Shown: piece by piece, positions 1 to 64,000 of the stretch | How positions within the stretch are numbered: the stretch's first letter is position 1 | How the letters are laid out: each line of letters starts with the position of its first letter | Assembly (NCBI RefSeq): GCF_003663945.1 | Contig: NZ_RCCH01000004.1 | Location: 62,001-126,000 of the forward strand | Reading direction: 5' to 3' | DNA: 64,000 bases | Source of the DNA: Lacinutrix venerupis | GTDB lineage: Bacteria; Bacteroidota; Bacteroidia; Flavobacteriales; Flavobacteriaceae | The notes under the pieces: model-generated | Told to the model about the DNA's origin: nothing | The model's database searches: none | Seen by the model: the letters and a program-made list of their open reading frames with translations, nothing else | Program-made: the position numbers and the translations under genes

Positions 1-1211
1 ACAAATTTAGATTAGGAAATATACTTGGTGGATATAGTTACCAAAACTCACATAAAAATTATCGTTTTAGTGTAGATTCTCCTATTAAAAAAATAACTTT
101 TAATACCGTACAAGGCTGGAATGCAACTTTAGGCATGCAATACACCAAAAATTACGACGAGTACAAACGTTACTTTAGTATTTCTGGAGATGTTAATTAT
201 GGCGAAGCAGACGATCGCTTGCGCGGAACCATATATGCTCGTTATAGATTTAATCGTATAAACAAACGTTTTATCTCACTTTCTGGAGGAGTTAAAACAG
301 AACAATTTAATAGTCTTAATCCTATCTCTAATACAGAGAATTTAGTTAGCACATTATTGTTTGAAGATAACTATATGAAGCTTTATGACAAAAGCTTTGT
401 ACAAGGTCAATTTTACCAAGAATTATTTAATGGCTTTACATTAAATTCTAGCTTAGCTTTCGAGCGCAGAAAAGCACTTTTTAACAACTCCGATTATGTA
501 TTGGTTAATGAAGTTAGAGATAGCTACACTAGCAATAATCCTTTAAACGAAACAGATTATATTACTCAACCTTTTAACACACACAACATTGCGAAGTTAA
601 ATATAAACACAACTATTAACTTTGCTCAAGATTATTTAAGCTATCCAGATGGCAAATACAATATCCCAAACAGAAAATACCCAACACTGTATTTAGCATA
701 CGAAAAAGGATTTGCTGCAACTAACTCCAATTACAATTTCGACCAATTTAAAGCGCGATTAAGACAGAGAATAGATTTAGGAAACAAAGGAGAATTTGAG
801 TATGATGCACAAGGTGGTATTTTTTCAAATGCAAATAATATAGCCTTTATGGATTATAAACATTTTAACGGCAACCAAACCAATGTAAAACTTGATGGCT
901 CTTACTTAACTTCATTTAAAAACTTGCCATATTATACTTTAAGCACTAATAATAATTATGCCGAAATTCATGTCGAACAACGTTTTAACGGTTATATTTT
1001 AAACAAAATACCACTATTAAATAAACTTAATTTTAATCTTATTTTAGGAGCAAAAGCAGCATTTACTCAAGATAACAAACCTTATTCTGAATATTCTATT
1101 GGCGTAGATAATATCGGGTTTGGTAAATATCGCTTTTTACGTGTAGATTATGTACGTTCTTACCAAAGCGGCTTTTTAAACGATGCTATTATGTTTGGAA
1201 TTAGCTTTTAA
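1..1211 (+). CDS. DUF5686-family outer-membrane beta-barrel protein, 3' part
   Basis: Only the C-terminal 402 or so residues are in the window; the frame is open from base 3, so the gene begins upstream of the window. The visible part alternates short polar turns with amphipathic strands rich in Tyr, Asn and Phe and ends in Ser-Phe, the aromatic C-terminus typical of outer-membrane barrels. The wording around residues KYRFLRVDYVRSY near the end matches the DUF5686 family, whose full-length members are about 800 residues with an N-terminal carboxypeptidase-regulatory-like domain. The function is not established for the family; a role in the outer membrane is inferred. It is transcribed in the same direction as the next gene after a 98-base gap. 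Confidence 0.75.
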   Translation, partial: KFRLGNILGGYSYQNSHKNYRFSVDSPIKKITFNTVQGWNATLGMQYTKNYDEYKRYFSISGDVNYGEADDRLRGTIYARYRFNRINKRFISLSGGVKTEQFNSLNPISNTENLVSTLLFEDNYMKLYDKSFVQGQFYQELFNGFTLNSSLAFERRKALFNNSDYVLVNEVRDSYTSNNPLNETDYITQPFNTHNIAKLNINTTINFAQDYLSYPDGKYNIPNRKYPTLYLAYEKGFAATNSNYNFDQFKARLRQRIDLGNKGEFEYDAQGGIFSNANNIAFMDYKHFNGNQTNVKLDGSYLTSFKNLPYYTLSTNNNYAEIHVEQRFNGYILNKIPLLNKLNFNLILGAKAAFTQDNKPYSEYSIGVDNIGFGKYRFLRVDYVRSYQSGFLNDAIMFGISF

Positions 1212-1309
1212 GCCATTTATTTAAAAACAATAAAATGCTATAAGTAGCTACATCTAATTTGTTAAAAATAATTACTAACTTAAGCAGTAATAATTAAAAC
1301 TCATCAATT

Positions 1310-2044
1310 ATGGACAAAATAGATTTTAGCAGCTTAAAAGTAGTTTATGTTAATTGTACACTTAAAAAATCGCCACAAGAGAGCCATACTAAAACTTTAA
1401 TAGCGGTTTCTAAAGCCATTATGGCAAAAGAAAATGTTCAAATTGATGAAATTAGATTAATCGATCATCAGGTTGCAAGCGGTGTTTATCCTGATATGAG
1501 AGAATACGGATGGGATGTTGATGAATGGCCAGAATTATCAAAAAGAATTTTAAACGCAGATATCCTAATTGTTGGCACTCCTATTTGGTTAGGAGAAAAG
1601 TCTTCTGAAGCCCAAAAACTAATTGAAAGACTTTATGCAATGAGCGGTCAAACCAACGATAAAGGTCAATATATTTATTATGGTAAAGTTGGTGGTTGCA
1701 TAGTTACTGGTAATGAAGATGGTATAAAACATTGCGCAATGGGAATACTATATTCTCTGCAACACGTAGGTTATTCTATACCACCACAAGCAGACTGCGG
1801 ATGGATAGGAAAAGTTGGGCCTGGACCAAGTTATGGAGATAAAGAATGGAAAGGTAAAAAACTAGATAAACCAGTTGGTTTTGATAGTGATTTTACCAAT
1901 AGAAATACCACATTTATGACTTATAACTTACTCAATTTAGCATTAATGCTAAAAAATAATAACGGTTATCCTAGTTACGGTAATTCAAGAGAAGAATGGG
2001 ACGATGGAAAACGTTGGAAATTTGATAATCCAGAATATAGATAA
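1310..2044 (+). CDS. Flavodoxin-like NAD(P)H-dependent oxidoreductase
   Basis: This 244-residue protein has the flavodoxin-like fold of FMN reductases: a first strand KVVYVNCTLKKSP with a phosphate-binding loop, and a second FMN loop at GTPIWLGEKSSEAQ (about residues 89-102). Proteins of this kind transfer electrons from NAD(P)H to quinones or other small acceptors in the cytoplasm. A third FMN-contacting segment is probably VGGCIVTGNEDG. The acceptor cannot be told from the sequence. The ATG start gives a complete fold. A DUF1648 gene follows 27 bases later and may be co-transcribed. Confidence 0.75.
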   Translation: MDKIDFSSLKVVYVNCTLKKSPQESHTKTLIAVSKAIMAKENVQIDEIRLIDHQVASGVYPDMREYGWDVDEWPELSKRILNADILIVGTPIWLGEKSSEAQKLIERLYAMSGQTNDKGQYIYYGKVGGCIVTGNEDGIKHCAMGILYSLQHVGYSIPPQADCGWIGKVGPGPSYGDKEWKGKKLDKPVGFDSDFTNRNTTFMTYNLLNLALMLKNNNGYPSYGNSREEWDDGKRWKFDNPEYR

Positions 2045-2071
2045 AGTTTAGTATTCCTTTTACAATAAAAC

Positions 2072-2587
2072 ATGTTTAACGAAAACAGACCTAAAATAAA
2101 ACTCCAAAAAGACCAAACACAAAAAGTATTAGAAATTATAGTATTAATTTGTGTTATCTTTTGTTTTATATATCCTGCAATTTACTATTCTGCACTACCA
2201 GAACAAGTTCCAATGCATTTTAACTATAAAGGCGAAGTTAATAGTTATGGAGGTAAAGATTCTTTATTTGTATTAGCTATTATTGGAGCTTTAACCTCTT
2301 TTGCATTATTTAAACTTAATCAATATCCTCATATTTTTAATTACCCAATAAAAATAACAAAAGAAAATGCAGAGAAACAATATAAAGAGTCAGTAAAAAT
2401 GATTACCTATATTAATGTATTAATTGCAATACTATTTGTAATTACAAGTTATCAAATAGTAAATATCGCATTAAACAACGGCAATCAATTTGGAATTTGG
2501 ATCGAATATTTAATATACACCATTGTTGCTACCCTAACCTTTGGACCTTTAATTTTTGTATTATTAAAAGTTTTTAGAAGAAATTAA
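2072..2587 (+). CDS. DUF1648 domain membrane protein
   Basis: A 171-residue integral membrane protein. Residues 21-43 form the first membrane helix, followed by the DUF1648 hallmark PEQVPMHFNYKGEVNSYGGK (about 48-67) and three further hydrophobic segments. DUF1648 proteins include SdpI-like immunity or signalling proteins in Firmicutes, but the flavobacterial versions have no proven function. It lies 27 bases downstream of the flavodoxin-like gene and ends only 3 bases from the convergent pcm stop codon, leaving no room for a separate terminator. Confidence 0.75.
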   Translation: MFNENRPKIKLQKDQTQKVLEIIVLICVIFCFIYPAIYYSALPEQVPMHFNYKGEVNSYGGKDSLFVLAIIGALTSFALFKLNQYPHIFNYPIKITKENAEKQYKESVKMITYINVLIAILFVITSYQIVNIALNNGNQFGIWIEYLIYTIVATLTFGPLIFVLLKVFRRN

Positions 2588-2590
2588 ATA

Positions 2591-3232
2591 TTAGTTTTTA
2601 TCTTCAAGCAATGGCACAAACCTAAACTCGCCAAACTCAGTTTTATCAAATTCCATTACTCCTTTTCTAACAAAAAGCGTCATGGTTTGCACATTATCAC
2701 CTACTGGTATTACTAAACGACCACCAATTTCTAACTGTGCTAACAATGGTTTTGGAACAAAAGGAGCACCAGCAGTTACAATAATACTTTTAAAAGGTGC
2801 CTGCTCCTGTAAACCTTTATAACCATCACCAAAAACAAACTTTTTAGCTCTATAACCTAATTTCGGTAAAAATTTACTCGTTTTTTTAAACAACTCCTGT
2901 TGTCTTTCTATAGTATAAACTTTTGCTCCCAAGTCGCACAAAACAGCCGTTTGGTAACCGCTTCCTGTTCCTATTTCTAGCACCTTATCTCCTTTTTCTA
3001 TTTGCATTAATTCCGTTTGGAAAGCCACGGTATAAGGTTGAGATATTGTTTGGTCTGCTGCAATAGGAAATGCTTTGTCCTGGTATGCATGATCTAAAAA
3101 ACCAGAATCCATAAACAAATGTCTTGGTATTTTTCCAATGGCATTTAAAACTGTTTTATCAGTTATACCTTTACCAATTAAAACATTAACTAATTGTTGT
3201 CTAAGGCCTTGATGTTTAAAAGTATCTCGCAA
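2591..3232 (-). CDS. pcm: Protein-L-isoaspartate O-methyltransferase
   Basis: The enzyme methylates isoaspartyl residues in aged proteins with S-adenosylmethionine, the first step in their repair. The 213-residue length is normal. The family motif around MDSGFLDHAYQDKAFPI (41-57), the QTISQPYTVAFQTELM segment and the SAM loop VLEIGTGSGYQTAVL (84-98) are all present. The start is TTG at 3232: there is no in-frame ATG near it, and the first Met inside (residue 41) would remove conserved sequence. It is alone on this strand and converges with the DUF1648 gene. Confidence 0.9.
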   Translation of the reverse strand: MRDTFKHQGLRQQLVNVLIGKGITDKTVLNAIGKIPRHLFMDSGFLDHAYQDKAFPIAADQTISQPYTVAFQTELMQIEKGDKVLEIGTGSGYQTAVLCDLGAKVYTIERQQELFKKTSKFLPKLGYRAKKFVFGDGYKGLQEQAPFKSIIVTAGAPFVPKPLLAQLEIGGRLVIPVGDNVQTMTLFVRKGVMEFDKTEFGEFRFVPLLEDKN

Positions 3233-3338
3233 AATTATGGGTAGTTTAGAATGCTAAAATTAATAAAAGATATGTCGTTTTAAAAGCAAAAATTAAATTT
3301 TAATTTTAATAATAAAAGCAATTAAAAATTCAATCAAT

Positions 3339-3372
3339 TTTGCGAAATTCGTAGCTAAATATCTTATTTTTG
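3339..3372 (+). promoter_or_regulatory. Bacteroidota-type promoter of the Gfo/Idh/MocA gene
   Basis: TTTG at 3339-3342 and TATTTTTG (a perfect TAnnTTTG -7 box) at 3365-3372, separated by 22 bases, slightly more than the usual 19-21. The start codon lies 17 bases beyond the box, so the leader would be short. This is one of few sites here with both elements. Confidence 0.5.
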
Positions 3373-3389
3373 AAAAAAACGTAAACAGA

Positions 3390-4349
3390 ATGCTAAACGC
3401 TGGAGTTTTAGGTGCTGGACACCTTGGAAAAATACATTTAAGATTACTTAATCAATCTAACAAATATAATCTCGTTGGTTTCTACGATTCGAGTGAAGAA
3501 AATGGTAAAAAAGTTGAGGCCGAATTTGGTTACAAATACTTTAATTCCATTGAAGCCTTAATAGATGCTGTAGATATGGTAGATATTGTAACACCTACAC
3601 TATCTCATTACGAGTGTGCTAGGCAAGCCATTGCAAAAGGCAAACATATTTTTATAGAAAAACCAATAACCAATACCGTAGAAGAGGCAGAAACTTTAAG
3701 AACCTTAGTTGCCGAGCATGGTGTAAAAGGTCAAGTTGGGCACGTAGAAAGGTTTAATCCTGCTTTTATTGCTATAAAGCATCAATTAGACAGCCCTATG
3801 TTTATAGAAGCACATCGTCTTGCAGAATTTAATCCTCGCGGCACAGATGTTCCTGTAGTGTTAGATTTAATGATTCATGATATAGATGTTATTTTAAGTG
3901 TTGTACAATCTAAAGTAAAAAGCGTATCTGCAAGTGGCGTATCTGTAATTAGTGATACTCCAGATATAGCAAACGCAAGAATAGAGTTTGTAAACGGTTG
4001 TGTTGCTAATTTAACAGCAAGTAGAATCTCTTTAAAAAATATGCGTAAAACACGTTTCTTTCAAAAAGACGCATACATTTCTGTAGATTTTTTAGAGAAA
4101 AAATGCGAGGTTGTAAAGATGAAAGATGCACCAAAAACACCTGGAGATTTTGATATGATTCTTCAAAATGCCGAAGGTGTTAAAAAGCAAATTTATTTTG
4201 ATAATCCCGAGGTATCATCAAACAATGCCATTTTAGATGAACTTGAAAGTTTTGCTGATGCTATAAACACTAATACAAAGCCAGTAGTTACACTTCACGA
4301 TGGAACAGAAGCATTACGTGTAGCAACAATGATTATCGATCAATTTTAG
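3390..4349 (+). CDS. Gfo/Idh/MocA-family NAD(P)-dependent oxidoreductase
   Basis: A 319-residue soluble dehydrogenase. An N-terminal Rossmann fold starts at once (GVLGAGHLGKIHLRLL, residues 5-20) and the family's EKP motif is present in HIFIEKPITNT (about 87-97). The C-terminal half contains the conserved GQVGHVERFNPAF and LMIHDIDVILS segments that line the sugar site. Members oxidise or reduce sugars, inositols or related compounds, and this subgroup resembles UDP-N-acetylglucosamine 3-dehydrogenases, though the substrate cannot be read from sequence. It is followed by the hydroxyacyl-CoA dehydrogenase gene after 86 bases that contain an inverted repeat. Confidence 0.85.
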   Translation: MLNAGVLGAGHLGKIHLRLLNQSNKYNLVGFYDSSEENGKKVEAEFGYKYFNSIEALIDAVDMVDIVTPTLSHYECARQAIAKGKHIFIEKPITNTVEEAETLRTLVAEHGVKGQVGHVERFNPAFIAIKHQLDSPMFIEAHRLAEFNPRGTDVPVVLDLMIHDIDVILSVVQSKVKSVSASGVSVISDTPDIANARIEFVNGCVANLTASRISLKNMRKTRFFQKDAYISVDFLEKKCEVVKMKDAPKTPGDFDMILQNAEGVKKQIYFDNPEVSSNNAILDELESFADAINTNTKPVVTLHDGTEALRVATMIIDQF

Positions 4350-4379
4350 AAAAACATTATTATACAATTAATAACAATT

Positions 4380-4404
4380 TAAACAGTATGTTATAAACTG
4401 TTTA
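4380..4404. repeat. Short inverted repeat between two dehydrogenase genes
   Basis: Eight-base perfect arms (4380-4387 and 4397-4404) around a 9-base loop. There is no T-run after it on the + strand, so it is not a canonical terminator; it could be a weak processing or regulatory hairpin upstream of the 3-hydroxybutyryl-CoA dehydrogenase gene. Confidence 0.3.
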
Positions 4405-4435
4405 GATTATAATTATAAAAACAAATAAAATATAA

Positions 4436-5326
4436 ATGAAAAACATAGCAGTAATTGGAGCAGGAACAATGGGAAACGGTATTGCTCATACCTTTGCACA
4501 ATCTGGTTTTAAAGTACAATTAATAGATATTAGCGAAAAATCGTTAATAAAAGGAGTAGCAACTATTACTAAAAATTTAGATAGAATGCTCTCTAAAGAA
4601 AAAATATCAGAATCTGATAAAATTGAAACCTTAGGTAATATTACAACCTATACAAATATTAAAGAAGGTGTTAAAAATTCAGATTTAGTAGTTGAAGCAG
4701 CAACAGAAAATATAGATTTAAAACTTAATATTTTTAAACAATTAGACGATGTTTGTCCAGAAAACACAATTTTAGCTACAAACACATCATCAATCTCAAT
4801 TACACAAATTGCAGCTGTAACATCTAGACCAGAAATGGTAATTGGTATGCATTTTATGAATCCTGTACCAATTATGAAATTGGTAGAAATTATTCGTGGC
4901 TATAATACAAGTGATGCTGTTACAAACACCATTATGGAATTATCTAAAACTTTAGGCAAAACACCTACAGAAGTAAACGATTACCCAGGATTTGTAGCCA
5001 ATCGTATTTTAATGCCAATGCTTAACGAATCTATAGAAACACTATATAATGGAGTAGCTGGTGTTGAAGAAATAGATACGGTAATGAAATTAGGAATGGC
5101 ACACCCAATGGGACCATTACAATTAGCAGATTTTATTGGCTTAGACGTTTGTTTATCAATATTAAACGTTATGTACGATGGCTTTAAAAACCCTAAATAC
5201 GCACCTTGTCCATTATTAGTAAATATGGTTCGTGCAGGTAAATTAGGTGTAAAATCTGGTGAAGGTTTTTATGATTATTCAGAATCTAGAAAAGCCGAAA
5301 AAGTTGCTAAGCAATTTTTAAAATAA
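4436..5326 (+). CDS. 3-hydroxybutyryl-CoA dehydrogenase
   Basis: The enzyme interconverts acetoacetyl-CoA and 3-hydroxybutyryl-CoA with NAD(P). The 296 residues form the classic two-domain short form: dinucleotide loop GAGTMGNGIAHTFAQSG (8-24), catalytic region ATNTSSISIT with His139 in GMHFMNPVPIMKLVEI, and the C-terminal helical domain with RILMPMLNESIETL and GMAHPMGPLQLADFIGLD. No hydratase domain is fused, unlike FadB/FadJ. The role in flavobacteria may be fatty or amino acid degradation or acyl-CoA synthesis; no neighbour decides this. Confidence 0.9.
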   Translation: MKNIAVIGAGTMGNGIAHTFAQSGFKVQLIDISEKSLIKGVATITKNLDRMLSKEKISESDKIETLGNITTYTNIKEGVKNSDLVVEAATENIDLKLNIFKQLDDVCPENTILATNTSSISITQIAAVTSRPEMVIGMHFMNPVPIMKLVEIIRGYNTSDAVTNTIMELSKTLGKTPTEVNDYPGFVANRILMPMLNESIETLYNGVAGVEEIDTVMKLGMAHPMGPLQLADFIGLDVCLSILNVMYDGFKNPKYAPCPLLVNMVRAGKLGVKSGEGFYDYSESRKAEKVAKQFLK

Positions 5327-5329
5327 ATT

Positions 5330-5384
5330 ATAATAGTAGTTTTTAGTTAAGTAAACTTATAATTTAAGTAAATACTACTATTAT
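5330..5384. repeat. Perfect 11-base inverted repeat ahead of the DUF1015 gene
   Basis: Arms at 5330-5340 and 5374-5384 are exact reverse complements (ATAATAGTAGT and ACTACTATTAT), separated by 33 bases that themselves contain smaller inverted repeats. The right arm runs into a -7 promoter box at 5382-5389. It may end the upstream message, although it lacks a T-run, or act as an operator. Confidence 0.45.
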
Positions 5385-5389
5385 GTTTG
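5382..5389 (+). promoter_or_regulatory. -7 promoter box of the DUF1015 gene
   Basis: TATGTTTG matches TAnnTTTG exactly and ends 12 bases before the ATG at 5402. No clear TTG -33 element lies at normal spacing, and the region overlaps an inverted repeat. Confidence 0.4.
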
Positions 5390-5401
5390 TAATCTAAATT
5401 T

Positions 5402-6640
5402 ATGGCAAAAGTAGTTCCGTTTAAAGCAGTAAAACCAACACGAGATAAAGTAAGCCTTGTAGCATCACGCTCGTACCAGAGTTATACGCAAGCAGAACGC
5501 GAAGCACGTTTAGATTATAATCCATTTTCTTTTTTACATATTGTAAATCCAGGCTATAAATATGCTAAAGAGATTTCTGGAGAGGCACGCTACCAATTAG
5601 TAAAAAACAGATATTTAGAATTTAAAGAAGATGGTATTTTTGTACAAGACAAGAAACCATCTTTTTACATTTACAAAATTGTAGATCGTGACAATCAAGA
5701 ATTTAACGGCATTGTTGCTGCGGCTAGTGTAGAAGACTACTTAAACGATGTTATTAAAAAACATGAAGATACTATTACTACACGCGAAACTGTATTTAAA
5801 GACTATTTAAAAACCGTAGGCTTTAATGCAGAACCTGTACTCCTAACCTATCCTGATAATAGTGAAATTTCAACTATTACAAATAAAATTCAGGAACAAC
5901 GTGCAGAATTTGAATTTACAACAACATATCGCGATACACATTACTTATGGCAAATAGATAATGAAGCACATGTAAAAACAATTACAGCTGCTTTTGCAAA
6001 AATGGAAACACTTTATATTGCAGATGGGCACCATCGTTCATCTTCTTCAAATTTACTTTGTAAAGATTTAAAGGCAGAAAATAAAAACCATCAAGGTAAC
6101 GAAACTTATAATTTTTTTATGAGTTTTCTTATTCCAGAATCCGAGCTTAAAATCCATGAATTTAATAGACTTGTAAAAGATTTAAATGGTTTTACTAAAG
6201 AAGAATTTTTAATTAAGCTAGATGCAATATATCGTATTGAAAACCGAGGTATAATGCCTTATAAACCTTCTAAACCTCATCATTTTAGCATGTATTTAGA
6301 TGGTGAATTTTACTCGCTATACTTAAGAAAAACAAACTATCGCTTTAAAACATCTTTAGACGAATTAGACGCGCAACTGCTTTACCAAACTATATTAAAA
6401 CCTATTCTTGGAATTTACGATTTAAGAAATGATAATAGAATAGATTATTTAAGCGGAAAAAAAGAAATTGTAAATCTAAAAAGCAAAATAGATAGTGGCG
6501 AGTTTAAAGTTGGTTTTGGTATGGTTCCTGCAACCATTGAGCAAATGAAAAAAATTGCAGACGATGGCCTTAAAATGCCACCAAAAAGCACCTATATTGA
6601 ACCAAAATTAAGAAGTGGTGTAACCATTTATGAATTTTAA
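5402..6640 (+). CDS. DUF1015 family protein
   Basis: A 412-residue soluble protein of the DUF1015 family (sometimes called SpoVR-unrelated HTH-free 'uncharacterised conserved protein'). It shows the N-terminal FKAVKPTRDKVSLVASR, the YNPFSFLHIVNPG segment and the highly conserved ADGHHRSSSS (about 208-217), which looks like a phosphate- or metal-binding loop. The length is normal for the family. The family is broad in bacteria and often placed near serine or one-carbon metabolism genes; no function is proven and none is suggested by the neighbours here. The small membrane protein gene starts 7 bases after its stop codon. Confidence 0.85.
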   Translation: MAKVVPFKAVKPTRDKVSLVASRSYQSYTQAEREARLDYNPFSFLHIVNPGYKYAKEISGEARYQLVKNRYLEFKEDGIFVQDKKPSFYIYKIVDRDNQEFNGIVAAASVEDYLNDVIKKHEDTITTRETVFKDYLKTVGFNAEPVLLTYPDNSEISTITNKIQEQRAEFEFTTTYRDTHYLWQIDNEAHVKTITAAFAKMETLYIADGHHRSSSSNLLCKDLKAENKNHQGNETYNFFMSFLIPESELKIHEFNRLVKDLNGFTKEEFLIKLDAIYRIENRGIMPYKPSKPHHFSMYLDGEFYSLYLRKTNYRFKTSLDELDAQLLYQTILKPILGIYDLRNDNRIDYLSGKKEIVNLKSKIDSGEFKVGFGMVPATIEQMKKIADDGLKMPPKSTYIEPKLRSGVTIYEF

Positions 6641-6647
6641 TAAAACT

Positions 6648-6887
6648 ATGAAAAAACACCATATTTCTTTTTGTATTATATTTTTAATAAGTTTAGAATG
6701 TTTTGCTTTCCAGAACGAATCTAGTACTATACAAAATACCATAATAAAAAATGGAGTTGGTCTTGGCTCTGTAATTGCTGTAGTTACTTCATGGGAAAGA
6801 AACAAATCTATTTTATTTGCAATAATTCATGGCCTTTTTAGTTGGCTTTATGTTATCTATTATGCAATTACTAGAAAAGAAGAATAA
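6648..6887 (+). CDS. Small membrane protein upstream of yggS
   Basis: A 79-residue protein. I start it at the ATG at 6648 so that it begins MKKHHISFCIIF, a signal peptide or membrane anchor ending near ECFAFQ; an in-frame ATG 18 bases earlier overlaps the DUF1015 stop. The C-terminal half, SWERNKSILFAIIHGLFSW followed by a hydrophobic stretch to ITRKEE, is a single membrane helix with a well-formed charged boundary, and I believe it recurs in flavobacteria at this spot. Its stop codon overlaps the yggS start by one base (TAATG), so the two are translationally coupled. Function unknown. A reverse-strand open frame across it is a shadow. Confidence 0.65.
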   Translation: MKKHHISFCIIFLISLECFAFQNESSTIQNTIIKNGVGLGSVIAVVTSWERNKSILFAIIHGLFSWLYVIYYAITRKEE

Positions 6888-7555
6888 TGAGCATACAAAA
6901 CAACCTTAATAATATAAAACAATCACTTCCAGAACACGTAACATTAGTAGCTGTTTCTAAAACAAAACCTATTAGTGATTTAATGGAAGCTTACAACATT
7001 GGACAACGCGTTTTTGGAGAAAACAAAATCCAGGAAATGGTTGAAAAATATAAAGAAATGCCAAAAGACATTAAATGGCACATGATTGGACATGTACAAC
7101 GTAATAAAGTTAAATACATGGCTGAGTTTGTAAGTTTAATTCATGGTGTAGAAAGCTTTAAACTATTAAAAGAAATTAATAAGCAAGCAAAAAAACATGA
7201 TAGAGTTATAGATTGTTTGCTTCAAATTAAAATAGCCGAAGAAGATTCTAAATTTGGAATGACTCCTCAAGACGCTTCAACTATTTTACAATCGGAAGAC
7301 TTTTCAGCTTTAAAAAATATTAAAATTACTGGTGTTATGGGTATGGCAACCTTTACTAATAATACGCTACAAATTGAAAAAGAATTCAAACTATTAAAAA
7401 CAGTTTTTGACGAATTAAAATTATTAAATTCTACTAATTGTAAATTAGAAACAATCTCAATGGGAATGAGTGGAGATTACAATTTAGCTATTGAATGTGG
7501 AAGTACAATGGTTCGCGTTGGAAGTAGTATATTTGGCAGCAGAAATTATAATTAA
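6887..7555 (+). CDS. yggS: YggS family pyridoxal-phosphate homeostasis protein
   Basis: A cytoplasmic PLP-binding protein that balances vitamin B6 and amino/keto acid pools (PLPBP/YggS/ProsC family). The 222 residues form a single alanine-racemase-like barrel. The PLP lysine is Lys25 in LVAVSKTKP; RVFGENKIQEM, WHMIGHVQRNKVKY and the phosphate loop MGMSGDYNLAIECGSTMVRVGSSIFG are all recognisable. The domain is full length and it has no catalytic C-terminal domain, as expected. It is coupled to the small membrane protein gene before it. Confidence 0.92.
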   Translation: MSIQNNLNNIKQSLPEHVTLVAVSKTKPISDLMEAYNIGQRVFGENKIQEMVEKYKEMPKDIKWHMIGHVQRNKVKYMAEFVSLIHGVESFKLLKEINKQAKKHDRVIDCLLQIKIAEEDSKFGMTPQDASTILQSEDFSALKNIKITGVMGMATFTNNTLQIEKEFKLLKTVFDELKLLNSTNCKLETISMGMSGDYNLAIECGSTMVRVGSSIFGSRNYN

Positions 7556-7643
7556 TCACTATAATAAAAACTGCAAAACAATCTTACTAAAATAAAGCAG
7601 ATTATTTTACAACACTAATAAACACAAGCAACTTTTAACTTAT

Positions 7644-9023
7644 TTGTACGCAATACTAGACATAGAAACCACTGGCGGTAAATATAATGAAGAAGGCATT
7701 ACTGAAATTGCTATTTATAAATTTGATGGACACGAGATTGTAGACCAATTTATAAGCTTAGTAAATCCGGAAAGAGAAATACAGCCTTTTGTAGTTAACC
7801 TTACAGGAATTAACAGTAATATGTTAAAAAATGCGCCTAAATTTTATGAGGTTGCAAAACGAATTGTAGAAATCACCGAAGGTTGCGTTATAGTTGCACA
7901 TAATGCCCAGTTTGATAATAGAATACTAACTACAGAATTTAGGCGTTTAGGTTTTGATTTTAATAAAGAAACACTTTGTACCGTAGAATTAGCAAAAACA
8001 CTTATTCCAGATTTACCATCTTATAGCTTAGGAAAATTAGTACGTTCTTTAGGAATACCGGTTACAGATAGGCATAGAGCCTCTGGAGATGCTTTAGCTA
8101 CTGTAAAACTTTTTAAACTCTTACTAAGCAAAGACGTAGAAAAAACAATAATTAAAACATTTTTACGTAAACACACACAAAAACAATTAGAGCCAAAACT
8201 AGTAGATATTATTGCCCAAACACCTTCGATTACTGGTGTATATTATATACATAATAAAGATGGCAATATTATATATATTGGGAAAAGTAAGAATATAAAA
8301 AAGCGTATTAATCAGCATTTTACAGGTACTAATAGAAAATCTAAAAAAATTCAATTACAGGTAGCAACTGTTACTTACGATGCTACAGGTAGTGAGTTAA
8401 TTGCGCTATTAAAAGAAAGCCATGAGATAAAAAAAAATAAACCTATATTTAATAGAGGTTTAAGAAAAAATGTTTTCTCTCACGCTTTATATACTACTTT
8501 AGATAATAACGGTTATATAAATTTAAAAATTGATGTAGCCGATGGACGAAAAAGACCTATAACAACATTTAGTAATAAGCAAAGTGCTAAGGATTTTTTG
8601 CATCAAGCCACAGAAAAATACAGTTTATGCCTAAAGCTAACAGGTTTAGAAAAAAGTTTAAGTAGCTGTTTTAGGTATGAATTAAAAGAATGTGATGGCG
8701 CTTGTGTAAATGAAGAAAACACTAAATTATATAACAATCGTGTTAATAAGTTTATATCTAAATATAGCTACAAAGACCAAGACATGATTATTATAGACAA
8801 AGGTCGAAATGTTAACGAACGTAGTGCAATTTTAATTGAAAATGGAATATTTAAAGGCTATGGTTTTTACGATTTAAATTACCAATTAAATAATAAAGAC
8901 ATTTTAAAATCTATTATTATTCCAATGGAAAACAATAAACACACGCAACACATAATACAAAGTTACTTAAGAAAAAATAAGCGTCTTAAAATTCTTAAAT
9001 TAGATTCTGAGCTAAGGAAATAA
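7644..9023 (+). CDS. DnaQ-type 3'-5' exonuclease fused to a GIY-YIG nuclease domain
   Basis: A 459-residue two-nuclease protein. Residues 1-165 are a DEDDh exonuclease: D6 and E8 in LDIETTGG, H86/D91 in AHNAQFDNR, H144 and D149 in HRASGDALAT. Residues 197-275 are a GIY-YIG domain (GVYYIHN, YIGKSKNIKKR with R221, and E258 in LLKESHEI) like that of UvrC and Cho. The C-terminal 180 residues hold several cysteines (FRYELKECDGACVN) resembling the UvrC cysteine loop. The start is TTG at 7644, placing MYAILDIETT at the N-terminus; there is no upstream ATG. It probably acts in nucleotide excision or replication-linked repair; this is inferred. Confidence 0.88.
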   Translation: MYAILDIETTGGKYNEEGITEIAIYKFDGHEIVDQFISLVNPEREIQPFVVNLTGINSNMLKNAPKFYEVAKRIVEITEGCVIVAHNAQFDNRILTTEFRRLGFDFNKETLCTVELAKTLIPDLPSYSLGKLVRSLGIPVTDRHRASGDALATVKLFKLLLSKDVEKTIIKTFLRKHTQKQLEPKLVDIIAQTPSITGVYYIHNKDGNIIYIGKSKNIKKRINQHFTGTNRKSKKIQLQVATVTYDATGSELIALLKESHEIKKNKPIFNRGLRKNVFSHALYTTLDNNGYINLKIDVADGRKRPITTFSNKQSAKDFLHQATEKYSLCLKLTGLEKSLSSCFRYELKECDGACVNEENTKLYNNRVNKFISKYSYKDQDMIIIDKGRNVNERSAILIENGIFKGYGFYDLNYQLNNKDILKSIIIPMENNKHTQHIIQSYLRKNKRLKILKLDSELRK

Positions 9024-9032
9024 TCTTTTTAG

Positions 9033-9040
9033 TATTTTTG
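9033..9040 (+). promoter_or_regulatory. Possible -7 promoter box of the K+ channel gene
   Basis: TATTTTTG matches TAnnTTTG but ends only 4 bases before the ATG, so any transcript from it would be leaderless. No -33 element is clear. Confidence 0.25.
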
Positions 9041-9044
9041 ATTT

Positions 9045-9905
9045 ATGGGTAAAACAAATAAAAACAATTTAAAAAATAAACTCCACGAGATTATTTACGA
9101 AGCAGACACTCCTGCTGGTAAACTTTTTGATATTGTTTTACTTATTTTTATTCTAGCAAGTATTGCTCTAGTAATGTTAGAGAGTGTTAGTTGGATTGAT
9201 GACAAATACCACGATATTTTATATATAGGAGAATGGATAGTTACTATCTTATTTTCTATAGAATATATTGCTAGAATTATTACAGTAAATAAGCCTAAAA
9301 AATATATTCTTAGTTTTTATGGAATTATAGATCTTTTATCTACAATACCAATGTACTTATCTATTTTTGTTGTTGGAAGTAACGCATTAGTTGCATTAAG
9401 AGCTTTACGTCTATTAAGAATATTTAGAGTATTAAAACTGGCACGTTATCTTGGTGCTTCTAACCATTTAAGTTCTGCCATAAAAGCCAGTCGTGCAAAA
9501 ATATCTGTTTTTTTATTTGCAGTATTAATTGCATCTATAATTTTTGGAACCTTAATGTATTTGGTAGAAGGAGAAGAGCATGGCTTTTCTAATATTCCAA
9601 AAAGTGTGTATTGGTGTATTGTAACACTTACAACTGTAGGCTTTGGAGACATTGCTCCACAAACACCTTTAGGCCAATTAATAGCAACTATAATTATGAT
9701 TATGGGTTATGGTATTATTGCTGTTCCTACAGGAATTGTTTCGGCAGAATATACCAAAAACGCAAACAAAAATGATATTGACAAGGATAGTAAAGCAGAA
9801 AAAATTCACTTAAACTCTCAAACGTGTCAAAATTGTTTATCAACAAAACATAAAGATGAGGCCGAGTACTGCTATAATTGCGGCCATAACTTACACATAG
9901 AATAG
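9045..9905 (+). CDS. Voltage-gated potassium channel with a C-terminal zinc ribbon
   Basis: A 286-residue inner-membrane channel subunit of the six-helix type. S1 is about 28-46, S2 60-78 and S3 91-110; S4 is 116-136 with regularly spaced arginines (R119, R122, R125, R128). The pore loop carries the K+ filter TVGFGD at 197-202 and S6 is about 208-232. After a charged linker the tail ends in a four-cysteine knuckle (C261, C264, C276, C279), a short zinc-ribbon-like motif unusual on a channel. It would assemble as a tetramer. It lies between a nuclease gene and miaA with gaps of 21 and 9 bases. Confidence 0.9.
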   Translation: MGKTNKNNLKNKLHEIIYEADTPAGKLFDIVLLIFILASIALVMLESVSWIDDKYHDILYIGEWIVTILFSIEYIARIITVNKPKKYILSFYGIIDLLSTIPMYLSIFVVGSNALVALRALRLLRIFRVLKLARYLGASNHLSSAIKASRAKISVFLFAVLIASIIFGTLMYLVEGEEHGFSNIPKSVYWCIVTLTTVGFGDIAPQTPLGQLIATIIMIMGYGIIAVPTGIVSAEYTKNANKNDIDKDSKAEKIHLNSQTCQNCLSTKHKDEAEYCYNCGHNLHIE

Positions 9906-9914
9906 TCATCACTT

Positions 9915-10826
9915 TTGAATTCTAAAAACAAATATCTTATTTCCATTGTTGGACCTACTGCCATTGGTAAAACAAGCTTAAGTATTAAACTTGCGCAACA
10001 TTTTAAAACCGAAATATTATCTGCAGATTCTAGACAATTTTATAAAGAAATGCAAATAGGTACGGCGGCTCCAACTAAAGAAGAACTATCTCAAGTAAAA
10101 CATCATTTTATACATAATAAATCTATTGAAGATAACTATAACGTTGGTGCTTTTGAAAAAGATGCTATTAAAACCTTAGACAATTTATTTAAAAAACATG
10201 ATATTGTTATTATGGTTGGAGGTTCTGGTCTTTATGTAGATGCCGTTACAAAAGGATTAGATTATTTTCCAGAAATAGATAAGAGTATTAGAGAAAAATT
10301 AAATTTAGAATTAGCCGAGAATGGTCTACAAAAACTTCAGCTTCAATTAAAAACATTAGATTTAAAAGCTTATAACACAATTGCTATAGATAATCCTCAA
10401 CGTGTTATTAGAGCTTTAGAAATATGTTTAGGAAGTGGTAAACCATATTCTTCATTTTTAAATAAAGACAAAAATAAACGCATATTTAAAACTATAACCA
10501 TTGGTCTAACTGCAGAGCGCGAGACAATATATAACCGTATTAATAAACGCGTAGATATTATGATGTCTCAAGGACAATTAGAAGAAGTAAAATCTCTTAT
10601 TAACAAGCAACATCTTAACGCATTAAATACGGTAGGATACAAAGAGTTTTTTAATTATTTTAATAGCGAATGGACACTTGATTTTGCAATTCAAGAACTT
10701 AAGAAAAATACAAGGAGATTTGCTAAACGCCAATTAACCTGGTTTAAACGTGACCCTAATACTTTATGGTTTGACTACCAAACAAGTGTAGACAATATAA
10801 TCTCTAGCATAAAAAGCAAACTATAA
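9915..10826 (+). CDS. miaA: tRNA dimethylallyltransferase
   Basis: MiaA transfers a dimethylallyl group to A37 of tRNAs that read UNN codons, which helps reading-frame maintenance. The P-loop GPTAIGKTS is at residues 13-21, followed by LSADSRQFYKEMQIGTAAPT, the conserved NPQRVIRALEIC and VGYKEF; the length of 303 is normal. The start is TTG at 9915, 9 bases after the channel stop codon; no suitable ATG precedes the P-loop. It is the second of four probable TTG starts on the + strand of this window. Confidence 0.93.
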   Translation: MNSKNKYLISIVGPTAIGKTSLSIKLAQHFKTEILSADSRQFYKEMQIGTAAPTKEELSQVKHHFIHNKSIEDNYNVGAFEKDAIKTLDNLFKKHDIVIMVGGSGLYVDAVTKGLDYFPEIDKSIREKLNLELAENGLQKLQLQLKTLDLKAYNTIAIDNPQRVIRALEICLGSGKPYSSFLNKDKNKRIFKTITIGLTAERETIYNRINKRVDIMMSQGQLEEVKSLINKQHLNALNTVGYKEFFNYFNSEWTLDFAIQELKKNTRRFAKRQLTWFKRDPNTLWFDYQTSVDNIISSIKSKL

Positions 10827-10881
10827 TTGGATACTTTCAATTATTAAAGTAATACAGTATCTTAGACATAAATACCTCTTT

Positions 10882-12144
10882 ATGAAAGAACGATTTATAT
10901 ACATCTTTCGATTAATTTATAAATTGAAAGACAAAATAGCATTCTATCCTACCCTAATAAGTTTTGTAGGCTGCTTGTTTGCATATCTTATGTTTTACCT
11001 TGAAGAGCAAGGTATCTCTAAATATTTGTTAGAAACCGTACCACAATTAGTTATTAATAATACCGAAACTGCAAGATCTTTACTTACCACATTTATTGCT
11101 GGTTTAATTTCTATTATGGTTTTTAGTTTCTCTATGGTAATGATACTTTTAAGTCAAGCTTCTAGTAACTTTTCTCCTCGCCTATTACCTGGATTAATAT
11201 CTAACACAAGACATCAAATAGTTTTAGGAATTTATTTATCTACCATTATTTATTGCATTTTTATTCTAGTTTACATAGAGCCAGATGGTAATAAATACCA
11301 ACTACCAGGATTTTCGGTACTGTTTGCTATTATTTTTATGCTTAATTGTCTAGCAGCATTTATTTATTTTATTCACTCTATTTCTCAAGAAATACAGATT
11401 AGTAATATAATGCAGAAAATATTTAAAACTTCTAAAAAACGTTTAGAAATTTTAATTGAAAATGAAGATGAAGGAGATGATATTAAAGAGTTTGAAAACA
11501 CCGAAAATTGGAACTGTTACAAATCTAACATTAGTGGTTATTTGCAAGATGTATCGTTAACAAACATTGCTAAAATAACTAAAGAAATAGATGCTAAAAT
11601 TAAAATAATACCTATTAAAGGTACCTTTGTGCTTAAGGAGAATGATTTATTTAAATCTAACGTAAAACTTAAAGATGAGGAAATTGAAAAAATATTAAAA
11701 CTTTTTGCCTTTGCTAAAAGCGAAATGATAGAAGATAATTACGCGCTAGCCTTTAAGCAATTAACAGAAATTGCTGTTAAAGCCATGTCTCCTGGTATTA
11801 ACGATCCTGGAACAGCTATAAATGCTATAGATTATTTAACGCAGCTTTTTAGTATTAGAATTGAAAAAAATGATGTTACTTATACTAAAATTGATGACGA
11901 AATAGTAATTACAATGGAAACAGTTAGTTTTAAAACTTTACTTTTTCAAGTCATGGCTGCTTTAAGAACTTACTGTAAACACGACATTATTTTGGTACAA
12001 AAACTATTAGTTATGCTAACTAGCTTGAAAAACACATGTACTAACGAAAATTATAAAAAAGTAATTATTAACGAAATAGAACAATTAAAAATTGATGCTA
12101 AATCTTCTATAAAAAATGAAAGAGATTTGGCTAGTATTAAATAA
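10882..12144 (+). CDS. DUF2254 family membrane protein
   Basis: A 420-residue protein of the DUF2254 family. Four hydrophobic segments occupy the first 170 residues (about 21-40, 67-92, 111-132 and 145-168), and the rest is a soluble domain with the conserved KAMSPGINDPGTAINAIDYL (about 298-317). DUF2254 is widespread and unstudied; the membrane plus cytoplasmic layout suggests a channel-like or sensor role, which is inference. It is followed at once by a strong bidirectional terminator. Confidence 0.85.
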   Translation: MKERFIYIFRLIYKLKDKIAFYPTLISFVGCLFAYLMFYLEEQGISKYLLETVPQLVINNTETARSLLTTFIAGLISIMVFSFSMVMILLSQASSNFSPRLLPGLISNTRHQIVLGIYLSTIIYCIFILVYIEPDGNKYQLPGFSVLFAIIFMLNCLAAFIYFIHSISQEIQISNIMQKIFKTSKKRLEILIENEDEGDDIKEFENTENWNCYKSNISGYLQDVSLTNIAKITKEIDAKIKIIPIKGTFVLKENDLFKSNVKLKDEEIEKILKLFAFAKSEMIEDNYALAFKQLTEIAVKAMSPGINDPGTAINAIDYLTQLFSIRIEKNDVTYTKIDDEIVITMETVSFKTLLFQVMAALRTYCKHDIILVQKLLVMLTSLKNTCTNENYKKVIINEIEQLKIDAKSSIKNERDLASIK

Positions 12145-12173
12145 AAAACACCACTTTATAGGTGGTGTTTTTT
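12143..12173. terminator. Bidirectional intrinsic terminator
   Basis: A 12-base perfect stem (12143-12154 with 12162-12173, CACCAC pairing GTGGTG between A6 and T6) with a 7-base loop. It serves the DUF2254 gene on the + strand and the response regulator gene on the - strand. Confidence 0.9.
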
Positions 12174-12195
12174 ATTTGTAAATTGAATGTAGATT

Positions 12196-12903
12196 CTACT
12201 CTGGATTAACAACTAATCTAAAGCCTTCTCCATGTATGTTTAATATCTCTACTCTATCGTCTACTTTTAGGTATTTACGAAGTTTAGCTATATATACATC
12301 CATACTTCTAGATGTAAAATAGTTATCGTCTCTCCATATTTTTGTTAACGCTAATTCTCTTGGCATTAAATCGTTTTCATGTAAAGCCAATAAACGTAAT
12401 AATTCGTTTTCTTTTGGAGATAATTTTACTTGTTCTCCTCCTTTAAAAGTTAAAAATCTTAATTTAGAATTAAGGTCGAAATTTCCAATTTTAAATTCAA
12501 ATTGTTTACTATCCGCAACAGTATCTGTTGCTTTTCTAGCCATTATTGCTTTAATTTTCATTAAAAGCACTTCACTATCAAAAGGTTTATTTAGGTAATC
12601 GTCTGCTCCTACTTTATATCCTTTAAGTACATCTTCTTTCATTGCCTTAGCTGTTAGAAAGATAATTGGTACTTCGGCATTTTTTTCTCTAATTTCTTTG
12701 GCAAGCGTAAAACCATCTTTATAAGGCATCATAACATCTAAGATGCAAAGATCGTAGTCGTCTTTTTTAAACTTCTCGAAGCCTTCCATTCCATTTTTGG
12801 CGTGGATTACTTCGTAATCATTCATCATTAAATAATCTTTTAAAACGGTTCCAAAATTTGGATCGTCTTCTACTAATAATATTTTCTTTTCTTGTTCGTC
12901 CAT
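12196..12903 (-). CDS. OmpR-family response regulator (RprY-like)
   Basis: A 235-residue regulator. The receiver domain (7-122) has acidic pocket residues E12, D13 and D14, phosphoacceptor D56 in LCILDVMMP, T84 and K106 in YLNKPF. The C-terminal winged helix (about 137-231) has FDLNSKLRFLTFKGGEQVKLSPKENELL-type sequence and the recognition-helix region NYFTSRSMDVYIAKLR. It resembles RprY of Bacteroides, whose targets are not fully known. It is encoded directly downstream of its kinase with a 4-base gap, so the two form one operon. Confidence 0.92.
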   Translation of the reverse strand: MDEQEKKILLVEDDPNFGTVLKDYLMMNDYEVIHAKNGMEGFEKFKKDDYDLCILDVMMPYKDGFTLAKEIREKNAEVPIIFLTAKAMKEDVLKGYKVGADDYLNKPFDSEVLLMKIKAIMARKATDTVADSKQFEFKIGNFDLNSKLRFLTFKGGEQVKLSPKENELLRLLALHENDLMPRELALTKIWRDDNYFTSRSMDVYIAKLRKYLKVDDRVEILNIHGEGFRLVVNPE

Positions 12904-12907
12904 AATG

Positions 12908-14470
12908 TTATGATATTAACGGAAGTTTTATTGTAAAAGTACTCCCTTTCCCTTTTTCACTTGTTACTGATATATGACCGTTGTGGTCTTCTACTATTCT
13001 TTTTACATAAGCCAAGCCTAAACCATGACCTTTAACATTGTGTATATTTCCTGTGTGCTCTCTATAAAATTTTTCGAAAACACGTTTAGCAGCAGCTTTA
13101 CTCATTCCGCTACCTTCGTCTTTAATATTTACCAAAATGCTATTACCTACATTTTCTGTTTGTACAGTAATTTTTGGTGCTTCTGGCGAATATTTTATAG
13201 CATTATCTAATATATTAACTAGAACATTTGTAAAATGTGTTTCGTTAGCTAATACAGAAGATTTGGTTGCTTTAAGTTCTGTTTCTATATGTCCTTGTCT
13301 ATCTTCTACAATTAATTCTATATGTGAGATAGCGTCTTCTATTAAGTCGTGAATACCTAGTCCTTCCTTACTAATATTTAACTCGTTTTTTTCTAATTTA
13401 GAAATTCTAAGTACATTTTCTACTTGGGCATGCATACGTTTGTTTTCTTCACGTATCATTCCTAAATAGCGTTTTACCTTATCTTTATCATTAATAATCT
13501 TAGGATTTTTTATGGAGTCTAAAGCTAAATTTATTGTTGCAATAGGTGTTTTAAACTCATGTGTCATATTATTTATAAAATCTGTTTTAATTTCTGCAAT
13601 TTGTCTTTGCCTCATAATTTGCGTTAATGCAGTTATAAAGGCAATTATAATTATAGATGTAAACAAAACAGATAACCCTAACATACCTAATACAGACGAC
13701 CAAATAAACCTATTTCTTTGTGGAAAATTAACTAACAATCTATAGTTGTTTGTTCCGTTATCTTCAGAAAAAATAGGAACTTCCATTGTAATCTGGTCTT
13801 CTAATTCGAAATTTTCAGATTGTACTTTTGTTGCTAAATCATTACTATATATAGCAAATTCATAATCAATATCTATGTCAAATTGTTTTAACTTAAGAGC
13901 TAACAATCTATCTATGTTTTCTCGAGATATTCTTCTATGAATTGGAGTTCTGTACGCGAAATCTCTATAATAATCATCAAAGAGTATTTTTTCTGTTCTT
14001 CCATACTCTGTAAAAATCTCATTATTATTTAAATTTCCATCAATTTCACTAGTTTTAAAGATTTTGGTTTCTTTTTCACTAATAATTTTTTTAATACTTA
14101 TTGAATCAGAACCTATGTCAAAGAGCGCAGGAGATAATTTATAATTTTCTTCTAATATTCCATTTCTGTAAACAAGTGTTTCGTTTTTAGCTTGATCTTC
14201 TTGTTTAACATAAAGATTTCGAATAGCTGTTGTATCTCTAATTATATCTATATCTTGAGCTATTAAACGTTTTAATTTGTAAACATAGTCTCTAAACTCT
14301 TCTTGTTCAACATTTTTAGAAACTTGAATTAACGACTGTTTAACATTAAAGTTGAAATTATCTTCTTTACTGCTTATAGAATTAGATATGTAATAGCTTT
14401 GCACAAATATGATACCTATAAGAGATAAACTCATTAGGACAACTAGTACAAAAAACACTTTTTTACTCAT
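12908..14470 (-). CDS. Two-component sensor histidine kinase (RprX-like)
   Basis: A 520-residue inner-membrane kinase that should phosphorylate the regulator encoded next to it. Membrane helices lie at about 6-27 and 257-283, enclosing a 230-residue periplasmic sensor domain without a motif I recognise. There is no obvious HAMP. The HisKA box has H304 in NNMTHEFKTPIATI, followed by the N box NVLVNILDNAIKYSP, the G1 box DEGSGMS and the G2 box GHGLGLAYVKRIVEDH. The order is that of RprX-type kinases of Bacteroidota. The stimulus is unknown. Confidence 0.92.
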   Translation of the reverse strand: MSKKVFFVLVVLMSLSLIGIIFVQSYYISNSISSKEDNFNFNVKQSLIQVSKNVEQEEFRDYVYKLKRLIAQDIDIIRDTTAIRNLYVKQEDQAKNETLVYRNGILEENYKLSPALFDIGSDSISIKKIISEKETKIFKTSEIDGNLNNNEIFTEYGRTEKILFDDYYRDFAYRTPIHRRISRENIDRLLALKLKQFDIDIDYEFAIYSNDLATKVQSENFELEDQITMEVPIFSEDNGTNNYRLLVNFPQRNRFIWSSVLGMLGLSVLFTSIIIIAFITALTQIMRQRQIAEIKTDFINNMTHEFKTPIATINLALDSIKNPKIINDKDKVKRYLGMIREENKRMHAQVENVLRISKLEKNELNISKEGLGIHDLIEDAISHIELIVEDRQGHIETELKATKSSVLANETHFTNVLVNILDNAIKYSPEAPKITVQTENVGNSILVNIKDEGSGMSKAAAKRVFEKFYREHTGNIHNVKGHGLGLAYVKRIVEDHNGHISVTSEKGKGSTFTIKLPLIS

Positions 14471-14475
14471 TCATT

Positions 14476-14483
14476 CAAAATTA
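14476..14483 (-). promoter_or_regulatory. Possible -7 box of the sensor kinase gene
   Basis: On the - strand TAATTTTG matches TAnnTTTG and ends 5 bases before the ATG at 14470, implying a leaderless or nearly leaderless transcript. No convincing -33 element. Confidence 0.3.
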
Positions 14484-14551
14484 ATATTTTAACATTTAGT
14501 AAACGACGGATTTAACCTTACATTAACAAAAATGTTAAAACTTAAAACTTT

Positions 14552-15145
14552 TTAAATGTTTTTGGCAAGTTTAAGGAGTTGTTGATGGGTTTTTAAAACT
14601 TCTTCTTTTGTCTTTTTAATATCTATATTTTCTATTACAAAATCGGAAAGCTTAATTTTTTCAATATCTGGCCACTGGTTAGCTATAATTGCTTTTACTT
14701 TTTTTACATTAGAGTTATCACGCTTTAACACACGTTTAATACGTGTTTCTTCTGGAGCAGTTACAGTTATAATGTAGTCGTAATTTTTATAACTTCCATT
14801 TTCAAAAAGTATAGCGGCTTCTTTTATAACATAAGGAGCAGTTTGTTTGTTTTTCCATTTTACAAAATGCTTTCCTACTTTAGGATGTACAATAGCATTC
14901 ATTTTTTTTAATAATTCTTTATTATTAAAAATAGCTTTGGCTAAATATGGTTTATTAAGTGTGCCATTTAAATATGCTTCTTCTCCAAAAAGTTTTATTA
15001 GCTTTCTTCTAATTACTTTAGAGTTATTCATTAATTTTTTGGCTTCATCATCAGCTATATATATAGGTATATCCAAAGCTTCAAAAGCTTTAGCTACAGT
15101 AGTTTTTCCACTACCAATTCCTCCTGTAAGTCCAACAGTTATCAT
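14552..15145 (-). CDS. coaE: Dephospho-CoA kinase
   Basis: CoaE carries out the last step of coenzyme A synthesis, phosphorylating the 3'-hydroxyl of dephospho-CoA with ATP. The 197-residue length is normal. The P-loop GLTGGIGSGKTTVAKAFE starts at residue 5, IPIYIADDEAKKLM is the acceptor-binding segment, and IVHPKV with the lid RVLKRDNSNV follow. Its start overlaps the stop codon of the YbbR-like gene by 4 bases, so the two are coupled. An antisense frame at 14847-15257 is a shadow. Confidence 0.93.
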   Translation of the reverse strand: MITVGLTGGIGSGKTTVAKAFEALDIPIYIADDEAKKLMNNSKVIRRKLIKLFGEEAYLNGTLNKPYLAKAIFNNKELLKKMNAIVHPKVGKHFVKWKNKQTAPYVIKEAAILFENGSYKNYDYIITVTAPEETRIKRVLKRDNSNVKKVKAIIANQWPDIEKIKLSDFVIENIDIKKTKEEVLKTHQQLLKLAKNI

Positions 15146-16104
15146 TCTGAGATTATATATTCTATTTTTTGCTCATGTAATCGAGCTGTTTTTATTGTTT
15201 TTGGAGACTTTATTAACTTTGGTGTTAAATATGTTGACTTATTATTATGCTCTTTAAAATCACATATAACATCAAAATCGTCTACAGTTATTTTATTATA
15301 ATTTTCTAAACTAGTGTAGTAAGATAGGTTAACCGTTTTAGGAAAATAATTAACTTTTACATTTTTAGGTACATTAATAATTTCTACAGGTAAAGTTAAA
15401 GTTCCCTCTGTAAATTTTTCTACTAATATATCTACACTTACACTTTTAGTTTTTACTAAAATTTGAGAATCTAAACTATCTAATTTTAATGCTAATCTAG
15501 CATTAAAAGGCTTGTTAACATTCTCTCGTTTTAACACATTTGTTTCTAAATTATTTATATTAGAAATTAAAGATTTTGGGCCAATTATTTTTACGGAATC
15601 TGGATTAGTAACTATAGAATTTAAAACATTATAACCTGGACTATAATTAATTTTTAAATTAGGCATAACAGGCACCTTTTTAACAGCATTAATATCTACT
15701 TTAAATAATAGTGTATCTGGATTAATAGTTTTTATCTCTATATTTTTTCCAAATTGATCATTAATTCCTGAATATCCTCTAGACAAAGACCAAACATAAA
15801 GCGAATCGCTTTTTCTTACTTCATTTTTAAAATCTATATCTATTGAAGGTGTTTTAAAATAGTACTTTAACCACTCAAAACCATCTGTATTCATTGTAAA
15901 GTTTAATACATTGGTAGAGTCGTTAAGCACTACCATTTCATCTGGTATGTTTTTTAATACAACTTTAAATTTTACTGTATTTGTATAACTTGCCGATAAC
16001 CTTGCTAAGATTAAAATAAAAAAAGCCAATATAAAAAATATAAGAAATACATTTAGTTTCCTGCTTCTTACTATATTTTTTATTGTGCTTGAGATTAAAG
16101 ACAT
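15142..16104 (-). CDS. YbbR-like (CdaR-type) membrane-anchored protein
   Basis: A 320-residue protein with one N-terminal membrane helix (about 17-36) and a large exported part built of YbbR-type beta repeats, for example NLKINYSPGYNVLNSIVTNP followed by DSVKIIGPKSLI, and TLPVEIINVPKNVKVNYFP. In Firmicutes YbbR/CdaR regulates the cyclic-di-AMP synthase CdaA, but no cyclase gene is beside it here; its flavobacterial role is unknown. Its start codon overlaps the glycosyltransferase stop by one base and its end overlaps the coaE start, making a three-gene operon. Confidence 0.82.
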   Translation of the reverse strand: MSLISSTIKNIVRSRKLNVFLIFFILAFFILILARLSASYTNTVKFKVVLKNIPDEMVVLNDSTNVLNFTMNTDGFEWLKYYFKTPSIDIDFKNEVRKSDSLYVWSLSRGYSGINDQFGKNIEIKTINPDTLLFKVDINAVKKVPVMPNLKINYSPGYNVLNSIVTNPDSVKIIGPKSLISNINNLETNVLKRENVNKPFNARLALKLDSLDSQILVKTKSVSVDILVEKFTEGTLTLPVEIINVPKNVKVNYFPKTVNLSYYTSLENYNKITVDDFDVICDFKEHNNKSTYLTPKLIKSPKTIKTARLHEQKIEYIISE

Positions 16105-17111
16105 TATTTATGTTTAAAAAATAATTTAGGAAACTGCGCTTCTGGATTTCTATTTAAAATACTTAAATAAAATGTCGATTTTAAAAACCCAATACCATAA
16201 CCAAAAAATTGAATTGTTATTGCTATTAAAGATTGAAATGCAACTACTATATTTTTTGTTTTTATTAAAGCTAAACTAAAAGCTAAACCATAATAACCTA
16301 ATATACAATATAAAGGCAGCTTTATTTCTAAAAACGATATAATAATTGAAAAAACAATGCTTAGCACAAATAAGGTAGGAAACCAATATGTTATTTTTTT
16401 AGTTTGTGGGTGCCATTTATTAAGAATTGGCCTAACCATACCAAATTTATTTACTTGAGTATAAAATTTAGACCAAGATATTCTACGTTTATGGTAAACA
16501 TAAGCGTTTTCAAAAAATGCTGTTTCAAACCCTAAATCCCATAATCTTATAGATAAGTCTGGATCTTCTCCTGGATGAACACGCCCAAAACCACCAGTAG
16601 ATTGAAATGCTTTTTTAGATAGGCCCATATTAAAACTTCGAGGCTGAAATTTATTTACACTTTTTTTATTACCTCTAATTCCTCCTGTAGTTATAAAAGA
16701 AGTCATGCTAAAATTTATAGCTTTTTGTAGGTTAGAGAATGACGCATGTGCTGCATCTGGTCCACCAAAACAATCTACATAATTATGTTTTAAATTACGT
16801 ATAACTTCATTTAGATACTGTTCTGGTAAAATACAATCGCTGTCTAAAATTATAAAATAATTTCCTTTTGCTTTTTCCATACCAAAATTTCTAGAGTCTC
16901 CTGGACCAGAATTTTCTTTGAAATAATATGAAATATTTAAAAGTGAATTATAATTTTTTACTACTAATTCTGAAGAATCTGTAGAGCCATCTTCTACAAT
17001 AACAATCTCATAATCTCCGCTAAACTTTAATTTAGAAAAACTCTGTAAAAGCTCTTCTATCTCATTAGGGCGATTATAAACAGGAATAATAAATGAAAAC
17101 GATAATTGCAT
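16104..17111 (-). CDS. Family 2 glycosyltransferase, membrane-anchored
   Basis: A 335-residue GT-A fold enzyme. I start at the ATG at 17111 (MQLSFSFIIPVYNRPNEI); the in-frame GTG 36 bases upstream lies within the terminator hairpin of the previous gene. The nucleotide-sugar site shows IIPVYNRPNEIEELL, VEDGSTDSS and the DxD motif in ILDSDCILP; FGGPDAAH and GGFGRVHPGEDPDLSIRLW are the acceptor-side motifs. Two membrane helices (about 245-268 and 272-290) sit near the C-terminus. Donor and acceptor are not known; a cell-surface polysaccharide role is likely. Confidence 0.88.
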   Translation of the reverse strand: MQLSFSFIIPVYNRPNEIEELLQSFSKLKFSGDYEIVIVEDGSTDSSELVVKNYNSLLNISYYFKENSGPGDSRNFGMEKAKGNYFIILDSDCILPEQYLNEVIRNLKHNYVDCFGGPDAAHASFSNLQKAINFSMTSFITTGGIRGNKKSVNKFQPRSFNMGLSKKAFQSTGGFGRVHPGEDPDLSIRLWDLGFETAFFENAYVYHKRRISWSKFYTQVNKFGMVRPILNKWHPQTKKITYWFPTLFVLSIVFSIIISFLEIKLPLYCILGYYGLAFSLALIKTKNIVVAFQSLIAITIQFFGYGIGFLKSTFYLSILNRNPEAQFPKLFFKHK

Positions 17112-17115
17112 AATA

Positions 17116-17123
17116 CAAATGTA
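17116..17123 (-). promoter_or_regulatory. Possible -7 box of the glycosyltransferase operon
   Basis: TACATTTG on the - strand, ending 4 bases before the chosen ATG and lying after the upstream terminator, which is a sensible place for a new promoter. The leader would be close to zero. Confidence 0.35.
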
Positions 17124-17137
17124 CAGTAATACAATAT

Positions 17138-17166
17138 AAAAAGCCACTCTAAAAAGAGTGGCTTTT
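17138..17166 (-). terminator. Intrinsic terminator of the T9SS secreted protein gene
   Basis: An 8-base GC-containing stem (17143-17150 with 17155-17162) extended by A/T pairs, with a T-run on the - strand side. It separates the secreted-protein gene from the glycosyltransferase operon. Confidence 0.88.
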
Positions 17167-17215
17167 ATAATATTTATGTAGTACTAAGTTTTAGTAAAAC
17201 ATATTATATAAATTA

Positions 17216-20023
17216 TTAGTTTTTAATAATTTTTACAGTTTCTACTGCACTTCCAACAGTTACTTGTACAAAGTAAGTTCCAGATTGTAGGTTAGACATA
17301 TCAACATCTTTAGATACAGCATTTGGTGCTGTTCTAATAACTTCTTGACCTAACATATTAAATATAGTAACATTATTTATAGCTTGTTGAGCGTTTAATG
17401 TTAATGTATTATTTACTGGGTTTGGATAGTAAGAGAAAATAGTGTTTCCATTAAAATCTCTAGTAGATAATGTAGTTTCTGAGATTGTTATATTAACTGG
17501 TCCGGCTACTTTAGCAATACCACTGTTATAAACTCTTGCATAGTAAGTAGCTCCATCTGTAAGACCTCCAACATCTGTAGAACCTTCTCCAACACATGCA
17601 ATTTCTGCACCTCCTGTACAAGCAGTATCATCGTATATTACAACTGTATCTGCAGTTGTATCAACTGTTACTGCCATTGTAGAAGTAGCAACAAAAGAAT
17701 ACCAAATATCTTGATCTCCACCAGTTGCACCACAAGAACCTGCTGCCACTCCAGAATCTGTAGCTGTAGATGTATCTCCAGTAGCCATAACACCTAAAGT
17801 TAATGCTTCAGCTGTTGTACACTCATCGTTTGCGACTGGTATAGGTGTTGTATTTAAGTTTAATGTATAAGCTCCTGTACCTGTAGCAGCATTACCATCT
17901 ATATAAATATAATATGTTGTTGGTGTCGCTTCAGAATCGAAACAAACAAAACCTCCATTTCCTACATTTGAACTATCGTCATCTCCTGCAACACATACTA
18001 ATGAACCACAAGCTCCAGACCATACTTGAATTTCTGAATCGAAAGCACCAGCAGAATCTTCAACAGAAATAGATTCGTTTCCTGGAGAGTTATATACATA
18101 CCATACTCCTGTTCCAAAAACAAGGAAACCTCCATTAGGTGAAGAATCTCCACCTGGGTCACAAGTAGTACCAACAGTACCACCTGAACATGCTGTTAAA
18201 TTTTCAACATTAGTTGCACCAACAGTACTTCCAGATATAGAATCTCCAGAATTTATAGTAATTGCATTTTCACAAGCATCATTCACTGGAGGACAAATTC
18301 CCTCAGTATACATACCTAAATCTGCATCACAAGAATTATCTGTATCATGCACTAAAGTTATATTAATTGAACTTCCAAAAGCATAAGGTCCAACTGTTGT
18401 AACACCTGTAACTGTTACAGGAGTTGAAGTCGTTCCATCAAAAATATTTACAGTAGTTGCACTTCCTAAATTAGTTACATCAACATCAATAGAAAACATT
18501 GAGTTTGCACAATCATCTACCACTGTAACATTTCCTGCAGGAGCTATACAAGATGGAGCTTCATCAAAAGAAACATTATCTATAGCCATATCTCCTTGAT
18601 AAGTTCCGGCACTCGTTGCTCTAAATACAACTTGTATAGTTTGACCTGCATAAGTACTTAAATCTACAACTGCATTTAAAAAAGGATCTGTAGCTGCTCC
18701 TTGTTGTTGCCCTGAAATACTATATTCAACGTTACCATTAACTAATACATCTAATGTTCCTGTTACAGATCCGTACATATGATAATCAAAAGACAAAGCA
18801 GGTGCTGTAAGAGCAGATAAATCTACCATTGGAGCAGTTAATTCTGTTATATCTCCTGCAGATCCACTTGTTGCTTCCGTATAAAAATAATTACCAGTAG
18901 TAACAGACGGATCTGGTCCAGTATCTGAAGAGCCTGTATCTGTTCCTGGAGCTGACTCCCAATAGTAAGAACCTCCAGATCCTGCCCAACACTCTCCTTC
19001 AATAAAAGCAGATGAACCTGTCGTAAAAGATTCAAAATCTTCGATATATGGTGCTGCTATAGCTGAACATGCTGTTGAGAAAGCGAATGGTCCAACCCAT
19101 TGTGAAACACCTGTTCCTCCTGTTGCTCCACAATCTGCAAGCACGTAATATTCATAATCAACATTTGGTGATAGTCCAGTAAATGTATGTGGGTTACCAA
19201 CTCCTGCTTCTGTTGCAGTCATTGTTTGTGTTCCACCTGCCGTAATATTAACTAACTCTACGTTATACACACTAGCTGTTCCATTTTCGGTCCACGACGC
19301 CTCAGCAGAAACAGTCGTTACATTCGAAATTGTCAAACCACTCGGGTCTACACAATTTGCAATCGTTGTAAAAGCAAATGGTCCTTCCCATGGTGATAAA
19401 TCACCTCCGCCACAGTCTGCTTGCACATAAAACTCGTAATCATTAGCATCTGTTAAACCTGATGCTGTATATGGGTTTGTAACGCCAGAAGCTGTTGCTG
19501 TCATTGTTTGTGTTCCGCCAGCAGTAACGTCTACAATTTCTACATTCCATGAAGTTGCAGTATTATTCTCTGTCCAACCTAAATCTGCACCAGAAGTAGT
19601 TATGTTACTTGCTGTTAAAGCTGTTGGTTGAAGGCAAGTAAATGATGTACTTCTAAAAGAAGTTACATGACAAACAGAACCTCCAGCACATGTTTCGTCT
19701 GCAGTAACGTGCAATCTTACCTCTGATGAAGTAATTGCAGAAACTGTTAATGGAGATGGCCCGGATGCAATTACATTGTTTGATAAATCAGTAATCGTTA
19801 CATAGACATCGGTTCCAGCATCAGTGGCAACAAACTCATAATCTTCACCTACAACTATTCCGTTTATTGTATTATACTCGGTGGAGTAAGTACAAGTTCC
19901 AATTTGTTGACTAACATTGTTGTTATTAGATGTCACTGTTAAATATGCTGTAGTATTGATACATTGCGCAGAAACAGCGAATGATGCAAACAGCATTAAA
20001 AGTAAAAAAGTAATTTTCTTCAT
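17216..20023 (-). CDS. Large secreted FN3/MAM-like protein with type IX sorting domain
   Basis: A 935-residue exported protein. I start at 20023, giving the signal peptide MKKITFLLLMLFASFAVSAQ; an in-frame start 42 bases upstream would precede it with unneeded residues. Then come an N-terminal beta region (20-125), two fibronectin type III domains of nearly the same sequence (about 130-221 and 225-317), a MAM- or concanavalin-like domain (about 322-490, beginning PYIEDFES and ending DMAIDNVSFDE), two pre-peptidase-like beta domains starting NDACENAI and NDECTTAEA, and a C-terminal type A sorting domain (863-935, YYPNPVNNTL, NMLGQEV, LQSGTYFVQV). It has no enzyme domain, so adhesion or surface-layer function is inferred. 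Composition is Thr/Gly/Ser/Asp-rich and low in Lys. Confidence 0.88.
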   Translation of the reverse strand: MKKITFLLLMLFASFAVSAQCINTTAYLTVTSNNNNVSQQIGTCTYSTEYNTINGIVVGEDYEFVATDAGTDVYVTITDLSNNVIASGPSPLTVSAITSSEVRLHVTADETCAGGSVCHVTSFRSTSFTCLQPTALTASNITTSGADLGWTENNTATSWNVEIVDVTAGGTQTMTATASGVTNPYTASGLTDANDYEFYVQADCGGGDLSPWEGPFAFTTIANCVDPSGLTISNVTTVSAEASWTENGTASVYNVELVNITAGGTQTMTATEAGVGNPHTFTGLSPNVDYEYYVLADCGATGGTGVSQWVGPFAFSTACSAIAAPYIEDFESFTTGSSAFIEGECWAGSGGSYYWESAPGTDTGSSDTGPDPSVTTGNYFYTEATSGSAGDITELTAPMVDLSALTAPALSFDYHMYGSVTGTLDVLVNGNVEYSISGQQQGAATDPFLNAVVDLSTYAGQTIQVVFRATSAGTYQGDMAIDNVSFDEAPSCIAPAGNVTVVDDCANSMFSIDVDVTNLGSATTVNIFDGTTSTPVTVTGVTTVGPYAFGSSINITLVHDTDNSCDADLGMYTEGICPPVNDACENAITINSGDSISGSTVGATNVENLTACSGGTVGTTCDPGGDSSPNGGFLVFGTGVWYVYNSPGNESISVEDSAGAFDSEIQVWSGACGSLVCVAGDDDSSNVGNGGFVCFDSEATPTTYYIYIDGNAATGTGAYTLNLNTTPIPVANDECTTAEALTLGVMATGDTSTATDSGVAAGSCGATGGDQDIWYSFVATSTMAVTVDTTADTVVIYDDTACTGGAEIACVGEGSTDVGGLTDGATYYARVYNSGIAKVAGPVNITISETTLSTRDFNGNTIFSYYPNPVNNTLTLNAQQAINNVTIFNMLGQEVIRTAPNAVSKDVDMSNLQSGTYFVQVTVGSAVETVKIIKN

Positions 20024-20195
20024 ATTAAATTGTTTTAGGTAAATATTAATTATTAATCTTACCAAAATATTGTTTTTTTATTAAGTAATAAGAATAAAAA
20101 CCAACAAATCGACAACATGCCTTTTATATCGATTAAATGTTAACGATTTGTTAACAGTTTGATTATCATTTAGTATTATTTTTTTGTTAGGGCAT

Positions 20196-20228
20196 AAAAA
20201 AAACCATTCAATTAATTTTGAATGGTTT
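20196..20228 (-). terminator. Intrinsic terminator of fabI
   Basis: An 11-base stem (20201-20211 with 20218-20228) and 6-base loop followed on the - strand by eight T. It lies 40 bases past the fabI stop, after an AT-rich stretch with two copies of a roughly 17-base unit (about 20239-20273). Confidence 0.88.
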
Positions 20229-20267
20229 ATAATTTTAATTTTTTATAATTTTTATTTTTTATAATTT

Positions 20268-21092
20268 TTATTTTTCTTGTCCTTTCACAAAGGCATCCAT
20301 AACCGCATCACTAACACCCATGTTACTAAATCCTCCATCATTATAAAGGTTTTGTAATGTTACACGTTTTGTTAAATCACTAAATAATGATACTGTATAA
20401 TTAGCACAGTCCATTGCTGTTGCATTTCCTAAAGGAGACATTTTTTCGGCGTAAGCTATAAAACCATCAAATCCTTTTACTCCACTTCCTGCTGTTGTAG
20501 GTGTTGGCGACTGTGAAATTGTATTTACTCTTACTTTTTTATCTTTTCCGAAAAAATATCCAAAACTACGTGCTACACTTTCTAAATATGCTTTATTGTC
20601 TGCCATATCATTATAATCTGGAAATACACGTTGCGCTGCCATATATGTTAATGCTACAATACTTCCCCACTCATTCATAGCGTCTTGCTTATAAAGTGTT
20701 TGCATAGTTTTATGAAAAGACATTGCAGATACGTCTGTTCCTTTTTGTGTCCATGCATAATTTTGGTCTGTATAATGTTTTCCTTTTCTTACATTAATAG
20801 ACATACCTATAGAATGTAAAACAAAGTCTAATTTACCTCCTAAAATCTCGGTTGCTTGAGACACTAAATTTTGCAAATCTTCTTCACTTGTAGCATCGGC
20901 AGGAATAATTTGCGAACCTGTTTTTTCTGCTAGCTTATTTATTTCACCCATTCGCATAGCAACCGGCGCATTAGTAAGTACAAAAGTTCCTCCTTCTTCA
21001 TGTACACGTTCGGCTGTTTTCCAAGCGATTGAATTTTCGTCTAATGCTCCAAATATAATTCCTCTTTTTCCTTTTAATAAATTGTATGACAT
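20268..21092 (-). CDS. fabI: Enoyl-[acyl-carrier-protein] reductase (NADH)
   Basis: FabI reduces the enoyl-ACP double bond in each cycle of fatty acid elongation. The 274 residues form one short-chain dehydrogenase domain: cofactor loop IIFGALDENSIAW (12-24) in the variant form typical of FabI, LDFVLHSIGMS, and the catalytic pair Y160 and K167 (Y-x6-K in FPDYNDMADNKAYL) that is the FabI hallmark. It is monocistronic, with a -7 box upstream and a terminator downstream. It is the classic target of triclosan-type inhibitors. Confidence 0.95.
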   Translation of the reverse strand: MSYNLLKGKRGIIFGALDENSIAWKTAERVHEEGGTFVLTNAPVAMRMGEINKLAEKTGSQIIPADATSEEDLQNLVSQATEILGGKLDFVLHSIGMSINVRKGKHYTDQNYAWTQKGTDVSAMSFHKTMQTLYKQDAMNEWGSIVALTYMAAQRVFPDYNDMADNKAYLESVARSFGYFFGKDKKVRVNTISQSPTPTTAGSGVKGFDGFIAYAEKMSPLGNATAMDCANYTVSLFSDLTKRVTLQNLYNDGGFSNMGVSDAVMDAFVKGQEK

Positions 21093-21134
21093 ATTGTTAT
21101 TTATTTAGTCGTTTTGGTAAGTTGTATTAAGCAT

Positions 21135-21142
21135 CAAAGATA
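21135..21142 (-). promoter_or_regulatory. -7 promoter box of fabI
   Basis: TATCTTTG on the - strand, 43 bases upstream of the fabI ATG, an exact TAnnTTTG match. No matching -33 TTG is evident. Confidence 0.45.
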
Positions 21143-21203
21143 ATATAAAATACTCTTATTTTTTATAATTAGCTTTTATCTACTTTTATATAAACAAAGG
21201 TGT

Positions 21204-22856
21204 TTAATTTAGTAGTTCTTTTGCGTGCGCTAAGGCAGAATTTGAGACATCTACTCCACCTAGCATTTGTGCGATTTCTACAATACGCTCGTCGTGATTA
21301 AGTTTTACTAGATTAGTTGTTGTAACCTCGTTTACATCTTTTTTATACACTTTAAAATGTGTATGACCTTTTGCCGCAATTTGCGGTAAATGTGTAATAC
21401 TAAATACTTGCATGGTTTTACTCATTCCTGCCATAATATCTGCCATTTTATTAGATATTTCTCCAGAAACTCCTGTATCTATCTCATCGAACATTATAGT
21501 TGGTAATTTTATATATTGAGTAAGTATAGATTTTATAGCAAGCATTATACGTGATAATTCTCCTCCAGATGCTGCTTTTTTAAGTGGTTTAAATTCTCCT
21601 CCTTTATTAGCCGAAAACAAGAAATCTAAACTGTCTTTTCCGTTTAAATAATATGTTTCTGATAATGAAAGTACAATGTTAAATTGGGCGTTAGGCATGC
21701 CTAATTGTGCTAAAATAGCTTCTAATTTTTCTTTTAAAGATGGAATTGCTTTTTGTCTTTTATTATGAATTAATAACGCTAAAGCATCTAAATCTTGTTT
21801 TACTTTTAAAATTTCGAATTTCTTTTTAGCTATATCCGAATCTACATTTTCTGTTGCTAATACTTTGTCTGATAATTGATTTTCTATTACAATTAGTTCT
21901 TCTATAGAAGATACAACATGCTTTTGAAATAAGTTATTTATAATTGTTAATCTTCCGTTTACTTCTTGCAATCTATTTGGGTCTGCTTCTAAATTTTCTT
22001 GAAAAGTTTCTAATTCACTAAAAACATCGTCTAACTCTATTAAACTACTATTAGCACGACTATAAAGATCTTCGTATTTATTAGAAATAACAGATACTTG
22101 TTTAAGTGTATTTTTTAATTCTGTTAAAGTAGATAAAACACCTATTTGCTCATCGCTTAATAATTGATTTGATGTTGTTAACTTTTCTTGAATAGCATCT
22201 ATATTGCTTAACATTTCTAACTCTTCTTCTAGAGTCTCTAACTCTCCAGCTTTAAGCTTCGCTTGGGTTAATTCGTTTAACAAAAAAGAGTTATAATCGT
22301 GTTCTTTAATAGCTTCGGTTTGAAAGGCTATTAACTTTTCTAAATCTTTATTTAATGCTTTATATTCTAATTGTTTTTTTGAATAATTTGATATTTCTTT
22401 TTGGGTATTAGCTAAAGCATCTATAACTTGAAATTGAAAACTATCGTCTACCATTTGAAGTGTTTCGTGCTGAGAATGTATATCTATTAATCGTTCTCCT
22501 AAAGCTTGTAAGCTAGAAAGTTTTACAGGAGAATCGTTAACAAAAGCTCTAGATTTACCACTTGGCAATATTTCTCTTCTAATAATTGTTTGTGGTTCGA
22601 AATCTAAATCTTCGAGTTTAAAAAGAGTTTCGAGTTTATAGTTTGTTACATCAAAATTAGCCTCAATAACACATTTTTTTTCTTTATTACGAAGACTACT
22701 TAAATCTGCTCGTTTACCTAATATTAATGAGAGTCCTCCTAATAATATAGATTTTCCTGCACCTGTTTCTCCAGTAATTATTGTAAACCCATTATTAAAA
22801 TCTACTTGTAAATGATCTATTAAAGCATAATTTTTTATGGATAAAGAAGTTAACAT
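21204..22856 (-). CDS. recN: DNA repair protein RecN
   Basis: An SMC-like ATPase acting early in recombinational repair of double-strand breaks. The 550-residue length is normal. Walker A GETGAGKS is at 29-36 near the N-terminus; a coiled-coil arm covers about 155-365 (Glu/Leu/Lys-rich heptads); the ABC signature AASGGELSRIMLAIKS and Walker B TIMFDEIDTGVSGE lie in the C-terminal half, followed by a switch His in FSITHLPQIAAKGHTHF. It is transcribed alone in the gap between fabI and the DUF4835 gene. Confidence 0.95.
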   Translation of the reverse strand: MLTSLSIKNYALIDHLQVDFNNGFTIITGETGAGKSILLGGLSLILGKRADLSSLRNKEKKCVIEANFDVTNYKLETLFKLEDLDFEPQTIIRREILPSGKSRAFVNDSPVKLSSLQALGERLIDIHSQHETLQMVDDSFQFQVIDALANTQKEISNYSKKQLEYKALNKDLEKLIAFQTEAIKEHDYNSFLLNELTQAKLKAGELETLEEELEMLSNIDAIQEKLTTSNQLLSDEQIGVLSTLTELKNTLKQVSVISNKYEDLYSRANSSLIELDDVFSELETFQENLEADPNRLQEVNGRLTIINNLFQKHVVSSIEELIVIENQLSDKVLATENVDSDIAKKKFEILKVKQDLDALALLIHNKRQKAIPSLKEKLEAILAQLGMPNAQFNIVLSLSETYYLNGKDSLDFLFSANKGGEFKPLKKAASGGELSRIMLAIKSILTQYIKLPTIMFDEIDTGVSGEISNKMADIMAGMSKTMQVFSITHLPQIAAKGHTHFKVYKKDVNEVTTTNLVKLNHDERIVEIAQMLGGVDVSNSALAHAKELLN

Positions 22857-22990
22857 ATTTTTTAAATTTAATAAGCGGTACTTAATTACAATCTCTAATT
22901 TATATATTTAATTTACGCAATAACTACAAATTAAGAGTGTACATTAAATATAATTATTAGATTGTTACCTAAGTAATAAAAATAAAGAAA

Positions 22991-23878
22991 TTAATATTTT
23001 ATATTTCGCCATTTGCTGGCATGTGTTGGAGCGACGCGGTTTAATAGCTCTATCAAATCTACAACTTCTACATTAGGTCCAGAAGAAAATATTTGTTCTA
23101 TTTCTTCTGCTTTTGCATCAAAAAATATACGGGCAAGATAAGAGTTTGGTCTATTAGAATTCATTTTCTTAAAATATGATAGCGCTAATACAATTTCATT
23201 TTTTGCATCTTTACTATTTTCACTCATAATGTCCATTCCTCTTCTATGGTAATTATACATTACGGTTCTAAACTCACTAAATGTTGGAGATAAAATATTA
23301 TCTATAAGTGCAAATCTACTTTGTAATCCATCTTCTAATTTCCAACCTTTAAAATTTTCTTGTTGAGAAAAATTTACAATACGTTGAGCTTGCTTAAAGT
23401 AAGGATCGCCACCTTCTTTTTGAAAAGTTTCGGCGTCTAAACCAAAAACCATATTTATATGAAAAGCCAATACAGAAACAAGATTAGATTCGTACTGATT
23501 TTCATTATAAATTAAATTTTGAAATTCTAAATATCTAAAAGAAAAGTCTTTATCGTTTATATTATAAATAGGCGTTGTGTATGTAGAACCAAATACTGGT
23601 CTTGAGGACTGTACTTGTATAGATGCTTCAAAATTTTCTCCAGATTGTCCTGTAACATTTATTACTATATTACAGTTTATACGTTCTTGAGGTTTAAAAT
23701 TTCTATTGGTCCATTTTGTTTTATTTACAAACTCTGTTAATTGATTTTCAAGTGTTTTAAATATTTGAAGATTCTCGTTACCCGTTAATTGCGCATTTAC
23801 AACTACATTACAGTTTAGCTCTTGAGAAAAACCAAAGTTTATTGTAAAAAAGGCTAAAAGTATAAGTAGTTTACGCAT
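22991..23878 (-). CDS. DUF4835 family exported protein
   Basis: A 295-residue protein with a signal peptide (MRKLLILLAFFTINFGFSQ). The body shows the family segments LNCNVVVNAQLTGNENLQIFKTLE, RINCNIVINV and FRYLEFQNLIYNENQYESNLVSVLAFHINMVFGLD. Its function is unknown. It overlaps the coaBC stop by 8 bases and sits at the end of the bamD - omega - coaBC run, an arrangement I believe is conserved in Flavobacteriia; coupling to BamD suggests an envelope role, which is inference. Confidence 0.85.
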   Translation of the reverse strand: MRKLLILLAFFTINFGFSQELNCNVVVNAQLTGNENLQIFKTLENQLTEFVNKTKWTNRNFKPQERINCNIVINVTGQSGENFEASIQVQSSRPVFGSTYTTPIYNINDKDFSFRYLEFQNLIYNENQYESNLVSVLAFHINMVFGLDAETFQKEGGDPYFKQAQRIVNFSQQENFKGWKLEDGLQSRFALIDNILSPTFSEFRTVMYNYHRRGMDIMSENSKDAKNEIVLALSYFKKMNSNRPNSYLARIFFDAKAEEIEQIFSSGPNVEVVDLIELLNRVAPTHASKWRNIKY

Positions 23879-25082
23879 TTAATTTTTGTGTTATAACGCT
23901 TAAAATATCTCTTGCCACTTCTGCTTTAGATTTTAATTGGTAAGCGTTTATATTATTATTTTTGTCTATAATAGTCACTTTATTAGTGTCTTTTTTAAAA
24001 CCTGCTCCTTTATCTTTTAACGAATTTAAAACAATTAAGTCTAAATTCTTCTTTTTTAATTTGCCTTTTGCATTTTCTAATTCATTATCTGTTTCTAATG
24101 CAAAACCAACTAATATTTGTTTTGTTTTTATAGCTCCTAAAGAAGCTAATATATCTTTTGTTTTCTCTAACTCTAATGTTAACGTTTCACCTTTCTTTTT
24201 TATTTTACTTTGTGAAACTTCTTTTGGTCTATAATCTGCAACTGCTGCAGATAATATTGCCACATCAACAAAATTAAAATGCTGGTGTACGGCTTCATAC
24301 ATGTCTTGCGCACTAACTACAGGAATAACTTGTATTAAACTGTGTTTAGCTTTTTGGTGCGTTGGACCAGTAACTATAATTACTTCTGCTCCCAGGCCTG
24401 CTGCTGCTTTAGCTATTTCAAAACCCATTTTTCCGCTAGAATGGTTTCCTATAAAACGAACAGGATCTAAAGCTTCGTAGGTTGGTCCTGCTGTAATAAG
24501 TATTTTTTTATTTTTTAACGGAAGGTTTTTAAGAATATCGGCTTCTATAAAAGCAACAATATCTTCTGGTTCTGCAAGGCGACCTTGTCCTACTAAACCA
24601 CTTGCTAATTCACCAGATGCTGCGGGAATCATGATATTTCCAAAGCTTTCCAACTTAGCAAATGTATTTTTTGTAGATGGATGAATGTACATATCTAAAT
24701 CCATTGCCGGAGCAAAATATACAGGACATTTAGCAGATAAGTATGTTGCTAATAATAAATTATCGCATGTACCATTTGCCATTTTAGATAGGGTATTTGC
24801 TGTTGCTGGTGCAACTACAAAAAAGTCTGCCCAAAGCCCTAACTCGACATGATTATTCCATTCTGCATTCTCATCGTCTTCATTATAAAAAGAAGAGTGT
24901 ACAGGATTTTTAGATAGTGTAGAAAGTGTAAGAGGTGTTACAAAATCTTTAGAAGCAGGTGTCATAACTACTTTTACGTTAGCACCTGCTTTTATAAATT
25001 CTCTTACTAGTATGGCTGTTTTATAAGCAGCAATACCAGCACTAATGCCTAATAGTATATTTTTGCTACTTAAAATAGACAT
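23871..25082 (-). CDS. coaBC: Bifunctional phosphopantothenoylcysteine decarboxylase / phosphopantothenate-cysteine ligase
   Basis: This protein joins phosphopantothenate to cysteine and then decarboxylates the product on the way to coenzyme A. The N-terminal CoaC flavoprotein domain (1-180) has catalytic His78 in NNHVELG; the C-terminal CoaB domain (about 186-400) has TAGPTYEALDPVRFIGNHSS, AVADYRP and KIKK. Two CoaC residues differ from E. coli: the PxMN motif reads PAMD (D128 where E. coli has Asn125) and the flap cysteine (E. coli Cys158) is a serine at 161. The length of 403 is normal. It is in one run with omega and bamD, with a 4-base gap to omega. Confidence 0.93.
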   Translation of the reverse strand: MSILSSKNILLGISAGIAAYKTAILVREFIKAGANVKVVMTPASKDFVTPLTLSTLSKNPVHSSFYNEDDENAEWNNHVELGLWADFFVVAPATANTLSKMANGTCDNLLLATYLSAKCPVYFAPAMDLDMYIHPSTKNTFAKLESFGNIMIPAASGELASGLVGQGRLAEPEDIVAFIEADILKNLPLKNKKILITAGPTYEALDPVRFIGNHSSGKMGFEIAKAAAGLGAEVIIVTGPTHQKAKHSLIQVIPVVSAQDMYEAVHQHFNFVDVAILSAAVADYRPKEVSQSKIKKKGETLTLELEKTKDILASLGAIKTKQILVGFALETDNELENAKGKLKKKNLDLIVLNSLKDKGAGFKKDTNKVTIIDKNNNINAYQLKSKAEVARDILSVITQKLNA

Positions 25083-25086
25083 AGTA

Positions 25087-25413
25087 TTAGTCTTGTTTTT
25101 CTTCTGTATTTCTATGGTAAACTTTACCGTCTAACCACTCTTTAACTGCTAAAGCGTGTGGCTTAGGTAGTTTTTCGTAGAATTTAGAAACTTCAATTTG
25201 CTCTTTGTTTTCAAAGATTTCTTCTAAAGAATCGTTGTAAGTTGCAAATTCTTCCAACTTTTCAATTAACTCTTTTTTAATTTCAGAATTAATTTGCTCT
25301 GCTCTTTTAGAAATAATTGAAATAGCTTCGTAAATGTTTTCTGTAGGTGCATCAACTTTATTTCTATTATAAGTTGTTGTACTTAAAGGCGCATCGATCT
25401 TTTTTAAATCCAT
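25087..25413 (-). CDS. rpoZ: RNA polymerase omega subunit, Bacteroidota type
   Basis: A 108-residue subunit that helps assemble and stabilise the RNA polymerase core. It is of the Rpb6/omega family: NIYEAISIISKRAEQIN (about 26-42) is the conserved helix that contacts beta'. The C-terminal tail (EKLPKPHALAVKEWLDGKV) is the extension characteristic of Bacteroidota. It lies between bamD (10-base gap) and coaBC (4-base gap). Confidence 0.9.
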   Translation of the reverse strand: MDLKKIDAPLSTTTYNRNKVDAPTENIYEAISIISKRAEQINSEIKKELIEKLEEFATYNDSLEEIFENKEQIEVSKFYEKLPKPHALAVKEWLDGKVYHRNTEEKQD

Positions 25414-25423
25414 AGTTGTTTTA

Positions 25424-26224
25424 TTAACTTTTTGTATTGTACTGTTCTAATTGTTCTAAAGTATCTTCATACTTTGTTGTTGCATCTTCTAAAAAAGTAG
25501 AACTTGCATATGCTTTTTTAAATGCATTATAATATGCTTCTGCAGCTTCTAAACGAGCTTTCTTTTTAAATTCTACACTTCTAACTGCGAGTTGGTATGC
25601 AGAATCAAATTTAATATACAAAGCTTCTTCACGAAGTGATGAACCTGGAAAATCTATTATAAAGTTATCTATTGCCGAAATAGATGCTTTATAATCTGAA
25701 ATTCTATTATATTGTTTTGCAGTTTCAAATGCCTTTTTTTCAAGTTTAAAGCTTAATTCCTTTACTAAGGCGTTAGCTTCAGTAACATCTGTAGATTCTG
25801 GATAAACATTAATAAAATTTTGCAATTTCTCTAATGCGGTATATGTATCTTCTTGATCTTTAGAATATACTGGTGATAATTGATAATAACTTTTTGCTGC
25901 TTTAAAAGTAGCTTCTTCTCTTTTAGAACTTTTTGGATATGCAGAAACAAAACGCTCAAAATGATAACCTGCTACATAAAACTCTCCTGTTTGATATGAA
26001 GCATCTGCATTTAAAAACATTAATCTTTCTGCTTGCGGCTTACCTCTATATTGCGGTATTATTTGTTCGAATAAACGATTTGCTTTAGAAAATTTCCCAG
26101 CATTATAAAGTTCTTCTCCAACTTTATATTTTGCTGCAATATCTTCAGACTTTAAAGCTTTTTGATATTCGTTACAAGAGCTAAGCGTTAGGACTAAGAG
26201 TAGTAAATAAAATAAGTTTTTCAT
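25424..26224 (-). CDS. bamD: Outer membrane assembly lipoprotein BamD
   Basis: BamD is the essential lipoprotein of the BAM complex that inserts barrels into the outer membrane. The 266-residue protein begins with a lipoprotein signal (MKNLFYLLLLVLTLSSC), with Cys17 as the predicted lipidated residue; I use the ATG at 26224 because the frame also opens one codon earlier at TTG. The body is a chain of TPR-like helical repeats, for example AGKFSKANRLFEQIIPQYRG and GEFYVAGYHFERFVSAYPKSSKREEA. A -7 box lies 76 bases upstream. Confidence 0.9.
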   Translation of the reverse strand: MKNLFYLLLLVLTLSSCNEYQKALKSEDIAAKYKVGEELYNAGKFSKANRLFEQIIPQYRGKPQAERLMFLNADASYQTGEFYVAGYHFERFVSAYPKSSKREEATFKAAKSYYQLSPVYSKDQEDTYTALEKLQNFINVYPESTDVTEANALVKELSFKLEKKAFETAKQYNRISDYKASISAIDNFIIDFPGSSLREEALYIKFDSAYQLAVRSVEFKKKARLEAAEAYYNAFKKAYASSTFLEDATTKYEDTLEQLEQYNTKS

Positions 26225-26299
26225 CAATTTTTTTTATTGTTTTTTCATCTGTTTTATAAAATAATTTTATGTTTATTTTATAGATTTTGAAACAAGATG

Positions 26300-26307
26300 C
26301 AAAAATA
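26300..26307 (-). promoter_or_regulatory. -7 promoter box of the bamD operon
   Basis: TATTTTTG on the - strand, 76 bases before the bamD ATG and after the dapA stop, so the bamD - omega - coaBC - DUF4835 run probably starts here. Confidence 0.4.
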
Positions 26308-26390
26308 CGCTATTTATATGGATATTAAAAATATAATTTTACTGCTAAAGTAAGAGTTGAAATTAAGCTACCACACGGTTTAAGTAATAT

Positions 26391-27275
26391 TTAACTTTCA
26401 AACTGCTTTATAAAGTTTGCTATTTTAATTTTTAAATCATCTGAAGCGACAACAAGTGGTAATCGAACTGTGTCGTTACAAAGATTTAGGGCTTGCAATA
26501 CAGCTTTAATTCCTGCTGGATTGTTTTCTGAAAAAATAAGACTTGTTATTTCCATTAATTTAAAATGAAGCTTAAATGCTTGTTTAGCATCTCCTTCTCT
26601 ACCTAGTGCTATCATTTTTGAAAATGGTTTTGGAAATGCTTGTCCAATTACCGATATTACTCCATCTCCTCCAGCTAAAGCTACTGGTAAAGCCAAATCA
26701 TCGTCTCCCGATATAACTCCAAATCCTTCTGGCTTATCTTTTAACAATTGTAAATATTGGGCAACATTATTACCTGCTTCTTTTACTGCTACAATATTTT
26801 TGAAGTCGTTTGCTAACCTTATTGTTGTTTCTGGAAGCATATTAGATGCTGTTCTACCTGGCACATTATATAAAATAATTGGTACAGGAGATACTTGTGA
26901 AACAGTTTTAAAATGTTGATATATTCCTTCTTGAGTTGGTTTACTATAGTATGGAGATACAGATAGAATTCCTGCAAAATTAGATAAATCTGTTGTCTTA
27001 ATTTCTTCTATAACTGCATTTGTATTGTTTCCTCCAATACCTAAAACTAGTGGCAATCTATCATTATTAGTTTTAATTATGGCATCGATTATGTCTTGCT
27101 TTTCTTGCTTTGTTATAGTTACACTTTCGCCTGTTGTACCACTAATTACTATATAATTAGTACCATTTTTTATATTATATTCTACAATATTAGCTAGTGC
27201 TTTAAAATCTACTTCACCTTCTGTTGTAAATGGTGTAACTATTGCAATTCCTGTACCTAAAAAAGGATTTTTCAT
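26391..27275 (-). CDS. dapA: 4-hydroxy-tetrahydrodipicolinate synthase
   Basis: DapA condenses pyruvate with aspartate semialdehyde, the entry step to lysine and diaminopimelate. The 294-residue TIM barrel has GTTGES (46-51), YNVPGRT with Tyr136, and the Schiff-base Lys165 in IVAVKEAG; DDDLALPVALAGGDGVISV is the conserved late strand. It is 3 bases downstream of the DUF6913 gene, so the two are one operon. DapF, another enzyme of the same pathway, is encoded about 19 kb away. Confidence 0.95.
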   Translation of the reverse strand: MKNPFLGTGIAIVTPFTTEGEVDFKALANIVEYNIKNGTNYIVISGTTGESVTITKQEKQDIIDAIIKTNNDRLPLVLGIGGNNTNAVIEEIKTTDLSNFAGILSVSPYYSKPTQEGIYQHFKTVSQVSPVPIILYNVPGRTASNMLPETTIRLANDFKNIVAVKEAGNNVAQYLQLLKDKPEGFGVISGDDDLALPVALAGGDGVISVIGQAFPKPFSKMIALGREGDAKQAFKLHFKLMEITSLIFSENNPAGIKAVLQALNLCNDTVRLPLVVASDDLKIKIANFIKQFES

Positions 27276-27278
27276 TAT

Positions 27279-27797
27279 TTATATTTTATTTAGAATATTC
27301 AAATATTTTTTTAATTCTGAAGTAAATGTTTTAAAATCATTCATTTCAGTTTTTATAATCAAATCGTTTACACGCTCGTCTGTTTCTAAAACGCCGACTT
27401 TAAATTTTGATTTTGAAGAAACAGTTAAAAGTTTTAAATGTGTTGTGTCGTTTTTAAAATAACTTATTAACAAATCGAATTCTTTATTTAAAAACTGTTG
27501 CAATTCTTTATCTTTTATAACGCCTTTCCACCCTAAATGTTTTAATGTAAAGGTTGGCTTAAAAGTATTTTCTTCTTTTTTAACTTGCTCTTTAAAAGCA
27601 ATAATTTCTATTTCTTCTTTATTTAAATATAAATTTTTAGCTAAAAAATTAAAATCTGGAAGATTATCTATCTCTTCTGCATTAAAAATAACTCCTATAC
27701 TATTAATCTTACTATTTGATTGTGAGACAACTCTATTTTTTAACCTAGAATTAATATAGTTTTTATTAGATTTTTCTTTTAATCCTTTTAAAATCAT
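27279..27797 (-). CDS. DUF6913 family protein
   Basis: A 172-residue soluble protein of a family I associate with flavobacteria (DUF6913). It begins with a very basic helix (MILKGLKEKSNKNYINSRLK) and has a Rossmann-like core, INSIGVIFNAEEIDNLP and GVLETDERVNDLIIK. No catalytic motif is visible. It sits 3 bases before dapA, which suggests a role linked to peptidoglycan precursor or lysine synthesis, or just shared expression. A -7 box is 19-26 bases upstream, divergent from the 5'-nucleotidase lipoprotein gene. Confidence 0.72.
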   Translation of the reverse strand: MILKGLKEKSNKNYINSRLKNRVVSQSNSKINSIGVIFNAEEIDNLPDFNFLAKNLYLNKEEIEIIAFKEQVKKEENTFKPTFTLKHLGWKGVIKDKELQQFLNKEFDLLISYFKNDTTHLKLLTVSSKSKFKVGVLETDERVNDLIIKTEMNDFKTFTSELKKYLNILNKI

Positions 27798-27815
27798 TTA
27801 TATTTAAACTTTGTA

Positions 27816-27823
27816 CAAAAGTA
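27816..27823 (-). promoter_or_regulatory. -7 promoter box of the DUF6913-dapA operon
   Basis: TACTTTTG on the - strand, 19 bases from the ATG at 27797, an exact TAnnTTTG match in the divergent intergenic region. Confidence 0.42.
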
Positions 27824-27867
27824 GGAAAATCGACCACATGTTTTCTAAAAAAAACCAAGTATTACAC

Positions 27868-28629
27868 ATGAAAAAAAAACACTTATTAAATTTAACGCTA
27901 CTTCTTATTTTCTTTTACTCATGTAAACAAGAACCGTATTCAATTTCTAAAATTGAAGGTAAACAAATTGCTATAAAAGATAGACTTGAATTAGATAAAG
28001 ATTTTGACTCTTTAATTTCACCATATAGAGAACAACTAGAAAAAGATATGCATAGAGTATTATCTTATGCTCCAAAAACTTATACAAAAAGCGATGGCGA
28101 CTTAAATACAGCTATTGGTAATTTAATGGCAGATGTTGTTTTTTCTGAAGGAAACCCAATATTTAACAAAAGAACTGGTAAAAATATTGATATTGTTTTA
28201 TTAAATCACGGTGGCATTAGATCCATAATTTCTAAAGGAAACATTACCACAGAAACAGCTTTTAAAGTTATGCCTTTTGAAAACAGTATTGTTGTTGTAG
28301 CTCTTAAAGGACAACAAATAGACAGCATGATGCATTATTTAAGCGAAGCTAAAAGAGCTCATCCTGTTCGTGGTATAACATTAACTTTAGACAAAAACTA
28401 TAAAATTTCTAATGCTTTAGTTAATAAAAAACCAATAGAAAAAGACAAAACTTACTATGTAGCAACTAACGATTATTTATATGACGGTGGAGACAGAATG
28501 CGTTTTTTTAAACCTAACGACTCGGTTTATTATTTAGATTATAAAATTAGAAATGCTATGATTGATTACTTTAAAAAAGTAGATACGATTAACCCGAAAA
28601 TTGATAACAGATTTACCCAAACCAAATAA
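27868..28629 (+). CDS. 5'-nucleotidase C-terminal domain lipoprotein
   Basis: I start at the ATG at 27868 (the 19 codons before it only add basic residues), giving a 253-residue protein with a lipoprotein signal, MKKKHLLNLTLLLIFFYSC, Cys19 lipidated. The body is the substrate-binding C-terminal domain of UshA-like 5'-nucleotidases: DGDLNTAIGNLMADVV, IVLLNHGGIRS, GNITTETAFKVMPFENSIVVV, and YYVATNDYLYDGGDRM, the purine-stacking region. The metal-binding half is not here but in the next gene, 9 bases downstream, so domain order is reversed against UshA. Confidence 0.85.
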   Translation: MKKKHLLNLTLLLIFFYSCKQEPYSISKIEGKQIAIKDRLELDKDFDSLISPYREQLEKDMHRVLSYAPKTYTKSDGDLNTAIGNLMADVVFSEGNPIFNKRTGKNIDIVLLNHGGIRSIISKGNITTETAFKVMPFENSIVVVALKGQQIDSMMHYLSEAKRAHPVRGITLTLDKNYKISNALVNKKPIEKDKTYYVATNDYLYDGGDRMRFFKPNDSVYYLDYKIRNAMIDYFKKVDTINPKIDNRFTQTK

Positions 28630-28638
28630 TTTAAAAAA

Positions 28639-29556
28639 ATGAAACGTAGAACATTTATTCAACAATCATCGGCTGCAACAGCATTAGTAACTCTTGGTGG
28701 ATTTGGTTTTCAATCTTGTAATTCGGCAATAAAAACAAAAAAAATAACAATACTGCATACAAACGATGTGCATAGCCATATAGATCCTTTTAGCCCAGAA
28801 GATGGCAGAAACGCTAACCAAGGCGGAGTTGCTAGACGCGCAAGTTTAGTTGAGTCTATTAGAAATGAAAATCCAAATACACTTTTATTAGATGCTGGTG
28901 ATATTTTTCAAGGCACTCCATATTTTAACTATTATGGCGGCGAATTAGAATTTAAACTTATGTCTAAAATGAAATATGATGCTGCAACTATTGGTAATCA
29001 TGATTTCGACAATGGTATAGATGGTTTGTATGCGCAATTACCTCATGCCGATTTTAAATTTTTATCTGCTAATTATAATTTTAAAAATACAATAATGGAT
29101 ACGCATGTTAAACCTTATCATGTGTTTATTAAAGAAGGTATTAAAATTGGTGTTTTTGGTTTAGGTATTAAGCTAGATGGCTTAGTTGACAAAAAAATGT
29201 ATAAAGAAACAGAGTATTTAGATCCTGTAGAGATTGCTACAGATATGTCTAGAATTTTAAAAAATGAAGAGCAATGCGACTTAGTTATTTGCCTATCTCA
29301 TTTAGGATATTATTACTCTAAAAACCCAAATAAAATTTGTGACCTTGTTCTTGCAAAAGAAACAAGAGATATCGATTTAATTATTGGTGGCCATACACAC
29401 ACTTTTTTACCAAAGCCTACAGTAGCGCAAAATAAAGATGGTAAAAACGTATTAGTAAACCAAGTAGGTTGTTATGGTATTAATTTAGGTAAAATTGATT
29501 TCTTTTTTGATGCTGACAAAAACAAAACTGCAAATGGAACTTCTATAATAGTGTAA
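28639..29556 (+). CDS. 5'-nucleotidase metallophosphoesterase domain protein, Tat-exported
   Basis: A 305-residue metallophosphoesterase, the catalytic half of an UshA-like 5'-nucleotidase. Metal ligands are seen in ILHTNDVHSHID (D43, H45), LDAGDIFQGTP, IGNHDFDNG and IGGHTHTF. The N-terminus MKRRTFIQQS is a twin-arginine (Tat) signal, and Cys27 in GFGFQSC could also be lipidated. It is 9 bases after the lipoprotein with the C-terminal domain. Together the two proteins add up to about 558 residues, the size of whole UshA. They probably form one extracytoplasmic enzyme, releasing nucleosides from nucleotides. Confidence 0.88.
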   Translation: MKRRTFIQQSSAATALVTLGGFGFQSCNSAIKTKKITILHTNDVHSHIDPFSPEDGRNANQGGVARRASLVESIRNENPNTLLLDAGDIFQGTPYFNYYGGELEFKLMSKMKYDAATIGNHDFDNGIDGLYAQLPHADFKFLSANYNFKNTIMDTHVKPYHVFIKEGIKIGVFGLGIKLDGLVDKKMYKETEYLDPVEIATDMSRILKNEEQCDLVICLSHLGYYYSKNPNKICDLVLAKETRDIDLIIGGHTHTFLPKPTVAQNKDGKNVLVNQVGCYGINLGKIDFFFDADKNKTANGTSIIV

Positions 29557-29560
29557 TAAA

Positions 29561-29602
29561 TAATAATTAATAACGACTAAACTTAGTAGTTATTAATTAT
29601 TA
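29561..29602. terminator. AT-rich hairpin after the 5'-nucleotidase pair
   Basis: Arms 29561-29579 and 29584-29602 pair over 19 bases with one mismatch, around a 4-base loop. It begins 4 bases after the stop codon. There is no clean T-run, so it may be a factor-assisted terminator or a stability hairpin ahead of the DoxX gene. Confidence 0.5.
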
Positions 29603-29615
29603 ACATTATGCTTTT

Positions 29616-29990
29616 ATGAGAGCCAAAATACTATTAGGATTACGCATTGTTATTGCCATTATTTTAATACAAACTTTAAGATATAAATTTACTGGACATC
29701 CAGATAGTGTTTACATTTTCACTCAAGTTGGCATGGAGCCTTACGGTCGTATTGCTATTGGAATTTTAGAGCTTGTTGCTGGAATATTACTATTAATTCC
29801 TAAAACAGTATGGGTTGGAACTCTACTTACTATTGGTATAATTGGCGGCGCAATATTTTTACACATAACACAACTTGGAATAAGTGTTAATGGAGATAAT
29901 GGCATATTATTTTATACAGCATTAATAACATTTATTCTTTCTTGTATTGTTTTATTCTACAACAGAAAAAAAATTCCGATTTTAAAATAA
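29616..29990 (+). CDS. DoxX family membrane protein
   Basis: A 124-residue protein with four membrane helices (about 5-20, 45-62, 67-86 and 97-117), the DoxX/SURF4-like layout. RYKFTGHPDSVYIFTQVGMEPYGR followed by GILELVAGILLLIP is the family signature: the loop precedes a Gly/Glu-containing second helix. Functions proposed for the family include thiol or quinone oxidation in the membrane, but none is shown for this subgroup. Its 3' end overlaps the convergent membrane-protein gene by 9 bases. Confidence 0.82.
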   Translation: MRAKILLGLRIVIAIILIQTLRYKFTGHPDSVYIFTQVGMEPYGRIAIGILELVAGILLLIPKTVWVGTLLTIGIIGGAIFLHITQLGISVNGDNGILFYTALITFILSCIVLFYNRKKIPILK

Positions 29991-30698
29991 TACTTTATAA
30001 TATTTATTCATTTTAGAAACAATATAAAAATACACAAGAGAGAAACCTATAATTAAAAGTATAGAATAAATTACACTTAGTATATAGTCTGAAGAAACAA
30101 ACACATATGCCACTCTTACTGTTTCAGAAAACACAATACAAACACTTGCTAAAAAAAGTATTAATCCTTTCTTAGAATCATGATACAAATAGTTAATTAA
30201 TGAAAAAGAAAGCAACAATAATATGCTAATATTATAAAGGCATTCTATTAAAAAATCTAATGTATAAACTTTAATAGTACTATCTGCTAAAATCATTTGA
30301 TTTAAGGTAAAAATTAAATAACCATTAAATATAAATAGTACAAAAATTGGTAATTTAAATTTACTCATTAATATTTTTAAATTAATACGCTTAGCTATGT
30401 ATAACAGTAAGTTTAAATAGCCAAATATATAAGCGATATTACTAATTCTAGGTAAAACACTAACATCGAAATAACTAAAAGCCTTTATAAACTCTGCAAA
30501 TGCGGAAGAAATTAAAAAGATTGCAAAAAATTTACTTTTATTTTCTGATACGGTAAAATATAAATACACTAAAAAAGAAAGTATAAAAGCTCTTAAATAG
30601 CTTGATAGTTTAACAAGGTCAAACAAGACGCTAACCATAAACAAACAAGTGATTATAACAAGAAGGCTTGTTATACACTGTAATTTTGTGATTTTCAT
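29982..30698 (-). CDS. Unknown polytopic membrane protein, paralogue 1
   Basis: A 238-residue protein starting at the ATG at 30698 (MKITKLQCITSLLV). About seven or eight hydrophobic segments cover nearly the whole chain, with short charged loops. I do not recognise a characterised family; the layout is somewhat like YhhN/TMEM86 lysoplasmalogenases, but I see no proof. It is clearly related to the next gene upstream (both have a NIAYI/NISYI helix, a central LLLSFSLINYLYH / VLLSLSFLNYIHN motif and ILFLASVCIVFSE / VLFLSCFLIAFSE). It overlaps the convergent DoxX gene by 9 bases. Confidence 0.65.
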   Translation of the reverse strand: MKITKLQCITSLLVIITCLFMVSVLFDLVKLSSYLRAFILSFLVYLYFTVSENKSKFFAIFLISSAFAEFIKAFSYFDVSVLPRISNIAYIFGYLNLLLYIAKRINLKILMSKFKLPIFVLFIFNGYLIFTLNQMILADSTIKVYTLDFLIECLYNISILLLLSFSLINYLYHDSKKGLILFLASVCIVFSETVRVAYVFVSSDYILSVIYSILLIIGFSLVYFYIVSKMNKYYKVLF

Positions 30699-30807
30699 TA
30701 TAATAGATTTAAGGGAAAGTAAATATATAAGAAAATAAACCAATAAACGTTAAAATATACACTTAATCGACGAAATACACGTAATTAAATTGTATTTGAA
30801 AGAAAAA

Positions 30808-31527
30808 CTATACAAGTAAACTATTCGTTTCCTCTTCAGGTGCTATAAGAATATGGCTATAGAGCAACGACACACCAAAAAAGAAAAACACTGTAGACAT
30901 ATAATCTAATACAATATCCTCATCAATAAAGTAATATGTAATCAATATAAACTCTGAAAAAGCTATTAAAAAACAAGACAGAAATAACACCAAATATTTC
31001 CTTATGTTGTTATGGATATAGTTTAAAAAAGAAAGAGACAGTAATACTACTAAAGATAAATTATATACAAATTCGACAATATGAACCGCAACATCTAATT
31101 GAGACTCAAAGTTTATAGGTTTGACCAAGTTTATAAAAAAATAAAGAATATAAATACTCAATAACAACAACACTATAAAATAAAATAGATACTTTTTAAA
31201 TATCACTTTAAAATTTAGGCCATTTACAACATAAAGAATAAGAAAAAAATATGCAATTATGTAAGAAATATTACATAAGTAATAATAAATGTTTTCGTCT
31301 GGATTATACAGAAACATACTAACAAGTTCTCCTACTGTATAACACAAAAAAAACAGTATTAATGTAATACTTTTAGCTCCTTTTTTAAAAAAATAGAACA
31401 ATGCTAAAACGGGAACAAACATTAGCTCTAAATTATAAGATATTGTGCTAAACCCAAACACATCTAAAAGCACTATTATTAAAATAATAGCCATGGATAA
31501 AATAATAAATTTACTTTGTTTGGACAT
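30808..31527 (-). CDS. Unknown polytopic membrane protein, paralogue 2
   Basis: A 239-residue protein beginning MSKQSKFIILSMAIILI at the ATG at 31527; an in-frame TTG 42 bases upstream gives only a poor extension. It has about eight hydrophobic segments and the same landmark motifs as its downstream paralogue 109 bases away, so the two arose by tandem duplication. Conserved acidic residues inside helices (the E in CFLIAFSEF, matched by CIVFSET) are the best candidates for functional positions. The C-terminus ends in a short acidic tail (IAPEEETN). Function unknown. Confidence 0.65.
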   Translation of the reverse strand: MSKQSKFIILSMAIILIIVLLDVFGFSTISYNLELMFVPVLALFYFFKKGAKSITLILFFLCYTVGELVSMFLYNPDENIYYYLCNISYIIAYFFLILYVVNGLNFKVIFKKYLFYFIVLLLLSIYILYFFINLVKPINFESQLDVAVHIVEFVYNLSLVVLLSLSFLNYIHNNIRKYLVLFLSCFLIAFSEFILITYYFIDEDIVLDYMSTVFFFFGVSLLYSHILIAPEEETNSLLV

Positions 31528-31629
31528 AAAGGGCTTAAAGGTAATGAAATACCAAATTAACGGTTTCAACTATTAAGAAACAAAAAAAATTAACACTAAA
31601 TTACTTACAAATTTATTTTTATTTTAAAA

Positions 31630-34203
<2,574 letters not shown>

Positions 34204-34204
<1 letters not shown>

Positions 34205-35070
34205 TATATATTTGCTTTTAACATTCGGTTTTTATTAAAAATATCTTTTAATATTTCTACATTTTTAAACCCAAAACTTTCAACTAGATCTTTGGTTTCC
34301 TCTCCTAAATACTCGTTTATTTCGAAAAATAATTGTCCGTTTTGTTTCAATTTATTTTTGGCAAATTTTGTAATCGCTCTATAAAATATTAAAGGATCAT
34401 TATCTTCTACAAATAATGCCAAATGTGGCTCGTTATTTAAAACGTTATTTTGTATTTCTACCTTTTCCAAATTACGAACATAAGGCGGATTAGATACTAT
34501 AATATTAAACTCTAAATTTTTAAATAATGTGTCACAATCATCATCTTTTAAGATACTTCCTTCTAGAAAATTAATATCTACATTATTTAAAGTGGCATTT
34601 TCTTTAGCTTTTTCTATTGCTTTTTCCGAAACATCTAAAGCATACAGTTGTGCATTATTTAAGTTTTTTGCTAAAGCAATAGCTATACAACCACTTCCGG
34701 TTCCAATATCTAAAATTGATAATTGAGTTGATGCTTTATTTTTTTTAGAGTCTATTATTAACTGTACCAACTCTTCCGTTTCCGGTCTTGGTATTAATGT
34801 ATTTTCATTAACTTTAAATGGTAAACCAAAAAATTCGGTTTCACCTAATATATATTGAATAGGCTGCTCTTTTTTTAATGCTTCTAAAGCATCAAAAATT
34901 GGCTGCTGCTCTTCTTTTGTTATAGAAATGTTTCTATTTAAGGCTATATCTAATCTTGAAATATTATAAAAAGCCTCTGTACACAAAAAGAAAAAACTAG
35001 ACACTTCTTCTTTGCCATAAATAACATCTAACGTTTCGTGAAATATATTTTCTAAATCTTTTACTAACAC
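34204..35070 (-). CDS. prmC: Peptide chain release factor N5-glutamine methyltransferase
   Basis: PrmC methylates the GGQ glutamine of release factors, raising termination efficiency. The 288 residues show an N-terminal helical domain, PRPETEELVQLII, the SAM loop ILDIGTGSGCIAIALA and the catalytic NPPY in IIVSNPPYVRN. The start is GTG at 35070, giving MLVKDLENIF; no ATG lies between it and the GNAT gene 12 bases upstream. It runs into the LOG-family gene. Confidence 0.93.
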
Positions 35071-35082
35071 AATTAACTTTAT

Positions 35083-35562
35083 TTATAATAAATCTTTAAT
35101 CATCCATATTGAACAAGAGTTATGTCCTGTATCACCTAATGGCTCTTTTAAATGTTTAAAACCAAATGATTCGTAAATATGAATTGCAGCTTTTAATTGT
35201 GGAGCAGACTCTATATAACACTGCTTATAACCCATCTTTTTTGCAGAATCTATACATTTTTTAAACAATAGTTTACCATAACCTTTTCCTCTAATTTTTG
35301 GTGAAAAGTACATTTTTTGAAGTTCGCAAACTGTACTTTTAAAACCGTTTAAAGTTTTTATACCTGCTCCACCATGTATTTCTCCATCAACATCGATTAC
35401 ATAGTAAACATCGTTTTTATTTTTGTAAGATTGATACATTATTTTTGTTTCTGGATCTGCATAAGCAGTACCTTTTAAAGGAATATTAAATTCTGGAAAA
35501 CATGCACGTATAACACCTTCTATCTGCACATTATCTTCAAGCATAATTTCTCTAATAACCAT
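35083..35562 (-). CDS. GNAT family N-acetyltransferase
   Basis: A 159-residue acetyltransferase. I start at the ATG at 35562 (MVIREIMLEDNVQIEG); a GTG five codons upstream is also possible. The acetyl-CoA loop is KIRGKGYGKLLFKKCI (R/Q-x-x-G-x-G/A pattern), followed by GYKQCYIESA and YESFGFKHL. The substrate, a small amine or protein N-terminus, is not known. It is the first gene of the run to ligA. Confidence 0.85.
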   Translation of the reverse strand: MVIREIMLEDNVQIEGVIRACFPEFNIPLKGTAYADPETKIMYQSYKNKNDVYYVIDVDGEIHGGAGIKTLNGFKSTVCELQKMYFSPKIRGKGYGKLLFKKCIDSAKKMGYKQCYIESAPQLKAAIHIYESFGFKHLKEPLGDTGHNSCSIWMIKDLL

Positions 35563-35650
35563 ATTATTTTTACTCACTTTATTATAGTATTTTTACGCAG
35601 TATTTTGAGGTTGAATATACAGCAATACCAATTAAATTAAAAAAATCAAG

Positions 35651-36106
35651 ATGAAGAAACTTATAATCTTATTAACAATTACATGTTGCTTTTTAAGCTG
35701 TAAATTTAAGGAAAAACCAGAATTTTTGCGTGTTGAAAATATAGCAGTTGCAGAGTCTAATAGCGAATTTATTGTTGTTACCGCAGACGCTTTTTTTAAC
35801 AACCCAAACAGTGTTGGCGGAAAATTAGAAACCGAAGGCATTATTATTACCGTAAATGGTATTGAAGCTGCCACTGTATCTTCTAAAGAATTTGATGTAC
35901 CTGCAAAAAAAGATTTTTCAATTCCGTTATCGGCAAATATTCCTACTAGTAAAATTTTAAATCTTAATAACCTTAGTGGTTTATTAAGTAGCGTACTTAA
36001 TAAAACAGTTAAAGTACAATACCAAGGTGAAATTAAATATAAAGTTTTTGGATTTTCCCATAAATACAATATCGATGAAATTGAAGATGTAAAAATTAAA
36101 ATTTAA
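35651..36106 (+). CDS. LEA type 2-like lipoprotein
   Basis: A 151-residue lipoprotein: signal MKKLIILLTITCCFLSC with Cys17 as the lipidated residue, then a beta-sandwich domain (RVENIAVAESNSEFIVVTADAFFNNPNSVGGKL and EFDVPAKKDFSIPLSANIP) of the kind seen in LEA/WHy-domain proteins. Such domains are structural and may bind envelope partners; no function can be given. Its stop is 1 base before the ribD start, so the two are coupled. The long antisense frame over it is a shadow. Confidence 0.72.
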   Translation: MKKLIILLTITCCFLSCKFKEKPEFLRVENIAVAESNSEFIVVTADAFFNNPNSVGGKLETEGIIITVNGIEAATVSSKEFDVPAKKDFSIPLSANIPTSKILNLNNLSGLLSSVLNKTVKVQYQGEIKYKVFGFSHKYNIDEIEDVKIKI

Positions 36107-36107
36107 T

Positions 36108-37094
36108 TTGAATACACACCAAACATATATGCACCGAGCAATACAAATTGCCAAAAACGGATTAGGAAAAACTCGTCCAAATCCTATGGTTGGTGCTGTA
36201 ATAGTATATAATAACAAAATAATAAGCGAAGGTTTTACAAGTAAATACGGTGGTAACCATGCTGAAGTAAATGCAATAAATGCAGTTAAAGACAAATCTC
36301 TTTTACAACAAAGCACACTTTACGTAACACTTGAACCTTGTTCTCATTATGGAAAAACACCTCCATGCAGCGATTTAATTATACATTATAAAATACCTAA
36401 TGTAGTTATTGGATGTGTTGATGATAATCCTGAAGTTGCTGGAAAAGGAATAAAAAAATTAATAGATTCTGGATGCAAAGTTACTGTTGGCGTTTTAGAA
36501 TCTAAATGTAAGGCGCACCATAAACGCTTTTTTACTTTCCACAACAAACAACGTCCTTATATTATATTAAAATGGGCAGAAACTAACAATGGATTTATAG
36601 CACCTGCAACAAAAAATGAACAAAAACCTATTTGGATTACTAATAAAACATCAAGACAATTAGTACATAAATGGCGTGCAGAAGAACAAGCCATTTTAGT
36701 AGGGACCAATACAGTAGTTAAAGATAACCCAACCTTAACTGTTAGAGATTGGACTGGCGAAAACCCAATTCGTGTAGTTTTAGATAAAAACAATTTGCTT
36801 TCTAAAGCGTATAATATTTTTAATACTGAAGCTGAAACTTTAATTATTAAAGAGCAGTCTTTAAAAGAAACTTGCCAATATTTATATAAAAAAAATATTA
36901 ATTCTATAATTATAGAAGGCGGAGCAAAAACACTTCAGTTGTTTATAGACAAAGAACTTTGGGATGAAGCAAGAGTATTTAAAGGAGCTATAGAATTTAA
37001 AGAAGGCGTTAAAGCTCCTGTTTTTTCTGGAAATTTAATTTCTGAACAAACAATTTTTAATGACGTGTTGAAAATTTACGAACGTAAACATTAA
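36108..37094 (+). CDS. ribD: Riboflavin biosynthesis bifunctional deaminase/reductase
   Basis: RibD deaminates the pyrimidine intermediate of riboflavin synthesis and then reduces its ribose. The N-terminal deaminase domain (1-145) has the zinc motif HAEVNAI and TLEPCSHYGKTPPCSD; the C-terminal reductase domain has RPYIILKWAETNNGFIA, AILVGTNTVVKDNPTLTVR and IIIEGGAKTLQ. The start is TTG at 36108; an internal ATG at codon 8 would cut the conserved first helix. No FMN riboswitch is possible, as the lipoprotein gene is directly before it. Confidence 0.93.
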   Translation: MNTHQTYMHRAIQIAKNGLGKTRPNPMVGAVIVYNNKIISEGFTSKYGGNHAEVNAINAVKDKSLLQQSTLYVTLEPCSHYGKTPPCSDLIIHYKIPNVVIGCVDDNPEVAGKGIKKLIDSGCKVTVGVLESKCKAHHKRFFTFHNKQRPYIILKWAETNNGFIAPATKNEQKPIWITNKTSRQLVHKWRAEEQAILVGTNTVVKDNPTLTVRDWTGENPIRVVLDKNNLLSKAYNIFNTEAETLIIKEQSLKETCQYLYKKNINSIIIEGGAKTLQLFIDKELWDEARVFKGAIEFKEGVKAPVFSGNLISEQTIFNDVLKIYERKH

Positions 37095-37137
37095 TTTAAA
37101 CGTTTAAAACACACAAATAAAAGCGTAACAATACTAA

Positions 37138-37749
37138 ATGATAAAAACTATAATATTCGATTTCGGAGACGTATTTATTAATCTTGATAAAGAAGGTGCC
37201 ATGTTAAATGCTTTAGAGTTATTTGAATTAGAAGAACTTTCTGAAGAATTAATAGCCATAAACACACTATACGAGCAAGGCTTAATTTCTACTGCTGAAT
37301 TTATAGAGTTTTACACTCAAAACTTTCCTAAACTATCTAAAAAAGAAATTATTGAAGCTTGGAATTACATTTTATGCGACTTTCCTCCTAAACGATTAGA
37401 TTTTATAAAACAATTAGCTAAAGACAACAAGTATAATCTTATTCTACTTAGTAATACAAACGAACTTCATATTAATTGCATAAAAGAGAATGTTCCTTTT
37501 TATGAAGAATTTAAATCTGCTTTTAATGTTTTTTATTTATCACATGAAATAAATTTAAGAAAACCCAATACCAATATTTTTGAATTTGTATTAAAAGAAA
37601 ACAATTTAAAAGCCGAAGACTGCCTTTTTATAGACGATACAATAGAGAATACTCAAGCTGCAGCTAAACTTGGTATTCATGTATGGAATAACAACCCAAA
37701 AATTGAAGATATAATCGATTTGTTTACCATAAAAAACAACTTATTTTGA
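37138..37749 (+). CDS. HAD-family phosphatase
   Basis: A 203-residue HAD subfamily IA hydrolase. Motif I is IFDFGDVFINLD (nucleophile D8), motif II is LILLSNTN, motif III the Lys in REINLRKPN-like LSHEINLRKPNTNIF, and motif IV is DCLFIDDTIENTQAA. Cap sequences are of the small alpha type. Such enzymes dephosphorylate small sugar phosphates or nucleotides; the specific substrate is not known. Its end overlaps the start of the EamA transporter by 4 bases (TTGA). Confidence 0.86.
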   Translation: MIKTIIFDFGDVFINLDKEGAMLNALELFELEELSEELIAINTLYEQGLISTAEFIEFYTQNFPKLSKKEIIEAWNYILCDFPPKRLDFIKQLAKDNKYNLILLSNTNELHINCIKENVPFYEEFKSAFNVFYLSHEINLRKPNTNIFEFVLKENNLKAEDCLFIDDTIENTQAAAKLGIHVWNNNPKIEDIIDLFTIKNNLF

Positions 37750-38609
37750 TATATCTAATTATTAGCATATTAGCCTCTACACTTGTTTTTGTTCTATTTA
37801 AATTACTTTCTAAATACAAAATAAACACACTTCAAACAATTATAGTTAATTATTTTGTTGCATTTACAATTGGTATTACAAGCGCTACAGAAACTATAAC
37901 ATTAACCTCAATAATTAATAAACAATGGTTTTATGGTGCAGTTTTTTTAGGCTTTTTATTTATTACAATGTTTAATGTAGTGGCTTTAACAGCTCAAAAA
38001 AATGGGCTTTCGGTTGCTTCGGTTGCTAGTAAAATGAGTGTTGTTATACCAATTGCCTTTGGCATATATGCATACAACGAGAATTTAAGTCCTCAAAAAC
38101 TATTAGGCATTTCGCTAGCATTAATTGCTGTTTATTTAACTTCTATTAAGGTAAAAACTAGCACAGTTAAACTAAAAAATGTATGGCTACCAGTAATTTT
38201 ATTTATTGGTTCTGGAATTATAGATACCACTTTAAAATATATTGAAACAACCTATGTTTCTGCAATAGAAACTCACTTGTTTTCGGCTATTATCTTTGCT
38301 ATTGCTGGTTTAATAGGAATTACTATTCTTTCCGCGAAAGCGATAAAAGGTGCATTAAAAATAGATTTTCGTAGCATATATTCTGGATTAATTTTAGGCA
38401 TTATAAATTATTACTCTATTTATATGCTTTTAAAAGCTTTACAAATAGACCAATTTGAAAGTTCTATAATTTTTACTCTTAACAATGTTGCTATTGTTAT
38501 GATATCTACACTAGTTGGCCTCAGTTTTTTTAAAGAAAAGTTAAGTTTAAAAAACTGGTTTGGCATTGCATTAGCAATAGTATCTATTATATTAGTAACA
38601 TTAGCATAA
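37746..38609 (+). CDS. EamA-family transporter (drug/metabolite type)
   Basis: A 287-residue inner-membrane transporter with about ten helices in two EamA halves (1-136 and 145-287), each ending in a positively charged linker. AQKNGLSVASVASKMSVVIPI and LLGISLALIAVYLTSIKVKT are the typical end of the first half. The start is TTG at 37746, overlapping the HAD stop codon by 4 bases. The transported solute is unknown. Confidence 0.85.
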   Translation: MIYLIISILASTLVFVLFKLLSKYKINTLQTIIVNYFVAFTIGITSATETITLTSIINKQWFYGAVFLGFLFITMFNVVALTAQKNGLSVASVASKMSVVIPIAFGIYAYNENLSPQKLLGISLALIAVYLTSIKVKTSTVKLKNVWLPVILFIGSGIIDTTLKYIETTYVSAIETHLFSAIIFAIAGLIGITILSAKAIKGALKIDFRSIYSGLILGIINYYSIYMLLKALQIDQFESSIIFTLNNVAIVMISTLVGLSFFKEKLSLKNWFGIALAIVSIILVTLA

Positions 38610-38614
38610 TTATT

Positions 38615-39229
38615 ATGGCAGATAATAAAAGTGATATATACAAAACAATTTTAAAACCTTCTAAAGAAGTACTTTTTAAAGACAAGAACTCTAAGTTTTT
38701 TTGTTATGCATTTCCTGTTAAAACTGAAGAAGACATTAAAAGCCACCTTGAAAACTTACAAGAGCAACATCAAAAAGCAGGACATTTTTGCTACGCCTAC
38801 CAAATTGGAACCGAAAACATTGTTTACCGCGCAAACGACGACGGAGAGCCAAACAATAGTGCTGGAATGCCTATATATGGTCAAATACAATCATTCAATG
38901 TAACTAATATACTAATAGTAGTTGTTCGTTATTTTGGTGGTGTAAAACTAGGTGTTGGAGGATTAATAAACGCTTATAAAACGGGAGCTCAATTAGCTTT
39001 AGAAGCATCAAATATTAAAGAACTTACAATAAACATTGAATTTGTTATAAGTTTTGAATACGAATTAATGAATAAAGTAATGCGTATTATTAAAGAAAAA
39101 AACTTAAATATTACCAACCAAAAACTAGAATTAGACTGCGAAGTAACTATTTCTGTTAGGAAAAAAGATGCAAAAGCTATTTATAATATTTTCGACTCTA
39201 TATATAAAGTATCAATTAAAAAGGTCTAA
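38615..39229 (+). CDS. IMPACT/YigZ family protein
   Basis: A 204-residue protein of the YigZ/IMPACT family. The N-terminal domain has the hallmark FKDKNSKFFCYAFPVKTEED, FCYAYQIG, and RANDDGEPNNSAGMPIYGQI, ending at VVVRYFGGVKLGVGGLINAYKTGAQLALE. The C-terminal DUF1949-like domain follows. Eukaryotic IMPACT regulates translation; the bacterial role is unproven. It ends 8 bases from the convergent thioesterase gene. Confidence 0.9.
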   Translation: MADNKSDIYKTILKPSKEVLFKDKNSKFFCYAFPVKTEEDIKSHLENLQEQHQKAGHFCYAYQIGTENIVYRANDDGEPNNSAGMPIYGQIQSFNVTNILIVVVRYFGGVKLGVGGLINAYKTGAQLALEASNIKELTINIEFVISFEYELMNKVMRIIKEKNLNITNQKLELDCEVTISVRKKDAKAIYNIFDSIYKVSIKKV

Positions 39230-39237
39230 TATTAAAA

Positions 39238-39636
39238 TTATTCACTTAAAGCTTTTAAAAAATATTCTGGAGGTCTTGTAGGTTTATTTGTCTTTAAATC
39301 AACAAATACTAAAACCACATTTGCCGTTGAAAGAATTTGACCAAAATCATTCAGTATTTCATACTCAAATTCAACCTTAACAGAAGGCTTATTTTTAAGT
39401 GTTGTTTTAACAGTAATTACATCATCATATTTAATAGATTTCTTATATTTTACACTTAAAGACACAACCGGAAGACCAATACCACTTTCCTCCATTTTTT
39501 TATAAGAAATTCCTAATTTCCTTAACCATTCAATTCTTGCAATTTCTAGATATAATGCGTAATTTCCGTGATGAACAACACCCATTTGATCGGTTTCTGC
39601 ATATCTAACTCTTATATCAATTTTATCAGTTTTCAT
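39238..39636 (-). CDS. Acyl-CoA thioesterase (hotdog fold, YbgC type)
   Basis: A 132-residue 4HBT-like thioesterase. RVRYAETDQMGVVHHGNYALYLEIARIEWLR (9-39) is the family signature, with the catalytic Asp15 and His21/His22 region; the remainder is the beta sheet of a hotdog fold. It hydrolyses acyl-CoA thioesters; chain-length preference is not readable. It is the divergent partner of dnaA across a 190-base gap. Confidence 0.88.
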   Translation of the reverse strand: MKTDKIDIRVRYAETDQMGVVHHGNYALYLEIARIEWLRKLGISYKKMEESGIGLPVVSLSVKYKKSIKYDDVITVKTTLKNKPSVKVEFEYEILNDFGQILSTANVVLVFVDLKTNKPTRPPEYFLKALSE

Positions 39637-39826
39637 TCTATAATTGTGATATTTTTTTTGTAGTTTCGTTTACGATATCAGTATGAGGAAAAAAAACTAA
39701 ATATTCAATAGTAAATGATTTTTTTTTTAAGTTTTTTGTTCACATATTTGCCAAGCACAAAACAGACGGCCAATGTCCCAATATTTCGTCTGTAAATCAA
39801 CTAACTTAAAAATATAAAAAATTAAC

Positions 39827-41254
39827 ATGAGTATAACTGCGCAATCGGTCTGGAATAACTGTCTTAATTTTATAAAGGACAATATCCAACCTCAAGCCTA
39901 CAAAACTTGGTTCGAACCAATCGTTGCAGTAAAGCTTACAGATAATGCTTTAAGTGTACAAGTACCTAGTAAATTCTTTTACGAGTGGCTTGAAGAGCAT
40001 TACGTTAAAATTTTAAAAGTAGCACTTACAAAAGAATTAGGAGAAACTGCCAAGCTTGTTTACATTATAAAAATGGAAAACACTTATGGTAACAAGCAAC
40101 CATTTACAGAGCGCATTCCAAGTTCTAATCGTTCTTCAGTAAAAGCTCAAGATGTAGATGTGCCTTTAAAAAATAAGGATAGAGAATTACGTAATCCATT
40201 TGTAATACCTGGAATTCGTAATGTAAAAATTGAATCTCAACTTAACCCAAATTATAATTTTGATAATTTTTTAGAAGGTGACTCTAACCGTTTAGCACGA
40301 AGTGCTGGTTTAGCTGTATCGGCAAAACCAGGAGGAACATCTTTTAATCCATTATTAATTTTTGGAGGTGTTGGTTTAGGAAAAACACATTTAGCACACG
40401 CTATAGGTGTAGATATTAAAGATAAATATCCAGAAAAAACAGTTTTATATATTTCTGCTGAAAAATTTACACAACAATATATTGACTCTGTTAAGAAAAA
40501 TAATAGAAATGATTTTATTCATTTTTACCAATTAATAGATGTTCTAATAATTGATGATGTACAATTTTTATCTGGAAAATCTGGAACACAAGATGTTTTC
40601 TTTCATATTTTTAACCATTTACACCAAAACGGAAAGCAAGTTATTTTAACAAGTGACAAAGCGCCGGTAGATATGCAAGATATAGAGCAACGCTTATTAT
40701 CTCGTTTTAAATGGGGATTAAGCGCAGAACTACAAACACCAGATTTTGAAACACGTGTTTCTATACTTAAAAACAAATTATATCGAGATGGTGTGGAAAT
40801 GCCAGATGATATTATAGAGTACGTTGCTAAAAATATTAAATCTAATATTCGAGAATTAGAAGGTGCCATTATTTCTTTAATTGCACAATCATCTTTCAAC
40901 AAAAAAGAGATTAATATAGAACTAGCCAAACAAGTAGTAGAAAAGTTTGTAAAAAATACTAAACGTGAGGTTTCTATAGATTATATACAAAAAGTTGTAT
41001 CCGATTATTTTCAAATGGATGTTGATACGCTTCAGTCTAAAACAAGAAAGCGCCATATTGTTCAAGCTAGACAATTAGCTATGTTTTTTGCAAAGAAATT
41101 AACAAAAGCATCTTTAGCAAGTATTGGCTCTCAAATTGGAAAACGTGACCACGCTACCGTTTTACATGCTTGTAAAACAGTTGACAACTTATCTTCTACA
41201 GATAAGCAATTTAGAAAGTATGTTGAAGACTTGACAAAAAAGCTGTCGGTCTAA
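39827..41254 (+). CDS. dnaA: Chromosomal replication initiator DnaA
   Basis: DnaA binds the origin and opens it in an ATP-dependent way. The 475 residues are in standard order: N-terminal domain I (WNNCLNFIKDNIQPQAYKTWF), a linker, the AAA+ core with Walker A GGVGLGKTHLAHA and Walker B LIIDDVQFLSG, and domain IV with the DNA-binding signature in IGSQIGKRDHATVLHACKTV. The 190-base gap upstream has one weak DnaA-box-like match (TTGTTCACA at 39736-39744) but not a cluster, so I do not call an origin here. The low-molecular-weight phosphatase gene follows after 15 bases. Confidence 0.96.
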   Translation: MSITAQSVWNNCLNFIKDNIQPQAYKTWFEPIVAVKLTDNALSVQVPSKFFYEWLEEHYVKILKVALTKELGETAKLVYIIKMENTYGNKQPFTERIPSSNRSSVKAQDVDVPLKNKDRELRNPFVIPGIRNVKIESQLNPNYNFDNFLEGDSNRLARSAGLAVSAKPGGTSFNPLLIFGGVGLGKTHLAHAIGVDIKDKYPEKTVLYISAEKFTQQYIDSVKKNNRNDFIHFYQLIDVLIIDDVQFLSGKSGTQDVFFHIFNHLHQNGKQVILTSDKAPVDMQDIEQRLLSRFKWGLSAELQTPDFETRVSILKNKLYRDGVEMPDDIIEYVAKNIKSNIRELEGAIISLIAQSSFNKKEINIELAKQVVEKFVKNTKREVSIDYIQKVVSDYFQMDVDTLQSKTRKRHIVQARQLAMFFAKKLTKASLASIGSQIGKRDHATVLHACKTVDNLSSTDKQFRKYVEDLTKKLSV

Positions 41255-41269
41255 AAAAAAATCAGAATT

Positions 41270-41728
41270 ATGATTAAAATTTTAATGGTTTGCCTCGGAA
41301 ACATCTGTCGCTCACCACTGGCTCACGGTATATTAGAATCAAAATTAAATACAGAAAATTTTAAAATAGATTCTGCAGGAACAAGCAATTACCATATAGG
41401 AAGTTTACCAGATAAACGCTCTATTGCTGTTGCTAAAAAAAACGGCTTAGATATTACTAACCAAAGAGGAAGACAGTTTAAAGTTGAAGATTTTGAAAAC
41501 TTCGACTTTATTTACGCTATGGATAAATCTAACTTTTCCAACATAGTAAAAATGGCTAGAAACCCTAAAGATATTGCTAAAGTAAAGCTTATTTTAAACG
41601 AAAGTCATCCTAATAAAGATTTAGAAGTTCCAGACCCATATTATGGTGGCGATTCTGGTTTCGACGACGTATATAATATGTTAGACGAAGCATGTAATGT
41701 AATAGCTACTAGGTTAAAACAACAATAA
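41270..41728 (+). CDS. Low-molecular-weight protein tyrosine phosphatase
   Basis: A 152-residue cytoplasmic phosphatase. The P-loop VCLGNICRSP carries the nucleophile C8 and R14, and the general acid Asp is in VPDPYYGGDSGF near the C-terminus. The family acts on phosphotyrosine or related phosphoesters; in flavobacteria the gene often follows dnaA. It is 15 bases after dnaA and 5 bases before the methylase gene, so a dnaA-phosphatase-methylase operon is likely. Confidence 0.9.
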   Translation: MIKILMVCLGNICRSPLAHGILESKLNTENFKIDSAGTSNYHIGSLPDKRSIAVAKKNGLDITNQRGRQFKVEDFENFDFIYAMDKSNFSNIVKMARNPKDIAKVKLILNESHPNKDLEVPDPYYGGDSGFDDVYNMLDEACNVIATRLKQQ

Positions 41729-41733
41729 ATTAA

Positions 41734-42450
41734 ATGAACGAATCTTACGGAAAACTTTATCTAATTCCTACAACCTTAGGAGACACAGATCCATTACAGG
41801 TTTTACCTATAACTGTAAAAAATACAATTGAGCACGTTGATATTTTTATTGTTGAAAATGAAAAAACCGCAAGACGAGACATTAAAAAAATATGTCCATC
41901 TAAAATACAATCTAGCCTAACATTATTTGCATTAAACAAATACACCGAAATAGAAGAACTCCCAACTTTTTTAGAACCATGTAAAAAAGGGTTAAATATT
42001 GGATTACTATCTGAAGCTGGTTGTCCAGGTGTTGCAGATCCTGGTGCAGATATTGTAAAACTTGCACACGAAAATAATATACAAGTAGTGCCATTAGTTG
42101 GTCCATCGTCAATATTAATGGCAATGATGAGTTCTGGAATGAATGGTCAAAGTTTTGCTTTTAATGGCTATTTGCCAATAGATAAGCACGAAAGAAAGCA
42201 AGAAATAAAACGCTTAGAGCGTTTATCTTTCGAGCAAAATCAATCACAATTATTTATTGAAACTCCATATAGAAATAATAAATTTCTTGAAGACTTGTGT
42301 AATACATTAAATGGCAACACAAATATCTGCGTAGCTTGCGATATTACTTTACCTTCAGAATTTATAAAAACAATGTCGGCAAACAACTGGAAAAAAAATA
42401 ACGTTGACCTCCATAAAAGACCAACGTTATTTATAATTCATAAAAGTTAA
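41734..42450 (+). CDS. RsmI-like SAM-dependent methyltransferase (tetrapyrrole methylase fold)
   Basis: A 238-residue methyltransferase related to RsmI, which 2'-O-methylates C1402 of 16S rRNA. The fold signature is there: KLYLIPTTLGD in place of the usual P-loop, SEAGCPGVADPGADIVKLAH, the SAM segment VVPLVGPSSILMAMMSSGMNG and YLPIDKHERK. It is shorter than RsmI (about 285 residues), as is usual in Bacteroidota, so the target is less certain. It ends 12 bases from a convergent gene. Confidence 0.82.
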   Translation: MNESYGKLYLIPTTLGDTDPLQVLPITVKNTIEHVDIFIVENEKTARRDIKKICPSKIQSSLTLFALNKYTEIEELPTFLEPCKKGLNIGLLSEAGCPGVADPGADIVKLAHENNIQVVPLVGPSSILMAMMSSGMNGQSFAFNGYLPIDKHERKQEIKRLERLSFEQNQSQLFIETPYRNNKFLEDLCNTLNGNTNICVACDITLPSEFIKTMSANNWKKNNVDLHKRPTLFIIHKS

Positions 42451-42462
42451 ATAACTTATTAA

Positions 42463-43134
42463 TTAAGCATTAACAGATACTTTAGCTTTTTTATTTGCTT
42501 TAATTTTTGATGTATCATAACCATGAAAACGTTTCATGTAATACTTAATAGAAGTTCCATAAGCATCTTCAAAACCATTAGAGCCATAGCTTCTTAGGTA
42601 TTTTTTTACTCCACCTGGACCAGCAAGATGTGCTGCTGCTAAAATACCAGATTCTGTAACCTCAATTCCATTAATTTTTTTACCAACAAAACGTTTTATA
42701 TCTTTTCTTAATACCCATTTGTTACGCTCTGCATTTGCTATAAATGCTTTTTCTTGTAATTCTGGAGTATTTAAAAAGAGTTGAGTATCATTAATACCTA
42801 TAAGCTTTAAAGTACTTCTTCCAAATTGATATTTACCTAAATAACCTAAAGTGTTAACTCTAAAATAATCGTTTTGAGATTCTTTAAAACCTAATTGCTC
42901 TTTAAAACCGTTGAACGATTTTCCTAATTTTGGAGAGAATTGATTTTTAAATGAAACATTGGCATTTTTATTTTGCTCAATTGAATTACTTAATGCTATA
43001 TCTTCTGTGTTATTTTTAACCAGTATAGCATAATCTTTAGTATAAGATTTGTTTGAAAGCGATACTACAATTAAAATACATATTGTAAACGCTAATAAAA
43101 CTAACTTTGCAATATTTTTTTTATTCATAACCAT
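42463..43134 (-). CDS. Lytic transglycosylase-like / peptidoglycan hydrolase-type protein
   Basis: I start at the ATG at 43134 (MVMNKKNIAKLV; the next ATG, 6 bases on, is equally good); the frame opens 21 codons earlier without a signal sequence. A membrane anchor covers about 9-27. The C-terminal half resembles a lysozyme-like or transglycosylase SLT fold: FKESQNDYFRVNTLGYLGKYQFGRSTLKLIGI, then AAHLAGPGGVKKYLRSYG. Glu in FKES is the likely catalytic residue. It may remodel peptidoglycan. It lies downstream of dapF-GNAT-mltG-DUF2279 on the same strand after a 101-base gap with its own -7 box. Confidence 0.7.
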   Translation of the reverse strand: MVMNKKNIAKLVLLAFTICILIVVSLSNKSYTKDYAILVKNNTEDIALSNSIEQNKNANVSFKNQFSPKLGKSFNGFKEQLGFKESQNDYFRVNTLGYLGKYQFGRSTLKLIGINDTQLFLNTPELQEKAFIANAERNKWVLRKDIKRFVGKKINGIEVTESGILAAAHLAGPGGVKKYLRSYGSNGFEDAYGTSIKYYMKRFHGYDTSKIKANKKAKVSVNA

Positions 43135-43186
43135 TTGATTTTTTAAAGCAGCTATTAAACAATAAGCATGCCTAAAATTTCGAGTG

Positions 43187-43194
43187 CAAATGTA
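43187..43194 (-). promoter_or_regulatory. -7 promoter box of the transglycosylase-like gene
   Basis: TACATTTG on the - strand, 53 bases before the ATG at 43134, an exact TAnnTTTG match located after the DUF2279 stop. Confidence 0.4.
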
Positions 43195-43235
43195 CAACCT
43201 TTTTTTTAATACTGAAAATCAATCGTTTAAGTGCT

Positions 43236-44141
43236 TTAAAAGTAGATAGGATGGAGCTTTACGCTATTTTTATCGGTAAACTCCACAGTTGGAAATGGTA
43301 TTTTTATAGTATTAAAAACGCTAAAAAACGTCTTTAATAGTTCAGAATTAGTTTTAATTTTTGTCAAATCGACATCTAAACTTATGTAAAATTGTCTCTT
43401 TCTATTTTGATTGATAAGATTATTATCTACTATAAGAGTTTTATCTCCAGACAACATACCTTCTCCTCCATAACCTATAGCTAGGTTTAACCATTTTGGT
43501 ATTTTAGTATCTGGCAAAAAAGAATGAAGATTTGCAGATAACCAATACGTTTGTCCATTATAATCTTTTAATGCTTCTTCTAAAAAGCCATTTCCAAGTT
43601 TATCTGGTCTTTGTGAAGCATACTTAGTTCTATGAAAAGAATATTTCATAACAATACGTTGCTCTTTCCATAAGAGTTCTTGACCAATATACAATCCGGT
43701 TCCGGCTGTATTTGCAGTAAAGTCTCCCCAACTAAATCCCCACTCACTAGAAAAACCATCTAAAATTTCTACAGCAGTAAGAAAAGAAAAGCCTAAAGTT
43801 GCACCATATAAAAGTTGATCTTTTTTTCTAACACCACTCCATTTTAATGTTTTTGCTCCAAAACTACCAAGTTGATAAGCAGAGAAAACGTGACCTAACT
43901 TATCCATTTGAAGCCACTCACTATTATCGTTTATTGTATGAAATTTTGAACGTTCGTAATCTGAATACCAAAGTTGATTTAAACCTAAAAGTGTTAAACC
44001 GCCAACAGTAGCTTCTGAAATTACTACTGCATTTCTTCGTTTTGTATTTAAAGTATCACTAGGTTTAAAAAAAATATTTTGTTGTGCTACTAAGCTAAAT
44101 AAGAAATTAAAGAAAAAAAGAAAGAGTAGAAAACGTTTCAC
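43236..44141 (-). CDS. DUF2279 family periplasmic/outer-membrane protein
   Basis: A 301-residue exported protein: signal MKRFLLFLFFFNFLFSLVAQ, then NTKRRNAVVISEATVGGLTLLGLNQLWYSDYERSKFHTINDNSEWLQMDKLGHVFSAYQLG (motifs spaced as in DUF2279) and a Gly- and Trp-rich C-terminal region with WGDFTANTAGTGL. The family is YfiM-like, of unknown function. The start is GTG at 44141, 2 bases after the mltG stop codon, so it is coupled to mltG. Confidence 0.82.
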   Translation of the reverse strand: MKRFLLFLFFFNFLFSLVAQQNIFFKPSDTLNTKRRNAVVISEATVGGLTLLGLNQLWYSDYERSKFHTINDNSEWLQMDKLGHVFSAYQLGSFGAKTLKWSGVRKKDQLLYGATLGFSFLTAVEILDGFSSEWGFSWGDFTANTAGTGLYIGQELLWKEQRIVMKYSFHRTKYASQRPDKLGNGFLEEALKDYNGQTYWLSANLHSFLPDTKIPKWLNLAIGYGGEGMLSGDKTLIVDNNLINQNRKRQFYISLDVDLTKIKTNSELLKTFFSVFNTIKIPFPTVEFTDKNSVKLHPIYF

Positions 44142-44143
44142 TT

Positions 44144-45187
44144 TTATCTATTAACACCTTGTTTATTTATCCACGCTACATACTCACGCTTGTTTACGTT
44201 ATGTTGTGATAGAGTTTTAGCAAATTTATGATAACCAAAGTTATTTACATTAGCTACAAAATAATAATAATCATGCTTTTCTGGGTTTAGAACAGCATCT
44301 ATTGCTGAAACATCTGGCATAAAAATTGGGCCTGGAGGTATACTTGCGTATTTGTAAGTATTATATTTAGAGTCTATTTCTAAATCTTTATAAAGTACTC
44401 TTTTTATAACTTGTTTAAAATCTCCCGATTGTTTTTTAACAGCATAAATTACTGTAGGATCTGCTTGTAAAGGCATTCCTTTTTTTATTCTATTTAAATA
44501 TACTCCAGCAACTCTAGGACGCTCATCTACTTTTGCAGTTTCTTTGTGTACAATTGCCGCTATAGACATGACTTCGTTAGTAGATAAGTTAAGTGCTTTT
44601 CTTTTTTTGGTTCTAGATGGATTCCAAAATCTATGGTATTCTTTTAGCATTTTATCTCTAAAACTCTCTGCAGAAGTATTCCAGTAAACTTCGTAACTAT
44701 TAGGTATGTACATTCCTAAAACAGTTTCGGTTGTAAATCCGTTTTTCTTTAAAAATTCAGGATGCGTCATTGCATTTAATAAAGACAAACTATCTGCTTC
44801 TATTTGAAAAGCTATACGGCCAGCTAAATCTTCAATACGTTCTTGATTATTAAAGGCTATTTTAAGTGGTATATTATTACTTCTTATAGAATTAATAATA
44901 TCATTATTACTCATATCTTTTTTTATAACAAAACGACCTGATTTAATATTAGTAGTATATTTTTTTTGCTCTGCAAGTGCATCAAAACCATCAATATCTT
45001 TTAACAAAGGTTCTAATTGCTCCCTAACTTCTGAGTAAGTTGCATTGGTTGGAACAAAAATATAAGCTTCTTTATTATTAAAAGCTGTATTAGGTTTTAA
45101 CATTGCTCCGTAAATAAAATAAGCAAAATAAGCTGCTATTGCTAAGCCAATAATAGCAATGGCTGTGATAATTTTTTTAATGTACAT
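44144..45187 (-). CDS. mltG: Endolytic peptidoglycan transglycosylase MltG
   Basis: MltG cuts nascent glycan strands and sets their length, releasing them from the membrane. The 347-residue protein has one N-terminal membrane helix (about 6-25), a LysM-like/YceG region and the catalytic domain with SIAAIVHKETAKVDERPRVAGVYLNRIKKGMPLQADPTVIYA (Glu in HKETA is the catalytic residue), then IPPGPIFMPDVSAIDAVLNPEKHDYYYFV. It overlaps the GNAT gene by 11 bases and precedes the DUF2279 gene. Confidence 0.93.
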   Translation of the reverse strand: MYIKKIITAIAIIGLAIAAYFAYFIYGAMLKPNTAFNNKEAYIFVPTNATYSEVREQLEPLLKDIDGFDALAEQKKYTTNIKSGRFVIKKDMSNNDIINSIRSNNIPLKIAFNNQERIEDLAGRIAFQIEADSLSLLNAMTHPEFLKKNGFTTETVLGMYIPNSYEVYWNTSAESFRDKMLKEYHRFWNPSRTKKRKALNLSTNEVMSIAAIVHKETAKVDERPRVAGVYLNRIKKGMPLQADPTVIYAVKKQSGDFKQVIKRVLYKDLEIDSKYNTYKYASIPPGPIFMPDVSAIDAVLNPEKHDYYYFVANVNNFGYHKFAKTLSQHNVNKREYVAWINKQGVNR

Positions 45188-45707
45188 TATTAATAAGTTG
45201 GTATAAATATTCGTTTTTATAGTGTCCGTTATGGAAATTCCAGTCCTTTTTTAATCCTACTTTTTCAAAACCTTCATTTTCAAAAAGTGCAATACTTGCT
45301 ATGTTACTTTCAGAAATATTACAATATAGTTGATGCAAATCTAAGTGCATAAAACAGTATTTTACTAATAGAGAAAGTGCTTCTTTTCCATAACCTTTAC
45401 CTCTATTATTAGTCTTATGAATTAAAATTCCAATACCTGCGCGTTGGTTTTTTACATCAAAATCGAATACGTCTATTAAACCAATTTCTACATTATTATA
45501 ATCTGAAATTAATAAACGTAATTGTTTTACTTCGTATATATCTTTGTGAGCATGTTCTAAATACTCTTTAATTAAAAATCTTGAATAAGGTGTTATAGTA
45601 CTACTTAATTCCCAAATAGACTCGTCGTTTTCAATAGTATGAATAAATTCTAAATCTTCTGGCTCTAAAGCGCGTAAATATATATGTTCGCCTTTTAATG
45701 TTACCAT
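45177..45707 (-). CDS. GNAT family N-acetyltransferase (RimJ/RimL-like)
   Basis: A 176-residue acetyltransferase of the RimJ/RimL-like branch: LKGEHIYLRALEPEDLEFIHTIENDESIW at the N-terminus, the acetyl-CoA loop in NRGKGYGKEALSLLVKYC, and ALFENEGFEKVGLKKDWNFHNGHYKNEYLY. The substrate could be a ribosomal protein or a spermidine-type amine. It overlaps dapF by 7 bases and mltG by 11, so it lies inside the dapF-mltG operon. Confidence 0.86.
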   Translation of the reverse strand: MVTLKGEHIYLRALEPEDLEFIHTIENDESIWELSSTITPYSRFLIKEYLEHAHKDIYEVKQLRLLISDYNNVEIGLIDVFDFDVKNQRAGIGILIHKTNNRGKGYGKEALSLLVKYCFMHLDLHQLYCNISESNIASIALFENEGFEKVGLKKDWNFHNGHYKNEYLYQLINNVH

Positions 45708-46480
45708 TCTATTTCGCCTTTAAAAACCAATGTTGCAGGACCTTGAAGCCAAATATCTTTATAACCTTTTTCAGTTTTTTCAAAAGATACTTTAAGCGTT
45801 CCTCCTTCTACATTTAAGGTTACTACTTCGGTATTAGTTTTTTCTAAGGTATGCATTGCTAAAGCAACTGCTGTTACTCCAGTTCCGCAAGATAAAGTTT
45901 CATCTTCTACACCTCTTTCGTAAGTTCTTACTGAAAAAGTTTCAGAATCTATTTGCTTAACAAAATTTACATTAGTACCTACTTTATTATAAGGCGCACC
46001 ATATCTAATTTTTGCTCCTTCATTTTTAACATTATATTCTTTTATATTTTCTACTAATGTTACATGATGTGGAGATCCTGTATTTAAAAACACATAATCT
46101 TTAAATACTTCTACATCGTCTACATCTTTCATTTTAAGTTTAACAAAGCCATTATCTATTGTTGCTTCGTGTAAACCATCTATAGCATTAAATGTTGTTT
46201 TATCTTTAAAAATGTTTAATTTATTAGCAAAAGCAACAATACATCTGCCTCCGTTTCCGCACATTGTACTTTCGTTTCCATCTGCATTAAAGTAAACCAT
46301 TTTAAAATCTGCATCTTCATCATTCTCTAGCAATATTAAGCCATCTGCACCAATACCAAAGCGTCTATTACATAAATGCGCTATTAATTTGGTATTATTT
46401 TTGTTAAATAATTCCTTTCGATTATCAATAAAAACGAAGTCATTTCCTGTACCTTGATATTTGAAAAAGGTGTGTGTCAT
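45701..46480 (-). CDS. dapF: Diaminopimelate epimerase
   Basis: DapF converts LL- to meso-diaminopimelate for lysine and peptidoglycan. The 259 residues carry the two catalytic cysteines in MCGNGGRCIVAFA (first Cys near residue 73) and SCGTGVTAVALA (second near residue 198), plus GNDFVFIDNR at the N-terminus. It is the first gene of the dapF-GNAT-mltG-DUF2279 operon, a cell-wall group. A -7 box is 20-27 bases upstream. Confidence 0.95.
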   Translation of the reverse strand: MTHTFFKYQGTGNDFVFIDNRKELFNKNNTKLIAHLCNRRFGIGADGLILLENDEDADFKMVYFNADGNESTMCGNGGRCIVAFANKLNIFKDKTTFNAIDGLHEATIDNGFVKLKMKDVDDVEVFKDYVFLNTGSPHHVTLVENIKEYNVKNEGAKIRYGAPYNKVGTNVNFVKQIDSETFSVRTYERGVEDETLSCGTGVTAVALAMHTLEKTNTEVVTLNVEGGTLKVSFEKTEKGYKDIWLQGPATLVFKGEIEW

Positions 46481-46499
46481 TAAGTAAAATTTAGAGGAA

Positions 46500-46507
46500 C
46501 AAATATA
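46500..46507 (-). promoter_or_regulatory. -7 promoter box of the dapF operon
   Basis: TATATTTG on the - strand, 20 bases before the dapF ATG, an exact TAnnTTTG match. Confidence 0.42.
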
Positions 46508-46643
46508 GTGTATTGAAAATTTATTTTTGATGTTAATCTCTCGTTAAAGTTGATTTTATTGAGCAATAAAAAAATTAATTTTATAGTTATACTAATAAAT
46601 CTTAACTAAGATTCCTTACTAAAAGGAAATAAAAAAATTTTAT

Positions 46644-48053
46644 ATGAAAAAAATAGCAACACTGGTTTTAGTTTCGGTATTAGGAGGTGCAATTACTCTT
46701 GGAACATATAAAACCTTTCTTGAAGAAGAACAAACAATTGCACAACAAGAAGAAAAAGTTCAACCTTTTTTTCAACCTGTAAATTATACTGCATCAAATA
46801 GTAATTTAGGAGCCATAGAAGGTATTAATTTTACAAATGCAGCAGAAAAAACGTTAGATGCTGTAGTGCATGTAAAAAATATTACTATAACAACTGCGCA
46901 GCCATCTATGCGAGATTTAATGTTAGGTCGTGTACCTCAGCGTAAACAATTAGGTACTGGTAGTGGTGTAATTATTTCTCCAGATGGTTATATTATTACT
47001 AACAACCATGTTATTGATTCTTCTGAAAAACTAAGCGTTACCTTAAACGATAACAGAACTTTAGAAGCGACTATTGTTGGTACAGATCCAAAAACAGATA
47101 TTGCATTATTAAAGGTTGAAAGTGATGAAGCTTTACCTTATACAACTTTTGGTGATAGCGATACTGCTAAAATTGGAGAATGGGTATTAGCTGTTGGTAA
47201 TCCTTTTAATTTAACATCTACGGTAACTGCAGGAATTATAAGTGCTAAATCTAGAGATTTATCTGGAGAAAGTAGTCAATCTTTTATACAAACAGATGCT
47301 GCCGTAAATCCTGGAAATTCTGGAGGAGCACTAGTAAATATTAATGGAGAACTTATTGGTATTAACACTGCTATTACGTCTCAAACAGGTTCTTATATAG
47401 GCTACTCTTTTGCTGTGCCAAGTAATATAGCAAAGAAAGTGGTACAAGATATAATGGAATTTGGTAACGTACAAAATGGTATTTTAGGTGTTCGTGGTGG
47501 CTCTTTAAATAGTAGTGCTGCCGAAAAACTTGGAGTTGGTGAAACAGAAGGTTTTTATGTAGATGATGTAGATGAAGATACTGGTGCAGATGCTGCAGGA
47601 TTAAAAAGTGGAGATATTATTAAAAAGGTTGATAATATTGAAATTAGAAAATTTTCGGACTTAAGAGGTTATTTAGATACTAAAAGACCTAACGATAAAG
47701 TAACAGTATATTATTTACGTAATGGTGTACAACAACAAGCAGAAGTAACTTTATTAAAAAATAACACTTTAACAATACCTAATATTGGTATTATAAAAGA
47801 TGCTAAGCCTAAAGACTTAAGAAAGTATAAGGTTAAAAAAGGCGTTAAAATAACAGCAATTTCTGGAGGATATGCACAATATTTATCTCAAGAAGGTATT
47901 CAAGCTGGAGATATTATAACTAAAGTAAACGGTGTTGAAGTTAACTCGGTTGAAGATGTAAAAGAGATTATAAAAAATAAAGATCCTTATCACCCATTAG
48001 CTATTGAGTTAATTAATTCTAATGGACAAAATTTAAAATACGCATTTAGATAA
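46644..48053 (+). CDS. degP: Do-family serine protease DegP/HtrA
   Basis: A periplasmic chaperone-protease that degrades misfolded envelope proteins. The 469 residues start with a signal or anchor (MKKIATLVLVSVLGGAITLGT), then a trypsin-like domain with the catalytic triad H122 (ITNNHVI), D152 (TDIALLKV) and S226 (NPGNSGGALVN), and two PDZ domains (about 285-370 with SGDIIKKVDN, and about 380-460 with AGDIITKVNG). The Q-linker after the signal (EEEQTIAQQEEKVQ) is typical of this group. It is followed by a terminator. Confidence 0.94.
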   Translation: MKKIATLVLVSVLGGAITLGTYKTFLEEEQTIAQQEEKVQPFFQPVNYTASNSNLGAIEGINFTNAAEKTLDAVVHVKNITITTAQPSMRDLMLGRVPQRKQLGTGSGVIISPDGYIITNNHVIDSSEKLSVTLNDNRTLEATIVGTDPKTDIALLKVESDEALPYTTFGDSDTAKIGEWVLAVGNPFNLTSTVTAGIISAKSRDLSGESSQSFIQTDAAVNPGNSGGALVNINGELIGINTAITSQTGSYIGYSFAVPSNIAKKVVQDIMEFGNVQNGILGVRGGSLNSSAAEKLGVGETEGFYVDDVDEDTGADAAGLKSGDIIKKVDNIEIRKFSDLRGYLDTKRPNDKVTVYYLRNGVQQQAEVTLLKNNTLTIPNIGIIKDAKPKDLRKYKVKKGVKITAISGGYAQYLSQEGIQAGDIITKVNGVEVNSVEDVKEIIKNKDPYHPLAIELINSNGQNLKYAFR

Positions 48054-48075
48054 AATTTAAAATTATAAGATTTTT

Positions 48076-48107
48076 AAAAGCACTTTAGAAAATTCTAAAG
48101 TGCTTTT
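48076..48107 (+). terminator. Intrinsic terminator of degP
   Basis: A 14-base stem (48076-48089 with 48094-48107) around a 4-base loop, with a T-rich tail immediately after. It lies 23 bases past the degP stop. Confidence 0.9.
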
Positions 48108-48149
48108 ATTTTTTTATTTAAAATCCTTTACGAAAACGTTTGAATTCTA

Positions 48150-48157
48150 TACTTTTG
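48150..48157 (+). promoter_or_regulatory. -7 promoter box of the long GAPDH gene
   Basis: TACTTTTG, an exact TAnnTTTG match, 56 bases before the ATG at 48214 and after the degP terminator. No clear TTG lies at the expected -33 position. Confidence 0.42.
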
Positions 48158-48213
48158 CAAAAAAATTCAGTAAAACTGAAATATAAAAAACAACTCACTA
48201 AATACTTAAACGA

Positions 48214-49662
48214 ATGCCAGTTAAAGAAACCTATGAAAACGAACTAGCTTTTCAAGCCGACAGACGTCGTGCTACCGTAGAATTTATTAAAATTGTTAGC
48301 GACCTTTGGTACGACAAATCTATAGAGTTGGTTCTTTTTAGAAACCAATTAATAGATAGAAATGTAAGCCAAATTTTAAACCTTCATGAATATGCAGGTG
48401 AATTTGTGCAAAAACCAATTTCGGTTTTTGACTCTGTGGAAATTGCACAAGCTATTAAGACATTAGATATTCCGCCAGCAAAATTGGATATTGGTAAATT
48501 AACTTACGAGTATCATTTAGAAGAGCAAGAGCATTCAAATGCTATGGCATTTGTTTCTAGCAAATTAAAAAATGCTGATAAAACAGATGATATAACTCCT
48601 AAAGATGTTGTATTATATGGTTTTGGACGTATTGGACGTTTAGTTGCCCGAGAATTAATGACTAGAACTGGTAAAGGTAGCCAATTGCGTTTACGTGCTA
48701 TTGTTACACGTGGTAAAAACGATGCAACTGTATTAGAAAAAAGAGCTTCATTATTACGTAACGATTCTGTTCACGGTGAATTTTCTGGAACTGTTGCTGT
48801 AGATTTAGAAAATGAATCTTTAATTATTAATGGTACTACGGTTAGAATTATTTCAGCAAATCAACCAGAAGACATAGATTATACAAAATACGATATTAAT
48901 AATGCTTTAATTATTGATAACACGGGTGTTTTTAGAGATAAAGAAGCCTTAACACGTTTAAAAAATTCTCCTGGTGCAGACAAGGTTTTACTTACTGCGC
49001 CTGGTAAAGGTATTCCAAATATTGTACACGGTGTAAACCATTTAGAAAATGACCCAGATAGTTTAGATATATTTTCTGCTGCTTCTTGTACTACTAACGC
49101 TATTACTCCTGTTTTAAAGGCTATTGAAGATACTTTTGGTGTAAAAAGCGGACACTTAGAAACAATACACGCTTATACTAACGACCAGAATTTAGTTGAT
49201 AATTTTCATAAAAAATACAGACGTGGTCGTGCTGCAGCATTAAACATGGTTATTACAGAAACTGGTGCTGGTGCTGCTGTTTCTAAAGCATTACCAAGTT
49301 TTGAAGGGAAACTAACTTCTAACGCTATTCGAGTTCCTGTTCCTAACGGATCTTTGGCTATTTTAAATTTAGAATTAAAATCTAAAGCTAGTGTTGATAG
49401 TATGAATGCTACATTAAAAAAATATGCTTTAGAAGGTGATTTAGTAGAACAAATTAAATATGAAATGAGCGACGAGTTAGTTTCTAGTGATATTGTTGGT
49501 TGCTCTGCTCCTTCTATTTATGATAGTAAAGCTACTATTGTAAGAAAAGATGGAAAAAATGCAATACTTTATGTTTGGTATGATAACGAATATGGATACA
49601 GTCATCAAGTTATTCGTTTAGCTAAACATATTGCTAAAGTAAGACGTTTTACTTACTATTAA
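48214..49662 (+). CDS. gap: Glyceraldehyde-3-phosphate dehydrogenase, long form
   Basis: GAPDH oxidises glyceraldehyde-3-phosphate in glycolysis or runs in reverse in gluconeogenesis. The core from about residue 131 has the NAD loop YGFGRIGRLVARELM (135-149), the catalytic Cys292 in SAASCTTNAITPVL, and HAYTNDQNLVDNFHKKYRRGRAA. Compared with ordinary GAPDH (about 335 residues) this protein carries an N-terminal extension of about 130 residues (helical, ending near ADKTDDITPKD) seen in a Bacteroidota subgroup. The first ATG gives the full extension. A terminator follows directly. Confidence 0.93.
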   Translation: MPVKETYENELAFQADRRRATVEFIKIVSDLWYDKSIELVLFRNQLIDRNVSQILNLHEYAGEFVQKPISVFDSVEIAQAIKTLDIPPAKLDIGKLTYEYHLEEQEHSNAMAFVSSKLKNADKTDDITPKDVVLYGFGRIGRLVARELMTRTGKGSQLRLRAIVTRGKNDATVLEKRASLLRNDSVHGEFSGTVAVDLENESLIINGTTVRIISANQPEDIDYTKYDINNALIIDNTGVFRDKEALTRLKNSPGADKVLLTAPGKGIPNIVHGVNHLENDPDSLDIFSAASCTTNAITPVLKAIEDTFGVKSGHLETIHAYTNDQNLVDNFHKKYRRGRAAALNMVITETGAGAAVSKALPSFEGKLTSNAIRVPVPNGSLAILNLELKSKASVDSMNATLKKYALEGDLVEQIKYEMSDELVSSDIVGCSAPSIYDSKATIVRKDGKNAILYVWYDNEYGYSHQVIRLAKHIAKVRRFTYY

Positions 49663-49678
49663 TAGTAGTATTCTTTAT

Positions 49679-49718
49679 AAAAAAAGCTCAGAATTGTATG
49701 TCAATTTTGAGCTTTTTT
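49679..49718. terminator. Bidirectional terminator between gap and the hybrid kinase gene
   Basis: A 15-base stem with one G-T pair around GCTCA / TGAGC, flanked by A and T runs on both sides. It ends the gap transcript on + and the hybrid kinase transcript on -. Confidence 0.88.
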
Positions 49719-49733
49719 ATTTTTAAACCTTAA

Positions 49734-51950
49734 TTAAATATGTTTTAAAATGGTTTCTATAAAAACGACCTCGTCATAAGGTTTTACTATAATATCGCAA
49801 ATTGTTGAGTTTTGTATACTTTCTTTCATTTCTTCAATTTCTACTGCAGTTAAAGCTATTACAGGCACATCTGGATTTATTAACCTAATCGCTTCTGTTG
49901 CTTCTAAGCCATTCATTTCTGGCATGTTAATATCCATTAAAATAAGTTCAACTGTATTATTTTTAACAAATTCTATTGCCTCAAGTCCTCCATTTGCAAC
50001 CAATGGTTTTGCTTTATATTTTTCTAGAATTTTTTTAGTTACTATTCTATTTATTCTATTATCATCTACAACTAAAATTGTTTTATTTCTAATAGAAATT
50101 TTAGATTCTAATAAATTTTCCTTTATAACTTGGGACGTTTCCGTTGCTATATCGTAAGTTATTTTAAAACTAATTTCTGTTCCTTTCCCTTCTTCACTAA
50201 TAAGGTTAATTTTAGATTTATGTATCTCTAAAAGTTTTTTAACAATAGGTAAACCTAAGCCTGTGCCTTGGTATCCTTTTGTTCTATTTTCTACTTGAGC
50301 AAATTCATTAAAAATTACTTCTTGTTTACTTTTTTCTATACCTATACCAGTATCTTTAATGTTAAAATTAATTGTTACATTATCATCTTTTATAGCTTCA
50401 ACACCAACATTTACTGTTATTATACCATTCTCGGTGAATTTACAGGCGTTTCCAATAATATTAATTAGTATCTGAGATAATTTCACATCATCGCCTATTA
50501 AAATATTAGGTATGTCTTCAGAAATTTTAATATTAAAGGTATTCATGTTTTGCACCTTTAAAAACTCAAAAGACTTCATAATACCAATTAAAAGATCTTT
50601 TAGGTTAAAAGCTTTTTTATTTAGCTTATTTTCTTGTTTAGAGTCTAGTTTACTAATTTGTAAAACATCATTTATTAATGATAATAAGTAGTCTGCAGAA
50701 AATTTTAAAGACTTAACATCTTCTCTGTGTTTATCTAAAGTTTTATCATCCATTAAAATGGAAGATAAACCTATAATTCCATATAGTGGAGTTCTAAGTT
50801 CGTGACTTATATTTGAAAAAAACAAACTTTTTGCAATTGCTAATTCTTCGCTTTTTTCTTTAGCTTTTAAATATTTTATATTTCTTTCTTTTAAGTCTTT
50901 AAGTAGCTTTTTTCTTTTAAAATATGAATACAATATAGATAGCATTAAAAGCAATAATCCTACTGTTGCAAAAGATACCCACATTAATTTTGTTTCGTTT
51001 CTATTTGCTTCTTGCTCTATTATTTTATTTTTAAGCTCTTTTCTTTCTATATCTTGTTTGTATTGCTCTATATTAAATTTGGCAGTTACAGTTTCTATAG
51101 CTTTTATTTTATCTGTATTATATTTTTCTTCTTTATATAAATCTACCTTTTGTTGTAGTTTATACGCAGTTTCAAAATCGCCTAATTTAGCACTTGCAAG
51201 AGCATGAAAGCTTGAACTTTTAATTAAACACTCTGTATAATTTATTTTATTAGAAATTTCAATTGCTTTACTTAAGTGTACAATGGCTTCTTTTGGATTA
51301 TTTTTAAGATATTTTAATCTTCCTAATATTAATTCGTATCCAGCGTGATAAGGTTTAGCTCTAAGTACATCTATGTATTTTCCTGTTTCATTAACATAAA
51401 ACTCTGACTTATTACTGTTTTTTTTATCTAAATAAATTTCGGAAATATTATAGTTTAATATGAATAAACGTATTGTGTCTTTAGATTGTTTTGCATGAGG
51501 CAAAACAAACTTAAAAGATGTTAGAGCTTTATCAATTTTACCTTGATAAAAATAAATATTTCCTAAATCGATACTTGCTCCTAAAAAATTTGCTGAGTCT
51601 TTTCTAACTTCTGCTTGTTCTAATTGGTCTTTAATAATTTTAACGGCTGCAATAGTATCATTTAATTGCAAAAAAGTGTTACCTAAAATACTAGAAACTG
51701 TATAAACTGCTGTATTATAATTTATAGGTTTTGCTTTTTCTATAATTGCTTTCCCGTCATCTATAGTCTTAACATAATCTTTAGCATAAAAACTATCACG
51801 CAAATCTCTAATTAACGAATCTATATCTTTTTGCTCTTGAAGGTTATTATTTTTCTCAACTTTTTCTTGTTGAGATTTGCTATTAGATTGTGCGTTAATT
51901 ACAGAACAATGAAGAAATAATGCTAGTATAATTAAAACAGTTTTATTCAA
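49734..51950 (-). CDS. Hybrid sensor histidine kinase with TPR sensor and receiver domain
   Basis: A 738-residue phosphorelay kinase. A signal peptide (1-21) leads to a periplasmic TPR region (about 45-290, for example SIDLGNIYFYQGKIDKALTSF), a coiled-coil stretch and one membrane helix (322-343). Then come HisKA with H383 in FFSNISHELRTPLYGIIGL, the ATPase with N box ILINIIGNACKF, DTGIGI and GTGLGLPIVKKLL, and a receiver domain with D673 in LILMDINMPEMNG and K723. No output domain is present, so a separate Hpt protein or regulator must receive the phosphate. The start is TTG at 51950; there is no upstream ATG and the signal peptide is complete from it. Confidence 0.9.
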   Translation of the reverse strand: MNKTVLIILALFLHCSVINAQSNSKSQQEKVEKNNNLQEQKDIDSLIRDLRDSFYAKDYVKTIDDGKAIIEKAKPINYNTAVYTVSSILGNTFLQLNDTIAAVKIIKDQLEQAEVRKDSANFLGASIDLGNIYFYQGKIDKALTSFKFVLPHAKQSKDTIRLFILNYNISEIYLDKKNSNKSEFYVNETGKYIDVLRAKPYHAGYELILGRLKYLKNNPKEAIVHLSKAIEISNKINYTECLIKSSSFHALASAKLGDFETAYKLQQKVDLYKEEKYNTDKIKAIETVTAKFNIEQYKQDIERKELKNKIIEQEANRNETKLMWVSFATVGLLLLMLSILYSYFKRKKLLKDLKERNIKYLKAKEKSEELAIAKSLFFSNISHELRTPLYGIIGLSSILMDDKTLDKHREDVKSLKFSADYLLSLINDVLQISKLDSKQENKLNKKAFNLKDLLIGIMKSFEFLKVQNMNTFNIKISEDIPNILIGDDVKLSQILINIIGNACKFTENGIITVNVGVEAIKDDNVTINFNIKDTGIGIEKSKQEVIFNEFAQVENRTKGYQGTGLGLPIVKKLLEIHKSKINLISEEGKGTEISFKITYDIATETSQVIKENLLESKISIRNKTILVVDDNRINRIVTKKILEKYKAKPLVANGGLEAIEFVKNNTVELILMDINMPEMNGLEATEAIRLINPDVPVIALTAVEIEEMKESIQNSTICDIIVKPYDEVVFIETILKHI

Positions 51951-52063
51951 GGTTTTTTTAATATAAGTAGGTTATCACTACAATATTAATAAGATAATTT
52001 GTAACTAACTAAAATTTAAGCAAGTAAAACATACAATTAATAGAAACTTAAATATTAATTAAT

Positions 52064-52834
52064 TTAAATTGGACTCTTTTCGCTTAAATATTTCCAATAC
52101 CGTTTAGGTACATGTTGTATATGTAACTTCATATTTTTACGAGATTTAATATTTGTGCTTTTAAAATAGTCTTTCCAGAGTTGTTGAAATTCTAATTCTG
52201 AATCTGTAAAATAGGACGCATTTGTTTTTGTGGGATCGAAACTGTTATTAAAGGACAGTTGTATAGTTTCTAATTTTTCTAAATTATAAAATATCCCATA
52301 ATTACGTTTTAAATCGTAAATCATCCATTTCTGGTCCGCATATCTATTTTTAAAATGTTTGGTGATTAATGGTAATACATTAAAATCTGGCTCAATATTA
52401 GCAAAGTAAATATTATCTTTTGTAAGCTTAAATCTTACAAAGGCTTCCATTCTATGTTTTTCTCTACTTACATTTTTAGATAGCTTTGAAATTTCTAATA
52501 TGTATGGGTTAGAGAAATTAGAAGCTACATTATCTTTACTTTTAAACACATACTTTATTGCCATAAACAATGCGTTTTCTACTGTAGCATTTTCGCTTAG
52601 AAAAGCATAATACATTCTGCTTAATTCTATTGGTTTTATTTTCTTTTTTAAACCTAACCAAACACGATCTGCTTTTTCTTTATCTGTAATTATAGTTTCT
52701 TTCTCTTCAAAAAATGAATCCTGAAAAAATTGAGATTTAACTATATTTACTTTCTCCAATTTTAAATCGAAGCTTACAAAAATACTGGTTAAAAAACCAT
52801 CAAAAGAGCCATCGTAAATTAATGCTGTATACAT
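52064..52834 (-). CDS. DUF4130 / TIGR03915 probable DNA repair protein
   Basis: A 256-residue protein beginning MYTALIYDGSFDGFLTSIFVSFDL, the characteristic start of the TIGR03915 family. I use the ATG at 52834, not the TTG three codons upstream. The middle has EKHRMEAFVRFKLTKDNIYFANIEPDFNVLPLI and DQKWMIYDLKRNYGIFYN, and the C-terminus LQHVPKRYWKYLSE. It starts one base after the radical SAM stop codon, and the pair is conserved in many bacteria. The proposed role, in repair or modification of DNA, is not experimentally shown to my knowledge. Confidence 0.86.
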   Translation of the reverse strand: MYTALIYDGSFDGFLTSIFVSFDLKLEKVNIVKSQFFQDSFFEEKETIITDKEKADRVWLGLKKKIKPIELSRMYYAFLSENATVENALFMAIKYVFKSKDNVASNFSNPYILEISKLSKNVSREKHRMEAFVRFKLTKDNIYFANIEPDFNVLPLITKHFKNRYADQKWMIYDLKRNYGIFYNLEKLETIQLSFNNSFDPTKTNASYFTDSELEFQQLWKDYFKSTNIKSRKNMKLHIQHVPKRYWKYLSEKSPI

Positions 52835-52835
52835 T

Positions 52836-54098
52836 TTAGCCAAACAAGTTTAATTGGTTTGATAAGGTTTTTGTATACTTACTTTTAGAATTTTGTAATA
52901 TTAAACCTTTTATTTTTTGGGCAGTTAAATCTCTTCTTTCATACTCGTTAGAAGCACAAATAATAAAATATTTAGCTCTATTTAAGGCCACACCAATTGC
53001 TTTTAAATGTTCCCAATTTAACTTACCGTAACGCCTAGCATTTATTATTTTATAAACAGATTTCATGCCTAATCCTGGAATTCTGGCAAGCATTCGTTTT
53101 TCTGCTTTATTTACATCTATAGGAAATTCGTGAAGATTACGTAAGGCCCAACCTAGTTTTGGGTCTATATCTAAATCTAAACTTTTATGGTCGTTATTTA
53201 ATATCTCTTCTATATTAAAACCATAGAATCTCAATAACCAATCGGTTTGATACAGTCTATTCTCTCTAAGCATTGGCACTGGTGTTCCTATTTGTGGCAA
53301 TCGATTATCATAACTTATTGGTACATAGCCAGAATAATAAACACGTTTAAGATTGAAGTTTTTATAAAAATAATTAGAGGTGTACATTATCTCCATATCA
53401 TTTTCACCACTTGCACCAACAATCATTTGTGTACTTTGTCCTGCTGGTGCATATTTTGGAGTACTTTTTATTATTTTCTTTTCAGATTTATATTGAATTA
53501 TTTCATTTTTTACCTTTTTCATTGGTTTTAAAAAATCGGCTCTATTTTTATCTGGAGCTAATAATTTTAAACCTTTTTCTGTAGGAATTTCAATATTTAC
53601 ACTTAATCTATCTGCATATAAACCAGCTTCACGCATAAGCTCATCACTAGCACCTGGTATAGATTTTAAATGTATGTAGCCATTAAAATTTTCTTCTAAT
53701 CTTAATTTTTTAGCAACTGCAACTAAACGCTCCATAGTATAATCGGCGTTTTTAAATATACCCGAGCTTAAAAATAAGCCTTCAATGTAATTACGCCTAT
53801 AAAAATTTATAGTTAAATCTACTACTTCCTGAACCTTGAACGCTGCACGTTTTATATCGTTACTTTTTCTGGTAACACAATATGCACAATCAAAAATACA
53901 ATGGTTGGTTAATAATATTTTTAAGAGTGAAACACATCTTCCATCTTCGGTATATGTATGGCAAATTCCAGATGCAGATGCATCTCCTAAACCTTTATTT
54001 TTGTTAGTTCTATTGCTTCCGCTAGAAGAGCAGGACACATCGTATTTAGCGGCATCTGCAAGGATATTAAGTTTTTCTTGTACACGTTCAAAAGACAT
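52836..54098 (-). CDS. Radical SAM protein, putative DNA repair/modification (TIGR03916)
   Basis: A 420-residue radical SAM enzyme. The cluster motif is CIFDCAYC with C67, C71 and C74 (C-x3-C-x2-C). The N-terminus has ADAAKYDVSCSSSGSNR, typical of this family, and the C-terminal part ends in a helix-hairpin-helix region, LARIPGLGMKSVYKIINARRYG, which suggests direct DNA binding. It would use SAM to start radical chemistry on a DNA base or sugar, like spore photoproduct lyase. Its stop is 1 base before the DUF4130 gene starts; the pair is cotranscribed. Confidence 0.88.
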   Translation of the reverse strand: MSFERVQEKLNILADAAKYDVSCSSSGSNRTNKNKGLGDASASGICHTYTEDGRCVSLLKILLTNHCIFDCAYCVTRKSNDIKRAAFKVQEVVDLTINFYRRNYIEGLFLSSGIFKNADYTMERLVAVAKKLRLEENFNGYIHLKSIPGASDELMREAGLYADRLSVNIEIPTEKGLKLLAPDKNRADFLKPMKKVKNEIIQYKSEKKIIKSTPKYAPAGQSTQMIVGASGENDMEIMYTSNYFYKNFNLKRVYYSGYVPISYDNRLPQIGTPVPMLRENRLYQTDWLLRFYGFNIEEILNNDHKSLDLDIDPKLGWALRNLHEFPIDVNKAEKRMLARIPGLGMKSVYKIINARRYGKLNWEHLKAIGVALNRAKYFIICASNEYERRDLTAQKIKGLILQNSKSKYTKTLSNQLNLFG

Positions 54099-54311
54099 AA
54101 ATAATTTTGATTTTTAACCTTTTAAAATTAATAAGTAGCGACTTAAAATTTTAATGATTTTGAAATTATTATTAACACATTTGAAACCGATTTTATTTAA
54201 ATTTAATAAGAATGTTAAAATTACTTTCATATTAAGTTAAATCATTTTTTAATTGGATTATAAATTATAATTTAAAGGAAAGACAAAATTTTACAAACCA
54301 TATTTATTTTA

Positions 54312-54887
54312 ATGACAAATAACACATACCCAAAATCCACGATTCCTGAATCTATAAAAAATGAAGTTATAATTGCTATGGATTATTATCCAGAGTTACA
54401 AAATACTCCTATAAATTTTGAATTTAAAAAGAATATAAAGAAGTCTACCATGCAAGCACAACCTTCTTTTGCTAGTTTTTTTAAATCTAAAGGTCACCGT
54501 TCTTACAATATTTACATTAGTGAAACAGTAAAAATTTCTGGAGAAACCTATTTTACCAAAAACATGCCTAAAGATGTTTTAATTGGTTGGATTGGTCATG
54601 AATTAGGACACATAATGGATTATAGAAATAGAAGTAATTTAAATTTGATTTGGTTTGGTATAAAGTATTTATTATCTGATAAACACATAGTTGAAGCCGA
54701 ACGCTCTGCCGATACTTTTGCCATAAAATCTGGTATGGAAAAGTACATTTTAAAAACAAAGGACTTTATTTTAAATCAAGCTAATATTGATGAAAAATAT
54801 ATTGCCCGAATTAAAAAGTATTATTTATCTCCAGAAGAGATTATGGAAATAATTAACCAAAGAGATTTAGAACTTTCTAAGTCTTAA
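54312..54887 (+). CDS. HExxH metallopeptidase-like protein
   Basis: A 191-residue protein with a gluzincin-type zinc site: HELGH (H96, E97, H100) in a helix, and an EAERSAD segment (130-134) downstream in which Glu130 could be the third ligand. TYPKSTIPESIK at the N-terminus has no signal peptide, so it is probably cytoplasmic. The amphipathic start and the FGIKYL stretch are consistent with membrane association. No known family is certain; M48-like proteases or ImmA-like proteins are relatives to test. It ends 1 base from the convergent GH3 gene and is preceded by 213 bases with no identifiable feature. Confidence 0.68.
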   Translation: MTNNTYPKSTIPESIKNEVIIAMDYYPELQNTPINFEFKKNIKKSTMQAQPSFASFFKSKGHRSYNIYISETVKISGETYFTKNMPKDVLIGWIGHELGHIMDYRNRSNLNLIWFGIKYLLSDKHIVEAERSADTFAIKSGMEKYILKTKDFILNQANIDEKYIARIKKYYLSPEEIMEIINQRDLELSKS

Positions 54888-54888
54888 A

Positions 54889-56406
54889 TTAGTTAGCAAA
54901 AGCTTCCCATTCTTTAAACTTATCCTCTCCCATAACACGTTCCATTTTAACCTGTCCGCCTTTTTTCTTGTTGGCACCACTCCAGTCTGCAAAAACTTCT
55001 GGTTTTACAACACTTACCTTTACGCCTTCTAAAGCTTTACTTCTTGCTACTTTATAATTTTTATTTGCGTTTTTAAGGTAACCGTCTAAAGCTTCAACTA
55101 TTTTAGTATTATCTTGATTTAAACTTTCTGAACCTAAATACCAACTGTGATAAAAACCATCATCAAAACGTTTTGCACAAAGTGTATACTCTGGAATTGT
55201 AGTTTCAAATTCTTCTTCAAGATATCTTATAGCATCATCTAGTTTATTTACAGATAATTGTGAACCAACTGTGTTTAAAAAGAATTTTGTTCTACCTGTT
55301 ATTTTAATTTCGGCTTTTTCTACATCTGTAAACTCTATTGTATCACCAATTAAATAGCGCCATGCACCACTTACCGTTGTAATAATTAAAACATAATCTT
55401 GATCTAATTCTACATCTTTTAATGTTACACTAGGTGCATTATCTTTTAAAGAGCCATCTTGGTTTATATAATCTGGTTTAAACGGAACAAACTCAAAATA
55501 AATACCGCCATTTGTTACTAATTGCATAGCTGTAGTTTCTGGTCTTGCTTGAAATGCTAAAAAACCTTCGGAAGCCAAATAAGTATCTATAACTGTAACA
55601 GGTTTTCCTAATAATGCATTAAAACTTTTTTTATACGGGCCAAAAGCAACGCCTCCAGAAGTATATACTTGTAGGTTTGGCCAAATATCATGTATGTTTT
55701 CTAAATTGTGATAATCTATAACTTTTTTTAGCATAAGTTCCATCCACGATGGTATACCACTTAATGCACCAATATCCCATTGCTTAGCGCGTTTTGCAAT
55801 TGTTTCAACACGTTTGTCCCAATCATCTATTTTAGCAATATCTTCTCCTGGTTTGTAAAAGCCTTTAAACCACGATGGAATATTACTTGCTGTAATACCA
55901 CTAATTTCACCTTCTAAATGGTCTTCTTTTTCTATTAAATCTGTAGAACTACCTAACATCATGGCTTCTTTAGTAAAAAACTCTGCTGGTAAATCAAAAT
56001 TACTAAGCGCTGTTACTTGATCTATTCCTGCCTGTTTTATAGCACTCAACATCGCATCTGTAACTGGAATTCTTTTACTAGTTTTTCCTGTAGTTCCAGA
56101 ACTTAACGCAAAATAATTAGGTGTTCCGGGCCAGGTTACATTTTCTTCTCCATCATGTAATTTACTCCACCATTGTTCATTAATTTTATTATAATCGAAA
56201 TAAGGAATGGTTTGAGAAAATGCTTTCGTTATATTTCTAGATTCTAAAATATTTTGAAAATTATAGTAGTTACCAAACTGCGTATCTTTTGCAGTTTCTA
56301 ATAAATTTTTTAATACTTTTTCTTGTGCTTCAATTGGATTAACCGAAGGTGTTAAAGCATCTTTTAAATTTATGGCTCCTTTAATTATGTTTCCTATAAT
56401 TTCCAT
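54889..56406 (-). CDS. GH3-family acyl-acid amido synthetase
   Basis: A 505-residue acyl-adenylate enzyme. The ATP loop SSGTTGKTSKRIP is at 102-114, then TSGGVAFGPYKKSFNALLGKPVTVIDTYLASEGFLAFQ, GAWRYLIGDTIEF and ITGRTKFFLNTVGSQLSVNKLDDAI (hinge and C-terminal domain). In plants GH3 proteins conjugate amino acids to auxin or jasmonate; bacterial members are common in Bacteroidota but mostly unstudied. I start at the ATG at 56406, not the TTG two codons upstream. A terminator and guaB lie upstream. Confidence 0.88.
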   Translation of the reverse strand: MEIIGNIIKGAINLKDALTPSVNPIEAQEKVLKNLLETAKDTQFGNYYNFQNILESRNITKAFSQTIPYFDYNKINEQWWSKLHDGEENVTWPGTPNYFALSSGTTGKTSKRIPVTDAMLSAIKQAGIDQVTALSNFDLPAEFFTKEAMMLGSSTDLIEKEDHLEGEISGITASNIPSWFKGFYKPGEDIAKIDDWDKRVETIAKRAKQWDIGALSGIPSWMELMLKKVIDYHNLENIHDIWPNLQVYTSGGVAFGPYKKSFNALLGKPVTVIDTYLASEGFLAFQARPETTAMQLVTNGGIYFEFVPFKPDYINQDGSLKDNAPSVTLKDVELDQDYVLIITTVSGAWRYLIGDTIEFTDVEKAEIKITGRTKFFLNTVGSQLSVNKLDDAIRYLEEEFETTIPEYTLCAKRFDDGFYHSWYLGSESLNQDNTKIVEALDGYLKNANKNYKVARSKALEGVKVSVVKPEVFADWSGANKKKGGQVKMERVMGEDKFKEWEAFAN

Positions 56407-56511
56407 GTTCAATTAAGTTTTAACTGTAAACTATAAAAATAGAAAGTATGCTATTAATTTTTACACTAATTACATTAACATTAACAATTTAAATACTTTA
56501 AAATTTGACAT

Positions 56512-56545
56512 AAAAAAAAAAACACGATATTAATCGTGTTTTTTT
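56512..56545 (-). terminator. Intrinsic terminator of guaB
   Basis: Stem AACACGAT / ATCGTGTT (56521-56528 with 56533-56540), extended by A/T pairs, with eleven T on the - strand side. It ends the guaB transcript 18 bases past its stop codon. Confidence 0.9.
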
Positions 56546-56562
56546 ATAGTTAAAATTTCTTG

Positions 56563-58032
56563 TTATCTAGAGTAATTAGGTGCTTCTTTTGTAATGGTTA
56601 CATCGTGTGGATGACTTTCGTTAATTCCTGATGCTGTTATTTTTACAAACCTTCCTGTTTCTTTTAAAGTTTCAACATCTTTAGCACCACAATATCCCAT
56701 TCCTGCTCTTAAACCTCCAATAAATTGATGGATACTTTCGTACAACTCTCCTTTATATGGTACACGACCTACAATACCTTCTGGTACTAATTTTTTAATA
56801 TCGTCTTCAACATCTTGGAAATAACGGTCTTTACTTCCTTTTTTCATGGCTTCTACAGAACCCATTCCGCGGTAAGATTTAAACTTTCTTCCTTCGTAAA
56901 TTATAGTTTCACCTGGAGACTCTTTTGTTCCTGCTAATAGAGAACCTAACATTACCGTATCTGCTCCTGCTGCTATTGCTTTTGGGATGTCTCCAGTATA
57001 ACGTATTCCTCCATCTGCAATTACTGGTACTCCAGAACCTTTTATGGCATTTGCTACTTCTAAAACTGCTGAAAATTGAGGAAAACCAACTCCTGCAACT
57101 ACACGCGTTGTACAAATAGAACCTGGACCAATACCAACTTTTACAGCGTCTGCACCTGCTTCTACTAAATATTTAGCAGCTTCGGCTGTAGCTATATTTC
57201 CTACAACAACTTCTAATTTTGGAAATTTAGATTTTACTTCTTTTAAAACAGAAACCACACCTTTTGTATGTCCATGAGCTGTATCTATAATTATAGCATC
57301 TACGCCTGCATTTACTAAAGCTTCTGCTCTTTCTACAGCATCACCAGTTACGCCAATTGCTGCAGCAACTCTTAATCTACCGTAAGTATCTTTATTTGCT
57401 ATAGGCTTTTGAGTTACTTTAGTGATATCTCTAAATGTAATTAAACCAACAAGTTTATCTTCTTTTACAATTAGAAGCTTTTCAATTTTATTTTCTTGAA
57501 GAATTTTTTCTGCATCTTTAAGGCTTGTACCTTCGGCAGCTGTAATAAGATTTTCGCTCGTCATTACCTCTACAATTGGTCTATTGTTTTGGTGTTCGAA
57601 ACGTAAATCTCTATTGGTTACAATACCTTTTAAGTTTCCATCATTATCTACAATTGGAATTCCGCCAATACTATGCTCTCTCATAGCATTTTTAGCATCG
57701 GCCACAACAGCTGTTAATGGTAAAGTAACAGGATCTATAATCATACCACTTTCTGCACGTTTTACTTTACGAACTTTTGTTGCCTGCTGCTCAATCGTCA
57801 TGTTTTTATGTAGCACACCTATTCCTCCTTCACGAGCCATAGCAATTGCCATTCTACTTTCTGTAACCGTATCCATAGCTGCAGAAACTATAGGAACGTT
57901 AATTGTAATGTTACGTGTAAATTTTGTTTGAATATTAACTTCTCGTGGAAGAACTTCAGAAAAAGCTGGAACTAATAGAACGTCGTCATAAGTTAAACCT
58001 TCGCCAACTATTTTGTTTTCGTGTGCTGTCAT
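56563..58032 (-). CDS. guaB: IMP dehydrogenase
   Basis: GuaB oxidises IMP to XMP, the first committed step of guanine nucleotide synthesis. The 489-residue length is standard. The barrel is interrupted by two CBS domains (about 95-205: [41 protein letters not shown] and the following copy). The catalytic Cys is in [15 protein letters not shown], and the flap [17 protein letters not shown] is present. It is monocistronic, with its own -7 box and a terminator on both sides. Confidence 0.96.
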
Positions 58033-58055
58033 TGCAATTGGAATTTAATTGCAAA

Positions 58056-58063
58056 CAAAGATA
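58056..58063 (-). promoter_or_regulatory. -7 promoter box of guaB
   Basis: TATCTTTG on the - strand, 24 bases before the guaB ATG, an exact TAnnTTTG match. Confidence 0.45.
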
Positions 58064-58087
58064 ACTATTAAGCTTTAATAATCTAAT

Positions 58088-58121
58088 AAAAAAAACAGTA
58101 AACTATTAAGCTTACTGTTTT
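58088..58121 (-). terminator. Intrinsic terminator of the eight-cysteine protein gene
   Basis: Stem AAAACAGTAA / TTACTGTTTT (58092-58101 with 58112-58121) with eight T following on the - strand. It lies 19 bases after the stop of the small gene, just past a run of 13 or so T in the + strand. Confidence 0.8.
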
Positions 58122-58139
58122 ATATAATTTTTTTTTTTT

Positions 58140-58388
58140 TTAAGCTGTAGCATTTTGTGGTGCCCAATGTGAGCATAACATACCTGGTGTTGCTTTTTGT
58201 GGATTTGCACATGTTGGACCTTGGTATCTTGCACAAGTATCACAATTAGGATCGTTTTTTAAAGCTGCTTTCATTTCAAAACTATCACAGGTGTAACTTG
58301 TACTTACTTTAACACCATGAACTTTACAGTTTTCGTTTTCTAATAAATTATCACAATTAATACAACTATTTCCTATTCTTATAGACAT
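58140..58388 (-). CDS. Small protein with duplicated four-cysteine motif
   Basis: An 82-residue cytoplasmic protein, no signal peptide. Its eight cysteines form two similar sets: C9-x2-C12-x8-C21-x12-C34 and C49-x2-C52-x7-C60-x11-C72, each followed three residues on by an aromatic residue and with a histidine near one Cys (H24, H74). The spacing indicates an internal duplication and two metal sites, Zn or Fe-S. I do not recognise a characterised family. It lies between guaB and the TonB receptor gene with its own -7 box and terminator, so it is expressed alone. Confidence 0.72.
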   Translation of the reverse strand: MSIRIGNSCINCDNLLENENCKVHGVKVSTSYTCDSFEMKAALKNDPNCDTCARYQGPTCANPQKATPGMLCSHWAPQNATA

Positions 58389-58444
58389 AACTTTTCTTTT
58401 TTATAATTAATAATATTTAAAATTATGTAATAATGTGTTTAGAA

Positions 58445-58452
58445 CAAATTTA
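58445..58452 (-). promoter_or_regulatory. -7 promoter box of the eight-cysteine protein gene
   Basis: TAAATTTG on the - strand, 57 bases before the ATG at 58388, an exact TAnnTTTG match. Confidence 0.4.
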
Positions 58453-58509
58453 AATAACTGTATTTCAACTATATGTATTTAGACTGTGTTAAAATAAGGC
58501 TTAGTTTAA

Positions 58510-60951
58510 TTATATTTTTATTTGAAGTGTAGTATAAAAATTACGGTTTGCAGATGGTATAATTCCTGGTCCAGGATAACCCGTCGCGCGTCTTGTAAAA
58601 TAAGCATTATCTAACACATTATTAACTCCTGCTTCTAACTTAAAACGCTTGTATTTGTAAGAAACAGAAACGTCTAATACATCGTAACTTGGTATGGTAC
58701 CAACAATACTATTTAAATTATCGCCTCCAGGATCGTTACCAGCATCTGTAAATTGAGAAGACAAGTACGTATATTGAATGTTTGATAAAAAATTACCGTA
58801 ACCAAACTGTAGTCCTGTTTTTATATTTACATCTGGAATAAACTCTACCTTATTTCCAACACGAACATCACTACTTGTATTATCGAAATTAGTAGAGGTA
58901 TATTCTGAAGTCACAAACGAAGAATTAATAAAATAATTAGCGCTAAACTTATTATTTAAATTAAATAGTTTTTTAAGGTTAAAATCTATTAAAGATTCTA
59001 CACCAAATATTCTAGCATCACCAACATTTACTCGCAATTTACCTACGTTATTTACTGGCGGAATTGTTGCGTCTATTAAACCAATTCTATCATTATAAAA
59101 TAAGCCAAAAATATTAGCATCGTAAGATACAAATTGGTTAATATTACCTCTAACACCTAAATCTAAAGTAAAACCAGACTCGTCATCTAAATCTGGATCG
59201 ACAGCGTTAGACGGATTTACAATATTAATATCACCAAAAGTTATCGAGCGGTAATTTTGTGAAGCATTACCGTAGAACTCTAAAGCTTTTGAAGCCTTGT
59301 AGCTTAAGCCTAAACCTAAGAGTACAAAAGAACGTTCGTTTTCAATATCTTGGAACTCTACTCCTGCATCTATTGGGTTTCCTGCGCCATCAAAATTAAA
59401 TGTTTGTCTAGAACCTATACTTTCGGTTTTAATAAATTCAAAACGTGCGCCTGGCGTTACAGAAAATTTATCTGTAACATAAAATATATTTTCGCCAAAT
59501 ACTGCAATATTTAAGTTTGGATTATCGTATGCAGATTGTGTTGGGTAAAATGGGAACTCGTTTATTGCAGAATCAAAATTTGGGTCTGCACCATCGCTTC
59601 CTGGTCCTTGAGAATAGCTATTATCGGCTTTATAAAACTTACCTCCAATTAAAAATGTAGCGTCTTTATTAAACACATTATACTTAGAAAGTAATCGTGT
59701 TTCAAAACCATAGTTATTAAAATCACTACTTATTAAATCTCTTGCTCCTCCAGGATCTTCTATATCTGTACGCCTGTTTCTAAACCCTAATGCCGTTCTA
59801 TTAGCATCAAGACCAAAAGCATTAAATGTAAAGTTTGTGTTCTCTGAAAATTTATGAGATAATTTTAAATTATATAGCAACCAATCCACTTGAAACCAAT
59901 TTCGTGCTCTGTTACTTTGGTATGGATCTTCTTCAAACTGGCTATCGTTTAAACCTCCTGCTTGTTTAGCTAAATATCTTAAATAAGTAACTTCTCCTGT
60001 TAGTTTAGTTTTCTCATTAAATTGATAACCAATATGTGCAAATGCATTTTTAGATTCAAAGTTTGAGTTATCTCTAAAACCATCACCTTTTTTATAATTG
60101 AAAAATGAATAGTAACTCAACTTGTCTTTAGTACCACTTACGCTTGTAAAATTAGTGTACAAACCATTACTACCAATCGTGTTTCTTGTTATTAACTCAA
60201 AAGGTTTTGTTGCATTAGGTTCTTTCATTTTAAAATTAACCAAACCACCAAATTGCGTTCCATATTGTAAAGATGCAGCACCACGAATAATTTGCACTTC
60301 TTTTAAACCTTCGGCAGCTGGTGTATAATAACTTTCTGGATAGCCTAAAACATCTGCACTAATATCGTAACCATTTTGTCTGGTATTAAAACTTGCTGTA
60401 CGGTTTGGATCTAAACCACGACCACCAATATTTAACTGTAAACCTGCATCGTCGTTTTGATAAATGTTTAAACCAGAAACTTGACTATAAATTTGTCTTG
60501 CGTTGTTAGACGCTAAACTTGCCATAGATTGTTCTACTAAAACAACTTCGGTTTTTTTACCTGCATAAATTGCTGTTCCTTCAACATCTTTTAAGCGTTT
60601 TAGAGCAAACACTTTTGCTTCTCTAGAAGATATTTCTACTTCAGATAGTGTTTCGGCTAAAGGCACTAACTTAACGTCAATGGTACTGTTACCTGTTACT
60701 GCTTGCTCTACAACCTCGTAATTGTAAGAGAAAAATACAATGGTAATATTTTGCTTTTCGATTTCAAATTCAAAAAAACCAGAGGCATTTGTTCTGGTTA
60801 ACAATCCTGCATCCTTATCGTAAACCTCAACGTTTACAATAGGTTGGTTGCTAGAAGCATCTGTAATTGTTCCTGAAATTTTGTTTTGAGCAATGGCTAT
60901 ACTTGCTATTAAAAAACAAATGAAAAATAATTTATAATCCTTTAATATCAT
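58510..60951 (-). CDS. TonB-dependent outer-membrane receptor (FecA-like)
   Basis: An 813-residue receptor. The order is a signal peptide (1-21), a carboxypeptidase-regulatory-like domain (about 24-95: KISGTITDASSNQPIVNVEV), a plug domain with VEGTAIYAGKKTEVVLVEQSMASLASNNARQIYSQVSGLNIYQ, GLDPNRT and EVQIIRGAASLQYGTQFGGLVNF, and a 22-strand barrel ending in TTLQIKI. The plug wording is close to iron(III) dicitrate-type receptors. The ligand is not decided; an iron chelate fits the imelysin neighbour. Its start lies inside the HTTM gene (20-base overlap), so the two are coupled. Confidence 0.92.
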   Translation of the reverse strand: MILKDYKLFFICFLIASIAIAQNKISGTITDASSNQPIVNVEVYDKDAGLLTRTNASGFFEFEIEKQNITIVFFSYNYEVVEQAVTGNSTIDVKLVPLAETLSEVEISSREAKVFALKRLKDVEGTAIYAGKKTEVVLVEQSMASLASNNARQIYSQVSGLNIYQNDDAGLQLNIGGRGLDPNRTASFNTRQNGYDISADVLGYPESYYTPAAEGLKEVQIIRGAASLQYGTQFGGLVNFKMKEPNATKPFELITRNTIGSNGLYTNFTSVSGTKDKLSYYSFFNYKKGDGFRDNSNFESKNAFAHIGYQFNEKTKLTGEVTYLRYLAKQAGGLNDSQFEEDPYQSNRARNWFQVDWLLYNLKLSHKFSENTNFTFNAFGLDANRTALGFRNRRTDIEDPGGARDLISSDFNNYGFETRLLSKYNVFNKDATFLIGGKFYKADNSYSQGPGSDGADPNFDSAINEFPFYPTQSAYDNPNLNIAVFGENIFYVTDKFSVTPGARFEFIKTESIGSRQTFNFDGAGNPIDAGVEFQDIENERSFVLLGLGLSYKASKALEFYGNASQNYRSITFGDINIVNPSNAVDPDLDDESGFTLDLGVRGNINQFVSYDANIFGLFYNDRIGLIDATIPPVNNVGKLRVNVGDARIFGVESLIDFNLKKLFNLNNKFSANYFINSSFVTSEYTSTNFDNTSSDVRVGNKVEFIPDVNIKTGLQFGYGNFLSNIQYTYLSSQFTDAGNDPGGDNLNSIVGTIPSYDVLDVSVSYKYKRFKLEAGVNNVLDNAYFTRRATGYPGPGIIPSANRNFYTTLQIKI

Positions 60952-62293
60952 CGTTAAATGGTAAAATCCAAGCTTTGGGTTTAAATGTTTCTTTTTCGGC
61001 GTACAAATTTACGGTTTCATCTACAAATGGCGCACTTAATCTTCCGTTTAATGCAACATAACTTTTAGCATATACTTCTACGTGTTCATGACCTTGTTTT
61101 TTAAAATGGTCGCCAAGAAAATGTGCATATTCTAAAATAAAATCTGGCTGAAAACTCATTTGCTTTTCTTGTAATGGTGTTAAAAAATCATCGTTTTGTA
61201 CGTAAAAAAATCCTTTTGTTTTTCCGTTTACAATTTTAAATGTGGTGCTTCCCATTTTCTCCATTAACATCACACGCCATGAAAACCTATAACCTTCTTC
61301 GGTCCAAAATAATTCGCCTGGATATAGCAAATAGCGAAAAGGAATGAGTAATTGCAAAACAAAAAACAGAGTAATAACTGGTAACACTAGTGTTTTTCTT
61401 TTTACTATAAACACTTCTTTTATTTGTATCGCTTTCGCGGAAGGAATTCGTAATCCTTTTTTAATAACGCTTATTATTTTATTATGAAAGTTAGCATCAA
61501 AGAAAATGAGCGCACTAACAATCATGACATACGGAAACATCCCGATTGGGAATAATACTCTTGTAAATACATGAAATATAACAACCAATACAAAAGCGAA
61601 ACCGCGTGTTTTTTTATAAAGCAGTAAAAACGGAATGCATAAATCGTACAACATACCAGACCAACTCATAGCAAAGTGAAACCAATTTTGGTGCATTAAA
61701 CTTTCGCCTATAAACGGAATATCATACTTAGATGGTAACCATGTTTTTAATGGTTGTGCTTTTAATAACCAATCGCTATTAATTTTAGCTAATCCAGCGT
61801 AAAAATAGACAATACCTAATAGCAGTTTAACACTATCTATTGTCCATCGTGGTATGTTTTTATATTGAATTTTATTACGGTAAGCATCTATAGAGAAATA
61901 TGCATTTGCTGGTAAAAAAATCATGAGGAAGCTTAAAACGCTTATAAAATAGTAATGGTTTAAATACGTAGTTTTCTCCATTAATTCTATATAAGTAAAG
62001 CTTAAAAAGAAGGCAATAATAGCTAGTCTATATTTAAAACCAAGCGCCACTAAAAGCGAAGCGATGCCGCAGATAATAAATAAAACATAGGTATAATTAC
62101 CTAACGTTTTTACCCACTCGAAACCGTAGTATTTAAAATGAAATTGCGGTTGTATGTAAACAGTTTCTATCCAACCTTTTGCCCAATAACGAATAATACT
62201 GTACAACATCATTAAACCAAAACCTATACGAAATACAGCTAAAGGTGCGGCATTTGTAGTTGCGTTTAGGTATGATTTAATTTTGCTATTCAT
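60932..62293 (-). CDS. HTTM domain membrane protein (vitamin K-dependent carboxylase-like)
   Basis: A 453-residue protein of the HTTM family, related to vitamin K-dependent gamma-carboxylase. Several membrane helices lie in the first 320 residues (for example VLFIICGIASLLVALGF and FAMSWSGMLYDLCIPFLLLY), then a C-terminal extracytoplasmic part with WTEEGYRFSWRVMLMEKMGSTTFKIVN. Bacterial members may carboxylate peptides or act on lipids; none is proven here. It overlaps the TonB receptor by 20 bases and is preceded, 5 bases before its start, by a terminator-like hairpin and T-run. Confidence 0.85.
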   Translation of the reverse strand: MNSKIKSYLNATTNAAPLAVFRIGFGLMMLYSIIRYWAKGWIETVYIQPQFHFKYYGFEWVKTLGNYTYVLFIICGIASLLVALGFKYRLAIIAFFLSFTYIELMEKTTYLNHYYFISVLSFLMIFLPANAYFSIDAYRNKIQYKNIPRWTIDSVKLLLGIVYFYAGLAKINSDWLLKAQPLKTWLPSKYDIPFIGESLMHQNWFHFAMSWSGMLYDLCIPFLLLYKKTRGFAFVLVVIFHVFTRVLFPIGMFPYVMIVSALIFFDANFHNKIISVIKKGLRIPSAKAIQIKEVFIVKRKTLVLPVITLFFVLQLLIPFRYLLYPGELFWTEEGYRFSWRVMLMEKMGSTTFKIVNGKTKGFFYVQNDDFLTPLQEKQMSFQPDFILEYAHFLGDHFKKQGHEHVEVYAKSYVALNGRLSAPFVDETVNLYAEKETFKPKAWILPFNDDIKGL

Positions 62294-62298
62294 AATGC

Positions 62299-62335
62299 AA
62301 AAAAAAGGTTGCCCGTTTAAATAGACAACCTTTTT
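62299..62335 (-). terminator. Terminator or attenuator between imelysin and HTTM genes
   Basis: A 10-base stem (62302-62311 with 62326-62335, GGTTG pairing CAACC) with a 14-base loop and eight T on the - strand. The T-run ends 5 bases before the HTTM ATG. No promoter box lies in between, so HTTM and the receptor would depend on read-through. Confidence 0.75.
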
Positions 62336-62353
62336 ATTAAATTTATTTTAATG

Positions 62354-63451
62354 TTAATCACCATCATTATCTTCAAATGCAATAGATATATTAAAAACTG
62401 AAATCATATCAGATTTTAGTGATACTACAGCTAGTTGTATAGCATCGTAAGCTTCAGTCATTTTTGTATTATCTGTTTCTATTTGAGATTTAAAATTTGC
62501 GTTTAATGCTTCAATTTTAGTTCTTGCTGCATCAAAACGGTTGTTTATAACTTCGGCTAAATCATTTCTATCTAAAGCTATTAAATAGTTTTTATAGCTT
62601 TCTCCTTCAGCATCGCTATTAATTGCTTTACCATTAAAAACATCTTGCACTGAATTTAGTGCTTCTAATAATAATGTTTTAGAGTCTTCTTCTTTATGTA
62701 AAGCTTCTATTTTAGATGGTAATGCCGTGCTAGAAAAAACACCTGCTGGAATACCTACCTTATCTGCTCTAAGGCGTTTTTCGTAATAATAAACATAGGC
62801 ATTTAAGGTTTGGTTTACTGCTCCAGATGCTACGTTAGCTGTGTTTGTAATGTAGTTATCTCTGTAACCTGAAGTCCAATCTGTTAAAACAGTATTGGTT
62901 AGTGTTTGCATTCTATCTATTAAATCTGAAAGGTAAGTACTATAATTAGTATTAGATAAAGTCGTTAAAATAGCGGCATCGTTATCTGCAACACCATATA
63001 ACATATAATCTACTGCAGGAAAACCAACAGCATCGTTATTATTTACGCTTGATAAATCGTAGTTACCATTGGCAATATTGTTTTCAATATCTGTAGTATT
63101 GGTTGGGTAGATATTCATTTGTTCTTCAAACAAAATCTCTTCTGCTTTACCAATTTGAAACATTTGCACTCTTTGAAACGATTGGTAAGCGTTAAACCAA
63201 TGGGTTCTTAAGGTTTCTAAATTTGTTTGATTTACATTGGCTACAAATGTATTTTTAGAGTCTACTAAAGTACTTAACTCTGCACTTAAATTTTGATAGC
63301 CAGGAATAATAATGTTATCGGCAATGTTTGTAAGCATTGCTGTTCTATTGTAAGTGTCATTGGTAACGCTTCCTGAGTTAGAATCGTCTGAACTTGAACA
63401 AGCAAAAATTGCAGCTGCTATTAGTACTACTATTAATATTCTTTTAAACAT
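62354..63451 (-). CDS. Imelysin-like lipoprotein (IrpA family)
   Basis: A 365-residue periplasmic lipoprotein with signal MFKRILIVVLIAAAIFAC (Cys18) and a Ser/Asp linker. The all-helical body has the imelysin HWFNAYQSFQRVQMFQIG segment and GFPAVDYMLYG (143-153), where the family's GxHxxE motif would lie, with Pro and Asp in place of His and Glu. Homologues are iron-regulated surface proteins whose exact role is debated. It is followed by HTTM and the TonB receptor, and by DUF4856 upstream. A -7 box and inverted repeat precede it. Confidence 0.85.
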   Translation of the reverse strand: MFKRILIVVLIAAAIFACSSSDDSNSGSVTNDTYNRTAMLTNIADNIIIPGYQNLSAELSTLVDSKNTFVANVNQTNLETLRTHWFNAYQSFQRVQMFQIGKAEEILFEEQMNIYPTNTTDIENNIANGNYDLSSVNNNDAVGFPAVDYMLYGVADNDAAILTTLSNTNYSTYLSDLIDRMQTLTNTVLTDWTSGYRDNYITNTANVASGAVNQTLNAYVYYYEKRLRADKVGIPAGVFSSTALPSKIEALHKEEDSKTLLLEALNSVQDVFNGKAINSDAEGESYKNYLIALDRNDLAEVINNRFDAARTKIEALNANFKSQIETDNTKMTEAYDAIQLAVVSLKSDMISVFNISIAFEDNDGD

Positions 63452-63472
63452 ATTATTCTTTTATTTAATTTG

Positions 63473-63480
63473 CAAAAATA
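63473..63480 (-). promoter_or_regulatory. -7 promoter box of the imelysin gene
   Basis: TATTTTTG on the - strand, 22 bases before the ATG at 63451, an exact TAnnTTTG match. Just upstream is an imperfect inverted repeat at 63483-63517. Confidence 0.45.
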
Positions 63481-63482
63481 AT

Positions 63483-63517
63483 AAATAGCAGCTTCCTAAA
63501 AAAGGAGGCCACTATTT
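63483..63517. repeat. Imperfect inverted repeat in the imelysin promoter region
   Basis: Arms AAATAG-CA-GCTTCCT (63483-63497) and AGGAGGC-CA-CTATTT (63503-63517) pair over 6 and 7 bases with a 2x2 internal loop and one G-T pair. It covers the region where the -33 element should be, so it may be an operator, or the end of the DUF4856 transcript. Confidence 0.45.
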
Positions 63518-63537
63518 AAAAAACTAACCTTCAAAAA

Positions 63538-64000
63538 TTAACTTCCTGTTTGTCCAGTTGTAAAACTAAACTCTGCTGAAATGGCATTAGATATAGTATC
63601 TAAAGTTTCTGCTGTAACATCCCAAAAACCATTACCACTCATTAATGTTGTTGTAAAAGCATCAACTTCTGCTTTTGTAAAATATGGTTCGTTTGTACCT
63701 GGCTTTCTTGTAAATTGTAAGCTATATACAAACCCGTATCCTTCTGATAAATCATGAAAAGCAGAAGCCCAATCTGAACCTAAACCTGTTTTTCCTTGTT
63801 GTAAATAATATACTGCTCTAACACCTATTACTTGAGATATTTTCTCTCTAATTATCTGTGCTTGTGCATCACGTACATCGTAATTTTTAGCAACAATTGC
63901 GGCACGACCTAATTTAAATGCATTGTAAACATCCATTGCTATACCTGCAAAATCGTCGTCTCCTTCTACTCTAGATAAGTATTTATTTAAAAAGTTATCT
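63538..64000 (-). CDS. DUF4856 family protein, 3' part
   Basis: The frame stays open to the end of the window, so the N-terminus is missing; the in-window part encodes about 153 residues (DNFLNKYLSRVEGDDDFAG continuing to TTGQTGS). The GRAAIVAKNYDVRDAQAQIIREKIS segment and SDWASAFHDLSEGYGFVYSLQFTR are DUF4856 landmarks. I know these proteins as extracytoplasmic neighbours of imelysins in Bacteroidota; the imelysin-like helical fold is inferred. It lies upstream of the imelysin gene on the same strand, with an 86-base gap that holds an inverted repeat and a -7 box. Confidence 0.78.
   Translation of the reverse strand, partial: DNFLNKYLSRVEGDDDFAGIAMDVYNAFKLGRAAIVAKNYDVRDAQAQIIREKISQVIGVRAVYYLQQGKTGLGSDWASAFHDLSEGYGFVYSLQFTRKPGTNEPYFTKAEVDAFTTTLMSGNGFWDVTAETLDTISNAISAEFSFTTGQTGS

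Follow-up and report, generated by a model that had tools for sequence, protein, structure and literature searches.

A vitamin K-dependent carboxylase homologue in an apparent iron-starvation operon of Bacteroidota

The vitamin K carboxylase, known in humans as GGCX, activates clotting factors. In many Bacteroidota a relative of this enzyme is encoded in an apparent iron-starvation gene set, where it probably modifies an adjacent iron-uptake protein. The example described here lies in a 64,000-nucleotide stretch of Lacinutrix venerupis DNA (the window). We read it as an iron-starvation operon with a menaquinol-dependent carboxylase (VKGC) that modifies an exported partner, likeliest the imelysin, and put the probability of this reading at roughly one half. 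Computation established that the operon exists and is conserved, that Fur-box-like sites lie upstream of it, that the enzyme is homologous to GGCX and that its active site is conserved. Bacterial VKGC homologues are widespread, and in the literature searched we found none with a demonstrated physiological role; the one described here has a regulated context and a constant partner, and it yields a precise, testable prediction.

Layout, conservation and apparent iron regulation of the operon

The initial annotation had proposed four genes in a given order on one strand, the last two sharing 20 bases. All four are present in that order on the minus strand:

63538..64000, minus strand: DUF4856 lipoprotein, encoded first in the operon (PF16148, E 1.9e-66 for the part in the window)
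62354..63451, minus strand: imelysin-like lipoprotein (M75), 365 aa (PF09375, E 1.4e-33)
60932..62293, minus strand: VKGC homologue, an HTTM protein with a VKGC-lumenal domain, 453 aa (PF05090, E 3.1e-79, 266.7 bits; PF22777 VKGC_lumenal_dom, E 4.9e-59, 199.1 bits)
58510..60951, minus strand: FecA-like TonB-dependent receptor, 813 aa (PF00593, E 4.7e-30; PF07715; PF13715)

The window holds only the C-terminal 153 of the 402 amino acids of the DUF4856 protein (complete gene, L002:13538-14746). The overlap of the VKGC and receptor genes is exactly 20 bases (60932-60951), and gaps of 86 and 60 nt separate the DUF4856 gene from the imelysin gene and the imelysin gene from the HTTM gene, respectively.

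The idea of a four-gene system, which was to be abandoned if the genes were not co-located in other genomes, stands: in 198 sampled Bacteroidota genomes the identical four genes, in the same order and on the same strand, were found at 38 of 53 VKGC loci, and by a hand tally of labels these 38 span 12 families. Among the best 80 of 569 relatives 73 loci had the operon, in one case (L129) with the receptor frame broken into two; these 80 are nearly all flavobacterial and thus an uneven sample, the 53-locus set being the even one. The operon is also present (at L113) in Bizionia argentinensis JUB59, a marine flavobacterium of which a deletion mutant is on record. Nearly all genomes with a Pfam match to DUF4856 (31 of 33) carry DUF4856 at this operon. 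The four-gene arrangement is beyond chance. In Persicobacter the reading frames of the imelysin and the VKGC overlap, and neither DUF4856 nor the receptor was found in the 15 kb covered. Plasmid-borne VKGC genes occurred in four records; of the three inspected, those of Paracoccus and Bernardetia were stand-alone and that of Persicobacter was not.

It had also been suggested that the genes serve metal uptake. This is supported by the Fur-box-like sites, by the iron response of a matching run of genes in Riemerella, by the FecA match of the receptor and by genes for ABC solute-binding, ferritin and haem-binding proteins that neighbour some of the loci. The site upstream of the L. venerupis DUF4856 gene is a 16/19 match to the Fur box. 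Matches of at least 15/19 were found in 106 of 111 DUF4856 upstream regions vs. 36 of 897 control ORFs; these controls are mechanically called ORFs (at least 200 aa), many have coding sequence ahead of them and their mean upstream G+C content is 35% compared to 27% for the operons, the fairer control being composition-matched random sequences, of which 3.3% reach 15. In Riemerella anatipestifer the genes RAYM_09779-09794, whose tags step by five, encode a TonB receptor, a VKGC, an imelysin and a hypothetical protein that is probably DUF4856, and according to the available part of PMC5609570 iron restriction raises their expression with ratios of 2.11, 2.64, 3.07 and 2.41, respectively. The iron response remains after deletion of fur (2.70, 2.77, 2.92 and 3.07), although the four genes are listed as Fur-regulated; the effect of the deletion in the presence of iron is small (1.90, 1.39, 1.93 and 1.36), and the Fur-box table contains none of the four (PMC5609570), thus Fur is perhaps not the sole regulator. 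In the available part the run appears as table rows and in one sentence on the receptor, and is not handled as a system. The statement of the initial annotation that the HTTM protein has no known place in iron uptake must therefore be qualified, as this 2017 expression table contains a 'vitamin K-dependent gamma-carboxylase' as an iron-responsive gene, left uncommented in the part available (PMC5609570). A study of MliR in Bizionia was set aside as regulatory support, its imelysin-like gene not being matched by locus tag in the accessible part of the text. The iron role of the operon is well supported, and iron is most likely the metal transported.

The carboxylase homologue and its active site

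The HTTM protein had been called gamma-carboxylase-like, and comparison with human GGCX puts this on firmer ground. The two proteins align with E 5.4e-40, 126 of the 436 aligned residues being identical. In GGCX K218 is the catalytic base, and N159, H160 and Y395 hold the Glu side chain, as described in the available part of PMC12589487. All four residues are kept in the window protein, as K170, N112, H113 and Y335, respectively. K170, N112 and H113 are the same in all 30 proteins aligned; Y335 is variable, some operon members having F in its place and some paralogues H. In the pocket of the quinone ring (F286, F294, F299, H160, V210, M401, W223) six of the seven human residues are identical, the exception being M401, which is V in the window protein; M402 is identical as well. 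An AF2 model of the VKGC agrees with this likeness in its fold: all 16 Foldseek matches with E below 0.001 were GGCX, with TM-scores by query of 0.60-0.80.

The protein differs from GGCX in several respects, apart from being encoded in a bacterial operon. The isoprenoid tunnel (A214, G258, G259, V254, V255, N290) is mostly changed, with two of six residues, A214 and G259, identical, and the bacterial quinone tail may differ from that of the human enzyme's substrate; the N290W variant of human GGCX keeps partial activity (PMC12589487, part available). The backbone residues N158 and R436, as well as M401 and K217, are changed, and the C99-C450 disulphide is absent, both cysteines being F. The alignment stops at human residue 508, later residues having no counterpart in the window protein, and some residues of the PBD-2 and the arch lie past this point, according to the same part of PMC12589487. 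Since these features of the human enzyme (full PBD-2 claw, arch, disulphide) are missing, we speak of a homologue, not of a GGCX.

The L. venerupis genome gave no match to PF07884 (VKOR), thus no epoxide recycler was found; it contains menD, so that menaquinone synthesis is possible. We predict that the VKGC is an inner-membrane menaquinol-dependent gamma-glutamyl carboxylase. The active-site residues are equally conserved in paralogues outside the operon, therefore these residues alone do not link the enzyme to iron. A haem-copper oxidase is present in 189 of the 198 genomes, which leaves a co-occurrence test of oxygen dependence without power. A Leptospira homologue of VKGC studied in 2005 reportedly had altered activity. 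The Leptospira VKGC is a bacterial GGCX homologue presumed to have been acquired horizontally (PMC4555120, part available).

The imelysin, its partner enzyme and alternative readings

The imelysin family profile matches PDB entries 3n8u, 3pf0 and 4ecg, with 3pf0 aligned over profile positions 34-369. In the alignment the GxHxxE motif, typical of canonical imelysins and of the IrpA family, is replaced by GFPAVD in the imelysin of the window, which has the C-terminus DNDGD. Linked imelysins have P at the position of the motif's pocket His in 97 of 118 cases and D at that of the Glu in 109 of 118; the IPPA family also lacks the motif His. With an adjacency limit of 3.5 kb, which was our choice, the partners of 56 imelysins in the 198 Bacteroidota genomes were a VKGC in 39 cases, a di-haem oxidoreductase and no VKGC in 16 and neither in one, at a contig end; of 57 imelysins one weak partial match (G105:C3, 21.5 bits) was left out, and for one of the 39 (G154) an oxidoreductase belonging to an adjacent operon is also 3.0 kb away. 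The 13 top-scoring imelysins, all with GxHxxE, were without exception beside a di-haem oxidoreductase and in no case beside a VKGC. The split between 39 VKGC and 16 oxidoreductase partners suggests that VKGC is a substitute for the usual peroxidase partner. The operon resembles EfeUOB and the imelysin-peroxidase loci (EfeO-EfeB; P. aeruginosa PA4370-PA4373) in combining an imelysin lipoprotein with a partner enzyme in an iron-regulated operon. It differs from them in that GxHxxE is lost, DUF4856 and a TonB receptor are added, and VKGC stands in place of the DUF1111-type di-haem peroxidase (PF06537), for which the L. venerupis genome gave no match.

From these data we infer the activity and substrate of the enzyme, its topology, the complex transported and the order of events. 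Under iron starvation the operon would be governed by the predicted Fur box, and the FecA-like receptor would carry a ferric complex through the outer membrane. The DUF4856 and imelysin lipoproteins, many of which are acid-rich after the lipid cysteine in the manner of surface-exported Bacteroidota lipoproteins, may bind or pass on iron or its carrier. In this scheme HTTM/VKGC would be an inner-membrane protein whose active site faces the periplasm. With menaquinol, O2 and CO2 it would turn one or several glutamates of an exported partner into gamma-carboxyglutamate (Gla), and it would stand where other imelysin operons have the di-haem peroxidase. Gamma-carboxyglutamate chelates hard metal ions better than glutamate does. 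The imelysin, the most constant neighbour of VKGC, is the likeliest partner. If VKGC does carboxylate its partner, the vitamin K reaction gains a function in bacterial iron capture, along with simpler enzymes in which to study it.

A more specific version of the carboxylation reading, which we offer tentatively, is that the iron site of imelysins is built by a dedicated enzyme, in one class by the di-haem oxidoreductase, for which a MauG-like enzyme offers a comparison, and in the other by a menaquinol-dependent gamma-glutamyl carboxylase; in the present case carboxylation of E249 would place a chelating Gla in the site. Two glutamates are constant in the linked imelysins, E224 (117 of 118) and E249 (118 of 118), and E249 aligns with Glu137 of PIBO. 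The attempt to recognize the substrate glutamate by conservation yielded no clean VKGC-specific residue, as 10 of 26 other imelysins likewise have E at the position of E249, a set of 26 that includes the VKGC-adjacent one of Persicobacter and one partial frame (L117:13186). No prominent Glu-rich, Gla-domain-like stretch was seen in the operon partner proteins. Were the E249 reading true, bacteria would possess a physiological Gla protein in the imelysin, which would suggest that bacterial vitamin K carboxylation serves metal capture.

It is possible, if rather doubtful, that VKGC replaces the di-haem peroxidase in another sense, as a menaquinol/O2-dependent redox enzyme that, for instance, acts on the oxidation state of iron or breaks the carrier, and that forms no gamma-carboxyglutamate. 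This would fit the finding that 55 of 56 imelysins have one or the other partner, the strict association of the 13 highest-scoring GxHxxE imelysins with the oxidoreductase, the lack of a PF06537 match in the L. venerupis genome and the largely retained quinone-ring pocket, and it would help to explain peroxidase-free imelysin systems. It is harder to reconcile with the presence of the residues that hold the Glu side chain, N112 and H113 being invariant, and with the absence of a CxxCH haem motif from the VKGC sequence. Moreover, in Persicobacter VKGC and a di-haem oxidoreductase are both in one cluster, thus the two are not strictly interchangeable. With either reading, the division of imelysins between peroxidase and VKGC provides a handle on their unsolved function.

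The initial annotation had supposed that the HTTM protein modifies a carrier peptide or lipid, a proposal that gained no support. Modification of an iron-carrying small molecule, peptide or lipid instead of an operon-encoded protein appears improbable: the human propeptide-binding elements are partly absent, and HTTM proteins do occur in peptide-maturation clusters, with an assumed role in linaridin maturation (PMC9927463, part available), but the gaps of 86 and 60 nt leave little space for a peptide gene, and no NRPS or siderophore gene was recognized among the 30 commonest neighbour families, which were judged by eye from partial sequences, eight of them being Pfam-checked. Somewhat less probable still is that the operon serves another metal or metal complex (copper, zinc, manganese). 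The FecA match, which covers just a part of the receptor, would allow this, but the Fur-box-like sites, the iron response in Riemerella and the ABC solute-binding and ferritin neighbours point to iron, and no observation in the analysis spoke for copper. That the four genes form a stable neighbourhood without joint function is hardly credible; housekeeping genes in the flanks are likewise shared by many loci, but the most frequent flank family is present at 63 of 118 loci, the quartet is intact in families across the phylum, and in the rearrangements of Tenacibaculum and Persicobacter subsets of the genes stay joined.

The DUF4856 lipoprotein and the receptor

The DUF4856 protein has a lipobox with Cys19, followed by SSDDD. 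A regular expression detected a lipobox in 87 of 111 DUF4856 proteins and 85 of 118 imelysins; among these, at least two D/E residues at positions +2 to +6 were present in 67 of 87 and 46 of 85, respectively. An acid-rich export signal after the lipid cysteine is described for surface-exported Bacteroidota lipoproteins (PMC5080379, part available). The AF2 model of a Lacinutrix DUF4856 homologue is mostly helical (pLDDT 92.8), and Foldseek found no match to it better than E 1.5. In a second structural look the best match was an alpha-catenin-type M domain with Z 7.8, a value within the range where helical bundles call for caution; imelysin 3n8u gave Z 5.7 over 135 aligned residues with 18% identity. 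We do not claim DUF4856 as a relative of imelysins, because in the profile comparison the signal peptides alone aligned and a search of PDB sequences with the DUF4856 profile found nothing.

The receptor contains Plug and beta-barrel domains, as do FecA-type TonB-dependent receptors, and FecA is also its nearest solved structure by sequence (1pnz, E 7.9e-14, a partial match over residues 132-386). The N-terminal domain of FecA is a signalling domain. Unlike FecA, the receptor of the window carries CarbopepD_reg_2 as its Pfam N-terminal domain, in the form of an extension.

The operon and its conservation

The initial annotation placed four genes in order on one strand, the last two overlapping by 20 bases, and both the genes and the overlap were confirmed. 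The features of this region are:

58510-64000, minus strand: genes for a DUF4856 lipoprotein, an imelysin lipoprotein, an HTTM/VKGC protein and a FecA-like TonB-dependent receptor, the DUF4856 gene being cut by the window end
L002:13538-14746 (flank of the window contig): the complete DUF4856 gene, 402 codons
58140-58388, minus strand: small ORF (82 aa), rich in Cys and containing CxxC-like pairs, that follows immediately after the operon; no Pfam match
52836-54098, minus strand: protein of 420 aa that has a CxxxCxxC-like motif and ends in a helix-hairpin-helix-like region, by eye of radical-SAM type, of the DNA modification/repair kind

In Pfam the four products matched DUF4856, imelysin, HTTM plus VKGC_lumenal_dom, and a CarbopepD_reg_2-Plug-TonB barrel architecture. 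Spacers of 86 and 60 nt separate the first three genes. The N-termini of the DUF4856 protein (SCSSDDD) and the imelysin (ACSSSDD) read as lipoprotein signals.

Among 198 evenly drawn Bacteroidota genomes VKGC_lumenal_dom had 53 matches, in 46 genomes, and profiles built up from the proteins of the window were run against all 53 neighbourhoods. The order DUF4856, imelysin, VKGC, receptor was found on a single strand at 38 loci, spanning 12 families by a hand tally of family labels; two loci had imelysin, VKGC and receptor in this order, and at 13 the VKGC stood without the operon partners. A second, uneven sample, loci from named genomes representing the best 80 of 569 relatives, had the full order in 73; of the remainder three were rearranged (Tenacibaculum), three were cut by contig ends, and one had a ferritin-like gene in the DUF4856 position. 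The four-gene set is thus a conserved operon. The Tenacibaculum loci (L159:2984-11602, L161 and L166) read DUF4856, imelysin, receptor, VKGC, and in L159 the receptor is separated from the imelysin by a fatty-acid-hydroxylase family gene, while the VKGC is followed by an ABC solute-binding protein.

In 31 of the 33 genomes with a DUF4856 Pfam match, the gene lies inside the operon. In the other two it stands by itself (L088) or is paired with a FecA-like receptor (L089:7203-11079), where imelysin and VKGC are absent from the stretch read; this pair points to DUF4856 acting together with the receptor.

In the literature searched, which mostly excludes subscription journals, no paper was found that describes the operon as a system or contains the word DUF4856; a description elsewhere is possible.

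Iron regulation

The nearest earlier record of the operon that we found consists of table rows in a study of Riemerella anatipestifer (PMC5609570), where successive tags denote a TonB receptor, a vitamin K-dependent gamma-carboxylase, an imelysin and a hypothetical protein. All four genes went up on iron restriction (printed ratios 2.11, 2.64, 3.07 and 2.41) and appear in a table of Fur-regulated genes. The simple Fur reading is weakened by three observations: the iron response persisted after fur deletion (2.70, 2.77, 2.92, 3.07), removing fur changed little while iron was present (1.90, 1.39, 1.93, 1.36), and the Fur-box table includes none of the four genes.

With the Fur box of that article as a fixed yardstick, a match of at least 15/19 bases was found upstream of DUF4856 in 106 of 111 operons, compared with 36 of 897 other ORFs of the same loci. 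The operon upstream regions are more A+T-rich than the controls (27% vs 35% G+C), but about 3% of composition-matched random sequences reach at least 15. Matches were found upstream of the imelysin in 28/116 cases, of the VKGC in 2/118 and of the receptor in 0/118. The best site in the own genome, ATTTAAATTTAATCTAAAT (16/19), lies outside the window; a second, similar one is closer to the start codon, and two Fur-family proteins are encoded. The operon has a haem-binding-domain protein as neighbour in 20 of 118 loci, ferritin in nine, an ABC solute-binding protein in ten and an ABC permease in seven, the last two being labelled ferric from a reading of their sequences. That the four genes form an iron operon is well supported; Fur is likely to be a regulator, perhaps not the sole one.

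The carboxylase homologue and its imelysin

The HTTM protein is a homologue of the clotting-factor carboxylase. Up to E 0.001 its PDB sequence matches were human GGCX entries only (8 distinct sequences), the best (E 5.4e-40) aligning residues 6-449 with human 52-508 at 126/436 identities. All 16 Foldseek matches of its AF2 model (pLDDT 81) with E <0.001 were likewise GGCX, with TM-scores of 0.60-0.80 by query. Residue roles were taken from PMC12589487. The catalytic base K218 of the human enzyme corresponds to K170, and N159, H160 and Y395, which hold the substrate Glu by its side chain, to N112, H113 and Y335. Six of seven ring-pocket residues (M401 is V) and 2/6 isoprenoid-tunnel residues are kept; other changes are N158 to L, R436 to Q, K217 to A and C99/C450 to F/F. 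Across bacterial proteins, with paralogues from elsewhere than the operon among them, K170, N112 and H113 are invariant (30/30) and Y335 varies. Because the alignment ends at human 508, before the PBD-2/arch parts as described there, any substrate is probably recognised differently than by the human enzyme. The genome has menD, so menaquinone can be made; no VKOR, which could recycle an epoxide product, was found in it.

The VKGC takes the position where imelysins usually have a peroxidase (for background see Xu et al.). We compared the positions of imelysin, VKGC and di-haem oxidoreductase (PF06537) in the 198 genomes with a proximity limit of 3.5 kb: a VKGC lay near 39 of 56 imelysins, of which one is also 3.0 kb from a neighbouring operon's oxidoreductase; 16 had an oxidoreductase without VKGC, and the last, located where a contig ends, had neither. 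The top 13 imelysins by score all have the GxHxxE motif and an oxidoreductase, none a VKGC, and 33 of the 39 genomes with a VKGC-linked imelysin have none of the 13 imelysin-adjacent full-length oxidoreductases; the window's genome has no PF06537 match. A Persicobacter psychrovividus plasmid (L172:3207-8320) carries a canonical imelysin, a di-haem-oxidoreductase-like gene (by eye), a second imelysin and a VKGC, the frames of the last two overlapping in the longest-ORF reading. DUF4856 and receptor were not detected in the stretch read, which makes the imelysin-VKGC pair the apparent core of this association.

In imelysins encoded in VKGC operons the motif histidine is lost (P in 97/118) and D replaces the glutamate in 109/118. 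A comparison set of 26 other imelysins, which includes the VKGC-adjacent Persicobacter protein, keeps the glutamate throughout. E249 is present in 118/118 linked imelysins and aligns with Glu137 of PIBO, which belongs to the putative functional site (numbering offset 23, derived from His368 and Glu371 in that chain). At this position 10 members of the comparison set also have E, and IPPA (3pf0) has A. We regard E249 only as a candidate for modification.

Proposed mechanism and solitary VKGC genes

Computation shows the operon, its regulation signal, the homology and the active site; for VKGC activity, substrate and the transport step we infer the following. Iron starvation would switch the operon on, and the two lipoproteins would pass the inner membrane's periplasmic face en route outward. 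There a glutamate, most likely one of the imelysin, would be carboxylated by the VKGC with menaquinol, O2 and CO2. A ferric complex would then be captured and imported by lipoproteins and receptor together. In the strongest rival reading the VKGC serves as a quinol-dependent redox partner in place of the peroxidase. The clean peroxidase-or-VKGC split fits both readings; the conserved glutamate-holding residues favour carboxylation.

Some VKGC genes stand alone. One of operon type (L066:7915-9285, with L174), 57% identical to the window protein, occurs in a genome (G108) whose imelysins lie elsewhere, with di-haem oxidoreductase. For others a flavin or protease link is conceivable. The gene for a second VKGC protein of the own genome (contig C3, L006:8372-9682) abuts or overlaps the end of ribF (by eye a riboflavin kinase/FAD synthetase). 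This ribF-VKGC junction recurs at 7 of 12 other solitary loci (L063, L064, L069, L071, L072, L080 and L081), and near five of these lies a gene related, by eye, to a large secreted metalloprotease-like one.
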